A stretch of DNA of 38,071 nucleotides from Chthoniobacteraceae bacterium (GTDB taxonomy: Bacteria; Verrucomicrobiota; Verrucomicrobiia; Chthoniobacterales; Chthoniobacteraceae). The first letter of the stretch is position 1. The number at the start of each line of letters is the position of its first letter. Shown in pieces: positions 1 through 38,071 of the stretch. Under the pieces are notes generated by a model, which was given only the letters and a program-made list of their open reading frames with translations, had not been told where the DNA came from and made no database searches. The stretch is from positions 1 through 38,071 of the forward strand of contig CANJNZ010000042.1 in the NCBI GenBank assembly GCA_947476045.1, in the 5' to 3' direction. A program made the translations under genes and the position numbers.

Positions 1-150
1 GCTTGATGACGCCACGCTTGCGCGCACCGACGTTTGTTGCTGTGCTGTTCCCGTCGGTCGCCAAAGCGCCGCCCCTTTGCTGATGTTGTTTTTCTTCAAC
101 CATAGACCCAGTGAACCACGCCCACCGGATCCCTCTCATGTCATCTATAC
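1..150. other. Left-edge sequence, no firm gene
   Basis: No confident gene is visible. A minus-strand reading frame starts with ATG at 103 (MVEEKQHQQ...) and runs off the window edge for 34 codons. A plus-strand frame enters from the left and stops at 81-83, which would suit the end of a gene in a preceding cassette. Neither matches a family I recognise, so the stretch is left unassigned. Confidence 0.3.
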
Positions 151-262
151 GCTGCAGCGAACTCGCTCCGCTGTCACGCTGGCTGCTTCCTGCCTCCGCC
201 TTTCCCCCGCCACGCAGCCAGCGCGCCAGCTCCGCGAGTCGCTGAGCTTGGGGTCGTTAGGC
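151..262 (+). other. attC-like integron recombination site (upstream)
   Basis: The right end carries the core box GTTAGGC (256-262), which fits the attC consensus GTTRRRY. The interior folds: GCAGCGAACTCGC on the left pairs with GCGAGTCGCTGAG on the right with unpaired bases, and CGCTGGCTGC (177-186) is perfectly complementary to GCAGCCAGCG (214-223). Imperfect palindromes with extrahelical bases are typical of attC sites. The left box (RYYYAAC) is not clear near 139-150, so the left boundary is approximate. The right 19 bases, GTCGCTGAGCTTGGGGTCG (238-256), recur exactly at 753-771. Confidence 0.7.
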
Positions 263-771
263 CACTTGCGCGCACTGATTTCTCGACAACACAGAACCAG
301 ACAAACAAACCACGAACACCATGAACTACACTGAATTGAAAAGTTTCGGAAAGCCCGATGAAGTGCGCGAATTCCCGAACGGACGCCTTGAACTAATCAA
401 AATCGGCGGAGCGACCATCGTCCGCTGCATTTTTGAGCCCGGCTGGAAGTGGTCAAACTCTGTCCAGCCCATCGCCAAGACAAAGAGCTGTGAAGCACCG
501 CATTTCCAGTATCACGTCTCCGGTGTCCTGCATATTCTCATGGACGACGGGACGGAGTTCGACTGCAAGCCAGGCGACGTTTCCTTGCTGCCTTCCGGCC
601 ACGATGCTTGGACGGTCGGCGACGAGCCAGCAGTCGTCGTGGATTTTCAAGGAATGATTGATTACGCCAATTCCAAGTGAACGAACGTGGCCTAACCATT
701 CGCTGCAGCCCCGAATGAGTTCGGGGTGGACTCACTTGCAGAAGGGTTCCGTGTCGCTGAGCTTGGGGTCG
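257..771 (+). mobile_element. Integron-type gene cassette carrying a cupin gene
   Basis: The unit between the two putative cleavage points is 515 bp. It holds one plus-strand gene preceded by the core box GTTAGGC and followed 9 bases after its stop codon by the inverse core box GCCTAAC. One short orphan gene plus one attC is the normal layout of an integron cassette. No integrase gene is visible; it could lie left of the window, or this could be a cassette cluster lacking an integrase (CALIN). Unrelated chromosomal genes begin at once to the right. Confidence 0.72.
321..680 (+). CDS. Cupin-domain protein (cassette-borne)
   Basis: A 119-residue single-domain cupin. The sequence shows the two cupin-like strands: PHFQYHVSG followed by the acidic turn DDGTEFDCKPGD, then LLPSGHDAWTVGDEP near the C-terminus. 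His residues in PHFQYH and SGHDAW could bind a metal, as in the family. The substrate cannot be deduced; cupins cover dioxygenases, isomerases, storage proteins and small stress proteins. The start at ATG 321 gives a full-length fold, though no clear Shine-Dalgarno is seen. It is the only gene in the 515-bp cassette and points away from the upstream attC-like site, as cassette genes normally do. No signal peptide is apparent, so it is probably cytosolic. Confidence 0.85.
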   Translation: MNYTELKSFGKPDEVREFPNGRLELIKIGGATIVRCIFEPGWKWSNSVQPIAKTKSCEAPHFQYHVSGVLHILMDDGTEFDCKPGDVSLLPSGHDAWTVGDEPAVVVDFQGMIDYANSK

Positions 772-777
772 CTAGAT
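690..777 (+). other. attC-like integron recombination site (downstream)
   Basis: The left box GCCTAAC (690-696) followed by CATTC resembles the left end of classical attC sites. The left inner box GCTGCAGC (702-709) pairs with GCTGAGC (756-762) leaving one extrahelical G. CCCCGAA (709-715) and TTCGGGG (720-726) make a further hairpin. The right core box reads GCTAGAT (771-777), that is GTTRRRY with C in place of the second base, which may weaken recombination. The site is about 88 bp long, within the usual attC range. Confidence 0.75.
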
Positions 778-806
778 GCTCTCCGTGGCGAGTGAGGGAA
801 GTGCGC

Positions 807-2069
807 TCATTCCTCGACGCGGTAGAGGGCGGTGCGGGTGCGGAGGAAGAGGGCTTTGCCGCTGACTGCGGGGGAGGCCATGAAGCCGTCGTCGAATTTT
901 CCTTCTGCGATTTTCTTGAACTCCGGTGATGCGGCGACGATGACGACTTTTCCTTCTTCGCTGAAGAAATAGATGCGCCCTTCGGCGAGGATCGGGGAGG
1001 CGGAGTAGTTGCCGCCGATGCGTTCGCGCCATTTCATTGCGCCGGTTCTGGCGTCGAGGCAGGAGGCCATGCCGTTGTCGTCGAGGACGAAGAGGAGGCC
1101 CTTTTCGAAGAGGAGCGAGGGCTTGGTGGGGGCGGCCTTTTTTTCGCGCCATGCGACGGCGGTGTCGTCGAGCAGGCCGCTGCCACCGGGCTTGAGTGCG
1201 ATGACTTGTTTGGTGCCGAAGCCGGGGACGAGGAAGACCATGCCGTCTCCAGCGACGGGCCTGACTGCGGAGCTGTGGCAGGCGCGCTCTTCGAAGCGCC
1301 AGATTTCTTTTCCCGTGGCGGGTTCGTAGGCGTAGGCGGCGTTTGCGCCGTGGGAGATGAGCATGGGTTTCCCCTCCCATTCGATGACGACGGGAGTGCC
1401 GAAGGATTTGCGGTAGTCGCCCTCGGAAGCGGGTTTTCCGTCGGGCTGGAGGTCTTTGAAATCAATGGAGCGTTGCACATTCCAGACGGTCTTGCCGGTG
1501 GCTTTGTCGAGCGCGACGATGAACTGGTGGTCGCTGCCGTCGAAGGGGAGAATCATCAAGTTCTTCCACGTAATCGGCGAGCTGCCGGCTGCGCGGTAGT
1601 GGTTGCAGACAAAATCGCGCCGCTCCCACAGCACGGCGCACGTTTTCGTGTCGAGACACGCAATCGCGGGCGAGCCCCAGCTTACGTAGATGCGTCCCTC
1701 TTCAATGACGGGCGTAGGCGAGGCGTAGCTGTTGAATTTGTGGCAAAACTGCGGTTTTTCGACCGTGAAGAGTTTCTTGTCGTGAAGCACTTTTCCGGTT
1801 GCGGCGTCCATCGCCATCACGCCCAGTTCCGTCCCGTCCTCGCTGGCCGTGGTCAGCCACACCTGCCCGCCCCACACGACCGGCGAAGACCATGCCTTGC
1901 CGTGCGTCGGAGTCTTCCATTTCACGTGCGTCGCCTCGCCTATTTCCGTCGGCAAGCCTTTCGCATCGCTGTGACCATCGCCGGTCGTCCCACGGAACTC
2001 GGGCCAGTTTTCCCCGGCATGGAGGGCGAAAGTGAACGCGACGAGTGAGAGGAGTGCGGATTTTTTCAT
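807..2069 (-). CDS. Secreted PQQ-like beta-propeller repeat protein
   Basis: A 420-residue protein with an N-terminal signal peptide (MKKSALLSLVAFTFALHAGE) followed by the motif NWPEFRG, which opens many verrucomicrobial and planctomycete PQQ-like outer-repeat proteins. Repeated blades are visible, such as WSSPVVWGGQVWLTT, YASPTPVIEEGRIYVSWG and NYSASPILAEGRIYFFSEEG, with the aspartate/tryptophan-dock style A-T-G-K turns (DAATGKVL, DKATGKTVW). The start was placed at ATG 2069 because it creates the signal peptide; the frame stays open upstream to 2135. No catalytic residues of quinoprotein dehydrogenases stand out, so a structural or ligand-binding extracytoplasmic role is more likely. It is a paralog of the protein at 17858-19111. 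Confidence 0.9.
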   Translation of the reverse strand: MKKSALLSLVAFTFALHAGENWPEFRGTTGDGHSDAKGLPTEIGEATHVKWKTPTHGKAWSSPVVWGGQVWLTTASEDGTELGVMAMDAATGKVLHDKKLFTVEKPQFCHKFNSYASPTPVIEEGRIYVSWGSPAIACLDTKTCAVLWERRDFVCNHYRAAGSSPITWKNLMILPFDGSDHQFIVALDKATGKTVWNVQRSIDFKDLQPDGKPASEGDYRKSFGTPVVIEWEGKPMLISHGANAAYAYEPATGKEIWRFEERACHSSAVRPVAGDGMVFLVPGFGTKQVIALKPGGSGLLDDTAVAWREKKAAPTKPSLLFEKGLLFVLDDNGMASCLDARTGAMKWRERIGGNYSASPILAEGRIYFFSEEGKVVIVAASPEFKKIAEGKFDDGFMASPAVSGKALFLRTRTALYRVEE

Positions 2070-2172
2070 GAAGACAAGTGACGCGTGCAAAGTGCTACGA
2101 GCGACCCTTTCACGGCAAGCCTCCACATCTTCCACGCGAAAATTGCTGAATAAACGCAGCCCCGCTGGCAGG

Positions 2173-2643
2173 TTATTTCTTTTTCTTCAAAGCGACTGCC
2201 TTTGCAGGCGCTTTCTTCGCTTTCGCGGGTTTGGCGGCCTTCTTCGGCTTCACGGGCTTTGCCACTTTCGCAGGAGTTGTTTTGGCGGCAGGCTTCACCG
2301 GTTTTGGCGGAAAGGTCGGGTTCCGCTTCTCCTTTTCGGCTGCGAATGTCGCGTTCTGTTCCGCAGCGGTCGCGAGGAAAGAGGCGAGCGCGCGGCCGTC
2401 GCCGACGTAAGTGGTGCCAGCCTTTTTCACGATACCCTGCCTTACGAAATTCTGGAGTTTTTCGTAGGCGCGCAGGCGGATCATTTCCTCGCCGCCGCTG
2501 GTTGCATCCTTCGCACGGAGGCTTTCATACACGTCCACGAAGAGTGCCTTGAACTCCAATGGCTTCTTCTTGCACAGGACTTTTGCGATTTCCTCGGAGA
2601 TGCGGTCAGGACCACGGCGGGCGAATGTCGAAGTTTTGCTCAT
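2173..2643 (-). CDS. Lysine/proline/alanine-rich histone H1-like protein
   Basis: A 156-residue protein with two parts. The N-terminal ~110 residues look helical and could be a small winged-helix or DNA-binding fold (ISEEIAKVLCKKKPLEFKALF ... YEKLQNFVRQGIVKKAGTTYV). The C-terminal ~45 residues are an unstructured basic tail built from repeats of AKPVKPKKAAKPAK type, ending in KKKK, closely resembling the tails of histone H1-like and some HU-like bacterial proteins. The start at ATG 2643 was chosen because the upstream extension to 2745 has unlikely composition; AGGGAGG sits directly before this ATG, closer than is usual. A role as nucleoid-associated protein is inferred from composition alone. 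Confidence 0.7.
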   Translation of the reverse strand: MSKTSTFARRGPDRISEEIAKVLCKKKPLEFKALFVDVYESLRAKDATSGGEEMIRLRAYEKLQNFVRQGIVKKAGTTYVGDGRALASFLATAAEQNATFAAEKEKRNPTFPPKPVKPAAKTTPAKVAKPVKPKKAAKPAKAKKAPAKAVALKKKK

Positions 2644-2743
2644 GCCTCCCTTTAGCAGGTCATTCCAGAAAAACGAGGGATTCTTGCAGGGAGTTTGAAA
2701 TTTTCTGCGAAAGGGGTGTCTGCCTCCTTGGTTTGCAGGCAGC

Positions 2744-2779
2744 AAAAAGGGCGCGTCACCCGAAGGCGACGCACCCTTT
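2744..2779 (-). terminator. Rho-independent terminator of the Cys-rich peptide gene
   Basis: Read on the minus strand, AGGGTGCGTCGCC, a TTCG tetraloop and GGTGACGCGCCCT form a 13-bp stem with G-U pairs, followed by TTTTT. It lies directly after the stop codon at 2797. Confidence 0.85.
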
Positions 2780-2796
2780 GAAACTATCGAATCTGC

Positions 2797-2952
2797 TTAC
2801 TTCTTCTTAGCACAGCAGCTGCCGCCGGGCTTGTCGCACTTTTCGGCAGGCTTGCCGTGGCACTTGTCACCAGGCTTGTCGCACTTTTGTGTGCAGCAGG
2901 CACCAAAGGTGAAGCTGACGGCGACGGCGATGAGTGTGAGGATGTGTTTCAT
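2797..2952 (-). CDS. Small exported Cys/Lys-rich peptide
   Basis: A 51-residue product. Residues 1-18 form a hydrophobic signal (MKHILTLIAVAVSFTFGA), followed by CC; a lipoprotein signal is possible (FGAC), although the -3 residue is atypical. The mature part has seven or eight cysteines and a repeated KCDKPG unit (KCDKPGDKC ... KCDKPGGSCC), then KKK. Such peptides could bind metal or be disulfide-stabilised, but no named family is recognised. The ATG at 2952 is preferred over the long upstream extension because only this start gives a signal sequence. A strong terminator follows, so this is a monocistronic gene. Confidence 0.75.
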   Translation of the reverse strand: MKHILTLIAVAVSFTFGACCTQKCDKPGDKCHGKPAEKCDKPGGSCCAKKK

Positions 2953-3106
2953 GGTATTTTGTTGGTTTTGTTTTTCCCAGACTTCTGTCGGGGTGCGGTG
3001 AGTTTGATGCAAACTCCTCATAGACGCAAGCACCAGCTTTGAACGAATTGCGCGCGCCACTGCACCCTTTACGGTGGATGCACGCGCCGGTAACACATCG
3101 CCACCT

Positions 3107-3913
3107 ATGACGATCCTAGACAACGAGCACGCCGACCTCCAGACGCCCAGCGGGTCGATGCGGACGCATATTTTCCGCCCCGCTGCTGCCGGGAAATATC
3201 CCGCCATCACGCTATTTTCCGAGATATTCCAACTGACCGGCCCCGTTCGACGCACGGCGATGATGCTGGCGGGACACGGCTTCGTCGTCGCGGTGCCGGA
3301 GATTTTTCATGAATTTGAGGAACCGGGAACTGTCCTCGGCTACGACACCGCAGGCGCCGACCGCGGCAACTGGTGCAAAGTGAACAAACCACTCGCCGCC
3401 TATGATGACGATATGTGCACGGTGCGGGAGTTTTTGAAAAGCCACCCTGCAAGCAACGGCAAGCTGGGCAGCATGGGAATGTGCATCGGCGGGCATTTGT
3501 GTTTCCGTGATTGTTTCAGCCCCGATGTGCTGGCCGGGGTGAGCCTTTACCCCACGGACATCCACAAACTCGAAGAACACAAACGCGGACTCGGACTCGG
3601 AATGTGCGACGATTCACTGGAACGCGCGCGGCGCGGCGACATCAAAGGCGAACTGCTCATTATCTGGGGAAGACAGGACCCGCACGTTCCCTTCGAGGGA
3701 CGGATGCAAGTGCGCCGCGCACTGGAAGAAGCGAACACATGGCATCAGACCTTCGAGGTGAACGGCGCGCACGCATTCATCCGCGACGAAGGACCGCGCT
3801 ACAATCCCGTGCTCGCACAACAGTGCTACGCGCTCGCGATCGAGCTTTTTAAGCGGAAACTCGGTGAGGGCGACATCCCAAGCATGATCGAATCGACAGA
3901 AGCAAAACACTAG
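3107..3913 (+). CDS. Dienelactone hydrolase family protein
   Basis: A 268-residue alpha/beta hydrolase. The nucleophile is a cysteine in GMCIGGH (Cys126), with Asp191 in WGRQDPHVP and His222 in NGAHAFIRD; this Cys-Asp-His triad is that of dienelactone hydrolases, which hydrolyse enol-lactones in the modified ortho-cleavage pathway. The real substrate may differ, because many genomes carry paralogs outside aromatic degradation and no such pathway genes are nearby. No signal peptide is seen, so it is probably cytosolic. The start was set at ATG 3107 (MTILDNEHADL); an in-frame start at 3074 would add an unlikely N-terminal extension. Confidence 0.88.
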   Translation: MTILDNEHADLQTPSGSMRTHIFRPAAAGKYPAITLFSEIFQLTGPVRRTAMMLAGHGFVVAVPEIFHEFEEPGTVLGYDTAGADRGNWCKVNKPLAAYDDDMCTVREFLKSHPASNGKLGSMGMCIGGHLCFRDCFSPDVLAGVSLYPTDIHKLEEHKRGLGLGMCDDSLERARRGDIKGELLIIWGRQDPHVPFEGRMQVRRALEEANTWHQTFEVNGAHAFIRDEGPRYNPVLAQQCYALAIELFKRKLGEGDIPSMIESTEAKH

Positions 3914-3996
3914 TCTCCTCTACAATTTGAAGATATTTTCGCACTGATTGCAGTGTGACGTTGATTTACAAAAACCCTCCCGCTACTTTTCCTCAC

Positions 3997-4521
3997 ATGA
4001 AGCTTGTCCGCTGGAAGCGATTTACATGGGATCTTGAAAAACTCCCCGATTTTGAGACGCAACTCCCATCGCATTTCAACGTCCGCGCCGCGTCCCGCGA
4101 CGAGGAGAAAGTCGTGCGCAACGTCATCTTCACCGCGTTCAGCCTCGATACCGCGTGGGGCGATTCATTCAAGGAACTGCGCCCGTTCATCGAAGCACAA
4201 ATCACCTCCAGCTTTGTCCATCGCGCAGTCCCCTGCCTCGTAATCACCCACGGTGTGCGCATCATCGCCGCATCCGCACTCAATACGACCGAGGACGCCC
4301 CGAGCCATCTTATCTCCGGCCCCTGCGTGCTCGCCGAATACCGCAGTCGCGGTCTCGGCACCGCGCTCCTCCACGAGTCGCTCATGCACTTAAAGACCGC
4401 CGGCCTCGCACGTGCCTGCGGCATCTGCAAGGAAAACGTCCCTGCCAGCAAATTCGTCTATCCCAAGTTCGAATCAACCGCGCTGGACTTCGACTACGAA
4501 GCCCTGCTGGCCTCGATTTGA
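3997..4521 (+). CDS. GNAT-family N-acetyltransferase
   Basis: A 174-residue protein ending in a recognisable GNAT core: the beta4 strand SGPCVLAEYRSRGLGTALL contains the acetyl-CoA pyrophosphate-binding pattern R/Q-x-x-G-x-G/A (here RSRGLG). The following helix HESLMHLKTAGLARACGICKE and strand complete motif A. The N-terminal half is divergent, so the acceptor substrate cannot be predicted. The start at ATG 3997 fits the fold; a further in-frame start exists at 3955. It is a single gene between a hydrolase and a convergent small gene. Confidence 0.78.
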   Translation: MKLVRWKRFTWDLEKLPDFETQLPSHFNVRAASRDEEKVVRNVIFTAFSLDTAWGDSFKELRPFIEAQITSSFVHRAVPCLVITHGVRIIAASALNTTEDAPSHLISGPCVLAEYRSRGLGTALLHESLMHLKTAGLARACGICKENVPASKFVYPKFESTALDFDYEALLASI

Positions 4522-4528
4522 GTGCGGA

Positions 4529-4798
4529 CTACCGCCGTCTCAGGGCTTCCTTCAAATCCGAAGCGTAAGAGGGATTGATTTCAAAGTTCTCGTTGGGCAC
4601 ATCCTCCACCGTCACGCGCTCTTTCATTGAGGCAGTTTCCACAAAGCCGATATCGAGCAGCGTATTGAGCACGTCGCACAGATCATCGACTGCCATTTGC
4701 GTGCGCTCCATCAATTCATCGCCAGTCACTCCAAGACCAAAGCCAATGGCTTTCAACAAGCCAGCTTCGCGACCATTTAGTTTTGGTTCTCTTGCCAT
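4529..4798 (-). CDS. Small conserved-looking hypothetical, possible winged helix
   Basis: An 89-residue protein (MAREPKLNGREAG...). It looks mainly helical: KAIGFGLGVTGDELMERT then DDLCDVLNTLLDIGFVETA, a pattern seen in short winged-helix or MarR-like folds where the second helix precedes a beta-wing. The acidic/basic C-terminus is YASDLKEALRRR. ATG 4798 was chosen; GGAG precedes it but very close, and a frame upstream to 4837 is open, so the start is uncertain. No function can be assigned. It converges with the GNAT gene (7-base gap) and diverges from the phospholipase D gene. Confidence 0.6.
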   Translation of the reverse strand: MAREPKLNGREAGLLKAIGFGLGVTGDELMERTQMAVDDLCDVLNTLLDIGFVETASMKERVTVEDVPNENFEINPSYASDLKEALRRR

Positions 4799-4872
4799 GC
4801 TCCGTTTGTAGCGGATTTCATTCCAGCAGCGCAACATTGCCCGCGCGGAATCATCAGACTAGCATCCCTCGC

Positions 4873-6324
4873 GTGAACACCACACCCGAGCACCTCAGCG
4901 ACCGTGGCGAAAACCTCCGCTCCATTCGCGGCATCGCCCAGCGTGCGCTCGCCCGTGCCGCCGGTGCACCGCTCGTGCCCGGCAACGCCGTCCGCCTTCT
5001 CCTCGACGCGGAGCAAAACTACGCCGCGTGGCACACCGCCATCGCCGCCGCGAAGCGCACCATTTATTTTGAAAACTACATCTTTCGCCCCGATGTCGTT
5101 GGTAAAAGATTTCGCGACGCTCTCGTCGCGCGTGCAGAGGACGGGGTGAAAGTGCGCGTCCTCCTCGACTGGATCGGCTCACTTCACACGTCGCGCAAAT
5201 TTTGGGAGCCGCTGCTGAAACTCGGCGGACAAGTGCGCTACCACAATCCCCCGCGCCTCGATAGCCCGCTCGGCTGGCTCAGCCGCGACCATCGCAAAAC
5301 GCTCGCCGTGGATGGCACGCTCGGCTTCGTCTCCGGCATCTGCGTGAGCAACACGTGGCTCGGCGACGCATCACGCCGCATTGAGCCGTGGCGAGATACC
5401 GGCGTCGAAATTCGCGGGCCCGCCGTCGCCGACCTCATCCCCGCCTTCGCACAAGTCTGGGCGGAAAACGGAGACCCCATCAGTAAGGACGAACTCACCT
5501 CATTCACACCCGCAGCGCCTGCTGGCGAAATCCCCGTCCGCGTCATCGCCAGCGCGCCGAACCTCGCAGGCATCTATCGTCTCGACCTCCTCATCGCATC
5601 CATGGCCGAGCGCCGACTGTGGCTCACCGATGCCTATTTCGCTGCACTGCCCGCCTACGTGCAGGCACTCCGCGCCGCTGCACGTGATGGTGTGGACGTC
5701 CGACTCCTCGTCCCCGGCGGCAGCGATTTGCCGTGGCTCCGCCCGCTCACCACCGCCGGCTATCGTCCATTGCTCGAAGCCGGCGTCCGCGTCTTCGAGT
5801 GGAACGGCTCCATGCTCCACGCAAAAACCGCCGTCGCCGATGGACGCTGGGCGCGCGTCGGCAGCACGAACCTCAACGTCGCAAGCTGGATCTCCAATTA
5901 TGAACTCGATGTCGCCATCGAGGACCCCGGCTTCGCCAACGAAATGGAAACCACCTACGAACGCGACCTCACCCACTCCACCGAGGTCGTATTAAAAAAA
6001 CGCCGCCCAAAACGACTCCCATCGCCCGGCGATTCGCGATCGCGCCCCGGCGGCGGTAGTCTCGCGCGTGTCACCGCAGGCGCAATCCGACTTGGCCGCA
6101 CCGTCGGCGCAGCGATCACGAATCACCGCGTTCTCGGCACCGCCGAAGCCTTCCCTCTTTTCTGGATCGCCATGTCCCTCCTCGCACTCGCCGCACTCGC
6201 CGTTTTCCTGCCGCACGTCGTCGCGTGGACGGCGGCAACATTTTTCACACTCCTCTCGCTCATGCTCCTCCTGCGATCCTGGCGTCTCCGCCGCGCGGGA
6301 GGAAAGTTGAGAGATGAGAGTTGA
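4873..6324 (+). CDS. Phospholipase D-family cardiolipin synthase-like protein
   Basis: Two complete HKD motifs are present: His140-Lys142-Asp147 in [10 protein letters not shown] and His316-Lys318-Asp323 in [10 protein letters not shown], each followed by the usual G-S/N element. This is the bipartite active site that transfers phosphatidyl groups through a phosphohistidine intermediate, as in cardiolipin synthases. Unusually the membrane segments are at the C-terminus (about residues 426-468, [19 protein letters not shown] and a second helix) rather than the N-terminus. A GTG at 4873 is the likeliest start; a longer frame begins at 4783. ruvB follows almost directly. A second HKD protein lies at 32902-34146. 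Confidence 0.85.
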
Positions 6325-6350
6325 GTGTTGTCACCCGAAGTGGCACTGGG

Positions 6351-7400
6351 ATGCCGCCGCAAAACTCCACGCCTAATTTTCAACACACCGTGCCCGTCAC
6401 CAAAGACATCGCCGAAGCTCCCGATACGCCGTTCGACATCTCGCTGCGCCCGCCCGCATTCAGCGAATTCACCGGGCAGGAAAAAGTGCGTGAGCAGCTC
6501 ATGGTCATGGTCGAGGCCGCCAAGCAGCGCGGCGACGTCCTTGAGCACGTCCTCCTCAGCGGCCCGCCCGGCCTTGGCAAAACCACCCTCGCCAACATCC
6601 TCGCCACCGCCATGGGCGTCGGCATCAAATGCACCAGCGGCCCCACCATCGAAAAAGCAGGCGACCTCGCCGGACTCCTCACCACCCTCGAACGCGGCGA
6701 CGTCCTCTTCATTGACGAAGTCCACGCCCTCTCCCGCGTCATCGAAGAATACCTCTACCCCGCGATGGAGGACTACAAACTCGATATCATCATTGATCAG
6801 GGCCCCAACGCCCGCAGTGTCCGCCTCAACCTCCCCAAATTCACCCTCATCGCCGCCACCACCCGCGCCGGCATGATCACCGCCCCGCTCCGCTCGCGCT
6901 TCGGCATGACGTGCCGCCTCGACTATTACACCGCCGAGGACTTGCAGAAAATCGTCCTCCGCAGCGCCGCGCTCATCGGCGTGGAAGTGGACAACCCCGG
7001 CGCCCTCGAAATCGCCGCCCGCAGCCGAGGCACCCCGCGCGTCGCCAACAACCTCCTCCGCTGGGTGCGCGACTTCGCCCAAGTCCGCGCCGGCAACCGC
7101 ATCACCCGCGACGTCGCCGACGCCGCACTCACCATGCGCGACATTGACCTCGACGGCCTCGACGAAATGGACAAACGCCTCCTCGAAGCCCTCGTCCAGA
7201 AATTCGGCGGCGGCCCCGTCGGCATCAGCAGCCTCGCCGTCGCCGTCGGCGAAGACCCCGGCACCCTCGAAGACGTCAACGAGCCCTACCTCATCATGCA
7301 AGGCTACCTCAAGCGCACCAGCCAGGGCCGCGTCGCCATGCCCCTCGCCTACAAGAAACTCGGCCTCACCGCCCCAAGGCGCGAAGGGGAGTTGCTGTAA
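6351..7400 (+). CDS. ruvB: Holliday junction branch migration ATPase RuvB
   Basis: RuvB is the hexameric AAA+ motor that, with RuvA, drives Holliday-junction branch migration. Walker A is GPPGLGKT (residues 71-78), Walker B is [11 protein letters not shown], sensor 1 lies in AATTRAGM and the arginine finger region in LRSRFGM. The C-terminal winged helix ends [12 protein letters not shown], with SQGR in place of the more common TPRGR. Length 349 residues is normal. A TTG at 6321 or ATG at 6351 could start translation; ATG 6351 is preferred. It follows the HKD enzyme gene by 26 bases. ruvA and ruvC are not in the window. Confidence 0.97.
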
Positions 7401-7799
7401 CTATCTGAGTAGCGCTTCGACAATCCACATGTCTGAGCCAACCCAAAGACTGCCGTCAGTCCTCTTCGTCTGGTAGCTCACCGATACATCGGCATCAGCA
7501 CCACTTCCTCCCGGCTTCCCATCTCTACCAAGGCTTGTGAGCGTAATCGTCCCGTCTGCGGCAATACGATACTGTAGCGGCCTGTCCCAACCATCCATTG
7601 TCTGGTTTGCATATCCGTCTCTCTTAGGAAGAACATCAAGCGACGATGGGACTGCTCTCTTTGTCTGGGCATAAATGTGAATCCGAGCAAACGTCTCCCC
7701 AATAGCAGAATTCGTCATCTCGTCTGGCGTGATCTTCGTGCAAGCTACGAGTGCGAAGGCTGACAAAATCCCGAATAGTATGCGCTGTTTGGGCCACAT
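7401..7799 (-). CDS. Lipoprotein with GspG-like C-terminal domain
   Basis: A 132-residue predicted lipoprotein: hydrophobic signal with lipobox LVAC (Cys20). The mature part ends in a segment very like the C-terminal half of type II secretion major pseudopilin GspG: PKRDGYANQTMDGWDRPLQY then TSLGRDGKPGGSGADADVSV, the latter matching the calcium-site loop region of GspG. The prepilin N-terminal helix and cleavage site are absent, so it cannot be a pseudopilin and may have adopted the fold for another extracytoplasmic use. The gene ends exactly at the ruvB stop on the opposite strand and lies in the lower-GC small-gene island. Confidence 0.72.
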   Translation of the reverse strand: MWPKQRILFGILSAFALVACTKITPDEMTNSAIGETFARIHIYAQTKRAVPSSLDVLPKRDGYANQTMDGWDRPLQYRIAADGTITLTSLGRDGKPGGSGADADVSVSYQTKRTDGSLWVGSDMWIVEALLR

Positions 7800-7830
7800 A
7801 TTACAACCTACGTTGGTTATCGGGCCGGTA

Positions 7831-7896
7831 GGGGAGTTGGCGGGTGGGATGGAGCATGGCGGAGGGAGGGAAGCGGGTTGGGGCATCTTTGGCAAA
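7831..7896 (-). repeat. Imperfect ~67-bp direct repeat, copy 1 (cassette-boundary-like)
   Basis: This copy and the one at 8408-8474 share about 87% identity (roughly nine differences and one gap), including TGGGATGGAGCATGGC and GAAGCGGGTTGGG. Each lies upstream of a small minus-strand gene. On the minus strand the repeat contains CCCCAAC (7877-7883), close to an attC left box; the expected right box near 7803-7812 is degenerate. Internal symmetry is weak, so attC identity is uncertain. Confidence 0.55.
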
Positions 7897-7932
7897 TAGC
7901 TAGGCTGCTCGGCTGAGCGCATGGAGATGTGC

Positions 7933-8385
7933 CTACCAAGCGGTAACGTAATAGTAGAGGACACCGTTGGAATAAGTAAGAATGTGGGCAGAACCCCCAG
8001 AACGAAAACTGTAATATGCGCCGCGATAATTGTCCGGAGGTGTCCACCAAGCTTCGGGACAATACCCCAATTCCGGGCATCCTTCGGGCAGTGAGTCGCC
8101 GATGACGGGCTGAAGTTCTTGCTGGCGAGCGTAACTATGAAAGAACTCCTGACTGCAACGTGCAGTAATGAATCTGGCAAAATCACCGGTGAAGCCATGG
8201 TCTTCATAGTAATCGTGAATGTCAGATGCGGAGAATTGAAGCGGGCGAATTGGGCCGAACCACCAATTCTGCAGCCAGAAAACTACGACCAATACAGAAA
8301 CAATAGCGAGTGGGCGAAGCCAGCGGGAGAATAACGAACGCGGTTTGCTGCTGCTATTCGATTTCACGAGGGAGAAGAAAAGCAA
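7933..8385 (-). CDS. Orphan single-pass membrane protein (island gene)
   Basis: A 150-residue reading frame (144 if the GTG at 8367 is used). It has a basic N-terminus, one hydrophobic helix (LAIVSVLVVVFWLQNWW) and then a soluble domain rich in Tyr, Trp and Cys (EDHGFTGDFARFITARC ... GYCPEAWWTPPDNYRGAYYSF). I recognise no family. The first possible start is a TTG at 8385, directly at a GTTAGAT box on the minus strand (8385-8391), the position expected of a cassette gene following a recombination site. Base composition is visibly lower in GC than in the flanking ruvB and mgtE genes, consistent with transfer. Confidence 0.65.
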   Translation of the reverse strand: MLFFSLVKSNSSSKPRSLFSRWLRPLAIVSVLVVVFWLQNWWFGPIRPLQFSASDIHDYYEDHGFTGDFARFITARCSQEFFHSYARQQELQPVIGDSLPEGCPELGYCPEAWWTPPDNYRGAYYSFRSGGSAHILTYSNGVLYYYVTAW

Positions 8386-8461
8386 TCTAACATAGTATTG
8401 AGCCGCAGGGAAGTTGGCGGGGTGGGATGGAGCATGGCTGAGGGAGCGAAGCGGGTTGGGC
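8385..8461 (-). other. Possible attC-like site containing repeat copy 2
   Basis: On the minus strand GCCCAAC (8455-8461, fits RYYYAAC) and GTTAGAT (8385-8391, fits GTTRRRY) bracket 77 bp. Inner boxes CTCAGCC and GGCTCAA pair only partly and the left spacer is long (12 bases) for a classical attC. The repeat shared with 7831-7896 occupies 8408-8474. It could be a divergent attC site or another kind of interspersed repeat. Confidence 0.4.
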
Positions 8462-8474
8462 GTTCCTTAGCAAA
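8408..8474 (-). repeat. Imperfect ~67-bp direct repeat, copy 2
   Basis: Second copy of the repeat at 7831-7896; the distance between copies is 577 bp and encloses exactly one small gene. Confidence 0.6.
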
Positions 8475-8525
8475 CCGAGAGTGGGGCTGACGAATCCGGT
8501 CGAGCGTCCGTGCTGCGCGCACCGC

Positions 8526-8762
8526 CTATTTGCCTGCTTTTGGTTTTGGAACCGCAGTGCCTTCGTAGTGCAACTCACACATCGTGAAGCCGTCCGCCGT
8601 TTTCATCAGCAGGACAAACGACACCTCGACCGAATAGACGTTCTCGTCCTTCCGAATCATCCGCAGCGTCGTGCCGGGCGTCCCGGAAAAGCAGCAAAAC
8701 TGAACGCGCTTTTTTTCACCATCCGAACGTTCGTGGTTGATTCGCGTTTCGTCATTCGCCAT
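8526..8762 (-). CDS. Small hypothetical, possibly a C-terminal gene fragment
   Basis: A 78-residue frame whose convincing part is only the last ~45 residues (MIRKDENVYSVEVSFVLLMK ... ELHYEGTAVPKPKAGK), which look like a beta-strand-rich domain end. The first ~25 residues derive from a short ATTCG-rich direct-repeat tract (GTCATTCGCCATTCG) just before mgtE and are probably not natural protein. Either a shorter start inside is used or the gene lost its 5' part when the sequence next to mgtE was rearranged. Family unknown. Confidence 0.4.
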   Translation of the reverse strand: MANDETRINHERSDGEKKRVQFCCFSGTPGTTLRMIRKDENVYSVEVSFVLLMKTADGFTMCELHYEGTAVPKPKAGK

Positions 8763-8771
8763 TCGCCTTTC

Positions 8772-10172
8772 ATGCTAGGCACGCTGCTAGGACCGGAAAT
8801 CAAGGAGATGATCGCGCGCCGCGACTTCGCGGGGCTGCGCGAGACGTTTGCTGATTTCCCCCCGGCAGAGGCGGGCGAGGTGATCGCGGAGTTGCCGGAG
8901 GAGGAGCGCGTGGTGGTGTTCCGCATTTTGCCGCACGCACTGGCGGCGGATGTTTTCGAGTATCTCGATAGCGATGCGCAGGAGGCGCTCTTAAAGGCGA
9001 TGGGCACGGCGCAGGCGGCGAACATTCTGAATGAGATGTCGCCCGACGACCGCACGGCGCTGCTGGAGGAATTGCCGGGCGCGGCGGTGGTGCAGATGTT
9101 GCAGCTTCTTTCGCCGGAGGAAAAAAAAGTCGCGCAGGCGCTGCTGAATTATCCCGAGGGCAGCGTGGGCCGTTTGATGACGCCGGATTTTGTCTCCGTG
9201 CGCGACGACTGGACGATCCAGCGCGTGCTCGATCACATCCGCGCGAATGGTCGCGATTCGGAAACGCTGAACGTGGTGTATGTGACGGACGAGCGCGGGC
9301 GGTTGATAGACGACGTGCGCATCCGCGAATTCCTGCTGCGTCCCACGGACACGCTGGTGCGCGATATTCACGACAGCAGTTTCGTCGCGCTCCGGGCGAC
9401 CGATCCCGGCGAGACGGCGCTGGAGACTTTCAAAAAATACGACCGCAACACGCTGCCCGTGACCGACAGCGAGGACAAGCTGCTCGGCATCGTGACGATT
9501 GACGACATGCTCGACGTGCAGGAGGAGCAGACGACCGAGGAGATTCAAAAACTCGGCGGCACCGAGGCACTCGACGAGCCCTACATGGACGCGCCGCTCT
9601 GGGAGCTGGTGAAGAAGCGCGCGGTGTGGCTCATCGTGCTTTTCCTCGGCGAAATGCTCACGACGACCGTGATGGTCGGCTTCCAAGTGCAGTTGGAAAA
9701 AGCCGTGGTGCTCACTTTTTTCCTCCCGCTCATCATGTCCGCAGGCGGCAACTCCGGCTCGCAGGCCAGCACGCTTATCATCCGCGCGATGTCGCTCGGC
9801 GAGGTGCGGCTGCGCGATTGGTGGCGCGTGATGAAAAAGGAAATTGCATCGGGGCTCATCCTCGGCGGCATCCTCGCGGTGATTGGCTTCCTACGCATCG
9901 TGATGTGGGTGCAGCTTTCCATGCACGTCTTCCACAGCGCAAATCCCTACGGCATTCATTACGTGTCGGTCGGGCTCGCCGTGGCCATCGCCGTGCTTGG
10001 CGTGGTGCTTTGGGGAACGATCAGCGGCTCGATGCTGCCGCTCCTTTTGAAAAGACTTGGCCTCGATCCGGCGACATCGTCCGCGCCTTTCGTGGCGACG
10101 CTGGTGGATGTGACGGGGCTGATCATCTACTTCTACGCCGCCACGCTCATCCTCACCGGCAAGGTGCTGTAA
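8772..10172 (+). CDS. mgtE: Magnesium transporter MgtE
   Basis: A 466-residue MgtE, a Mg2+-gated Mg2+ channel of the inner membrane. Domains in order: the N-terminal helical domain (ALAADVFEYLDSDAQEALL, MSPDDRTALLEELPG), tandem CBS domains (MTPDFVSVRDDWTI ... YVTDERGRLIDDV; FKKYDRNTLPVTDSEDKLLGI), the plug helix and five membrane helices. Family signatures SAGGNSGSQAST and TSSAPFVATLVDVTGL are intact. ATG 8772 gives the standard MgtE N-terminus; the frame is open further upstream but that part overlaps the opposite-strand island. No Mg2+ riboswitch was evident upstream. Confidence 0.96.
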   Translation: MLGTLLGPEIKEMIARRDFAGLRETFADFPPAEAGEVIAELPEEERVVVFRILPHALAADVFEYLDSDAQEALLKAMGTAQAANILNEMSPDDRTALLEELPGAAVVQMLQLLSPEEKKVAQALLNYPEGSVGRLMTPDFVSVRDDWTIQRVLDHIRANGRDSETLNVVYVTDERGRLIDDVRIREFLLRPTDTLVRDIHDSSFVALRATDPGETALETFKKYDRNTLPVTDSEDKLLGIVTIDDMLDVQEEQTTEEIQKLGGTEALDEPYMDAPLWELVKKRAVWLIVLFLGEMLTTTVMVGFQVQLEKAVVLTFFLPLIMSAGGNSGSQASTLIIRAMSLGEVRLRDWWRVMKKEIASGLILGGILAVIGFLRIVMWVQLSMHVFHSANPYGIHYVSVGLAVAIAVLGVVLWGTISGSMLPLLLKRLGLDPATSSAPFVATLVDVTGLIIYFYAATLILTGKVL

Positions 10173-10220
10173 ACTTTCCCTCTTGCAGCGGAGGGCGCTC
10201 GCGCTGAATGTCGTCGAGCT

Positions 10221-10568
10221 ATGGAAAAACCAATCATCACCGCCTGGCTGAAAACATCGTGTGGCTGGAGCAATGGCGTCCGCGCCGTGCTCAAGAAATA
10301 CGACCTCGCTTACGAGGAGAAAGACATCATCAAAAATCCCGCGTTCCGCTGGGAGATGGAGCAGAAAAGCGGACAGGACAAACAACCCACGCTCGAAATC
10401 AACGGCACGATGCTGCCCGACGTTTCCGGTGAGGAACTCGAAGCCTGGATGCTGCAAAACGGCATCGTGAAAGAAAACGAAGTGCCTGTGAACGTCCCGC
10501 TCAACAGTGCTTGCACCGACGAGCAGCACGAAGCGATGCGCACCGGCACGCCTCTGCAATTCAAGTAG
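10221..10568 (+). CDS. Monothiol glutaredoxin-like protein
   Basis: A 115-residue thioredoxin-fold protein. The active-site sequence TSCGWSNG (Cys14) resembles the CGFS site of monothiol glutaredoxins with Trp instead of Phe, and the cis-proline region is QPTLEINGTMLPDVSGEEL. Monothiol glutaredoxins mostly carry or transfer iron-sulfur clusters. The C-terminal ~30 residues (NVPLNSACTDEQHEAMRTG) extend beyond the usual fold and contain one extra cysteine. ATG 10221 is used; a second in-frame choice is not needed. A strong terminator follows 25 bases after the stop. Confidence 0.82.
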   Translation: MEKPIITAWLKTSCGWSNGVRAVLKKYDLAYEEKDIIKNPAFRWEMEQKSGQDKQPTLEINGTMLPDVSGEELEAWMLQNGIVKENEVPVNVPLNSACTDEQHEAMRTGTPLQFK

Positions 10569-10593
10569 TCCCGACGACTGCCCGAATTTTCTC

Positions 10594-10627
10594 AAAGCCG
10601 CGCCTTCCCCAAGGCGCGGCTTTACTT
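10594..10627 (+). terminator. Rho-independent terminator after glutaredoxin gene
   Basis: AAAGCCGCGCCTT (10594-10606), a CCCC loop and AAGGCGCGGCTTT (10611-10623) form a perfect 13-bp stem with a weak T-rich tail. Confidence 0.85.
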
Positions 10628-10655
10628 TACCCGAGACCCAGCATTTCTCCGCACC

Positions 10656-11735
10656 GTGAAGCCATTCATCAAACCCAAGTCCGCCACGCCCGAGCCAGCC
10701 AGCGCGCCGAAAGTCACGCCCAACGAACTGACCATCCTGACCGTCGCATCCGGCATCGCCGACGCGGATGAGCGCGCTGCGTATTTGGATCGCGTCTGCG
10801 GCGGTGACGACGCTCTGCGCGCACGCATCACCGAACGCCTCGCCGCACGCGGTGCGACGCCGACGACCACGGAGCGCGCGGAACTCGTCCGCACCGTCGC
10901 CGCCCACGCACCGACAAACACCGTCGCCATCGTCCCCATGTCCGGCATGACGCTCAGCGCCACACAAAGCACACCGCGACAAAGCCCCTTCCCCTGGGTG
11001 CTCGCCACGATTCTCGCAGCAGGCATCGGCGCACTGGCTGTATTTTTCGTGAATGAAAAAGACGCCCGCGTAAAAGCCGAAACCTCCGCCCACGACGCAG
11101 CCCGCGACAAAACCGACGCCGAACGCGAACGCGAAGATGCGCAGGCAAAAGCACTGGAGGCTCGCACCATCGCCGAACGCACCGAACAAAAACGCGCGGA
11201 AGCCGAACACCAGCGCGACGACGCCGAAAAACAAAAAGCCGCCGCCATCGCCACCGCTGCAAAGAGCATCGCCGAAGCCGAGCAACTCCGCACCGCCACA
11301 AAGACCGCGCAAACCACCGCCGAAGCCGCGCTCGCAAAATCCGCCGAAGCACAAAAAGCTGCCGCAATCGCACACGCCGACACGCTCGCGAAATTCGCCG
11401 CGGCACTCATCGAAGAAGGCCGTCACGCCGACGCCGAACCCGCCGCGCGCCAATGCGTCGAATTACGCACAGCAAACAACGCCGACGCATGGTCTGTCTT
11501 TGAATCCCACTATCTCCTCGGCGCAGCGCTCATGGGCAGGGGCAATGTCACGGAAGCCGAACGCGAACTCCTTGCCACCGCCCAGGGCATGAAGCCCCTC
11601 GCCGCTCAAGCCGACCCCGCCAACCGCGCCCGCTACATCACCGCCGTAAAAAAACTTTCCCAACTCTACACCACCACTGGTCGTAAACGCGAAGCCAACG
11701 AATGGCGTCGCAAACTGGAACCATTTTCGCGCTGA
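10656..11735 (+). CDS. Membrane coiled-coil/TPR protein resembling a kinase-less STPK
   Basis: A 359-residue protein starting at GTG 10656. Residues ~35-70 (ADERAAYLDRVCGGDDALRA) match the short helical segment that precedes the kinase domain in many planctomycete and verrucomicrobial Ser/Thr kinases. There is no kinase domain. A single membrane helix follows (FPWVLATILAAGIGALAVFF), then an Ala/Lys/Glu-rich coiled coil of about 120 residues and a C-terminal TPR-like region (EEGRHADAEPAARQCVELR, LGAALMGRGNVTEAERELL). The order segment-TM-coiled coil-TPR equals the non-kinase parts of those kinases, so kinase loss or modular reuse is likely. It may act as a membrane scaffold. Confidence 0.75.
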   Translation: MKPFIKPKSATPEPASAPKVTPNELTILTVASGIADADERAAYLDRVCGGDDALRARITERLAARGATPTTTERAELVRTVAAHAPTNTVAIVPMSGMTLSATQSTPRQSPFPWVLATILAAGIGALAVFFVNEKDARVKAETSAHDAARDKTDAEREREDAQAKALEARTIAERTEQKRAEAEHQRDDAEKQKAAAIATAAKSIAEAEQLRTATKTAQTTAEAALAKSAEAQKAAAIAHADTLAKFAAALIEEGRHADAEPAARQCVELRTANNADAWSVFESHYLLGAALMGRGNVTEAERELLATAQGMKPLAAQADPANRARYITAVKKLSQLYTTTGRKREANEWRRKLEPFSR

Positions 11736-11854
11736 ACACCGGCATTCAGTTTCCACACATGCAGATGAACGCACCGCATTTAACGTAATTGAAATCTATG
11801 AATTTCATTCTGCCATTGAACTCCCGTCCAAGTTAGCACTCTAACCACAAAGCC

Positions 11855-12559
11855 ATGCATACACGCCGCACAGCCATCAAAGCAATCGCCACCGCCACTG
11901 CAGCGCTCGCTACCACTAAGGTCTTCGCTCAGGTAACTCCGCCCGCCGAAGTCTTCAAACTGGCACCCCTCCCCTACGACTACGACGCGCTGGAACCTGT
12001 CATCGACGCGGAGACGATGAAGATTCACCACGACAAACATCATTCTGCCTACGTCGCAAAACTGAACGACGCCATCGCCAAAGCGCCTGATCTCGCAGGA
12101 AAGCCCATCGAGGAAATACTCACAGCGCTCGACAACGTGCCGGAAGCCATCCGTCCCGCGATTCGCAACCACGGCGGCGGTCACTATAATCACACGCTAT
12201 TTTGGCAGCATTTGAAAAAAGGCACCGGCGGACCTCAAAACGAACTGCTAAGGCATATCGAGAAAACATTCGGCTCATTCGTCAAATGGCAGGAACTTTT
12301 TTCGGACGCTGCCACAAAACAATTCGGGAGCGGTTGGGCATGGCTCGTCCTCCGCGAACACAAACTCACTGTAGAGGCAACCGCCAATCAGGACACCCCT
12401 CTCAGCACCGGCGGCACGCCAATCCTCGGCATCGATGTCTGGGAGCACGCCTACTACCTCAAATACCAAAATCGGCGCGCTGATTACATCAAAGCGTTTC
12501 AGGATGTCATCGATTGGGAATTCGCTGGCGAGCGCTTCAAAAAACTCAGCGCCAAGTAA
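11855..12559 (+). CDS. sodA: Exported Mn-type superoxide dismutase
   Basis: A 234-residue Fe/Mn superoxide dismutase that disproportionates superoxide to peroxide and oxygen. Metal ligands are His58 (KIHHDKHH), His113 (GGHYNHTLFW), Asp194 and His198 (GIDVWEHAYY). GGGH and Gln179 in TANQDTPL favour manganese. Unlike typical cytosolic SODs it has an N-terminal export signal with a twin-arginine (HTRRTAIKAI...LATTKVFAQ), suggesting folding with metal in the cytoplasm and Tat export to the periplasm. The gene stands alone; the downstream region holds the inverted-repeat element. Gene symbol is by family, and sodB-type naming is possible. Confidence 0.93.
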   Translation: MHTRRTAIKAIATATAALATTKVFAQVTPPAEVFKLAPLPYDYDALEPVIDAETMKIHHDKHHSAYVAKLNDAIAKAPDLAGKPIEEILTALDNVPEAIRPAIRNHGGGHYNHTLFWQHLKKGTGGPQNELLRHIEKTFGSFVKWQELFSDAATKQFGSGWAWLVLREHKLTVEATANQDTPLSTGGTPILGIDVWEHAYYLKYQNRRADYIKAFQDVIDWEFAGERFKKLSAK

Positions 12560-12592
12560 TACGAATTCTACGGTAACACTGGCTGAAATTAT

Positions 12593-12810
12593 TGGCGCGT
12601 AGCGCCAGCCACTACGGTAGCCGTGTGCAAGGAGCGAAGCGACGCAGCCCACGGATCCGCCGCAAGAATCCATGCACCGCGTATGCGGTGCGACAAACGG
12701 TGGCGCGTGAATGGTCGCGCCGACTACGCGGCGCTTGCCGTTTCTTTTTCGATCCGTGGGTTACACTGCGCTTCACCCACGGCTACCGTAGTGGCTGGCG
12801 CTGCGCGCCA
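12593..12810. repeat. 218-bp MITE-like element with 33-bp terminal inverted repeats
   Basis: The left arm (12593-12625) and right arm (12778-12810) are inverse complements at 32 of 33 positions; the core motif is GCGCCAGCCACTACGGTAGC. Inner arms also pair (CCCACGGATC at about 12648-12657 with GATCCGTGGG). Both flanks touching the element read TAT, a possible 3-bp target duplication. It carries no plausible gene; a frame across it is an artefact of the palindrome. It fills the gap between the SOD gene and the DUF1080 gene. It could be a non-autonomous mobile element or large REP-type unit. Confidence 0.8.
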
Positions 12811-12864
12811 TATGGCAGCCAAACTGTAGAAATCGTATAAGCAATCGTCCCACTTGGAGGCAGC

Positions 12865-13629
12865 CTACTCCTTGAAGTCCGTATCCGCTGCGGTCAGATC
12901 TAGTTCCTTGATCCACGCGTTACGGTAGCGGACGTCGTGGCCTTCGCATTGGAGCTTGAGGCCGCCGGGCGTGTCGGTGATTCCTTTGCCGCCCTTGTTG
13001 CCGCCATCGAGGCCGGAGTTCGGCCCGCCGTGGACTTGGTTGATGGGGATGTTGGTGTGGACTTTGATGCCGTTGAAAAACATGGAGACGAGTGGCTTCT
13101 CGACCATTTTGCCGTCCTGAAAACGCGCGGCGCGGAAGGTGATGTCGTAGGAGTTCCACTGGCCGACGCCCTTGTAGGCGTGGTAGGGCGACTCGGTTTC
13201 GTTGATGACGGCGCCCATGCCGTGCTTGGTCTTGTCGCCATCAAGCACCTGGATTTCGTAGCGGTTTTGCAAATAGACGCCGCTGTTGCCACCGGGCTTC
13301 ATGATCAGAAATTCGATGTGCAGACGAAAATCGCGGTAGGCTTTCTTGGTGACGATGTCCGCTGTGCCATACTTCCCGCCAGCGGCGACTGGATCATCGC
13401 TCATCACGGCGCTGCCTTTATCCACGGGATCCTCCACGATTTTCCATTTGATCGGCATCGCGGATTTGAAGCCAGGCCCTTCCCAATAAATCCACTTGTC
13501 ATCCAGCATCGCACGCGAGCCGTCCATGATGAGCTCCGCGCCTGTTGGAGGTTTTGCGCCGACGCCGATTTGGGCAAATGCTGCGTGGCTGAGAGTGAGT
13601 GCGAGTGCGGTGAGGAGTCGTGCTTTCAT
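12865..13629 (-). CDS. Secreted DUF1080 (3-keto-disaccharide hydrolase-type) protein
   Basis: A 254-residue protein with signal peptide (MKARLLTALALTLSHAAFAQ) and one DUF1080 domain of the concanavalin-like jelly-roll type: YRDFRLHIEFLIMKPGGNSG, VYLQNRYEIQVLDG, QWNSYDITFRAARF and a C-terminal GGLKLQCEGHDVRYRNAWIKEL. These are the conserved blocks of DUF1080 proteins, some of which hydrolyse 3-keto-glycosides in the periplasm. The substrate is not predictable here. The start ATG 13629 gives a clean signal sequence. It fits the sugar-processing theme of ThuA, oxidoreductase and PQQ-like genes further on, but is not in an operon with them. Confidence 0.9.
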   Translation of the reverse strand: MKARLLTALALTLSHAAFAQIGVGAKPPTGAELIMDGSRAMLDDKWIYWEGPGFKSAMPIKWKIVEDPVDKGSAVMSDDPVAAGGKYGTADIVTKKAYRDFRLHIEFLIMKPGGNSGVYLQNRYEIQVLDGDKTKHGMGAVINETESPYHAYKGVGQWNSYDITFRAARFQDGKMVEKPLVSMFFNGIKVHTNIPINQVHGGPNSGLDGGNKGGKGITDTPGGLKLQCEGHDVRYRNAWIKELDLTAADTDFKE

Positions 13630-13724
13630 GATGAGATGGATGCTTGTTCAGCGTAACAAGCAGCGACGCACGAAAATCTTGGCCCTCTTTCCTACCGCGC
13701 TGATGAATTTACCGCCTGCGGCGA

Positions 13725-14186
13725 CTAAGCCTTCGCGACAGTTTTTACAGCAGCCTTAGCGTGTTTGGCCTTCTGCTTGTCACCATCCTGCGTGTTGTTT
13801 TGGGCAGCGGCTTTGTTTGCGGCTCTCATGTGTGCAGCTAGTGCTTTCTGGTGAGAATTGTCGTTATTAAAACGAACGACACCATGCGGCTTGCCTACAT
13901 GGACCTGACTAACGATTTTGCCCTGCCTGTCTTCCATTCCGGCCTTGGCGTAAAGAGCGGCGATCTCTTTTTCGTCGAGTTCTCCGTCATGATTCGTGTC
14001 TCCAATGAGCTGAGCGTTCGCTGATTGATTTTCGCTGCCTGCAATCTGCGCTCTCTTTTCCTTGTTTGCGCCAGCCGCTGCTTTTGCAGGCGCGGGCGTG
14101 TCCGTCTTCTTTGCGCCCTTGTGGCAGGCAAAAGCTGGCGTCGAGAAGGCGATTGCAAGGGCTAGGATGAGACTGATTTTTTTCAT
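13725..14186 (-). CDS. Secreted single-EF-hand protein
   Basis: A 153-residue protein with a signal peptide (MKKISLILALAIAFSTPAFA) followed by Cys21, and one canonical EF-hand loop DTNHDGELDEKE (residues 63-74) that should bind calcium. The rest is Ala/Lys-rich and probably flexible; HVGKPHGVVRFNNDNSH is the only other ordered-looking part. Its signal peptide and upstream region closely match those of the EF-hand gene at 17407-17766, including a shared 28-bp promoter-like element, showing either duplication or common regulation. It lies 88 bases beyond the FecR-LamG gene, behind its own promoter. Confidence 0.8.
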   Translation of the reverse strand: MKKISLILALAIAFSTPAFACHKGAKKTDTPAPAKAAAGANKEKRAQIAGSENQSANAQLIGDTNHDGELDEKEIAALYAKAGMEDRQGKIVSQVHVGKPHGVVRFNNDNSHQKALAAHMRAANKAAAQNNTQDGDKQKAKHAKAAVKTVAKA

Positions 14187-14211
14187 ACTGGTGTGATTGG
14201 TTGCGCGATGT

Positions 14212-14239
14212 AATAGCACGCGCCTGCAATTTTAGGACA
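14212..14239 (-). promoter_or_regulatory. Candidate ECF-sigma promoter of EF-hand gene
   Basis: On the minus strand TGTCCTAAA and GTGCTATT stand with starts 20 bases apart, 25 bases before the ATG at 14186. Exactly the same two blocks and spacing occur before the EF-hand gene at 17766. Taking TGTCCT and GCTATT as hexamers gives a 16-base spacer, normal for ECF sigma factors. Confidence 0.6.
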
Positions 14240-14274
14240 GCTAAATTAATGGTTTTTACCCAAGCAGTTCGGAC

Positions 14275-15789
14275 TCAGTTTGCGGCGACGGTATCTGGGG
14301 AGAGAAGCTGGTTCGTCCGCATGAGGTGGCGGATTTCCTGCGGCGAAAGCTGGCGGTCGGCGATGAGGAATTCGTCGAGCAGGCCTTGAAAGCGTTCGCT
14401 GCTTCCCGCTGCGCCGCCGAGCCAGAGCGCGCCCGCGTTTTCATCGCTGCGACGAAGGGCATGGCGGCCCGAGGGCGTTTCGAGTCTGCCATCCACATAG
14501 AGCGCGAGGCCGGGCTTTGTGGCGTTTTTTGGATTCGCGCCAAAGACGGTGGCGATGTGGTGCCAGCGTCCATCGCGCAGTGGCGTGGAGCCGATGAACC
14601 AGCCGTTGCCCGACTGCAATCGCAGCGCGCCCGGCGTGCCCTGCCCCGGTCGCGTGTTCGTGAGAAACTCGAAGAACGTTCCCTTGCCCATGGAGACACC
14701 GGCCAGCGCGCCATCGTTGGTTGGCGCTGTTTCGGAAAGTCGCGTCCAGAACGCCACAGTGCGTGCGCCACGTGGAAGCGCAGCGTCGAGCTTCGCAGTC
14801 GTGCTACCATCAAATGCGAGCGCCTTTCCCCATCGTCCCTCGCTCCAATGCTGCGAGCTTCCTTCGATGCGCAATGCTCCTGCGGAAAAGCCGTTCGTCT
14901 CCGAGGCCGCCACGTCGCCGGTGCCCTCATCAAAATGCCAGCGTGCATACGCCATCGGCCTCGCGCGGCGGACCATCGCGATTTTTCGCGCGAACCGCTG
15001 AAACTTCGCATCACTGTCGCGCACTTCGCTACCGCCGTTCTTTGCAAAACGCCGCGACTGCTTTTCGCGAAGCACGGATTTTTGCGAATGCCCGGTGTTG
15101 CGTGGCTGCACTTCAACCGCGCCTTTCAACACGAAAACCTCCGCCGCGCCATCGTCGCCGGCGGTCATGCTGAACTCGGTGCCGAGATCCACCACTTGCA
15201 CGGTGGCATTCGTGAGCGTGAAACCAATCGCCTCCTGCGGAACATTCGCCTTCACCGTGCCGCGCTGAAGCTCTGCCTCCCACGCGGAGCGCACGTCGAG
15301 CGTCGCCGGACCTTCGAGCACGAGCTGCGCGCCAGAGTCGAAGGTGATTTCTGCAAAGCCGGATTTTAGTTCGAGACGCTGTCCGGGCGCAAGTTCATCG
15401 CCGGGAGTCGCGGCAGCCCACTGGCAGTCTTTTGCCCCCGTAATTTGCGCGACCATTTCATCGCCATCCGCCGCAGCGTCGCCGCTCTTTCCGCCCATGA
15501 GCGAGCGACCAATCCATACGCCGATCAAAATCACCGCTGCCGCAGCGAGCGGAGAAATCCAGCGACGCCACTGAGGCGGACGAATGATGTTCAGCGGCTC
15601 AGGTGTCTGCATTTCCGACGCATAGCCGATGAGACTCGCCGAAAGAGCCATCGTGCGGACGTAAAAACGCCGCGCCTCATCGCTGGCGAGCAGCATTTCC
15701 TCCATGCGCGAACGCTGCGCATCCGCGAGCGTGTCATCCATCAATGCGCTACACAGTTCATTAAGCTCGACCCGCTCGATGTCGTTCAT
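14275..15789 (-). CDS. FecR-LamG membrane protein, probable anti-sigma factor
   Basis: A 504-residue protein. An N-terminal cytoplasmic helical segment (LCSALMDDTLADAQRSRMEE) precedes one membrane helix (~residues 78-98, WISPLAAAAVILIGVWIG). The extracytoplasmic part has a FecR domain with the signature VVDLGTEFSM and a C-terminal LamG/concanavalin-like domain (YARWHFDEGTGDV, RTVAFWTRL, DGRWHHIATVF, LYVDGRLE, GLLDEFLIADR). FecR proteins paired with ECF sigma factors control sigma activity from the membrane; LamG domains usually bind carbohydrate or protein. It overlaps the sigma gene by 4 bases (ATGA), so translation is coupled. Confidence 0.88.
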   Translation of the reverse strand: MNDIERVELNELCSALMDDTLADAQRSRMEEMLLASDEARRFYVRTMALSASLIGYASEMQTPEPLNIIRPPQWRRWISPLAAAAVILIGVWIGRSLMGGKSGDAAADGDEMVAQITGAKDCQWAAATPGDELAPGQRLELKSGFAEITFDSGAQLVLEGPATLDVRSAWEAELQRGTVKANVPQEAIGFTLTNATVQVVDLGTEFSMTAGDDGAAEVFVLKGAVEVQPRNTGHSQKSVLREKQSRRFAKNGGSEVRDSDAKFQRFARKIAMVRRARPMAYARWHFDEGTGDVAASETNGFSAGALRIEGSSQHWSEGRWGKALAFDGSTTAKLDAALPRGARTVAFWTRLSETAPTNDGALAGVSMGKGTFFEFLTNTRPGQGTPGALRLQSGNGWFIGSTPLRDGRWHHIATVFGANPKNATKPGLALYVDGRLETPSGRHALRRSDENAGALWLGGAAGSSERFQGLLDEFLIADRQLSPQEIRHLMRTNQLLSPDTVAAN

Positions 15790-16313
15790 GTCGCGGCCTC
15801 CGAGCTGAGTTGGTTCGTCACGCAGTCGTGCAAAAGTTTGCGCAAACGCGCGAGCGCCTTGTATGCGGCGACGAGTGAGCGCCCCGTGCGACGCGCGGCT
15901 TCCTCGACGTTGCTTTCATAGCGCGTGAGCAGCAATTCGCGGTCGCGTGTGGCGAGCTTTTGCAAACACCGCGCGAGCGCTTCGTGTCGCGCGTCCTGCT
16001 CGGGTGCGAGTTCGGCTGCGGTGTGCGCGACGGCTTCAAGCACCTTGTCGTCGAAGACAACTTTCGAGCGCGCATATTTCGTCCGTGAAGCACGCACCTG
16101 CCACCACGCAATCTGACACGCCCACGCCACGAAATCGGTGCCCAATGTGTAGTCGCCGAACTTTTCGCAAACGACCAGCGAGGTCTCCTGCAAAAGATCC
16201 TCCGCCGCGTGGCGGTCCGGCACGAGCGTGTAGATGTAGGAAAAAATGCGCCGCTGATTTTGCGTCATCAAGAGCACCAGCTCCTTCGTGCGGTCAGCGG
16301 CGGCGTTGGACAT
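15786..16313 (-). CDS. ECF RNA polymerase sigma factor (Rhodopirellula/Verrucomicrobium type)
   Basis: A 175-residue ECF sigma factor. Region 2 is visible as RIFSYIYTLVPDRHAAEDLLQET and FVAWACQIAWWQVRA; region 4 as LATRDRELLLTRYESNVEEA and the helix-turn-helix RRTGRSLVAAYKALARLRK. The pattern matches the small sigma factors typical of planctomycetes and verrucomicrobia that are paired with FecR/LamG proteins. It lies 2 bases after the stop of the EF-hand gene upstream (TAG CC ATG) and overlaps the FecR-LamG gene by 4 bases, giving a tightly coupled operon. The inducing signal is unknown; the EF-hand partners suggest a link with calcium. Confidence 0.92.
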   Translation of the reverse strand: MSNAAADRTKELVLLMTQNQRRIFSYIYTLVPDRHAAEDLLQETSLVVCEKFGDYTLGTDFVAWACQIAWWQVRASRTKYARSKVVFDDKVLEAVAHTAAELAPEQDARHEALARCLQKLATRDRELLLTRYESNVEEAARRTGRSLVAAYKALARLRKLLHDCVTNQLSSEAAT

Positions 16314-16315
16314 GG

Positions 16316-17320
16316 CTATAGTTTTATCTGACCGTCTTTGACGCCCGCTTTACCTTTGGGTGCCTGCGCCTTTGCCGCCGCAGCCGGGTCGCCGAGAGTG
16401 AGTATGCCGTTGATTTTCGCGATCTCATCCGTGTCGAGAACCTTGTTCGCGTTTTCGTCGTAAATATAGAGCCAGCTTTTTGGATTGCTGGCGAATGCTT
16501 TGCGAAGATTCATATCCTCAAGGCCGGTAATTTTACCGTCGTGATTGACATCAAACTCCCTGACCTCGGCTAGAGCGAGTTCGCTGATGGAAGAACCGTC
16601 CTTGGTGTCCTTCGTTTTGTTCTCAGGCTTCACTTCGGGTTTATTCTCCACCACAGGCACTTTGATCTTGGGAGCGGGTTTGGCCGGCCTCGGTTTGCCA
16701 AGCCTGACGTTTAGCGCAGCGATTTCTGAATCCTCTAATGTGCCGTTTTTATTCAAATCAAACGGCTTGAGATCGATGGTTGTAGCGAGAGCATTTCGGA
16801 TCGCCTGCACCTCGCCGCCTTCAATTTGATTCGTGCCATCCACATCAAAAGTTCTGGCCGTTTTCACCGGATAGGCCGGCACCGGTTTCGGCCCTGTGGT
16901 CGCAGCGGCTCCGATGGGCGCAGCGGCAGCGGCACCCGCACTCCCGGCATTGGCAGCGACATTGCCGACCTTGCTTAGCTCTGCTTTGAGAGCGTTGATT
17001 TCGCCGTCGTCAAACTGGCCGTTTTTATTGGTGTCGAACTTCCTGATGTCCATAGCCGATACGAATACTTCCTTCAGCTTCTTGATCTCCTCATCATCAA
17101 GAACGCCATTATTGTTAGCATCGAGCGACCTGATGACGGCGGTGCCTGTGAAATAATCCTTCAATTCCTGTATCTCCGCGCTGCTGAGCTGACCATTGCC
17201 ATCCCTGTCAAAAGCCTTGGCAGTGGCGAGCGGGTCACTGGCAGTCGAACTTCCTTCAGCGCCTGCCGCGAAGACAGGGGCTGATGAAGCCATCATAAAA
17301 ATGATTCCTAATGTTTTCAT
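16316..17320 (-). CDS. Secreted protein with seven EF-hand loops
   Basis: A 334-residue exported protein (signal peptide to about residue 19). Seven EF-hand-type 12-residue loops are visible: DRDGNGQLSSAE (38-49), DANNNGVLDDEE (67-78), DTNKNGQFDDGE (96-107), a degenerate DVDGTNQIEGGE (159-170), DLNKNGTLEDSE (188-199), DVNHDGKITGLE (257-268) and DENANKVLDTDE (288-299). An Ala/Gly linker (120-145) and a Lys/Pro-rich linker (208-240) separate groups of loops. It should bind several calcium ions outside the cytoplasm. ATG 17320 gives the best signal peptide. The gene ends 2 bases before the sigma factor gene. Confidence 0.87.
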   Translation of the reverse strand: MKTLGIIFMMASSAPVFAAGAEGSSTASDPLATAKAFDRDGNGQLSSAEIQELKDYFTGTAVIRSLDANNNGVLDDEEIKKLKEVFVSAMDIRKFDTNKNGQFDDGEINALKAELSKVGNVAANAGSAGAAAAAPIGAAATTGPKPVPAYPVKTARTFDVDGTNQIEGGEVQAIRNALATTIDLKPFDLNKNGTLEDSEIAALNVRLGKPRPAKPAPKIKVPVVENKPEVKPENKTKDTKDGSSISELALAEVREFDVNHDGKITGLEDMNLRKAFASNPKSWLYIYDENANKVLDTDEIAKINGILTLGDPAAAAKAQAPKGKAGVKDGQIKL

Positions 17321-17406
17321 GTGCGTTTGCATGGCCATGTCGAATGAATCGCACACGCAGCGCATTTCACAGCTGGAAAACTAATGCGATGCTGCGAGCA
17401 GCCAGA

Positions 17407-17766
17407 CTAGGCCGCTGGCTCTTTCTTTTTAGCAGCGCACTTGCCTTTCCCTGCGCCTTTACCGGCACCCTTGCCTTTGCCATGCTTGCCCATTCTAGCG
17501 TTAAGCGCGGTGATTTCGTCGTCGTCAATCTGGCCGTTGGCATTTTTGTCGAGAGCCTTGAGATCCGCATTGCCAGCGAGCGCACTTTTCAGCGCATCAA
17601 CTTCTTTGCCGTCAATCTGGCCGTTCTTATCGGTGTCAAAACCCTTCGTGGCTTTCATGCATGCACGGCCACCTTTGTTAGCGCCTGCCTTGCCGCCTTT
17701 GCCTGCGGCAAAAGTTGGTGCGGTGAATGTAATTGCGAGGGCGAGGATGAGACTGAGTTTTTTCAT
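17407..17766 (-). CDS. Small secreted double-EF-hand protein
   Basis: A 119-residue protein with signal peptide (residues 1-20), two canonical EF-hand loops DTDKNGQIDGKE (44-55) and DKNANGQIDDDE (73-84) forming a likely calcium-binding pair, and a Gly/Lys-rich C-terminal tail (KGKGAGKGAGKGKC). It is the most upstream gene of the probable EF-hand/sigma/FecR-LamG operon; 86 bases separate it from the seven-loop gene with no convincing terminator between. Signal peptide and upstream element are near-copies of those of the gene at 13725-14186. Confidence 0.82.
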   Translation of the reverse strand: MKKLSLILALAITFTAPTFAAGKGGKAGANKGGRACMKATKGFDTDKNGQIDGKEVDALKSALAGNADLKALDKNANGQIDDDEITALNARMGKHGKGKGAGKGAGKGKCAAKKKEPAA

Positions 17767-17800
17767 ATTGGTGTGTTGGTGTGATTGGTTACATCGCTGA

Positions 17801-17828
17801 AATAGCACTGTATTGAAAATTTAGGACA
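17801..17828 (-). promoter_or_regulatory. Candidate ECF-sigma promoter of the EF-hand/sigma operon
   Basis: The minus strand carries TGTCCTAAA and GTGCTATT with starts 20 bases apart, as at 14212-14239. The downstream leader also shares AACCAATCACACCA. The element is 34 bases before the ATG at 17766 and would place the sigma gene under its own control if transcription continues through the 86-base gap. Confidence 0.6.
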
Positions 17829-17857
17829 TCCCGTCCGTAAAAATATTTACCCGCAGC

Positions 17858-19111
17858 TTAGCTTCGCGCTCCCAATTTCCAAAGATGATTGTCCGAACGA
17901 ATGTAGATCGCGCCGTCTTCCACTATGGGCGATGCGAGCGTCGCTTCGCCGAGTTCGTTTTTTGAAATCACCTCAAAAATCTTCCCCGCTTTCAGCACCG
18001 TCGTCGTGCCGGTTTCGTTGAGAAAATACACACGCCCCCCGGCGAGCACAGGCGATGCGGAATAGTTACCGCCGAGCCGCTCGCTCCAATGCACATCGCC
18101 GGTGCGCGCATTGACGCATGTTGCAATTCCCGCGTCGGAGACAAAGTAAAGTTCGTCGCCGACAACAATCGTGGACGCACTCAACGGCGCACCCTTCTTG
18201 ATTGTCCACGCGATGTTCGTCGCTGTGGCATCGCCTTTCGCACCTTCGGGCCGGATCGCGATCAGATTCGCAATGTCGAAGCCCGTCGCGATGAAGAGGA
18301 GCCCGTGCGCAAACACCGGACGTGGCACCAGCGAATAACCTTCTCCGTAGGCGACGCGCCAGATTTCGTGCCCGTCCTTCGGATCGTAAGCGCCGACAAA
18401 TCCGCTGCCCGGCAGAATAATCTGCATGACGCCGCCGAGCGAAATGGGCAGCGGCGTGCAAAAGGAAAAGGTCTTTTTTGCCATCGTGTTTCGAGGCGTT
18501 TTCCAGCGCACATTTCCAGTGGCGGAGTCGAGCGCGACGACGAACGGTTCCTTTGCACCATCGCAACTAAAGATGAGCGCATCACCGACGAGCGCGGGCG
18601 AACCACCGTTGCCGTGCTGTGGCGGATACTTCAGCCCGTTTTGCTTCCACACGACTTTGCCCGCGAGATCCAGCGCCGCAGTTCCCATGTGGCCGAAGTG
18701 AACATAGAGCCTGTCCTCCGTCACGATGGGCGTGGGGCTGGCGAGCGAGTTCTTGCGATGGATGGAGCCTGTCGTCGCCGCGTCCGGATTAAAGACCACC
18801 GTATCCCAAAGTATGCGCCCGTCCTTTGCATCGAGACATAGCGCGTGTAAAGTCACGTCACCCTGCCCCGGCTCGCCCACCGCTGAAGTGAGATAGATGC
18901 GCCCTTTAGACAACACCGGCGACGACCAACCCTTCCCGGCGATTTCCACCTTCCAAGTCACGGCATCCGACGCGCTCCACTTCTGCGGCACATTCGTAGC
19001 AGCGGATATCCCCTGCCCGTCCGGCCCGCGAAATTGCGGCCACCCGGCTTCACCAGCAAGCGCAGAGGCAGCCGTAAATACGATGCAGGGGAATGAAGAA
19101 AATACTGTCAT
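17858..19111 (-). CDS. Secreted PQQ-like beta-propeller repeat protein
   Basis: A 417-residue exported protein, paralogous to the one at 807-2069: it starts its mature part with GWPQFRGPDGQGIS and shows propeller blades such as GWSSPVLSKGRIYLTS, LASPTPIVTEDRLYVHFG, GGSPALVGDALIFSCDG, NYSASPVLAGGRVYFLNETG and a final LASPIVEDGAIYIRS. GDVTLHALCLDAKDGRILW-type turns close the blades. No dehydrogenase catalytic motif is seen, so the function stays open. A signal peptide is present, although its N-terminus (MTVFSSFPCIVFTAASALAG) is short of basic residues, so a different start is possible. It lies upstream of, and on the same strand as, the EF-hand locus. Confidence 0.88.
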   Translation of the reverse strand: MTVFSSFPCIVFTAASALAGEAGWPQFRGPDGQGISAATNVPQKWSASDAVTWKVEIAGKGWSSPVLSKGRIYLTSAVGEPGQGDVTLHALCLDAKDGRILWDTVVFNPDAATTGSIHRKNSLASPTPIVTEDRLYVHFGHMGTAALDLAGKVVWKQNGLKYPPQHGNGGSPALVGDALIFSCDGAKEPFVVALDSATGNVRWKTPRNTMAKKTFSFCTPLPISLGGVMQIILPGSGFVGAYDPKDGHEIWRVAYGEGYSLVPRPVFAHGLLFIATGFDIANLIAIRPEGAKGDATATNIAWTIKKGAPLSASTIVVGDELYFVSDAGIATCVNARTGDVHWSERLGGNYSASPVLAGGRVYFLNETGTTTVLKAGKIFEVISKNELGEATLASPIVEDGAIYIRSDNHLWKLGARS

Positions 19112-19306
19112 ACCCAGCGAGCTAGCCGAGCCCGCGAAGGAATGAAAGAGTTAGATGTCCCATCAGAAAGCCGCTGGATACCATCCACGACGTTTAACCC
19201 CCCGAGTAATTGAACCATAAACCTCCTACCACCAGCATGGGGATTTTCTACTCCCATCTTTTTACTAGCTTTGGAGTGGGGCTAGGAGATATGTAGTTAC
19301 CCCGAA

Positions 19307-20485
19307 ATGATACGCCGCGATTACTTGATCGTCGGGGCTGGCGTCGCCGGTGTGGCGGCGTGCGAAGCCATCCGCTCCTTGGATAAGAAAGGGAGCATCA
19401 TGCTCGTCGGCGCGGAGCCCCATGCGGCAGTGAACCGTCCGGATCTTCTCCCCGGCATTCTCGGACCGAAGAGTTCGTCCATCGAAAAACTGCTCACGCA
19501 CGATGACGCGTGGTTTTCGCGCAATAAAGTGGATGTGCGACTGGATGCCATCGCCACGCAATTCAGCCTGGAACAGCGCGCAGCGGTGCTGGCGAACGGG
19601 CAGGCCGTGAAATTTGAAAAGGCGCTGCTGGCGACGGGGAGTCGTGCGCGGAGGCCGCAGGTGGCGGGGGCGAATTTGGGAAATATTTTCTATCTGCGCA
19701 GTGCGCGCGAAGTGGCGGCGCTTCGGGAGGTGTTGGATTTGGAAAAGAATGCGGTGGTGATTGGCGGAGGTTTTGTGGGCGTGGAAGTGGCGGCGCATCT
19801 TCGGAAATTGAAACTCGGTGTGACGCTGATGACGCGCGGGCAGTTTGCGTGGAGCCGCTATCTCGATGCGGAGACGGGCGCCTGGTTCAGCGATTATCTC
19901 GCGGGGAATGGGGTGAAGCTAATGCTGGGCGAGCATCTGAATGGCTTTGAGGGGCGCACGTATCTCCAGCGTGTGCAGACGAAGAGCGGCGGGCGCATTG
20001 ATACGACGCTCGCTGTTTGCGCGATTGGCTCGGATCCGAATCTCCAACTCGTCTCGGCTTCTCCGCTTTGGTCGCAAAATGGCTGTCCGGTCACCGAGCG
20101 CCTCGAAAGCGATGAGCTGGGAATTTTCGCCGCAGGCGACATCGCGCTGTATCCGAATGCACACATGGGCGGGATGCGCCGCGAAGAGCACTGGGATGCA
20201 GCCGTCGCGATGGGCCGTCATGCCGGGCTGAACATGGCGGCAAAAAAGATGACCAAGTTTGAATACGTGCCGTGGCACCAGAGCCGCGTGTTTGATTTGC
20301 AGTTCGACTTTGTCGGCGATTTCACCCGCCCGCCAACGCGTGTGGAGATCGAGGGGGATCGCAATAAGAAGCACCGCTTTGTGCTCGCGTGCTATCAGCT
20401 CAATAAACTGACGGGCTACGTTTTCTGCAACGAGGACGCAAAGAAGGTGCAAAAGGCGCGGACGGATTTCCCGAAGATGAAATAA
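19307..20485 (+). CDS. FAD-dependent NAD(P)-disulfide-type oxidoreductase
   Basis: A 392-residue flavoprotein of the pyridine nucleotide-disulfide/ferredoxin-reductase type. The FAD-binding GxGxxG is in DYLIVGAGVAGVAACEAI near the N-terminus, the NAD(P)-binding GGGFVGVEVAAHL is around residue 150, and the second FAD motif is GIFAAGDIALY. ALLATGSRARRP is the usual ATG motif. No redox CxxxxC pair is present, so it is likelier to reduce a ferredoxin, rubredoxin or quinone than a disulfide. No signal peptide is seen. Upstream 195 bases hold only short hairpins. The ThuA gene follows after 92 bases. Confidence 0.88.
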   Translation: MIRRDYLIVGAGVAGVAACEAIRSLDKKGSIMLVGAEPHAAVNRPDLLPGILGPKSSSIEKLLTHDDAWFSRNKVDVRLDAIATQFSLEQRAAVLANGQAVKFEKALLATGSRARRPQVAGANLGNIFYLRSAREVAALREVLDLEKNAVVIGGGFVGVEVAAHLRKLKLGVTLMTRGQFAWSRYLDAETGAWFSDYLAGNGVKLMLGEHLNGFEGRTYLQRVQTKSGGRIDTTLAVCAIGSDPNLQLVSASPLWSQNGCPVTERLESDELGIFAAGDIALYPNAHMGGMRREEHWDAAVAMGRHAGLNMAAKKMTKFEYVPWHQSRVFDLQFDFVGDFTRPPTRVEIEGDRNKKHRFVLACYQLNKLTGYVFCNEDAKKVQKARTDFPKMK

Positions 20486-20577
20486 GTGCGCGCTTGCGAT
20501 TTCCCCCAAGGAACCGCCACCCTCCACGATTGTAATCGCAGCGCTCAGTGCGCTCCTTCAAACAAATCTACCACATC

Positions 20578-21420
20578 ATGAAAAAACTCCTCGTCCTCGC
20601 GCTCGTCGCACTCACTGGTTCCGGCTTTGCCGCTGAAAAGAAGCGCGTCATCGTCTGCACCGTCACCACCGGCTTCCGCCACAGCTCGATTCCCTTCGCG
20701 GAAAAAACGCTGGAGAAACTCGGGAAGGAAAGCGGCCTGTATGAAGTCGTGGATTTCGCACGCCAGCCCGCGAGCAAAGATCCCGCACTCATGAAGGAGA
20801 GCATGGACAAGCTTTCGCCGGAAAATTTGACGAAGAACAAAATTGACGCGGTCATTTTCGCAAACACCACGGGCGACCTCCCGCTGCCGGATCGCGATGG
20901 ATTCATCAAATGGATCGAGGAAGGCCACGGCTTCTGCGGTATGCACAGCGCGGGCGATACTTTCCACGGATTCCCCGGCTATCTGAATATGTTGCAGGCG
21001 GAGTTCAAAGGCCATGGACGTCAGGTGCCCGCCGATCTCGTCGCTGGTGACAAGACGCACCCCGCCAATGCGGGCATCGGCGACGCATTTCCGATCTCGC
21101 TGGAGGAAATGTATGAGTTCAAGGACGGCAGCCACAACCGTGATAAAATCCGCGCGCTTTGGTTCCTGCGCCATCATCCGCAGAATCCAAATCAAGCCGG
21201 TTATTTTCCCGTTTCGTGGTGCCGCGAAGCTGGCAAAGGCCACGTCTTTTACACCTCGCTCGGCCACCGCGAAGACCTCTGGGATGAAACCGACGCCGTG
21301 AAGGACCGCAAAAACTCGCCGGAAATCAGCAAGCAATATCAGGCGCACATCCTCGGTGGAATCAAATGGGCGCTCGGCCTCGAAAAAGGCGACGCGACTC
21401 CGAATCCCGAAGTAAAGTAA
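20578..21420 (+). CDS. Secreted ThuA-domain protein
   Basis: A 280-residue exported protein (signal peptide MKKLLVLALVALTGSGFAAE) with a ThuA/trehalose-utilisation domain, a class I glutamine-amidotransferase-like fold without amidotransferase chemistry. Diagnostic blocks are VIVCTVTTGFRHSSIPFAE, IDAVIFANTTGDLPLPDRD, GHGFCGMHSAGDTFHGFPGY and a C-terminal GHVFYTSLGHREDLW with ILGGIKWALG. ThuA is linked to uptake and 3-keto conversion of disaccharides. ATG 20578 was chosen for the signal peptide. It probably forms an operon with the esterase gene 66 bases downstream. Confidence 0.92.
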   Translation: MKKLLVLALVALTGSGFAAEKKRVIVCTVTTGFRHSSIPFAEKTLEKLGKESGLYEVVDFARQPASKDPALMKESMDKLSPENLTKNKIDAVIFANTTGDLPLPDRDGFIKWIEEGHGFCGMHSAGDTFHGFPGYLNMLQAEFKGHGRQVPADLVAGDKTHPANAGIGDAFPISLEEMYEFKDGSHNRDKIRALWFLRHHPQNPNQAGYFPVSWCREAGKGHVFYTSLGHREDLWDETDAVKDRKNSPEISKQYQAHILGGIKWALGLEKGDATPNPEVK

Positions 21421-21486
21421 TCAGGGTGCGAGTCTTCGCGCAAAGACGCGAGCGCGCAACGCATTGAAGTGAGAGCGACATTCACC

Positions 21487-22725
21487 ATGAAAGTGCTCCT
21501 TGCCTTCGTCGTTCTCGTATCGGGAGCTTTTGCCGCCGACGCGCCGGCCTCATCGCAGGCCGTGAAGGAACTCAGCGAACTGCTCAGCCAGCCACGCGAA
21601 AAGCGACCGCCAATTGCTGATGCAAAATTCGCGCGCATCCCGCTCACGAAAGCGGATGCCGCGACCGCAGCAAAACTGCTGTGGGACGACCACGCCAAAC
21701 TCATCCGCGACACACGCGCCGATGAGTTGAAAGCGAAGGTCATCCGCATCGGCGAACGCGAAATGAAGTTTGAGAGCGTTCACTTCGGCACAAAGGAGAA
21801 CGCCCCGAAAGACGGACGCAGTCTCTTCATTTCCATGCACGGCGGCGGCGGTGCACCGGCGGAACTCAACGATTCGCAGTGGCAAAACCAAATCCAACTC
21901 GCCCGCGCCTACAAACCCGCTGAGGGCATCTACGTCGCACCGCGCGCCCCGACGAATAGTTGGAAGCTCTGGCACGAGGATCATATTGATGTGCTGTTCG
22001 CCCGCCTCATCGAAGACCTTGTCGTCCTCGAAAACGTGAATCCCAATCGCGTTTACATCCTCGGCTACTCCGCAGGGGGCGACGGCGTCTATCAACTCGC
22101 CCCGCGCATGGCCGACCACTGGGCCGCCGCCGCGATGATGGCGGGGCACCCCAATGGGGCCTCACCACTCGGATTGCGCAATGTGCCTTTCGCCATTCAA
22201 GTCGGTGAAAATGACAGTGCATTCCGCCGCAACAAAGTCGCCGCCGATTGGGGCAAAAAACTCGACGACCTGCAAAAAGACGACCCCGCAGGCTACGCGC
22301 ATTTCGTCGAACTCCACGCAGGCAAAGGACACTGGATGGACCTTCAGGATCGCAAGGCCATCCCGTGGATGGAAAAATTCACGCGCAATCCCCTCCCCGA
22401 CCGCGTCGCATGGCACCAAGACGGCGTGACGCACAATCGCCTTTACTGGCTAGCGGTGCCCACAGGCATAGCCAAGAGCGGACAGGAAATCATCGCCTCA
22501 CGCAGCGGTCAAGCCATCACACTCACAACGAAGGATGTTCCACAAATCACAGTCCTACTCAACGACGCCATGCTCGATCTCGACAAGCCCGTCACGATCC
22601 AGTCCGGCGGAAAAAACCTCTCATCCATAGTGCACCCGCGCACCATCGCCACCATCACCCGCACGCTCGAGGAAAGCCATGACACTCAACTGATTTTCAG
22701 CGCGGAGGTCACCGTCAGCCCGTAG
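21487..22725 (+). CDS. Secreted alpha/beta-hydrolase (esterase-like)
   Basis: A 412-residue protein with signal peptide (MKVLLAFVVLVSGAFAAD). The oxyanion loop is HGGGGAP, the nucleophile elbow GYSAGGDG (Ser195), with Asp243 in VGENDSAF and His282 in GKGHWMD completing a plausible triad. The pattern resembles polyhydroxyalkanoate depolymerase-type or feruloyl-esterase-type extracellular hydrolases. The C-terminal ~110 residues (QAITLTTKDVPQITVLLNDAM) form a beta-rich module that may assist binding. The substrate is unknown; the ThuA and DUF1080 neighbours suggest plant or algal carbohydrate-derived esters. Confidence 0.85.
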   Translation: MKVLLAFVVLVSGAFAADAPASSQAVKELSELLSQPREKRPPIADAKFARIPLTKADAATAAKLLWDDHAKLIRDTRADELKAKVIRIGEREMKFESVHFGTKENAPKDGRSLFISMHGGGGAPAELNDSQWQNQIQLARAYKPAEGIYVAPRAPTNSWKLWHEDHIDVLFARLIEDLVVLENVNPNRVYILGYSAGGDGVYQLAPRMADHWAAAAMMAGHPNGASPLGLRNVPFAIQVGENDSAFRRNKVAADWGKKLDDLQKDDPAGYAHFVELHAGKGHWMDLQDRKAIPWMEKFTRNPLPDRVAWHQDGVTHNRLYWLAVPTGIAKSGQEIIASRSGQAITLTTKDVPQITVLLNDAMLDLDKPVTIQSGGKNLSSIVHPRTIATITRTLEESHDTQLIFSAEVTVSP

Positions 22726-22800
22726 TTGAACGAAGACGGTTTTGAACTTCGTGAGGATTTTAGCTTTCGCCCTGCAAAGTCTGCGGGCTAAAAACAGTCC

Positions 22801-23463
22801 ATGTTAGATTTCATGCAAAAAGGCGGCCCCCTCATGTGGCCTATATTGTTTTGCAGCGTCCTCGCCAGCGCAGTGTTTTTGGAGCGCCTCGTTTACTTTC
22901 ACCGCATCTCCGTGCGCGTGGGAGAATTCATCCGCGGCCTCGCTAATCTGCTGCGCGGACGCCGCTATGCCGAAGCTCAAATGGAAGCCGCCGCCACCAA
23001 CGGCCCCGTTCAGCGCGTCGTGCACTCCGCCATTATCCGCCACAACGCCTCGCGCGAAGAATTGAAAGAAATCGTGAAGGAAGCCGGCCAGCTCGAAGTC
23101 CCAAAACTCGAACGCCGCCTCGGGATGCTCGCCACACTCGCCTTCCTCGCTCCGATGCTCGGACTGCTCGGCACCGTCGCTGGACTCATTCAGGCGTTCG
23201 GCTCCATGTCCGCCGCCAGCGGGCTGACCAGCTCCATGGAAACCGCAAATGGCATCTACCAAGCGCTCATCACCACCGCTGCCGGGATCGCCGTGGCCAT
23301 TCCGTGCGTCATGGCCTACGCCTATCTCAACTCCCGCGTGAACTCCGCGCTTCACGACATGGAACGCGCCGGCATCGAGATCGTGAACCTCATCATGGAA
23401 AGCCGCACCACGCCGGACATCATCGAATTCGATCCCGCTACGAAACGTGCCGAGACACGCTGA
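22801..23463 (+). CDS. exbB: ExbB/TolQ-type proton channel protein
   Basis: A 220-residue MotA/TolQ/ExbB family inner-membrane protein with three hydrophobic segments: residues ~10-30 (PLMWPILFCSVLASAVFLE), LATLAFLAPMLGLLGTVAGL and ALITTAAGIAVAIPCVMAYAYL. LGLLGTVAGL and the TTAAGIA threonines are the conserved proton-path residues. With ExbD and TonB it uses the proton gradient to energise outer-membrane transport. It opens a compact operon (gaps of 6 and 5 bases, then overlap) with exbD-like, tonB-like and further genes. Confidence 0.92.
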   Translation: MLDFMQKGGPLMWPILFCSVLASAVFLERLVYFHRISVRVGEFIRGLANLLRGRRYAEAQMEAAATNGPVQRVVHSAIIRHNASREELKEIVKEAGQLEVPKLERRLGMLATLAFLAPMLGLLGTVAGLIQAFGSMSAASGLTSSMETANGIYQALITTAAGIAVAIPCVMAYAYLNSRVNSALHDMERAGIEIVNLIMESRTTPDIIEFDPATKRAETR

Positions 23464-23469
23464 CCTCCA

Positions 23470-23886
23470 GTGAAACTCCAGCGCACCTTCCATTTTCACA
23501 CGCCGCTCTTCGGTATCCTTCCGCTCGCCAACGTGCTCTTCCTCGTGATGGTTTTTTACGTCATGGGTTCGCGCTTCATCCTCCAGCCCGGCGTGCAAGT
23601 AGCGCTACCAGCCACATCGTTCGCCCTGGGCCCACAGCGCGGTGCGCAAATCGTCAGCATCACATCGGCACCAGCCCCCGCTATCTATTATCGTGATCAA
23701 AAAGTGACGTTCGATGAGTTGCACAGACAACTCGCCGGAAGGCCCGCCGTGGATCGTTCAGTCATCATCAAGGCCGATAAATCCGCGCCAGCCGGCCTTC
23801 TTGCCGAGGTAATGAGCGATGCGCTTCGCCAAGGCTACTCGGTAATTCTTGCCGGGGAAATCCCGCAGCCTCCCGTGGGAAAATAG
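23470..23886 (+). CDS. exbD: ExbD/TolR-like protein with Asn replacing the membrane Asp
   Basis: A 138-residue protein starting at GTG 23470, with one N-terminal membrane helix and a periplasmic domain (VTFDELHRQLAGRPAVDRSVIIKADKSAP, then AEVMSDALRQGYSVILAGE), the standard ExbD/TolR architecture. In the family the helix begins PxxD-V with an aspartate essential for proton coupling; here it reads LPLANVLFLVMVFYVMG, giving Asn at that place. No other acidic residue lies in the helix. The protein may not couple protons the usual way, or may work alongside another ExbD. Located 6 bases after exbB. Confidence 0.8.
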   Translation: MKLQRTFHFHTPLFGILPLANVLFLVMVFYVMGSRFILQPGVQVALPATSFALGPQRGAQIVSITSAPAPAIYYRDQKVTFDELHRQLAGRPAVDRSVIIKADKSAPAGLLAEVMSDALRQGYSVILAGEIPQPPVGK

Positions 23887-23891
23887 CGGCC

Positions 23892-24623
23892 ATGGGCGAA
23901 CTCACCTTTTCGTGGAGACGGCAGCGCAGCTCGTGGTTGCTCACGGGCTTCATTTTCGCCGCGCTCCTTTTTCACAGCGCCACCTTCTTCCTTTTCCAGA
24001 CTATCGTCCCACCGCGCATCGCCACTCCGCGCACCGCACCACCCGTGCAATTGCTCACCCCGTTTGCGCCCGACGGCACTCCTTCGCCGGAGAATGAAGC
24101 CGTGCTCAATTGGATCGCCACCGCCGATCCAGCCATCGTCGCACGTGTTCCCGACGTGCAGCCATCCGGCCTGCTCAACATCCCCTACCGCCCATCGTAT
24201 CTCACCCCGCGCACAGCACCACTCGGCGTTCCTCCTGAGCCCGCAAGCATCCAGTTCCCGCCCGCACGCGATCCGCTTTCACTCATCATAGCCGCACCTC
24301 AGCCGCCAGCAGCACCTAGCGTCATTGCTCAAAATACGCTCGTCACTTTTTCCGCATCGCTCGCAACACGCGCACCTGCTTCCACGAAATTCACGCCCAC
24401 GCAGCGCTCCAACAAGCCCGTCGAAAACACACGCCTCCTCCTCGGCGTATCCGACAAGGGCGAAGTGCGCTTTTCATTCCTCCAGCAAGCCAGTGGCTTC
24501 CCCACCCTCGATGCCGAAGCTGACAATTTTCTGCGCACATTAAATTTTTCCGCCTCATCGGACGCCCCCATCACGTGGGGAATCGTCACTTTCGAGTGGG
24601 GCGACGACGCCACCACGCAATAA
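23892..24623 (+). CDS. TonB-like energy-transducing protein
   Basis: A 243-residue protein with TonB architecture: short cytoplasmic N-terminus, one membrane helix (WLLTGFIFAALLFHSATFFLF), a Pro/Ala-rich periplasmic spacer of about 120 residues, and a C-terminal beta-rich domain (LLLGVSDKGEVRFSFLQQAS, LDAEADNFLRTLNF, WGIVTFEWG) that matches the TonB C-terminal pattern. The N-terminal SxxxH residue set is not obvious apart from FHSATFF. Position directly after exbB and exbD supports the assignment. It overlaps the next gene at TAATG. Confidence 0.78.
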   Translation: MGELTFSWRRQRSSWLLTGFIFAALLFHSATFFLFQTIVPPRIATPRTAPPVQLLTPFAPDGTPSPENEAVLNWIATADPAIVARVPDVQPSGLLNIPYRPSYLTPRTAPLGVPPEPASIQFPPARDPLSLIIAAPQPPAAPSVIAQNTLVTFSASLATRAPASTKFTPTQRSNKPVENTRLLLGVSDKGEVRFSFLQQASGFPTLDAEADNFLRTLNFSASSDAPITWGIVTFEWGDDATTQ

Positions 24624-24862
24624 TGTTCCGCCTTCAGCTCCACCAACTGATTTTCGTGTATGCCGGCTTCAGCCTCGCAATCATCCTGCTCGCTGCGTGG
24701 TTTCACAATATGCGCCGCACACGCCGCGACCGTGCCGCCCTGCACGATCTGATGAAATGCGGCCTGTGTGCCTACGAATTTCGCGACGAAACCGGGGCCG
24801 CAATCCCCCGCTGCCCGAACTGCAATGCGCTCGTCGAGCGACGCCGACTTTCACGGCTGTAG
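24623..24862 (+). CDS. Membrane-anchored zinc-ribbon protein
   Basis: A 79-residue protein: an N-terminal membrane helix (LIFVYAGFSLAIILLAAWF), a basic stretch (MRRTRRDR) and a zinc ribbon with Cys46, Cys49, Cys64 and Cys67 (KCGLC ... RCPNC). It starts inside the stop of the tonB-like gene (TAATG), so the two are translationally coupled. The cytosolic zinc ribbon on a membrane anchor may bind nucleic acid or a partner protein. No family name is recognised. Confidence 0.72.
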   Translation: MFRLQLHQLIFVYAGFSLAIILLAAWFHNMRRTRRDRAALHDLMKCGLCAYEFRDETGAAIPRCPNCNALVERRRLSRL

Positions 24863-24908
24863 GTTTTCCATTTCCATCCGGGCCGGTTTTCATTCTCTAT
24901 GCGCGCCC

Positions 24909-25193
24909 ATGAGTGACCCATTTAATGTCCGCTACGTCGCACAGCTCGCCCGGCTTGATCTGAGCGATGCCGAAATCGAGAAGTTCCAGAGCCAGCTCGG
25001 CCAGGTGCTCGCACACGTCGAGCAACTCGGCCGCGTGGATGTCTCGAAAGTCGAACCCACCGCGCACGCCAACGCCGTCGCGAATGTTTTCCGCAAAGAC
25101 GAATCCCGCCCCGGCTTCACACAGGACGCCGCACTCAGCAACGCCCCCCGCTCCGCCAACGGCCTCATCGTCGTGCCAAAAGTCATCGAGTAA
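24909..25193 (+). CDS. gatC: Asp-tRNA(Asn)/Glu-tRNA(Gln) amidotransferase subunit GatC
   Basis: A 94-residue GatC, the small subunit that wraps around GatA and GatB. Typical blocks are VRYVAQLARLDLSDAEIEKF, QLGQVLAHVEQL, DVSKVEPTAHAN and the C-terminal VVPKVIE. It starts at ATG 24909, 46 bases after the zinc-ribbon gene, and is followed by gatA after 9 bases. Confidence 0.95.
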   Translation: MSDPFNVRYVAQLARLDLSDAEIEKFQSQLGQVLAHVEQLGRVDVSKVEPTAHANAVANVFRKDESRPGFTQDAALSNAPRSANGLIVVPKVIE

Positions 25194-25202
25194 ACGCACG
25201 CC

Positions 25203-26648
25203 ATGTCTCTCACTTCGCTCTCCATTTCCGCACTTCAGGAAAAACTCCGCGCCCGCGAGGCATCACCCGTCGAGGCGCTCGACGCACTCGAATCCCGCAT
25301 CGCCGCTGTGGACCCATCCATCCACGGCTACCTGTCGCGCGACTACGCAGCAGCGCGCGCTCTCGCTGAAAAAGCCGACGTCAATCTCCCCCTCGGCGGC
25401 GTGCCCATCGCAATCAAAGACGTGATCAACGTCATCGGCGAGCCCTGCACCTGTGCGTCGAAAATCCTCCTCGGTTACAAATCCACCTACGACGCCACCG
25501 TGATTTCCCGCCTGCGCGCAGCGGGCGCGATTCCATTCGGGCGATGTAACATGGATGAATTCGCGATGGGCAGCTCCACCGAAAACTCCGCGTTTGGCCG
25601 CTCGTGCAATCCGTGGGATCTCGCCCGCGTCCCCGGCGGTTCCTCCGGCGGTTCGGCAGCAGTCGTTGCTGCGGATGAAGCTTACGCCTCCCTCGGCTCC
25701 GACACCGGTGGCAGCATCCGCCAGCCCGCCGCGCTCTGCGGCATCGTCGGCCTCAAGCCCACCTACGGACGCGTCTCCCGCTACGGCCTCGTCGCTTTCG
25801 CCTCATCGCTCGATCAGATCGGCCCTTTCACAAAAACCGTGCGCGACGCCGGTCTGCTCCTCAATGCCATCGCCGGACGCGACCCGCAGGATTCCACCAG
25901 CCTCGACGTTCCCACCGAAGACGCGACAGCGCTTCTTGGCCGCGATCTCAAAGGCGTGAAACTCGGGATGCCGAAGGAGTATTTCATCAGCGGCATTGAC
26001 CCGCAGGTGGACGCATCCATCCGTGCCGCCATCGCAAAATACGAAAGCCTCGGCGCGGAAATCGTCGAAGTTTCCCTGCCGCACACCGAACACGCCGTCA
26101 GCGTCTATTACGTCATCGCCACCGCCGAAGCCTCCGCAAATCTCGCGCGCTTCGACGGCGTCCGCTACGGTCATCGCGCCGCGACCGACAACCTCCTCGA
26201 AATGTATGGCCGCTCGCGCGCAGAGGGCTTCGGCCCCGAAGTAAAGCGCCGCATCATCCTCGGCACCTACGTCCTCTCCAGCGGCTACTACGACGCCTAT
26301 TACCTGCGCGCGCAAAAAGTCCGCACCCTCATCCGCGACGACTTCACAAAGGCATTCGAGAAAGTGGACGCCATCATCTGCCCCACCACACCCGAGCCTG
26401 CGTTCCTCGCCGGCGACCGCACCGACGATCCTTTGAAAATGTATCTCGCCGATATCTTCACCATCGCGTGCAACCTCGCAGGCACCTGCGGCCTCAGCCT
26501 CCCGTGCGGCTTCGCAAACGAAAGCGGCAAGCAACTTCCCATCGGCCTGCAACTCATCGGCCAGCCGTGGAAAGAAGCACGCCTCCTCCAAATCGCCCAC
26601 GCCTACGAGCAAGCCACCGACTGGCACAAAGCCCGCCCCGCGCTCTAG
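25203..26648 (+). CDS. gatA: Asp-tRNA(Asn)/Glu-tRNA(Gln) amidotransferase subunit GatA
   Basis: A 481-residue amidase-signature enzyme that hydrolyses glutamine to supply ammonia for transamidation of Glu-tRNA(Gln) or Asp-tRNA(Asn). The Ser-cisSer-Lys triad is Lys72 (AIKDVINV), Ser147 (GGSSGGSAA) and Ser171 (GSDTGGSIRQPAA). Length and ends (AYEQATDWHKARP) are normal. gatB is not in the window. It is the last gene of the 22801-26648 operon. Because glnS is also present (36174-37880), the complex may mainly make Asn-tRNA. Confidence 0.97.
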   Translation: MSLTSLSISALQEKLRAREASPVEALDALESRIAAVDPSIHGYLSRDYAAARALAEKADVNLPLGGVPIAIKDVINVIGEPCTCASKILLGYKSTYDATVISRLRAAGAIPFGRCNMDEFAMGSSTENSAFGRSCNPWDLARVPGGSSGGSAAVVAADEAYASLGSDTGGSIRQPAALCGIVGLKPTYGRVSRYGLVAFASSLDQIGPFTKTVRDAGLLLNAIAGRDPQDSTSLDVPTEDATALLGRDLKGVKLGMPKEYFISGIDPQVDASIRAAIAKYESLGAEIVEVSLPHTEHAVSVYYVIATAEASANLARFDGVRYGHRAATDNLLEMYGRSRAEGFGPEVKRRIILGTYVLSSGYYDAYYLRAQKVRTLIRDDFTKAFEKVDAIICPTTPEPAFLAGDRTDDPLKMYLADIFTIACNLAGTCGLSLPCGFANESGKQLPIGLQLIGQPWKEARLLQIAHAYEQATDWHKARPAL

Positions 26649-26778
26649 CAGCCTGCTGCGATACACGGGGGCGGATTTGCGCAAGCCGGATACGACTCTG
26701 GTTGTCGGCCAGACGCTGGCCTACAATGCAGACAACGGGCGGCAGGGAGAGGCAAGAAGAATGGCCCGTTGACAACAG

Positions 26779-26793
26779 TTATACCATGTATAA
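26779..26793. promoter_or_regulatory. Palindromic operator of the toxin-antitoxin genes
   Basis: TTATAC-CAT-GTATAA is a perfect 6-3-6 palindrome 11 bases before the toxin start and overlaps a TATAAT-like -10 box (26789-26794). It suits autorepression by the HTH antitoxin. A TTGACA lies at 26769-26774, but the 14-base spacer is short. Confidence 0.6.
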
Positions 26794-26804
26794 TCTCCCT
26801 GCCG

Positions 26805-27140
26805 ATGACTGTCTGCTTTGTAGAGTTGCAAGCCTTCACCGAGGAAGTGCTGCGCGTCGCCGATGAGGAGACGTTGCGGCAATTCGAGGCGGAGCTGGCA
26901 GCGCACCCGGAGGCCGGGGATTTGATCCGGCATTCGGGTGGTCTGCGAAAAGCCCGGATGAAACTGCCGGGGCGCGGAAAGAGCGGCGGGGCACGTGTGA
27001 TTTACCTCTGGCTACCGGAGGCACGGCGTTTCGTCCTCTTCATGCTCTACACAAAGGCAAAGAGCGCGGACATCCCGCCCGCGTTGCTCGCCCGCTTGCG
27101 GGCAGCAGTCGAAACGATCAAAGCGCACTACAACCGATGA
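26805..27140 (+). CDS. RelE/HigB-type toxin
   Basis: A 111-residue ParE/RelE-superfamily protein. ETLRQFEAELAAHPEAGDLI, RKARMKLPGRGKSGGARVIY and LYTKAKSADIPPALLARLRA are the typical HigB-like order: basic core strand KARMKLPGRGKSGG(A)RVIYL followed by a helix. Such toxins cleave mRNA on the ribosome. ATG 26805 is chosen from an open frame reaching 26769. The toxin comes first, as in higBA systems, and overlaps the antitoxin gene by 4 bases (ATGA). Confidence 0.86.
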   Translation: MTVCFVELQAFTEEVLRVADEETLRQFEAELAAHPEAGDLIRHSGGLRKARMKLPGRGKSGGARVIYLWLPEARRFVLFMLYTKAKSADIPPALLARLRAAVETIKAHYNR

Positions 27141-27457
27141 AAACAAAAACCAAGAAACCCGAAATCACCTTCGATGCCGCTGCACTCGTCGCTCGCGTGG
27201 AGGGCTTCGCCGCAGGGCACGCCCCCGCACGCGAGCGCACTGTGAGCCTGCCGCCGCCCGTCAAAGCCATGCCCGCCCGACAAATCCGCGCACTGCGGTT
27301 GCAACTCGGCTACACGCAAATGGAGTTCGCCGCGCTGCTCAACGTGCCCAAGGTCACAGCGATCTCGTGGGAAAACGGCACCCGCAAACCCAGCGGGGCC
27401 GCCCTCCGCCTCCTCGCCGTCGCCAAGCACCACCCGGAGGCGTTGCAAGCGGCGTGA
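27137..27457 (+). CDS. HTH (Xre-family) antitoxin, HigA-like
   Basis: A 106-residue antitoxin with a C-terminal helix-turn-helix: IRALRLQLGYTQMEFAALLN, VPKVTAISWENGTRKPSGAA and LRLLAVAKHHPEAL. The Arg/Lys-rich N-terminus may contact the toxin. It would bind the palindromic operator upstream of the toxin gene and neutralise it. Overlap of 4 bases with the toxin supports co-production. Confidence 0.86.
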   Translation: MKTKTKKPEITFDAAALVARVEGFAAGHAPARERTVSLPPPVKAMPARQIRALRLQLGYTQMEFAALLNVPKVTAISWENGTRKPSGAALRLLAVAKHHPEALQAA

Positions 27458-27481
27458 TGCGGCCAGTTCACCGCGCAGGAA

Positions 27482-29134
27482 TCAATAAACGAGAATCAGC
27501 ACCACCGAGGGTTGCGCTTTTGCAACCATGTCCTCGAAGGAGAGTTTCCTTGTTCCATCATTCGGCTCTGGCGCATTGGCTCCCAAATACGGCTCCAGCA
27601 GCGCAAGCGCATACGTGCTTTTCACGGCGTAGTTCACATTTTGCGGGATGTCACCAGTCGCCCTCGCCGCCTTGAGTCCGAGCTTGCTCACCACGACTCC
27701 GATCACGTTCCCACTTTCATCCAGTAACGCTCCGCCGGAGTTGCCCGGCTGCACAGGAACGCTGATTTGCCATGCGCGCGGGTCGTCTCCGATTCCGTTG
27801 AGGCTGCTGATTTCCCCCTTCGTGACTTTCGGACTAAAGCCCTGAATATCTACGTTTGGAAAACCAATCGTGGCTACCGTCTGACCTAAACGAACCTTGC
27901 GCGACGGGGCGACTGGCAGCGCGGAGAACGTTCCATCAACGAGCTTCAAAACAGCGAGGTCGTTGGCTTCATCCACCCGCAAAATCTTCGCGGTTTTAAT
28001 TCCCTGTGAAGTGAGGATTTTCAGACGCTTCGCGCCAGCGACTACATGGGCTGCCGTCAACACATGACCTTCGCTGGAGATAATTGCTCCAGTGCCGCTG
28101 CCCTTCGGCGTTTCTGTTGCAGGAGAGATTTTAGCGGCAGAGTCGTTTGGCTGAGTTGGGGGCCGCGACTGCTTGGCGACTTCCAATTCCTTTAGGATTT
28201 GTTTGCTGCGCTGTTGCGCTGCCAGCGTCAACTGGCGTCCGACACGAGCCTCCATAATTCCACGGTTTTTGACAGCGCCTGCATCGCCCGATGCCGCTGC
28301 AATGTTAAACCAAGCAAGCCCCTCGATTTCGTCCTTGGGCACCCCTCTGCCGTTGCCATACGCCACACCGAGATTGTTTTGCGCGGATGCGTCTCCCTGC
28401 TCGGCGGCTTTACGAAACCATTTTGTAGCTGCCATGAAATTCTTGGGCACCCCTCTGCCTTCGTCATACATCAAACCGAGATTGACCTGCGCGCTAATGT
28501 TTCCCTGTTCGGCGGCTTTGCGATACCACTCCACTGCTTTTGCCGAATCCTTTGGCAAACCCTTGGCTTCGTCATACGCCACACCGAGATTGTTTTGCGC
28601 GGATGCGTGTCCCTGCTCGGCGGCTTTACGATACCACTCCACTGCTTTTGCCCAATCCTTTGGCACACCATTGCCATTGGCATACATCCAGCCGAGGCTG
28701 CATTGCGCGGATGCGTCTCCCTGCTCGGCGGCTTTGCGATACCACTCCACTGCTTTTGCCCAATCCTTGGGCGCGCCATCGCCTTTGGCATACTTATCTC
28801 TCAGGCTGTATTTAGCAGTGGCGTCCCCTTGAGTAGCCGCCTTATCGAGTTGGTGACGTTCCGCTAAGCTTTTCGGTATGGCATCGCTGTTGGCATAAAG
28901 CCTACCCAAGCTGTTTTGCGCCTGAATGTGTCCTTGGTCTGCGGCCTTACGATACCACTCAGTCGCTTTCGTTAAGTTCTTCGGCACACCTTCGCCGTTG
29001 GCATAGAGATTCCCAAGGTTGAACTGTGCCTCTGCATTCCCTTGCGCCGCAGCCTTCTCAAGTTGCTCGCGTCCCGATGCAGGCCCGAGGCTCGCAACCA
29101 GTGCGAAACACAGAATCAGAACGCCCTTTTTCAT
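27482..29134 (-). CDS. Exported Sel1-repeat trypsin-like serine protease
   Basis: A 550-residue fusion. After a signal peptide (MKKGVLILCFALVASLGPASG) come about seven Sel1-like 36-residue repeats (DWAKAVEWYRKAAEQGDASA, GWMYANGNGVPK and relatives). A trypsin-like/HtrA-like protease domain follows: GTGAIISSEGHVLTAAHVV (His363), NDLAVLKL (Asp392) and VQPGNSGGALLD (Ser466). No PDZ domain is seen. It is likely periplasmic, with the Sel1 array recruiting substrates or partners. The central repeats are nearly identical at DNA level. Start ATG 29134 was chosen for the signal peptide. Confidence 0.9.
   Translation of the reverse strand: MKKGVLILCFALVASLGPASGREQLEKAAAQGNAEAQFNLGNLYANGEGVPKNLTKATEWYRKAADQGHIQAQNSLGRLYANSDAIPKSLAERHQLDKAATQGDATAKYSLRDKYAKGDGAPKDWAKAVEWYRKAAEQGDASAQCSLGWMYANGNGVPKDWAKAVEWYRKAAEQGHASAQNNLGVAYDEAKGLPKDSAKAVEWYRKAAEQGNISAQVNLGLMYDEGRGVPKNFMAATKWFRKAAEQGDASAQNNLGVAYGNGRGVPKDEIEGLAWFNIAAASGDAGAVKNRGIMEARVGRQLTLAAQQRSKQILKELEVAKQSRPPTQPNDSAAKISPATETPKGSGTGAIISSEGHVLTAAHVVAGAKRLKILTSQGIKTAKILRVDEANDLAVLKLVDGTFSALPVAPSRKVRLGQTVATIGFPNVDIQGFSPKVTKGEISSLNGIGDDPRAWQISVPVQPGNSGGALLDESGNVIGVVVSKLGLKAARATGDIPQNVNYAVKSTYALALLEPYLGANAPEPNDGTRKLSFEDMVAKAQPSVVLILVY
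28394..28770 (-). repeat. 108-bp tandem repeats encoding Sel1 units
   Basis: The sequence TCCCTG(C/T)TCGGCGGCTTT starts at 28394, 28502, 28610 and 28718, spaced exactly 108 bases (36 codons). The last three copies are almost identical over about 50 bases, implying recent unequal recombination or gene conversion inside the protease gene. Confidence 0.9.
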
Positions 29135-29269
29135 GGGTGAAAATCTACACCTCAGCGCAAGCAACAAGCAACAGCCATTCGAGTGATACCACGTCAGCAC
29201 ACATCCAAAATGCTAGGCGATATAAATTCTTGTTCTCATTGTTAGCGGATATACTTTGCGCGCACTTCC

Positions 29270-29611
29270 ATGCATCGTCTCCTCATGTTCTTCGCCCTGC
29301 TTCTTGTTGGCTGCACGCCCTACACAGGGCAAATCAGGAGACTGGATCGCGCTTACGCGGCGGGGCAGATCGACGCGAACACATACTACGCCGAGCGAGG
29401 ACGACTGGCAGCAATCGAGCAGCAGTGGGGCGCAAACATGGCGCAGAGCATCAACGCATCGAATGCGCAGTTCCAAGAAAATATGCGCCAGCAGCAAGCG
29501 GCGAATGCCTACAATTATCGCACTCAAGTCTTGGCGCAACCTCAGCGGGTTAATGTCTATCACAGCGGCGCAGTTCGATACGACATTTACGGACATCCTT
29601 ACGGCTACTGA
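29270..29611 (+). CDS. Small lipoprotein, Gln/Asn-rich
   Basis: A 113-residue predicted lipoprotein with lipobox LVGC (Cys15). The mature part begins TPYTGQIRRLDRAYAAGQI then DANTYYAERGRLAAIEQQWG, a short helical SHOCT-like "R-L-x-x-A-x-x-x-G-x-I" hairpin, followed by a Gln/Asn-rich stretch (NASNAQFQENMRQQQAAN) and a Tyr/Gly-rich end. The role is unknown. It diverges from the protease gene with a 135-base shared upstream region. Confidence 0.75.
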   Translation: MHRLLMFFALLLVGCTPYTGQIRRLDRAYAAGQIDANTYYAERGRLAAIEQQWGANMAQSINASNAQFQENMRQQQAANAYNYRTQVLAQPQRVNVYHSGAVRYDIYGHPYGY

Positions 29612-29770
29612 GGAACGGCCCGTTCCAGTTGTCTATGACTTCGTGGAAATAGGGCCAGACAGATAGTTGTTCCAACTGGCGCAAGACGCGCCCCGCGTTT
29701 AATCCGCAATCCGCAATCCCAATCGAAGATGGAGCCGGGGCGGAGGCGGGAGGCTCAAATCCGCAACGGA

Positions 29771-30766
29771 CTACCCGCCGACTTCCGCACGCGCCTCGGC
29801 GGCGAGGGCGGTCGAGAGATAGCGTTCGCCGGTCGAGCAGGCGATGGTGACGATGCACTTGCCTTTATTCTCCGGGCGCTTCGCGACTTGGATCGCAGCC
29901 CACACATTTGCACCGGTGCTGATGCCGACGAGGATGCCCTCTTCTTTCGCAAGACGGCGTGCCATCGCAAACGAATCATCGTTGCTCACCTTCACGCACT
30001 CGACGATCTGCGCGTTGCCCGCGCTGTCCTTGAGGTGGAGATTGTTCGGCACAAAGCCCGCGCCGGTTCCTTGAATTTTGTGCGGCCCCGGTTTCACAGG
30101 CTCACCGGCAAGCGTCTGCGAAATGACTGGCGAATCCGCCGGCTCCACCGCGATGGCTTGAAAACTTGCCTTCTTCGGCTTGAGCATTTCGCAGCAACCC
30201 GTGATCGTCCCGCCCGTCCCCACGGCGGCGACGAGAATATCAATAGCGCCATTCGTATCCTCCCACAACTCGACCGCAGTCGTTGCGGAGTGAATCGCAG
30301 GGTTTGCCGGGTTGTTGAACTGCTGCGGAATCCACGAATTCGGCGTGTCCTTCGCGAGCGCATCGGCGCGCGCGATTGCGCCCTTCATTCCCTCGCTGCC
30401 GGGCGTGAGCACCAGCTTCGCGCCGAGCATCGCGAGAAGCGTGCGGCGCTCCAGCGACATCGTCTCGGGCATCGTGAGGATGAGCTTGTAGCCCTTCGCC
30501 GCTGCGACGAATGCGAGCGCGATTCCCGTATTCCCCGAGGTCGGCTCGATGATCGTCGTGTCCTTGTTCAAAATGCCGCGCTTCTCCGCGTCCTCGATCA
30601 TCGCCGCGCCGATACGATCCTTCACGCTCCCGAGCGGATTGAAGAATTCGCACTTCAGCGCGATGGTCGTGCTGGCGTCCACGCCTTCGCTGGCGGGGAT
30701 GCGGTTCAGTTTCACCAGCGGCGTGCGGCCGACGGTCTCGATGATGTTGTTGTAGATTTTGCCCAT
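29771..30766 (-). CDS. cysK: Cysteine synthase A (O-acetylserine sulfhydrylase)
   Basis: A 331-residue PLP enzyme making cysteine from O-acetylserine and sulfide. The PLP lysine is Lys49 in NPLGSVKDRIG; substrate loop PTSGNTGIALAF and phosphate-binding VGTGGTITG are intact. GEPVKPGPHKIQGTGAGFVP and GISTGANVWAA are also conserved in CysK. It starts at ATG 30766 and diverges from the pterin dehydratase gene. A repeat-like AATCCGCAATCCGC tract lies downstream near 29700-29760. Confidence 0.96.
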   Translation of the reverse strand: MGKIYNNIIETVGRTPLVKLNRIPASEGVDASTTIALKCEFFNPLGSVKDRIGAAMIEDAEKRGILNKDTTIIEPTSGNTGIALAFVAAAKGYKLILTMPETMSLERRTLLAMLGAKLVLTPGSEGMKGAIARADALAKDTPNSWIPQQFNNPANPAIHSATTAVELWEDTNGAIDILVAAVGTGGTITGCCEMLKPKKASFQAIAVEPADSPVISQTLAGEPVKPGPHKIQGTGAGFVPNNLHLKDSAGNAQIVECVKVSNDDSFAMARRLAKEEGILVGISTGANVWAAIQVAKRPENKGKCIVTIACSTGERYLSTALAAEARAEVGG

Positions 30767-30877
30767 GATGTGTGTGCGTGGTTGGAGGCGCGGTCTTTAG
30801 CGAACCGCGTCCGCGTCGGCAAGCGAACAAGTGTTTCCTTATTGCCACGAAAAAATCCCCTGCTATCTCGCGAAGCC

Positions 30878-31165
30878 ATGTCATCAATTCTCAGCGCCAA
30901 GGAAATCAAGGAAGCCATCAAAGACCTGCCCGAATGGGACGTGGAGGGAAAAGCCATCGTTCGTGTTTTCGAGTTCGAAGACTTCGAGCAGGCCATTGAT
31001 TTCGTGAACGGCGTCGCCGAACTCGCCGAGGACGCCGACCATCATCCCGACATGGACATTCGCTACAACAAAGTCCGCGTCATCCTCAGCACCCACAGCA
31101 AAGGCGGCATCACCGAGAGCGACTTCGACCTCGCCGAGCGCCTCGATACCCTCGTGGATGCCTAA
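30878..31165 (+). CDS. phhB: Pterin-4a-carbinolamine dehydratase
   Basis: A 95-residue enzyme that dehydrates 4a-hydroxy-tetrahydrobiopterin during pterin recycling. The active-site motif is AEDADHHPDMDIRYNKV (His55, His56, Pro57), with the usual N-terminal DLPEWDVEGKAIVRVFEF and C-terminal TESDFDLAERLD. No aromatic amino acid hydroxylase is in the window, so the role may be in another pterin pathway. Its last codons overlap the start of a 49-residue membrane protein gene. Confidence 0.93.
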   Translation: MSSILSAKEIKEAIKDLPEWDVEGKAIVRVFEFEDFEQAIDFVNGVAELAEDADHHPDMDIRYNKVRVILSTHSKGGITESDFDLAERLDTLVDA

Positions 31166-31307
31166 TCCCGACGCCGCGCAGAAACGCATCGCCCTCGGCG
31201 CAGTCATTGCCGTCGCCATCGCCGTGTGGGCCATCATCGAATGGCGCAGCGCACCCCCGCCCCCGCCACCCGCGCAACTCCCCTACGCACCGCTGTCCAC
31301 CAAATAG
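31158..31307 (+). CDS. Small membrane protein overlapping the dehydratase gene
   Basis: A 49-residue frame, MPNPDAAQKRIALGAVIAVA..., with one membrane helix (IALGAVIAVAIAVWAIIEW) and a Pro-rich tail (SAPPPPPPAQLPYAPL). Its ATG lies inside the last codons of the dehydratase gene (ATGCCTAA), a classic translational coupling arrangement. No family is recognised; the hydrophobic pattern and coupling argue for a real gene, but shortness keeps confidence moderate. Confidence 0.6.
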   Translation: MPNPDAAQKRIALGAVIAVAIAVWAIIEWRSAPPPPPPAQLPYAPLSTK

Positions 31308-31322
31308 CTGGAAACTCGAAAA

Positions 31323-31344
31323 GGACTCATCGGTATGTGAGTCC
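31323..31344 (-). terminator. Hairpin terminator at the end of the dprA-mcsA unit
   Basis: GGACTCA (31323-31329) and TGAGTCC (31338-31344) form a perfect 7-bp stem with an 8-base loop. On the minus strand it is followed by TTTT, downstream of the stop codon at 31383. Confidence 0.6.
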
Positions 31345-31382
31345 AAATCTGTCGTGAGCAGAATGGAAGAGCGACAACCCGG

Positions 31383-31880
31383 CTAGCCTTCGACCTGTGC
31401 GTCTGATTCGAGGTGTTTGATTTTGTCGCGGAGTTGGGCGGCTTCTTCGTATTGCTCGGCGGTGACGGCTTTCCTTAAATCACGCTGGAGTTTTTTCATC
31501 TCATCCTCGCGTTGCTTGAGTTTGAGCAGGCGGGGCGGGACTTTGCCTTTGTGCTCGGTGCCTTTGTGCATGTTTTTCAACATGGCTTCGAGGCCCTCGC
31601 CGAAAACGTCGTAGCAATTGGAGCAGCCAAAGCGCCCTGTCTTTTTGAAATCGGCCTGGCTGAATCCGCAGACGGGGCAGCGTTTTCCGCCACTGCTTTT
31701 TTCCATTTCCTCGGACGCACCGAGGCCGAGAAGGAGGTCGGCGAGCGCGAAGCCGGTGGGATCGGTGACGCCTTTTTCGTTGGAGCAGGCTTCGCAGAGA
31801 TTCACCTTCTGCATCTTCCCGTCCACAATCTGTGTGAGGAAAACGGTCGCTGGTTTCTTTTTGCAGACGTCGCAGTTCAT
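31383..31880 (-). CDS. McsA-like zinc-finger/UVR-domain protein
   Basis: A 165-residue protein with four CxxC pairs (Cys3/6, Cys29/32, Cys68/71, Cys86/89) making two zinc fingers, and a C-terminal UVR motif (DEMKKLQRDLRKAVTAEQYE, EAAQLRDKIKHLE). This is the layout of McsA, which in Firmicutes activates the McsB arginine kinase and links it to ClpC. No mcsB or clpC is next to it here, so partner identity is open. It probably ends an operon with the upstream aminotransferase (51 bases apart). Confidence 0.87.
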   Translation of the reverse strand: MNCDVCKKKPATVFLTQIVDGKMQKVNLCEACSNEKGVTDPTGFALADLLLGLGASEEMEKSSGGKRCPVCGFSQADFKKTGRFGCSNCYDVFGEGLEAMLKNMHKGTEHKGKVPPRLLKLKQREDEMKKLQRDLRKAVTAEQYEEAAQLRDKIKHLESDAQVEG

Positions 31881-31931
31881 TGCGCAGAAAGGATGCAGGA
31901 TGAAAGACGAAGGCGCAAGTGGTGCGGTGCC

Positions 31932-32816
31932 TCAGGCATAGACGGGCGTGCCCGTGCTTTGTGCGATTTCGCGGAAGCGCTTGATGATGCGATTGGTGAT
32001 CGCGCCGGGCTTGCCGTCGCCGATGATGCGCTGATCGAGTTTTACGGCGGCGATGACTTCGGCGGCGGTGCCGGTGAGGAAGCATTCGTCGGCGGTGAAG
32101 ATTTCGTGGCGGGTCATTTCGCGCTCACGAATTGGGATGCGCAGTTCGTTGCAAATCTCGAACACAACGCCACGCGTGATGCCGTCGAGCGCGCCTGCGC
32201 TGAGCGGCGGTGTGGTCACGGTGCCGTCGCGAATGATGAAGATGTTGTCGCCAGTGCATTCGGCGACGAGACCTTGATCGTTCAGCATGAGTCCCTCCTC
32301 TGCGCCGGCCTGGATGGCCTCCACTTTGGCCATGACGTTGTTGAGGTAGTTCAGCGATTTCACCGCAGGCGGCAGGATGTCGTGACGCGGACGACGCGTG
32401 GCGACGGTGGCCATGGTGAGTCCGTTTTGGTAGGCGCTCTCGGGATACAGCGAAATGGTAGCTGCGATGATGAAGACGGTTGCCTTCGGGCATTTGTAGG
32501 GCGAGAGGCCCATCGGTCCGGTGCCGCGTGTGACGACGGTGCGGATGTAGCCATCGCGAAGTGCGTTTGCGCGCACGGTCTCGACGGTGGCCTTGATGAG
32601 TTCCTCCGGCGTCATCGGGATGTTGAGCAGGATACTTTTCGCGCTGTCGTAAATGCGGCGCGTGTGCTCTTCGAGGCGGAAGACGCGGCCATTGTAAAAG
32701 CGGATGCCTTCAAAAACTCCGTCGCCGTAAAGCAGGCCGTGATCGAAGACGGAAACCTTGGCCTGACTTTCAGGAAGAAGCTGGCCGTCGAGGTAGATGA
32801 GCAATTCTTTGGACAT
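31932..32816 (-). CDS. ilvE: Class IV aminotransferase (branched-chain type)
   Basis: A 294-residue fold-type IV PLP enzyme. The PLP lysine is Lys153 in AVKSLNYLNN; hallmarks FDHGLLYGDGVFEGIRFYNG, EEHTRRIYDSA and GVVFEICNELRIP are present. This group covers branched-chain aminotransferase (IlvE) and D-amino-acid aminotransferase or aminodeoxychorismate lyase; FEGIRFYNG and the R-N-A-L...RTVVTRGTG pattern favour IlvE. Start ATG 32816 is selected because the open frame further up has unlike composition and overlaps the next gene. Confidence 0.88.
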   Translation of the reverse strand: MSKELLIYLDGQLLPESQAKVSVFDHGLLYGDGVFEGIRFYNGRVFRLEEHTRRIYDSAKSILLNIPMTPEELIKATVETVRANALRDGYIRTVVTRGTGPMGLSPYKCPKATVFIIAATISLYPESAYQNGLTMATVATRRPRHDILPPAVKSLNYLNNVMAKVEAIQAGAEEGLMLNDQGLVAECTGDNIFIIRDGTVTTPPLSAGALDGITRGVVFEICNELRIPIREREMTRHEIFTADECFLTGTAAEVIAAVKLDQRIIGDGKPGAITNRIIKRFREIAQSTGTPVYA

Positions 32817-32901
32817 GAAAAAGGTGCGCAAACTGGCAGCGGGAGGCGCGGGATGCAAGCCGTGTGAGGGGAAAACGATGTTAATATGCGAAAAGCCGAT
32901 G

Positions 32902-34146
32902 CTACAGCACTCCAATGACGACCTGGCCGAAAAAGCCCCGCACGCGTCGCCAGAGCGGGAGTTTCAGCGTGGCTTCCGTGAGGAGTATGCTGCGGGCTTT
33001 GTCGCGCTCGAACATCCGCGTTTGCTCCCGGGCGAATGTGGTGTTGAGCACATGGAGATTGTTTTCGTCGTTGAGGAAGAACGAGCGGGCATCGAGGTTG
33101 CCAGAGCCTGCGATCACAAGATGGTCGTCCACGACGACAAGTTTACTGTGCAGCATGGTGGGCTCGAATTCATAAATGGAGATGCCCGCTTTCATCATGC
33201 GGCGAAGCGTTCCCTGCATGATTTCCTTGGCGAACGGCATGTCGGTGATCGCGCCGGGCAGAATGATTTCCACTTTCACCCCGCGCTGCGCGGCCTCGAT
33301 GAGCGCGGCTGTATGCGCGGCGTTTGGAAGAAAATACGAGTGCTCGATCCGGATGGATTTTCGTGCTGCACGGAAAGCGAGCAAATTGGTCGCGCCAATG
33401 GTGTCGCATTGCTTCATCGGCGAGCCTGCGACCATCTGCGCGATGAGCGGGCCGGCGGGCGGAAGCGTTGGAAAGTAGTCCGGGCCACAGACCGAGACAC
33501 CCCGGAGTTCCTTCCAGTTGTCAGAGAAATTGTCCTGCAACTGAGCGACAACCGGCCCGTGGAGTTCATACTGGGTGTCGCGCCAATGTCGGGTATCCCT
33601 TGCGCAGCCTGTCCAGTTGTAAGCCCAGCCCGCACCACCGCAAAAGCCGACGCGAGCATCCACGACGAGCACACGACGGTGTGTGCGGTGGTTGTATTTC
33701 TGGGGCAGGAAGAAATTGAGCGGGCTGTAGAACTCCACTTGCACACCGGATTGTTTCATCAGCGCGGTGTGATGCCTGTCCCAATTGTTGCACCCGAACG
33801 CATCGAGAATGACGTGGACTTTCACGCCAGCCTTTGCCCGCTTCGCAAGGATTTTGCAAAAGTCATCGACGGGTTGACAATAGCGTGCCGTGTAGCACTC
33901 GAACGTGATGCTGTGCTTTGCCGAAGCTGCCGCCCGCAGCATGGGCGGAAAAAAACCGTCCCCGTTTTCCAGCGTGCGCACAGCGTTGCCCTTGGTCCAG
34001 GCCGCTTTGCCTGCTGTCGCCATGGCGTCGGCAAACTCCCGTGTCTGCACCGCTGCCGGTGAAGCAGGGACATGGCGAAAGTTCCCGCCCGCACAACCGG
34101 CGAGCGTCATCATCATGAGGAATAAGAGGCTTCGCTTTGCCGCCAT
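32902..34146 (-). CDS. HKD phospholipase D-family lipoprotein
   Basis: A 414-residue lipoprotein (lipobox TLAGC, Cys18) of the cardiolipin synthase/ClsC type. The second catalytic motif is intact (HSKLVVVDD followed by GSGNLD). In the first the pattern is HRRVLVVDA followed by GFCGG: the usual Lys is Arg, although His and Asp stay. Typical flanking blocks NNWDRHHTALM, SPLNFF and RIEHSYFLPN occur. The altered residue may lower activity or shift specificity. The gene starts 3 bases after the dprA stop, so it is co-translated with dprA. Confidence 0.83.
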   Translation of the reverse strand: MAAKRSLLFLMMMTLAGCAGGNFRHVPASPAAVQTREFADAMATAGKAAWTKGNAVRTLENGDGFFPPMLRAAASAKHSITFECYTARYCQPVDDFCKILAKRAKAGVKVHVILDAFGCNNWDRHHTALMKQSGVQVEFYSPLNFFLPQKYNHRTHRRVLVVDARVGFCGGAGWAYNWTGCARDTRHWRDTQYELHGPVVAQLQDNFSDNWKELRGVSVCGPDYFPTLPPAGPLIAQMVAGSPMKQCDTIGATNLLAFRAARKSIRIEHSYFLPNAAHTAALIEAAQRGVKVEIILPGAITDMPFAKEIMQGTLRRMMKAGISIYEFEPTMLHSKLVVVDDHLVIAGSGNLDARSFFLNDENNLHVLNTTFAREQTRMFERDKARSILLTEATLKLPLWRRVRGFFGQVVIGVL

Positions 34147-34149
34147 ATC

Positions 34150-35271
34150 TCAAGCCATGTTCACCTTTGCGAAACGCTGCCCCGGCAGTGCGCGGATGAT
34201 GCGTTTCATTTCGAGCATTGTGAGTGTGCTGCTGACTTTGTAGGGCGGGAGGCGCGTGGCGGCGGAGAGTTCGTCGAGCGTGAGTTCGCCGGCTTCGAGA
34301 GCGGTGGCGATGAGCGTTTCGTCCTGCGTGAGCTTGGCGGGCGCTGCGCTGGGCGCGTCGTTTTTCGGCGAGGCCGAAAGCGAACGTCGCTCGCTGGGGA
34401 AAAGCTGTCCGAGTTCGTCGAGGATATCGTTCGCGCCGGTGACGAGCCGTGCGCCTTGCTGGATGAGTTTGTTCGAGCCTGCGCTGGTGGGGCGATCAAT
34501 CTGCCCCGGCACGGCGAAGACGGGACGGCCTTGCTCGATGGCCTGATCGGCGGTGATGAGCGCACCGCTGTTCAGCCCGGCCTCGACGACGAGCAGCCCG
34601 CGCCCCCATCCGGCGACGATGCGGTTGCGGTAGGGAAATGTCTGACGGTCGGCGGGGCGCTCCATCGGATACTCGCTGACGACTGCGCCGGACTTGGCTA
34701 TTTTTTCCGCGAGGCCGAGGTTTTCCGGCGGGTAAAGTTTGGAGAGTCCGCTGCCGATGACGGCGATGGTGCGCCCATTCGCAGCGAGTGCGCCATTGTG
34801 AGCGGCGGTGTCAATTCCCCGCGCAAGACCGCTCACAATGGCGAATCCCGCGTAGGCGAGTTGGAAAGAGAGTTTCTTCGCTGTCTCGGTGCCATAGTGC
34901 GTGACGCTGCGCGAGCCGACGATACCGAGCGCGTGCGCATCCTCCACGCGCAAATCTCCCCACACATAGAGAACGATTGGCGGATTCACGATGGTGCGCA
35001 GCGACTCGGGATATTCGGGCGACTCCCATGAAATCACGCGCGCTCCGAAATCCTCGATGCGCTTTAATTCGGCGGGGAGATCCACCGTAGCCTCCCACTC
35101 TGCGATCGAATTCGCGGTATCGCGTCCGATACCCTTCACCGATTCGAGCGCGGCCTTTCCCGCAGTGAGCACGCGAACGGGCGTCTCAAATACTTCGAGA
35201 AGATTCTTCAATCGAACCGGGCCCATGCCGGGCACCATATTGAGGGCGATACAGGCTTCAGTTTCCGTCAC
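34150..35271 (-). CDS. dprA: DNA-processing protein DprA
   Basis: A 373-residue DprA (Smf), the RecA loader for incoming single-stranded DNA in natural transformation. The start is GTG at 35271. An N-terminal SAM/HhH-like part (NMVPGMGPVRLKNLLE) precedes the Rossmann-like core with LGIVGSRSVTHYGTE, FAIVSGLARGIDTAAH, IAVIGSGLSKLYPPEN, FPYRNRIVAGWGRGLLVVEA and SGALITADQAIEQGRPVFAVPG. A C-terminal winged helix (LTLDELSAATRLPPYKVSS) completes a full-length DprA. Presence suggests DNA-uptake capacity, but competence genes are not seen here. Confidence 0.95.
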   Translation of the reverse strand: MTETEACIALNMVPGMGPVRLKNLLEVFETPVRVLTAGKAALESVKGIGRDTANSIAEWEATVDLPAELKRIEDFGARVISWESPEYPESLRTIVNPPIVLYVWGDLRVEDAHALGIVGSRSVTHYGTETAKKLSFQLAYAGFAIVSGLARGIDTAAHNGALAANGRTIAVIGSGLSKLYPPENLGLAEKIAKSGAVVSEYPMERPADRQTFPYRNRIVAGWGRGLLVVEAGLNSGALITADQAIEQGRPVFAVPGQIDRPTSAGSNKLIQQGARLVTGANDILDELGQLFPSERRSLSASPKNDAPSAAPAKLTQDETLIATALEAGELTLDELSAATRLPPYKVSSTLTMLEMKRIIRALPGQRFAKVNMA

Positions 35272-35400
35272 GCCCTCGAAGCTATGGAGGCACGCAGCGA
35301 GTGTAAAGTCAGCGCAGTCCTCAAAACGACTGGCGATACCCGCCCTTGACCCGCCAGCGTGCGACTGTATCTGTCAGTAAAGCAGTAAACCAAACTCGGT

Positions 35401-36168
35401 ATGAAGACTTTCTTTCACTCCATCGCGGTGCTCATTTGCGCAGCTTCACTCAGCCCATTGCTCGCAGCGGAAGGCAACGGACTGCTCGTAAATGTATTCA
35501 AGCGAACGATAGCAAAAGAGGACATCAAGACGGATTATTACTCGGGGCAGGAAAAGAGTATCAACCTCGCAATCTCAGTGAAAAACACCTCACTGCGCAA
35601 TATGCCCGAAGGTGAAGTGCATTGGGCCATGCTCGTTCATAAGGGATATAGCAAACTCACCGAAAGAGTGACTGGCACGGAAACGCTCAAAGCCCTGAAG
35701 GTTTCGGAAACCGTCGAAATTACCGTAGGTCCAGTGAAGGTGGGCGAATACCGTGCCAAGGCGGAATCTCAATACAGCGCCGGTAAAGAATACAAGGACA
35801 AGCTGGACTACGAAATCATCATCATGCAAGGCGAACAGGAGCTTCTGCGCATGGGCAGTGATGCTAGTTTCGCCAAGAGCACGAAACCCATCACACAAGC
35901 CACTCGCATTGCTGCTGTGAATGGGGAACGTCCCAAGCCAAAGAAGGAGGATGCCGGTGATAATTTTGGCAACGCTGACGGTGAAAAGCCCAAGCCAATT
36001 GTGGCAGGGAACAAGCCAGTCGAAACCAAGCCCCTGATTGGCAAGGAAGAGCCTGCGCCGATCGTAAAGCCATCGCCACCGGTCGTGGCAAATACACCTC
36101 CGCCTGCGGCAGAATATTCGGCAGCCAGGCCCTTCGACTTTTTCAATCTCGGCGGAAACGGCAAGTAG
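35401..36168 (+). CDS. Secreted Lys/Pro-rich protein of unknown function
   Basis: A 255-residue exported protein: signal peptide (MKTFFHSIAVLICAASLSPLLAA), a beta-rich domain (INLAISVKNTSLRNMPEGEV, VSETVEITVGPVKVGEYRAK, KLDYEIIIMQGEQELLRMG) and a disordered tail with repeated KPKPI/KPVETKP elements. The domain resembles immunoglobulin-like beta sandwiches. No family is recognised. It diverges from dprA with 129 bases between and converges on glnS with only 5 bases between stop codons. Confidence 0.7.
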   Translation: MKTFFHSIAVLICAASLSPLLAAEGNGLLVNVFKRTIAKEDIKTDYYSGQEKSINLAISVKNTSLRNMPEGEVHWAMLVHKGYSKLTERVTGTETLKALKVSETVEITVGPVKVGEYRAKAESQYSAGKEYKDKLDYEIIIMQGEQELLRMGSDASFAKSTKPITQATRIAAVNGERPKPKKEDAGDNFGNADGEKPKPIVAGNKPVETKPLIGKEEPAPIVKPSPPVVANTPPPAAEYSAARPFDFFNLGGNGK

Positions 36169-36173
36169 TCCGC

Positions 36174-37880
<1,707 letters not shown>

Positions 37881-37996
37881 TTCAAAATGGAGGCGAGCTT
37901 TTAGAGAGCACACGCCGCGGAGTCAGTGGAAAAAATCTCCGCTTGCCATTTTGTCCACGCCGCGATTGATTCCGCGCCCGCTTGGACAAGCGAAAT

Positions 37997-38071
37997 GCGC
38001 GGTTAGCTCAGTGGTAGAGCACCTCCCTGACACGGAGGGGGTCGCAGGTTCGAAACCTGCACCGCGCACCA
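37997..38071 (+). tRNA. tRNA-Val (anticodon GAC)
   Basis: A complete cloverleaf: acceptor GCGCGGT pairs with ACCGCGC, D-arm around AGCTCAGTGGTAGAGC, anticodon stem CCTCC/GGAGG enclosing CTGACAC with anticodon GAC, and a T-arm GCAGGTTCGAAACCTGC. A discriminator A and encoded CCA end at the last base of the window. It is 75 bases long and reads valine codon GUC (also GUU). Confidence 0.96.

What the first reader, a model, noticed from the sequence alone, without database searches (positions are those of the whole stretch)
151..777. Integron-type cassette with two attC-like sites at the left edge
A 515-bp unit carries one cupin gene, with GTTAGGC before it and GCCTAAC after it, and foldable flanking palindromes with extrahelical bases. 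An exact 19-base repeat (238-256, 753-771) marks the ends. The right core box has a base change (GCTAGAT). The gene to the right is an ordinary chromosomal gene, so this would be the last cassette of an array, an integrase-less cassette cluster, or a stranded unit.
Basis: partly seen in the sequence, partly recalled or inferred. Interest (0 to 1): 0.7.

Follow-up and report, generated by a model that had tools for sequence, protein, structure and literature searches.

The report
Integron cassette capped by RNA-guided transposon
The left edge of this window is a real one-gene integron cassette, the last of a chromosomal array in a Verrucomicrobiota bacterium, and the site before it has been split by a small transposon whose own noncoding region appears to spell out that site, which probably locks the cassette in place.

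Summary
Window 257-771 is a 515-bp integron cassette with one gene (321-680, weak cupin match). A covariance model trained on 11 attC sites from other genomes finds exactly two sites in the window: 140-262 (76.2 bits) and 690-779 (31.6 bits). It is the last cassette: homology to a close relative that lacks it starts at 774, inside the right core box. An integron integrase lies elsewhere in the genome (contig C95).

Window 1-146 is one end of a 1,631-bp IS1111-type element, complete on contig C36. It sits between the R'' box and L'' arm of the preceding attC, so that site is split and its R'' box lies outside the window. Downstream of its transposase gene the element carries two guide-like stretches that match its flanks. 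Over 11 related elements the guides fit their own flanks better than shuffled ones (left 85 of 88 bases, 0 of 20,000 permutations; right 7 of 20,000). Two elements with another guide sit at another place, in the L'' arm.

Cassette, array end and attC-seeking insertion sequence are all of known kinds. The Verrucomicrobiota lineage and its second aim point look new. Guide function is inferred.

The parts
1..146 (-). 5' (left) end of an IS1111-type element, cut by the contig edge. Minus strand 103-1 is the start of the transposase gene; 128-139 is the subterminal inverted repeat; 140-146 is the 7-bp terminal extension.
   Evidence: Same sequence inside the complete 1,631-bp copy on C36; repeat offsets 7 and 3 bp; IS110-family transposase over cut-off in the C36 copy
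147..262 (+). 3' part of the split attC of the preceding cassette: L'' arm from 151, L' arm to 247, R' box GTTAGGC 256-262. Its R'' box lies beyond the element, outside the window.
   Evidence: attC model hit 140-262, 76.2 bits, E 2.8e-20, with non-standard pairs where R'' should be
257..771 (+). the 515-bp gene cassette
   Evidence: between the two R' cut points; absent from relative G031
321..680 (+). cassette gene, 119 aa, probable small cupin protein
   Evidence: ORF; Cupin_2 17.5 bits, below cut-off 27.2
690..777 (+). attC of the cassette: R'' GCCTAAC 690-696, L'' GCTGCAGC 702-709, L' GCTGAGC 756-762, changed R' GCTAGAT 771-777
   Evidence: attC model 31.6 bits, E 2.5e-7
774..806 (.). first bases of the chromosomal flank to the right of the array
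   Evidence: homology to G031 begins at 774, to G029 at 803
807..2069 (-). chromosomal neighbour: PQQ-type beta-propeller protein (BamB-like)
   Evidence: PQQ_2 89.8 bits; matches to the flank region in 10 of 10 genomes of the genus

Best explanation
The unit is the last cassette of a chromosomal integron-type array. SHOWN by sequence: a cassette, an attC and the 3' part of another attC, the array's end at the chromosome, an integron integrase elsewhere in the genome, and an IS1111-type element inserted in the attC before the cassette, between GCCTAACC (R'' box plus C) and the spacer that leads into L''. INFERRED: an RNA from the noncoding region downstream of the transposase gene works as a seeker (bridge) RNA. 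Its 5' guide reads GCCTAACC and its 3' guide reads the right flank, so the element is steered to attC sites. Once in, it puts about 1.6 kb between R'' and L'', so this attC can hardly form the folded bottom strand that the integrase needs. With the right core box also changed (GTT to GCT), the cassette is probably frozen in place.
For: attC model from other genomes hits both sites. Array end at 774 by comparison with G031. Integrase over cut-off and further arrays in the genome. Complete copy of the element in C36 with junctions GCCTAACC | CCT...GTCATCT | ATGCGC. Same insertion point in G028, G072, G064 (both ends) and G039 (one end). DEDD/IS110 transposase. CCTAACC kept in 9 of 9 aligned noncoding regions. 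Guide-flank agreement over 11 elements: left 85 of 88 bases, 0 of 20,000 permutations; right 7 of 20,000. Elements with another guide sit at another position.
Against: In the window itself only 146 bp of the element are present; that the rest follows is inferred from identity with C36. No RNA was seen. The consensus fold is weak: 17 pairs, 2 with compensatory change, covariation term -0.12 kcal/mol. Inside the R''-targeting elements alone the permutation figures are only 121 (left) and 596 (right) of 20,000. Right guides agree with the flank over just 1-5 bases. The second attC folds no better than shuffles (z -0.41). Loss of integrase activity is not measured.
Confidence: 0.82

Rival explanations
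1. The sites are not attC at all: the 19-base repeat and palindromes are an ordinary dispersed repeat around a chromosomal cupin gene.
For: The second site's core box is changed and its fold is no better than shuffles.
Against: E-values 2.8e-20 and 2.5e-7 from a model built on other genomes, with no further hit in 38 kb; cassette arrays and an integrase in the same genome; G031 lacks the unit with its break inside the core box.
Confidence: 0.02
2. The element is drawn to attC because attC is a hairpin. It recognises shape, not a guided sequence, and GCCTAACC in its noncoding region is chance or a captured piece of attC.
For: attC sites are palindromes, and another target found here (G408) also lies in an inverted repeat, read by eye in the output.
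Against: Guide and flank agree base by base and vary together, also at a second position in attC. The insertion point is exact in different families. The order of the two stretches and their place 3' of tnp are those reported for seekRNAs (PMC11187229, passages).
Confidence: 0.12
3. The window's cassette directly follows the integrase contig C95 (IntI, attI, one cassette, element, window cassette), so it is the second cassette of the genome's own integron and not of a separate array without an integrase.
For: C95 ends in the same element with its right end next to cassette 1's GCCTAACC.
Against: C24 ends in the same way and the unknown left side of C36 is a third candidate; C26 and C36 compete as right partners. 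No linking tRNA or flank homology was found.
Confidence: 0.3

Closest known systems
IS1111-attC group: ISKpn4, ISPst6, ISPa25, ISPa21 (Tetu & Holmes 2008 and Post & Hall 2009 seen only as cited; PMC11187229 and PMC11616780, passages read)
   Same: DEDD transposase, noncoding region 3' of tnp, subterminal repeats 7 and 3 bp from the tips, insertion at one end of attC, guide-like matches to the target in the noncoding region
   Different: In Verrucomicrobiota; best relatives in the plasmid collection are about 43% identical or less; a sister clade aims at the L'' arm. Whether it shares one origin with that group was not tested, since no reference sequences were at hand.
IS621 and other IS110 bridge-RNA elements (PMC11208160, passages read)
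   Same: Bridge RNA with target and donor loops, DEDD recombinase
   Different: In IS110-group elements the RNA lies upstream of tnp; here the long noncoding region is downstream, as in IS1111
Chromosomal integrons and CALINs (PMC8618304, passages read)
   Same: attC-bounded one-gene cassettes, array end at the chromosome, scattered clusters, IntI in the genome
   Different: Nothing basic; here the attC before the cassette is split by the element
Group IIC-attC introns (recalled; group II introns at integrons are the subject of PMC7923331, passages read)
   Same: Another kind of mobile element known at attC sites
   Different: Retroelement; here the element codes for an IS110-type transposase

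Membership tests
Integron gene cassette / attC site | R''-L'' and L'-R' boxes that pair, with an extrahelical base | tested here: met
   Met in full for 690-777; for 147-262 all but the R'' box, which lies beyond the element
Integron gene cassette / attC site | R' box GTTRRRY | tested here: inconclusive
   GTTAGGC at 256-262 fits; GCTAGAT at 771-777 does not
Integron | integron integrase gene intI in the genome | tested here: met
   TIGR02249, 417 bits, cut-off 265, C95:847-1779
Integron | intI and attI adjacent to this array | tested here: inconclusive
   Assembly breaks in the element; three possible left partners
Integron | excision or insertion by IntI | not testable with these tools
   needs an assay
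IS1111 family | IS110/IS1111 DEDD transposase | tested here: met
   PF02371 71.6 and PF01548 33.9 bits, both over cut-off; NF033542 187 bits, cut-off 140; on the complete copy in C36
IS1111 family | longer noncoding region downstream of tnp | tested here: met
   about 430 bp between the tnp stop and the right tip in C36
IS1111 family | subterminal inverted repeats, extensions of 7 bp left and 3 bp right | tested here: met
   Offsets 7 and 3 for G000 (17 of 500 shuffles score as high), repeat imperfect, 9 of 12 bases; G028 5 of 500, G064 2 of 500; in G072 not above shuffles (97 of 500) (feature from PMC11187229)
IS1111 family | no added bases at the target | tested here: met
   GCCTAACC | ATGCGC against uninterrupted GCCTAACC-ATGCGC in most sites of the genus
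IS1111-attC group | inserts at a fixed place and orientation in attC | tested here: met
   G000, G028, G072, G064 at both ends, G039 at one
IS1111-attC group | common descent with ISKpn4/ISPst6/ISPa25 transposases | not tested
   their sequences were not at hand
seekRNA / bridge RNA | two guide stretches matching the two sides of the target | tested here: met
   permutation tests
seekRNA / bridge RNA | an RNA expressed from the noncoding region and bound by the transposase | not testable with these tools
   needs RNA sequencing or pull-down

The most novel reading that the evidence does not exclude
A lineage of RNA-guided insertion sequences in Verrucomicrobiota has specialised on integron attC sites and has re-aimed its guide within the same recombination site: one set of elements sits after the R'' box, a separate clade inside the L'' arm. 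It acts as a natural, sequence-programmed lock that freezes cassette arrays, and leftovers of its right end cap many array ends.
Probability: 0.45. Interest if true: 0.68.

Novelty: new member of a known kind. Interest (0 to 1): 0.47.

Why it matters
Integrons, attC-seeking IS1111 elements and their guide RNAs are each known. Here natural guide and target vary together across families of one phylum, including a shift of aim inside one recombination site. That makes it directly testable whether the RNA alone decides where an attC is hit. It also offers a reason why assemblies of such genomes break at cassette arrays, and how cassettes become stranded.

Tried and rejected
First idea, that the roughly 125-bp stretch 'B' (GCCTAACCCCTATGAAAGGTGTCAAGG...) was a second kind of attC: rejected. 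I could find no L''/L' pair in it, it folds no better than shuffles (z -0.60 and 0.40), in C36 it is followed by the transposase gene, and in locus L101 it is joined to the other element end as a mini-element. It is the right end of the element.

Idea that the element inserts only in attC sites that already read CCCCTATG: not favoured, because the left guide ends at GCCTAACC, the 7 and 3 bp rule puts the tip at CCT, and uninterrupted sites mostly read GCCTAACC-ATGCGC. One uninterrupted C26 site does read CCTAACCCCTATGCGC, so the choice is not proved.

Attempt to find the contig left of the window by tRNA genes and by blast against fetched loci: nothing that links. Search of genome contigs with the transposase: none confirmed. 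DNA search of plasmids with window 1-900: no match. Rfam on three loci: two chance-level matches only. No solved structure matched the transposase or the cassette protein by sequence.

Rows left out. Alignment A2 was made with wrong coordinates and discarded. The guide table uses 11 elements. Of the 18 hits, these were not used: L105 (noncoding region off the contig), L106 (tips not found), L116 (contig end), L109, L110, L112, L115 (guide or tips not read). Of the 6 new hits, L204, L205, L206, L208 and L209 were not decoded, and L207 was used only as a separate prediction. One search lacked the left flank of G106_C127 (one mismatch); one search includes it. G165 has no readable right flank. 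For the two L''-type elements the flank was taken up to one base before CCTATG; anchored without that shift their agreement would be lower.

Full report
WHAT IS THERE. The window is contig C42, bases 1-38071, of an unnamed 4.37-Mb, 123-contig genome. By the gene just right of the finding, the two nearest named records (94% and 92% protein identity) are metagenome genomes labelled uncultured Spartobacteria bacterium and Prosthecobacter debontii; others in the list are labelled Spartobacteria and Chthoniobacteraceae. The cassette runs from the cut in GTTAGGC (256^257) to the cut in GCTAGAT (771^772), 515 bp. Its gene (321-680, 119 aa) is a probable cupin on a sub-threshold match only (nothing).

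ARE THE SITES attC? I built a covariance model from 11 attC sites of G028 (3), G023 (4), G017 (2) and G064 (2), none from this genome. The nine from G028, G023 and G017 come from stretches beside an integron integrase; the two from G064 do not. The named structure (R'' with R', L'' with L', unpaired bases inside the arms) is paired in 98.1% of cells, against 15-40% for slid versions, with 15 cells changed on both sides. In the window the model hits 140-262 (76.2 bits, 2.8e-20) and 690-779 (31.6 bits, 2.5e-7) and nothing else up to E=10. In the whole genome it has 11 hits at E up to 1, with 150 of 3,702 candidates scored. The first hit's R'' half is made of unrelated bases with non-standard pairs: something has replaced it.

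ARRAY END. DNA homology to the same-genus genome G031 starts at window 774, inside the R' box 771-777, and to G029 at 803. The flank region has matches in 10 of 10 genomes of the genus searched. G031's contig ends about 220 bp further left, so only that much of its cassette-free side is seen.

INTEGRASE. TIGR02249 scores 417 bits (cut-off 265) at C95:847-1779 and 260 bits, just under the cut-off, at C38. In the family, 12 of 40 genomes have a match at E up to 1e-60, 11 of them over the cut-off.

THE ELEMENT AT THE EDGE. The first bases of the window recur at the end of C26 (1-149), in C48 (45-165) and inside C36 (1-165). In C36 they are the 5' end of a whole element of 1,631 bp with a 383-aa IS110-type transposase. 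Its junctions read GCCTAACC | CCT-ATGAAAGGTGTC ... GATCCCTCTCAT-GTCATCT | ATGCGCTGCAGC. Uninterrupted sites of the genus mostly read GCCTAACC-ATGCGC. So the element sits between the R'' box and the L'' arm, with no duplication. The subterminal repeats lie 3 and 7 bp from the tips, which is what PMC11187229 (passages) gives for IS1111; for G000 17 of 500 shuffles score as high, for G072 97 of 500. The same insertion, in the same orientation, is seen at both ends in G028, G072 and G064 (the last two of another family) and at one end in G039. Left partners C95 and C24 and right partners C42 and C26 all stop in the element, so the assembly broke there and the window's left neighbour is not known.

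HOW IT FINDS attC. Downstream of tnp, nine noncoding regions align. A conserved outer stem holds CTAACC (9 of 9; preceded by C in 8 and T in 1 of this set) on its 5' side and TAGATTG (9 of 9) on its 3' side, and the second segment ends in CGGATAGGAG (9 of 9). The 5' stretch equals the left flank; the reverse of the 3' stretch reads CT plus the right flank; ATAGGAG matches the element's own joined tips (read by eye). RNAalifold's consensus is weak (17 pairs, 2 compensatory). The stronger test is guide against flank. Over 11 elements the left guide agrees with its own flank at 85 of 88 bases, and 0 of 20,000 permutations reach that. The right guide's agreeing prefixes sum to 27 against a mean of 16.4 over 10 elements, with 7 of 20,000 reaching it. 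Within the R''-targeting elements alone (left 8, right 8) the figures are 121 and 596 of 20,000, so much of the signal comes from two elements, G183 and G039_C1. These carry CGCTGGAGC and sit after CGCTGGAGC and CGCTGTAGC. For G183 both flanks are those of an attC, with the L'' arm split and an R' box downstream; for G039_C1 the right flank resembles the inside of an attC (by eye). They form a clade of their own (100/100). One guide that I read before its flank (G408, GAGCAAAC) was then found beside that element, but its tip differs and its right flank was not found. The order of the two guide stretches and their place 3' of tnp agree with PMC11187229 (passages).

WHAT IT DOES TO THE CASSETTE (inference). 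IntI acts on the folded bottom strand of attC (established knowledge, recalled). With R'' and L'' 1.6 kb apart at the left site and GCT in place of GTT at the right, neither site should work well, so the cassette is stranded. PMC11616780 (passage) says that limited experimental evidence exists on what such insertions do to integrons.

KNOWN OR NEW. Integrons in Verrucomicrobiota are in print (PMC8618304, passage). attC-seeking IS1111 elements are in print (cited in PMC11187229, PMC11616780 and PMC11089894, passages). Searches for IS1111 with Verrucomicrobi (1 paper, on goat coxiellosis by its title), seekRNA with attC (1, PMC11187229), Spartobacteria with integron (2, off topic by title), and IS110 with attC and bridge RNA (1, PMC11208160) listed no report of this lineage; the library is open-access only. 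So: a new member of a known kind, with a possibly new aim point in a sister clade.

Noticed in passing
G000 C24, C34, C60, C70 (L033, L036, L074, L076); also G029, G031, G025 loci: A conserved stretch of about 130-150 bp, ending ..TGTGATCCACTA and followed directly by GTTAGGC or a variant and a small gene, stands at the left of scattered single cassettes (4 places in this genome, more in relatives). It holds a hairpin and differs from the attI beside intI on C95. It may be a dispersed docking site for cassettes; unexplained.
   Followed up: partly
G000 C34, C21, C48; G029 (C146, C138, C191, C220), G039 (C174, C115): Right ends of the element, about 45-130 bp, stand alone between a last cassette (or no cassette) and chromosomal genes, without transposase; in G029 no transposase match was found at 1e-60 although it has several such ends. 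Why this part stays behind at array ends is unexplained.
   Followed up: partly
L101 (G029:C39), rc about 1497-1625: A mini-element of about 125 bp that joins a shortened right end directly to the left end, like a MITE of the same element.
   Followed up: no
L081 (G029:C146) against L036 (G000:C34): At the same chromosomal place, before a TPR-type gene (by eye), the two genomes carry different cassettes but the same right end of the element after them.
   Followed up: no
G000:C38:16779-17675 (L064): A second integron-integrase-like gene, 260 bits, just under the cut-off of 265, with no cassettes seen in the part read.
   Followed up: no
L009 (G000:C26), rc 10214-7000: An array of at least four attC sites beside the element; by eye it has a VIT1-like membrane protein cassette and two cassettes that look like toxin-antitoxin pairs (families not searched).
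   Followed up: no
L011 (G000:C48), about 820-1137: A run of short direct repeats of about 20 bp (..GAGAGGCTGAGAAGACTTGCT..) directly abuts a truncated left end of the element.
   Followed up: no
L207 (G000's relative G408:C41), about 1020-1110: A related element whose guide reads GAGCAAAC sits beside GAGCAAAC in an inverted repeat that is not evidently an attC, so this IS lineage may aim at other palindromes too.
   Followed up: partly

Follow-up and report, generated by a model that had tools for sequence, protein, structure and literature searches.

Besides many ECF sigma factors, Verrucomicrobiota and Planctomycetota possess exported proteins in large families (PSD1, DUF1501, DUF1080 and small EF-hand proteins) whose role is largely unknown. 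In the FecI/FecR systems (PF04773), the gene for an ECF sigma factor is overlapped by a downstream gene encoding a single-pass, FecR-domain membrane protein. The ECF41 sigma factors have a promoter of the form TGTCACA-N16-CGTC and a small regulon located beside the sigma gene (PMC3426412). Passages on DUF1080 assign to that family a characterised 3-ketotrehalose hydrolase (PMC9007349) and describe PF06439 proteins as mostly exported and tied to glycan or disaccharide use (PMC9007349; for planctomycetes, PMC5673643). The locus described here appears to be of a known kind, an auto-regulated ECF sigma factor with a FecR-like partner: it shares the overlapping gene pair with FecI/FecR and, with ECF41, a TGTC-type −35 element, a similar overall element length and a small regulon beside the sigma gene.

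The locus lies in a 38,071-nucleotide stretch of DNA (‘the window’) from a Chthoniobacteraceae bacterium. Comparisons with related genomes indicate that a 28 bp element occurring there very probably constitutes the promoter of an ECF sigma factor encoded at 15786–16313. In Verrucomicrobiota, a membrane-tethered switch (an ECF sigma factor plus a lectin-type sensor) appears to activate its own operon and a small exported set that is typically headed by a secreted protein able to bind calcium, the signal being a 28-letter element that is conserved across the group.

Genes and repeated element of the locus

The features of the locus, all on the minus strand, are as follows.

17828–17801 (−): putative promoter element P1, TGTCCTAAA-N11-GTGCTATT, exact match, at the head of the sigma operon
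17407–17766 (−): EF-hand leader gene, encoding a 119-residue secreted protein with two canonical EF loops and a Lys/Gly-rich tail (PF00036 just over its cut-off)
16316–17320 (−): second exported EF-hand protein, with ∼6–7 EF-like loops (PF00036, PF13499)
15786–16313 (−): ECF sigma factor of the TIGR02989 subfamily (1e-47)
14275–15789 (−): FecR-LamG protein, candidate anti-sigma factor and sensor (PF04773; PF13385, Laminin_G_3)
14239–14212 (−): putative promoter element P2, TGTCCTAAA-N11-GTGCTATT, exact match, with an ortholog in genome G001
13725–14186 (−): exported protein with one canonical EF loop, its leader and signal peptide paralogous to those of the EF-hand leader gene
12865–13629 (−): DUF1080 / 3-keto-disaccharide hydrolase (PF06439, 6e-28)

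The sigma factor belongs to TIGR02989 (162 bits, against a cut-off of 124.55) and scores over the cut-off of PF04542 and slightly under that of PF08281. The gene preceding it probably starts with MKTLG at position 17320; it has a counterpart in a related genome, G006, and none between the EF-hand leader and sigma genes of G001. The 2-base and 4-base junctions reported in the first-pass annotation correspond to a gap between the EF-repeat and sigma genes and to an overlap between the sigma and FecR-LamG genes, respectively. That annotation also counted three contiguous EF-hand proteins, of which two do contain Pfam EF-hands; the third (13725–14186) is a weak case, displaying a single canonical loop (DTNHDGELDEKE) and no significant match to Pfam, and its designation as a full EF-hand protein was rejected, with only one loop qualifying. 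It is related to the EF-hand leader by tblastn (E 1.4e-10). The term ‘contiguous’ is likewise loose, with the first two EF-hand genes lying ∼40–85 nt apart (depending on the start codon) and the third lying 88 nt from the FecR-LamG gene.

The pattern TGTCCTAAA-N11-GTGCTATT matches the window exactly at two sites (P1 and P2) and none of 100 shuffled sequences, confirming an earlier description of a shared 28 bp element upstream of two EF-hand genes. Both exact copies present in the 4.37-Mb source genome are those at this locus, and allowing up to two mismatches across the assembly added one site (with two mismatches), as compared to none for a reversed-pattern control. The distance to the downstream ATG is 34 nt from the end of P1 (EF-hand leader gene) and 25 nt from the end of P2 (gene of the one-loop protein). 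P1 has the consensus YGTCCNAAW-N13-GCTATT, and its orthologous element is seen in both G001 and G006. No sigma-70-like promoter was found at the P1 or P2 site, and a sigma-70 reading of the two was rejected. A third likely element, CGTCCCAATTCCCGGCATATGTGCTATT, is located in the source genome (G000:C43:7665–7692; L003), 18 nt upstream of the ATG of a PSCyt1-PSCyt2 gene. A weaker candidate, TGTCCTAAAAATTGCAGACGGCGGTGTT, lies 24 nt upstream of a gene for a 120-residue exported protein of unassigned family (G000:C14:10428–10455; L112).

Several additional features surround the locus. An open reading frame at 11855–12559 encodes a protein resembling superoxide dismutase, with a signal of the export type at its N-terminus (MHTRRTAIKAIATATAALATTKVFAQ, read from the list of open reading frames). 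Between it and the DUF1080 gene (12593–12810) is a 33-nt inverted repeat, with arms that are 97% complementary and separated by 152 nt; these arms recur as facing pairs ∼175–178 nt apart on seven contigs of the source genome (C6, C10, C13, C44, C60, C66 and C77), and the repeat resembles a MITE or REP-type element. A PQQ-like beta-propeller gene (17858–19111) and a ThuA-family gene (20548–21420) were also noted in the flanks of the locus; no element was found upstream of the latter.

The element in related loci and the predicted regulon

Orthologs of the sigma factor in other Verrucomicrobiota exhibit 59–93% identity, and the element heads the sigma operon in loci from Spartobacteria, Chthoniobacteraceae, Opitutae/Opitutaceae and other records. 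A search of relatives for the pattern upstream of sigma and EF-hand genes, as suggested in the first-pass annotation, located it (with clade variants allowed) upstream of sigma and on its strand in 24 of 31 related loci, as well as in front of EF-hand genes detached from sigma. The reversed windows of the same 31 loci yielded no site and their downstream regions one. The seven loci lacking the element comprise three whose contigs are too short to reach the expected site (L039, L041 and L047), a distant relative (L054), one with an imperfect copy only (L037) and two with no element upstream of sigma in the available sequence (L038 and L046); the exact form is also missing genome-wide from certain carriers of the ortholog (G199 and G297). 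On the opposite strand of the upstream windows, sites were present in 11 loci, and those inspected belong to divergent partner genes.

A motif-blind count of dyads in 20 dereplicated operon-head regions ranked GTCC-N19-TATT first (15 of 20 regions, versus five or fewer in shuffled sequences). The clade variants GCTATT, GCTGTT, GGTATT and GATATT are all kept at the operon head, directly upstream of sigma where no EF-hand gene comes between them, and a comparison of orthologs indicates that the spacer has diverged around a retained core. Across 28 genomes reached via sigma loci, the pattern TGTCYNRAW-N13-GCTATT has 51 sites, most of them at the sigma locus, and its reverse has none. A single bipartite promoter-like element stands before both the sigma operon and other targets across species.

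The usual gene order is the element, a small secreted EF-hand protein (∼100 residues, two loops and a tail rich in Lys), sigma and FecR-LamG, and orthologs of the EF-hand leader come first in the sigma operon at many other loci. Opitutae-type loci carry a TonB receptor gene in the operon, close to the EF-hand gene, and have ThuA and glyoxalase-like genes after FecR-LamG. In L030, where the operon has a TonB receptor (PF00593), a DUF1080 gene is element-linked as well. Further elements, often as a divergent pair, precede a gene for a Tat-exported TIM-barrel protein that is followed by DUF1080, and one for an alginate-lyase-like protein. Within the family of the window, elements precede PSCyt2/PSD1 genes in G002, G007, G009 and G011 and PSCyt1-type genes in G005 and the source genome. 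Redoxin genes are also among the unrelated genes that carry an element. Downstream of P2, the one-loop protein is followed by the DUF1080 hydrolase, which is probably read from P2; the order is the same in G001 (L024). The regulon seems, from this placement of sites, to extend to the DUF1080 hydrolase (a 3-keto-sugar family) and PSCyt-type proteins, and in other families to TonB receptor, alginate-lyase-like and TIM-barrel proteins. Deployment of exported EF-hand proteins by such a regulon, as originally envisaged, is well borne out, with EF-hand genes carrying the element both beside sigma and away from it.

The gene adjoining sigma in nearly all loci encodes FecR-LamG, the domain layout of which was derived from Pfam, an alignment of 18 sequences, an AlphaFold model (mean pLDDT 78.7) and Foldseek. 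The protein consists of an N-terminal helical domain (residues 3–60), a transmembrane helix (∼81–97) and a beta domain (114–254) in the model, with a FecR domain (PF04773, over its cut-off) and a C-terminal ConA-like LamG domain. Its FecR domain, single membrane pass, helical N-terminus and position beside sigma are those of a FecR-type protein. The best domain-sized Foldseek match was to domain 4 of an arabinanase; the matches to lectin-type domains of many proteins reflect a common ConA-like fold only. We tentatively favor a glycan or sugar as the cue, at a little under even confidence; this reading rests on the lectin-type fold and on neighboring genes, which include candidate glycan or 3-keto-sugar enzymes near the element (DUF1080 after P2 in the window and in G001; alginate-lyase-like, TIM-barrel and DUF1080 proteins elsewhere).

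The first-pass annotation had suggested that the regulon possibly senses calcium or a surface. In the form considered here, the EF-hand proteins would be part of the sensing device. An EF-hand gene does come first in the sigma operon at most loci examined, and the EF loops retain their acidic ligand positions. However, an EF-hand component does not accompany the switch wherever it is present: two clades of the same genus (L026/L029/L043 and L027/L028) retain sigma, FecR-LamG and the element although their loci contain no EF-hand gene, and in two Lentisphaerae-titled records (L031:105–578 and L050:5363–5887) a small, His/Lys-rich exported protein with no match to Pfam replaces the EF-hand gene beside sigma. 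Since clades devoid of an EF-hand gene beside sigma keep the switch, the EF-hand proteins are probably outputs and dispensable to it. With EF-hand genes as targets, FecR-LamG as the conserved sensor candidate and the other targets related to sugars or glycans, we found no support for calcium sensing and consider it unlikely. Equally doubtful is an elaboration in which calcium-loaded, exported EF-hand proteins would feed back on FecR-LamG, such that the switch integrates glycan with calcium or surface status and also commands the PSCyt/PSD1 families of this superphylum.

Coupling of the element to the sigma ortholog

Among 388 evenly sampled genomes of Verrucomicrobiota, the strict element was found in four of six genomes with the sigma ortholog versus seven of 382 without it (P ∼5e-6). 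In a plain phylum-wide count, sites are no more frequent than in the reversed control (15 element sites versus 18 control sites), which makes the count uninformative; isolated matches in genomes lacking the ortholog are at chance level, and what is informative in this sample is only the association of the element with sigma. Three near-identical TGTCCGAAAACGG...GCGCTATT copies in one genome without the ortholog (G157 contigs C10, C28 and C31; L095, L104 and L106) look like a dispersed repeat. Nine of ten genomes of the same genus as the source have element sites. Many of the compared genomes were assembled from metagenomes and have broken contigs; in G006, which is 76% complete, no sigma gene was detected and the contig ends inside the EF-repeat gene. 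A search of viral contigs for relatives of sigma returned none.

The element could be a genuine promoter or binding site and yet serve a different factor with incidental control over the locus, for instance a repressor or a TIGR02989 paralog of the sigma factor; related genomes do encode many paralogous sigma factors. The sites nevertheless track the ortholog. G011 encodes several sigma paralogs; its three sites all lie off the contigs on which a paralog was found, and one of them is at the ortholog. The tenth member of the genus (G008) has neither the ortholog nor the element. The location before sigma's own operon and the −35/−10-like spacing also fit autoregulation, and we regard control by another factor as improbable, slightly more so than calcium sensing.

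Shared ancestry of the two EF-hand genes of the window was offered at the outset as another source of the similarity. The 5′ ends of the pair do align well around the element, throughout the leader and signal-peptide sequences, such that the pair alone could not prove a promoter. The occurrence of the element elsewhere is not explained in this manner. In G003, G004 and G005, an EF-hand gene ∼50% identical to the leader gene is located away from sigma and keeps the 28 bp element (TGTCCCGTT...GCTATT in G004 and G005; CGTCCCGTT...GCTATT in G003), and sigma carries its own copy; the element therefore follows the EF-hand and sigma genes separately, and local duplication is insufficient. That the elements are alike only through duplicated 5′ ends, with no sigma-specific promoter role, is very improbable and the least credible of the three alternatives, since despite the detectable relationship between the two proteins it is already contradicted as a sufficient explanation by these detached genes, by the diverged spacers around a constant core and by the element's presence before unrelated genes (PSCyt/PSD1, TIM-barrel, alginate-lyase-like and sigma itself).

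At the level of sequence, the element is established, as are its conservation and its link with the sigma ortholog. The first proposal, of an ECF regulon that controls itself through a common bipartite promoter, is strongly supported by the conservation across families, the de novo motif, the association with sigma and the detached EF-hand genes.

Proposed mechanism and comparison with described systems

In the following scheme we infer that sigma binds the element, that FecR-LamG acts as its anti-sigma factor, that the operon is autoregulated, that the cue is a glycan and that the genes of each unit are co-transcribed. The element would act as a −35/−10 promoter for the sigma factor, which would be held by the membrane-bound FecR-LamG protein encoded by the overlapping next gene. 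The periplasmic FecR/LamG portion would sense a cue, most likely a glycan or sugar, and sigma would be freed. It would then transcribe, from P1, the operon that encodes it (EF-hand leader, EF-repeat protein, sigma and FecR-LamG), from P2, a second unit (the one-loop protein and DUF1080 hydrolase), and probably the PSCyt1/PSCyt2 gene at G000:C43:7665; the EF-hand proteins would represent its core output rather than its sensor. A promoter tied to one sigma ortholog would define a regulon that joins several exported families and provides site-by-site predictions.

In the literature searched, nothing relevant emerged on ECF factors paired with FecR and LamG in Verrucomicrobia, on EF-hand proteins alongside ECF factors in planctomycetes or on DUF1501/DUF1553 with sigma, and no paper mentioned the TIGR02989 model. 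Nor did this literature offer a precedent for such a promoter combined with a LamG sensor and an EF-hand-led regulon; a predicted promoter for this sigma group may already be published in the ECF re-classification (10.1093/nar/gkaa1229). The terms ‘sigma factor’ and ‘ECF’ are absent from PMC5673643, and the passages on DUF1080 pathways (PMC9007349, PMC5673643), which have PF06439 proteins in common with the locus, connect these to neither ECF sigma factors nor EF-hand proteins.

The window sigma scores as a member of TIGR02989 (Sig-70_gvs1, of the Rhodopirellula/Verrucomicrobium type), of which one orthologous subgroup here gains a predicted promoter and regulon. Unlike ECF41 (PMC3426412), the element has GCTATT in place of CGTC at −10 and CCNAA in place of ACA, and the fused C-terminal regulatory domain of ECF41 contrasts with a separate FecR-LamG protein. 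The resemblance to FecI/FecR extends in some families (such as L030) to a TonB receptor gene in the operon, whereas Pfam revealed no TonB-dependent receptor in the window operon, such as a FecI/FecR/FecA uptake system would have for its signal transducer. The locus further differs from FecI/FecR in its extra C-terminal LamG lectin-type domain, its EF-hand-led operon, its sugar- and cytochrome-type targets and its promoter, TGTCC...GCTATT.
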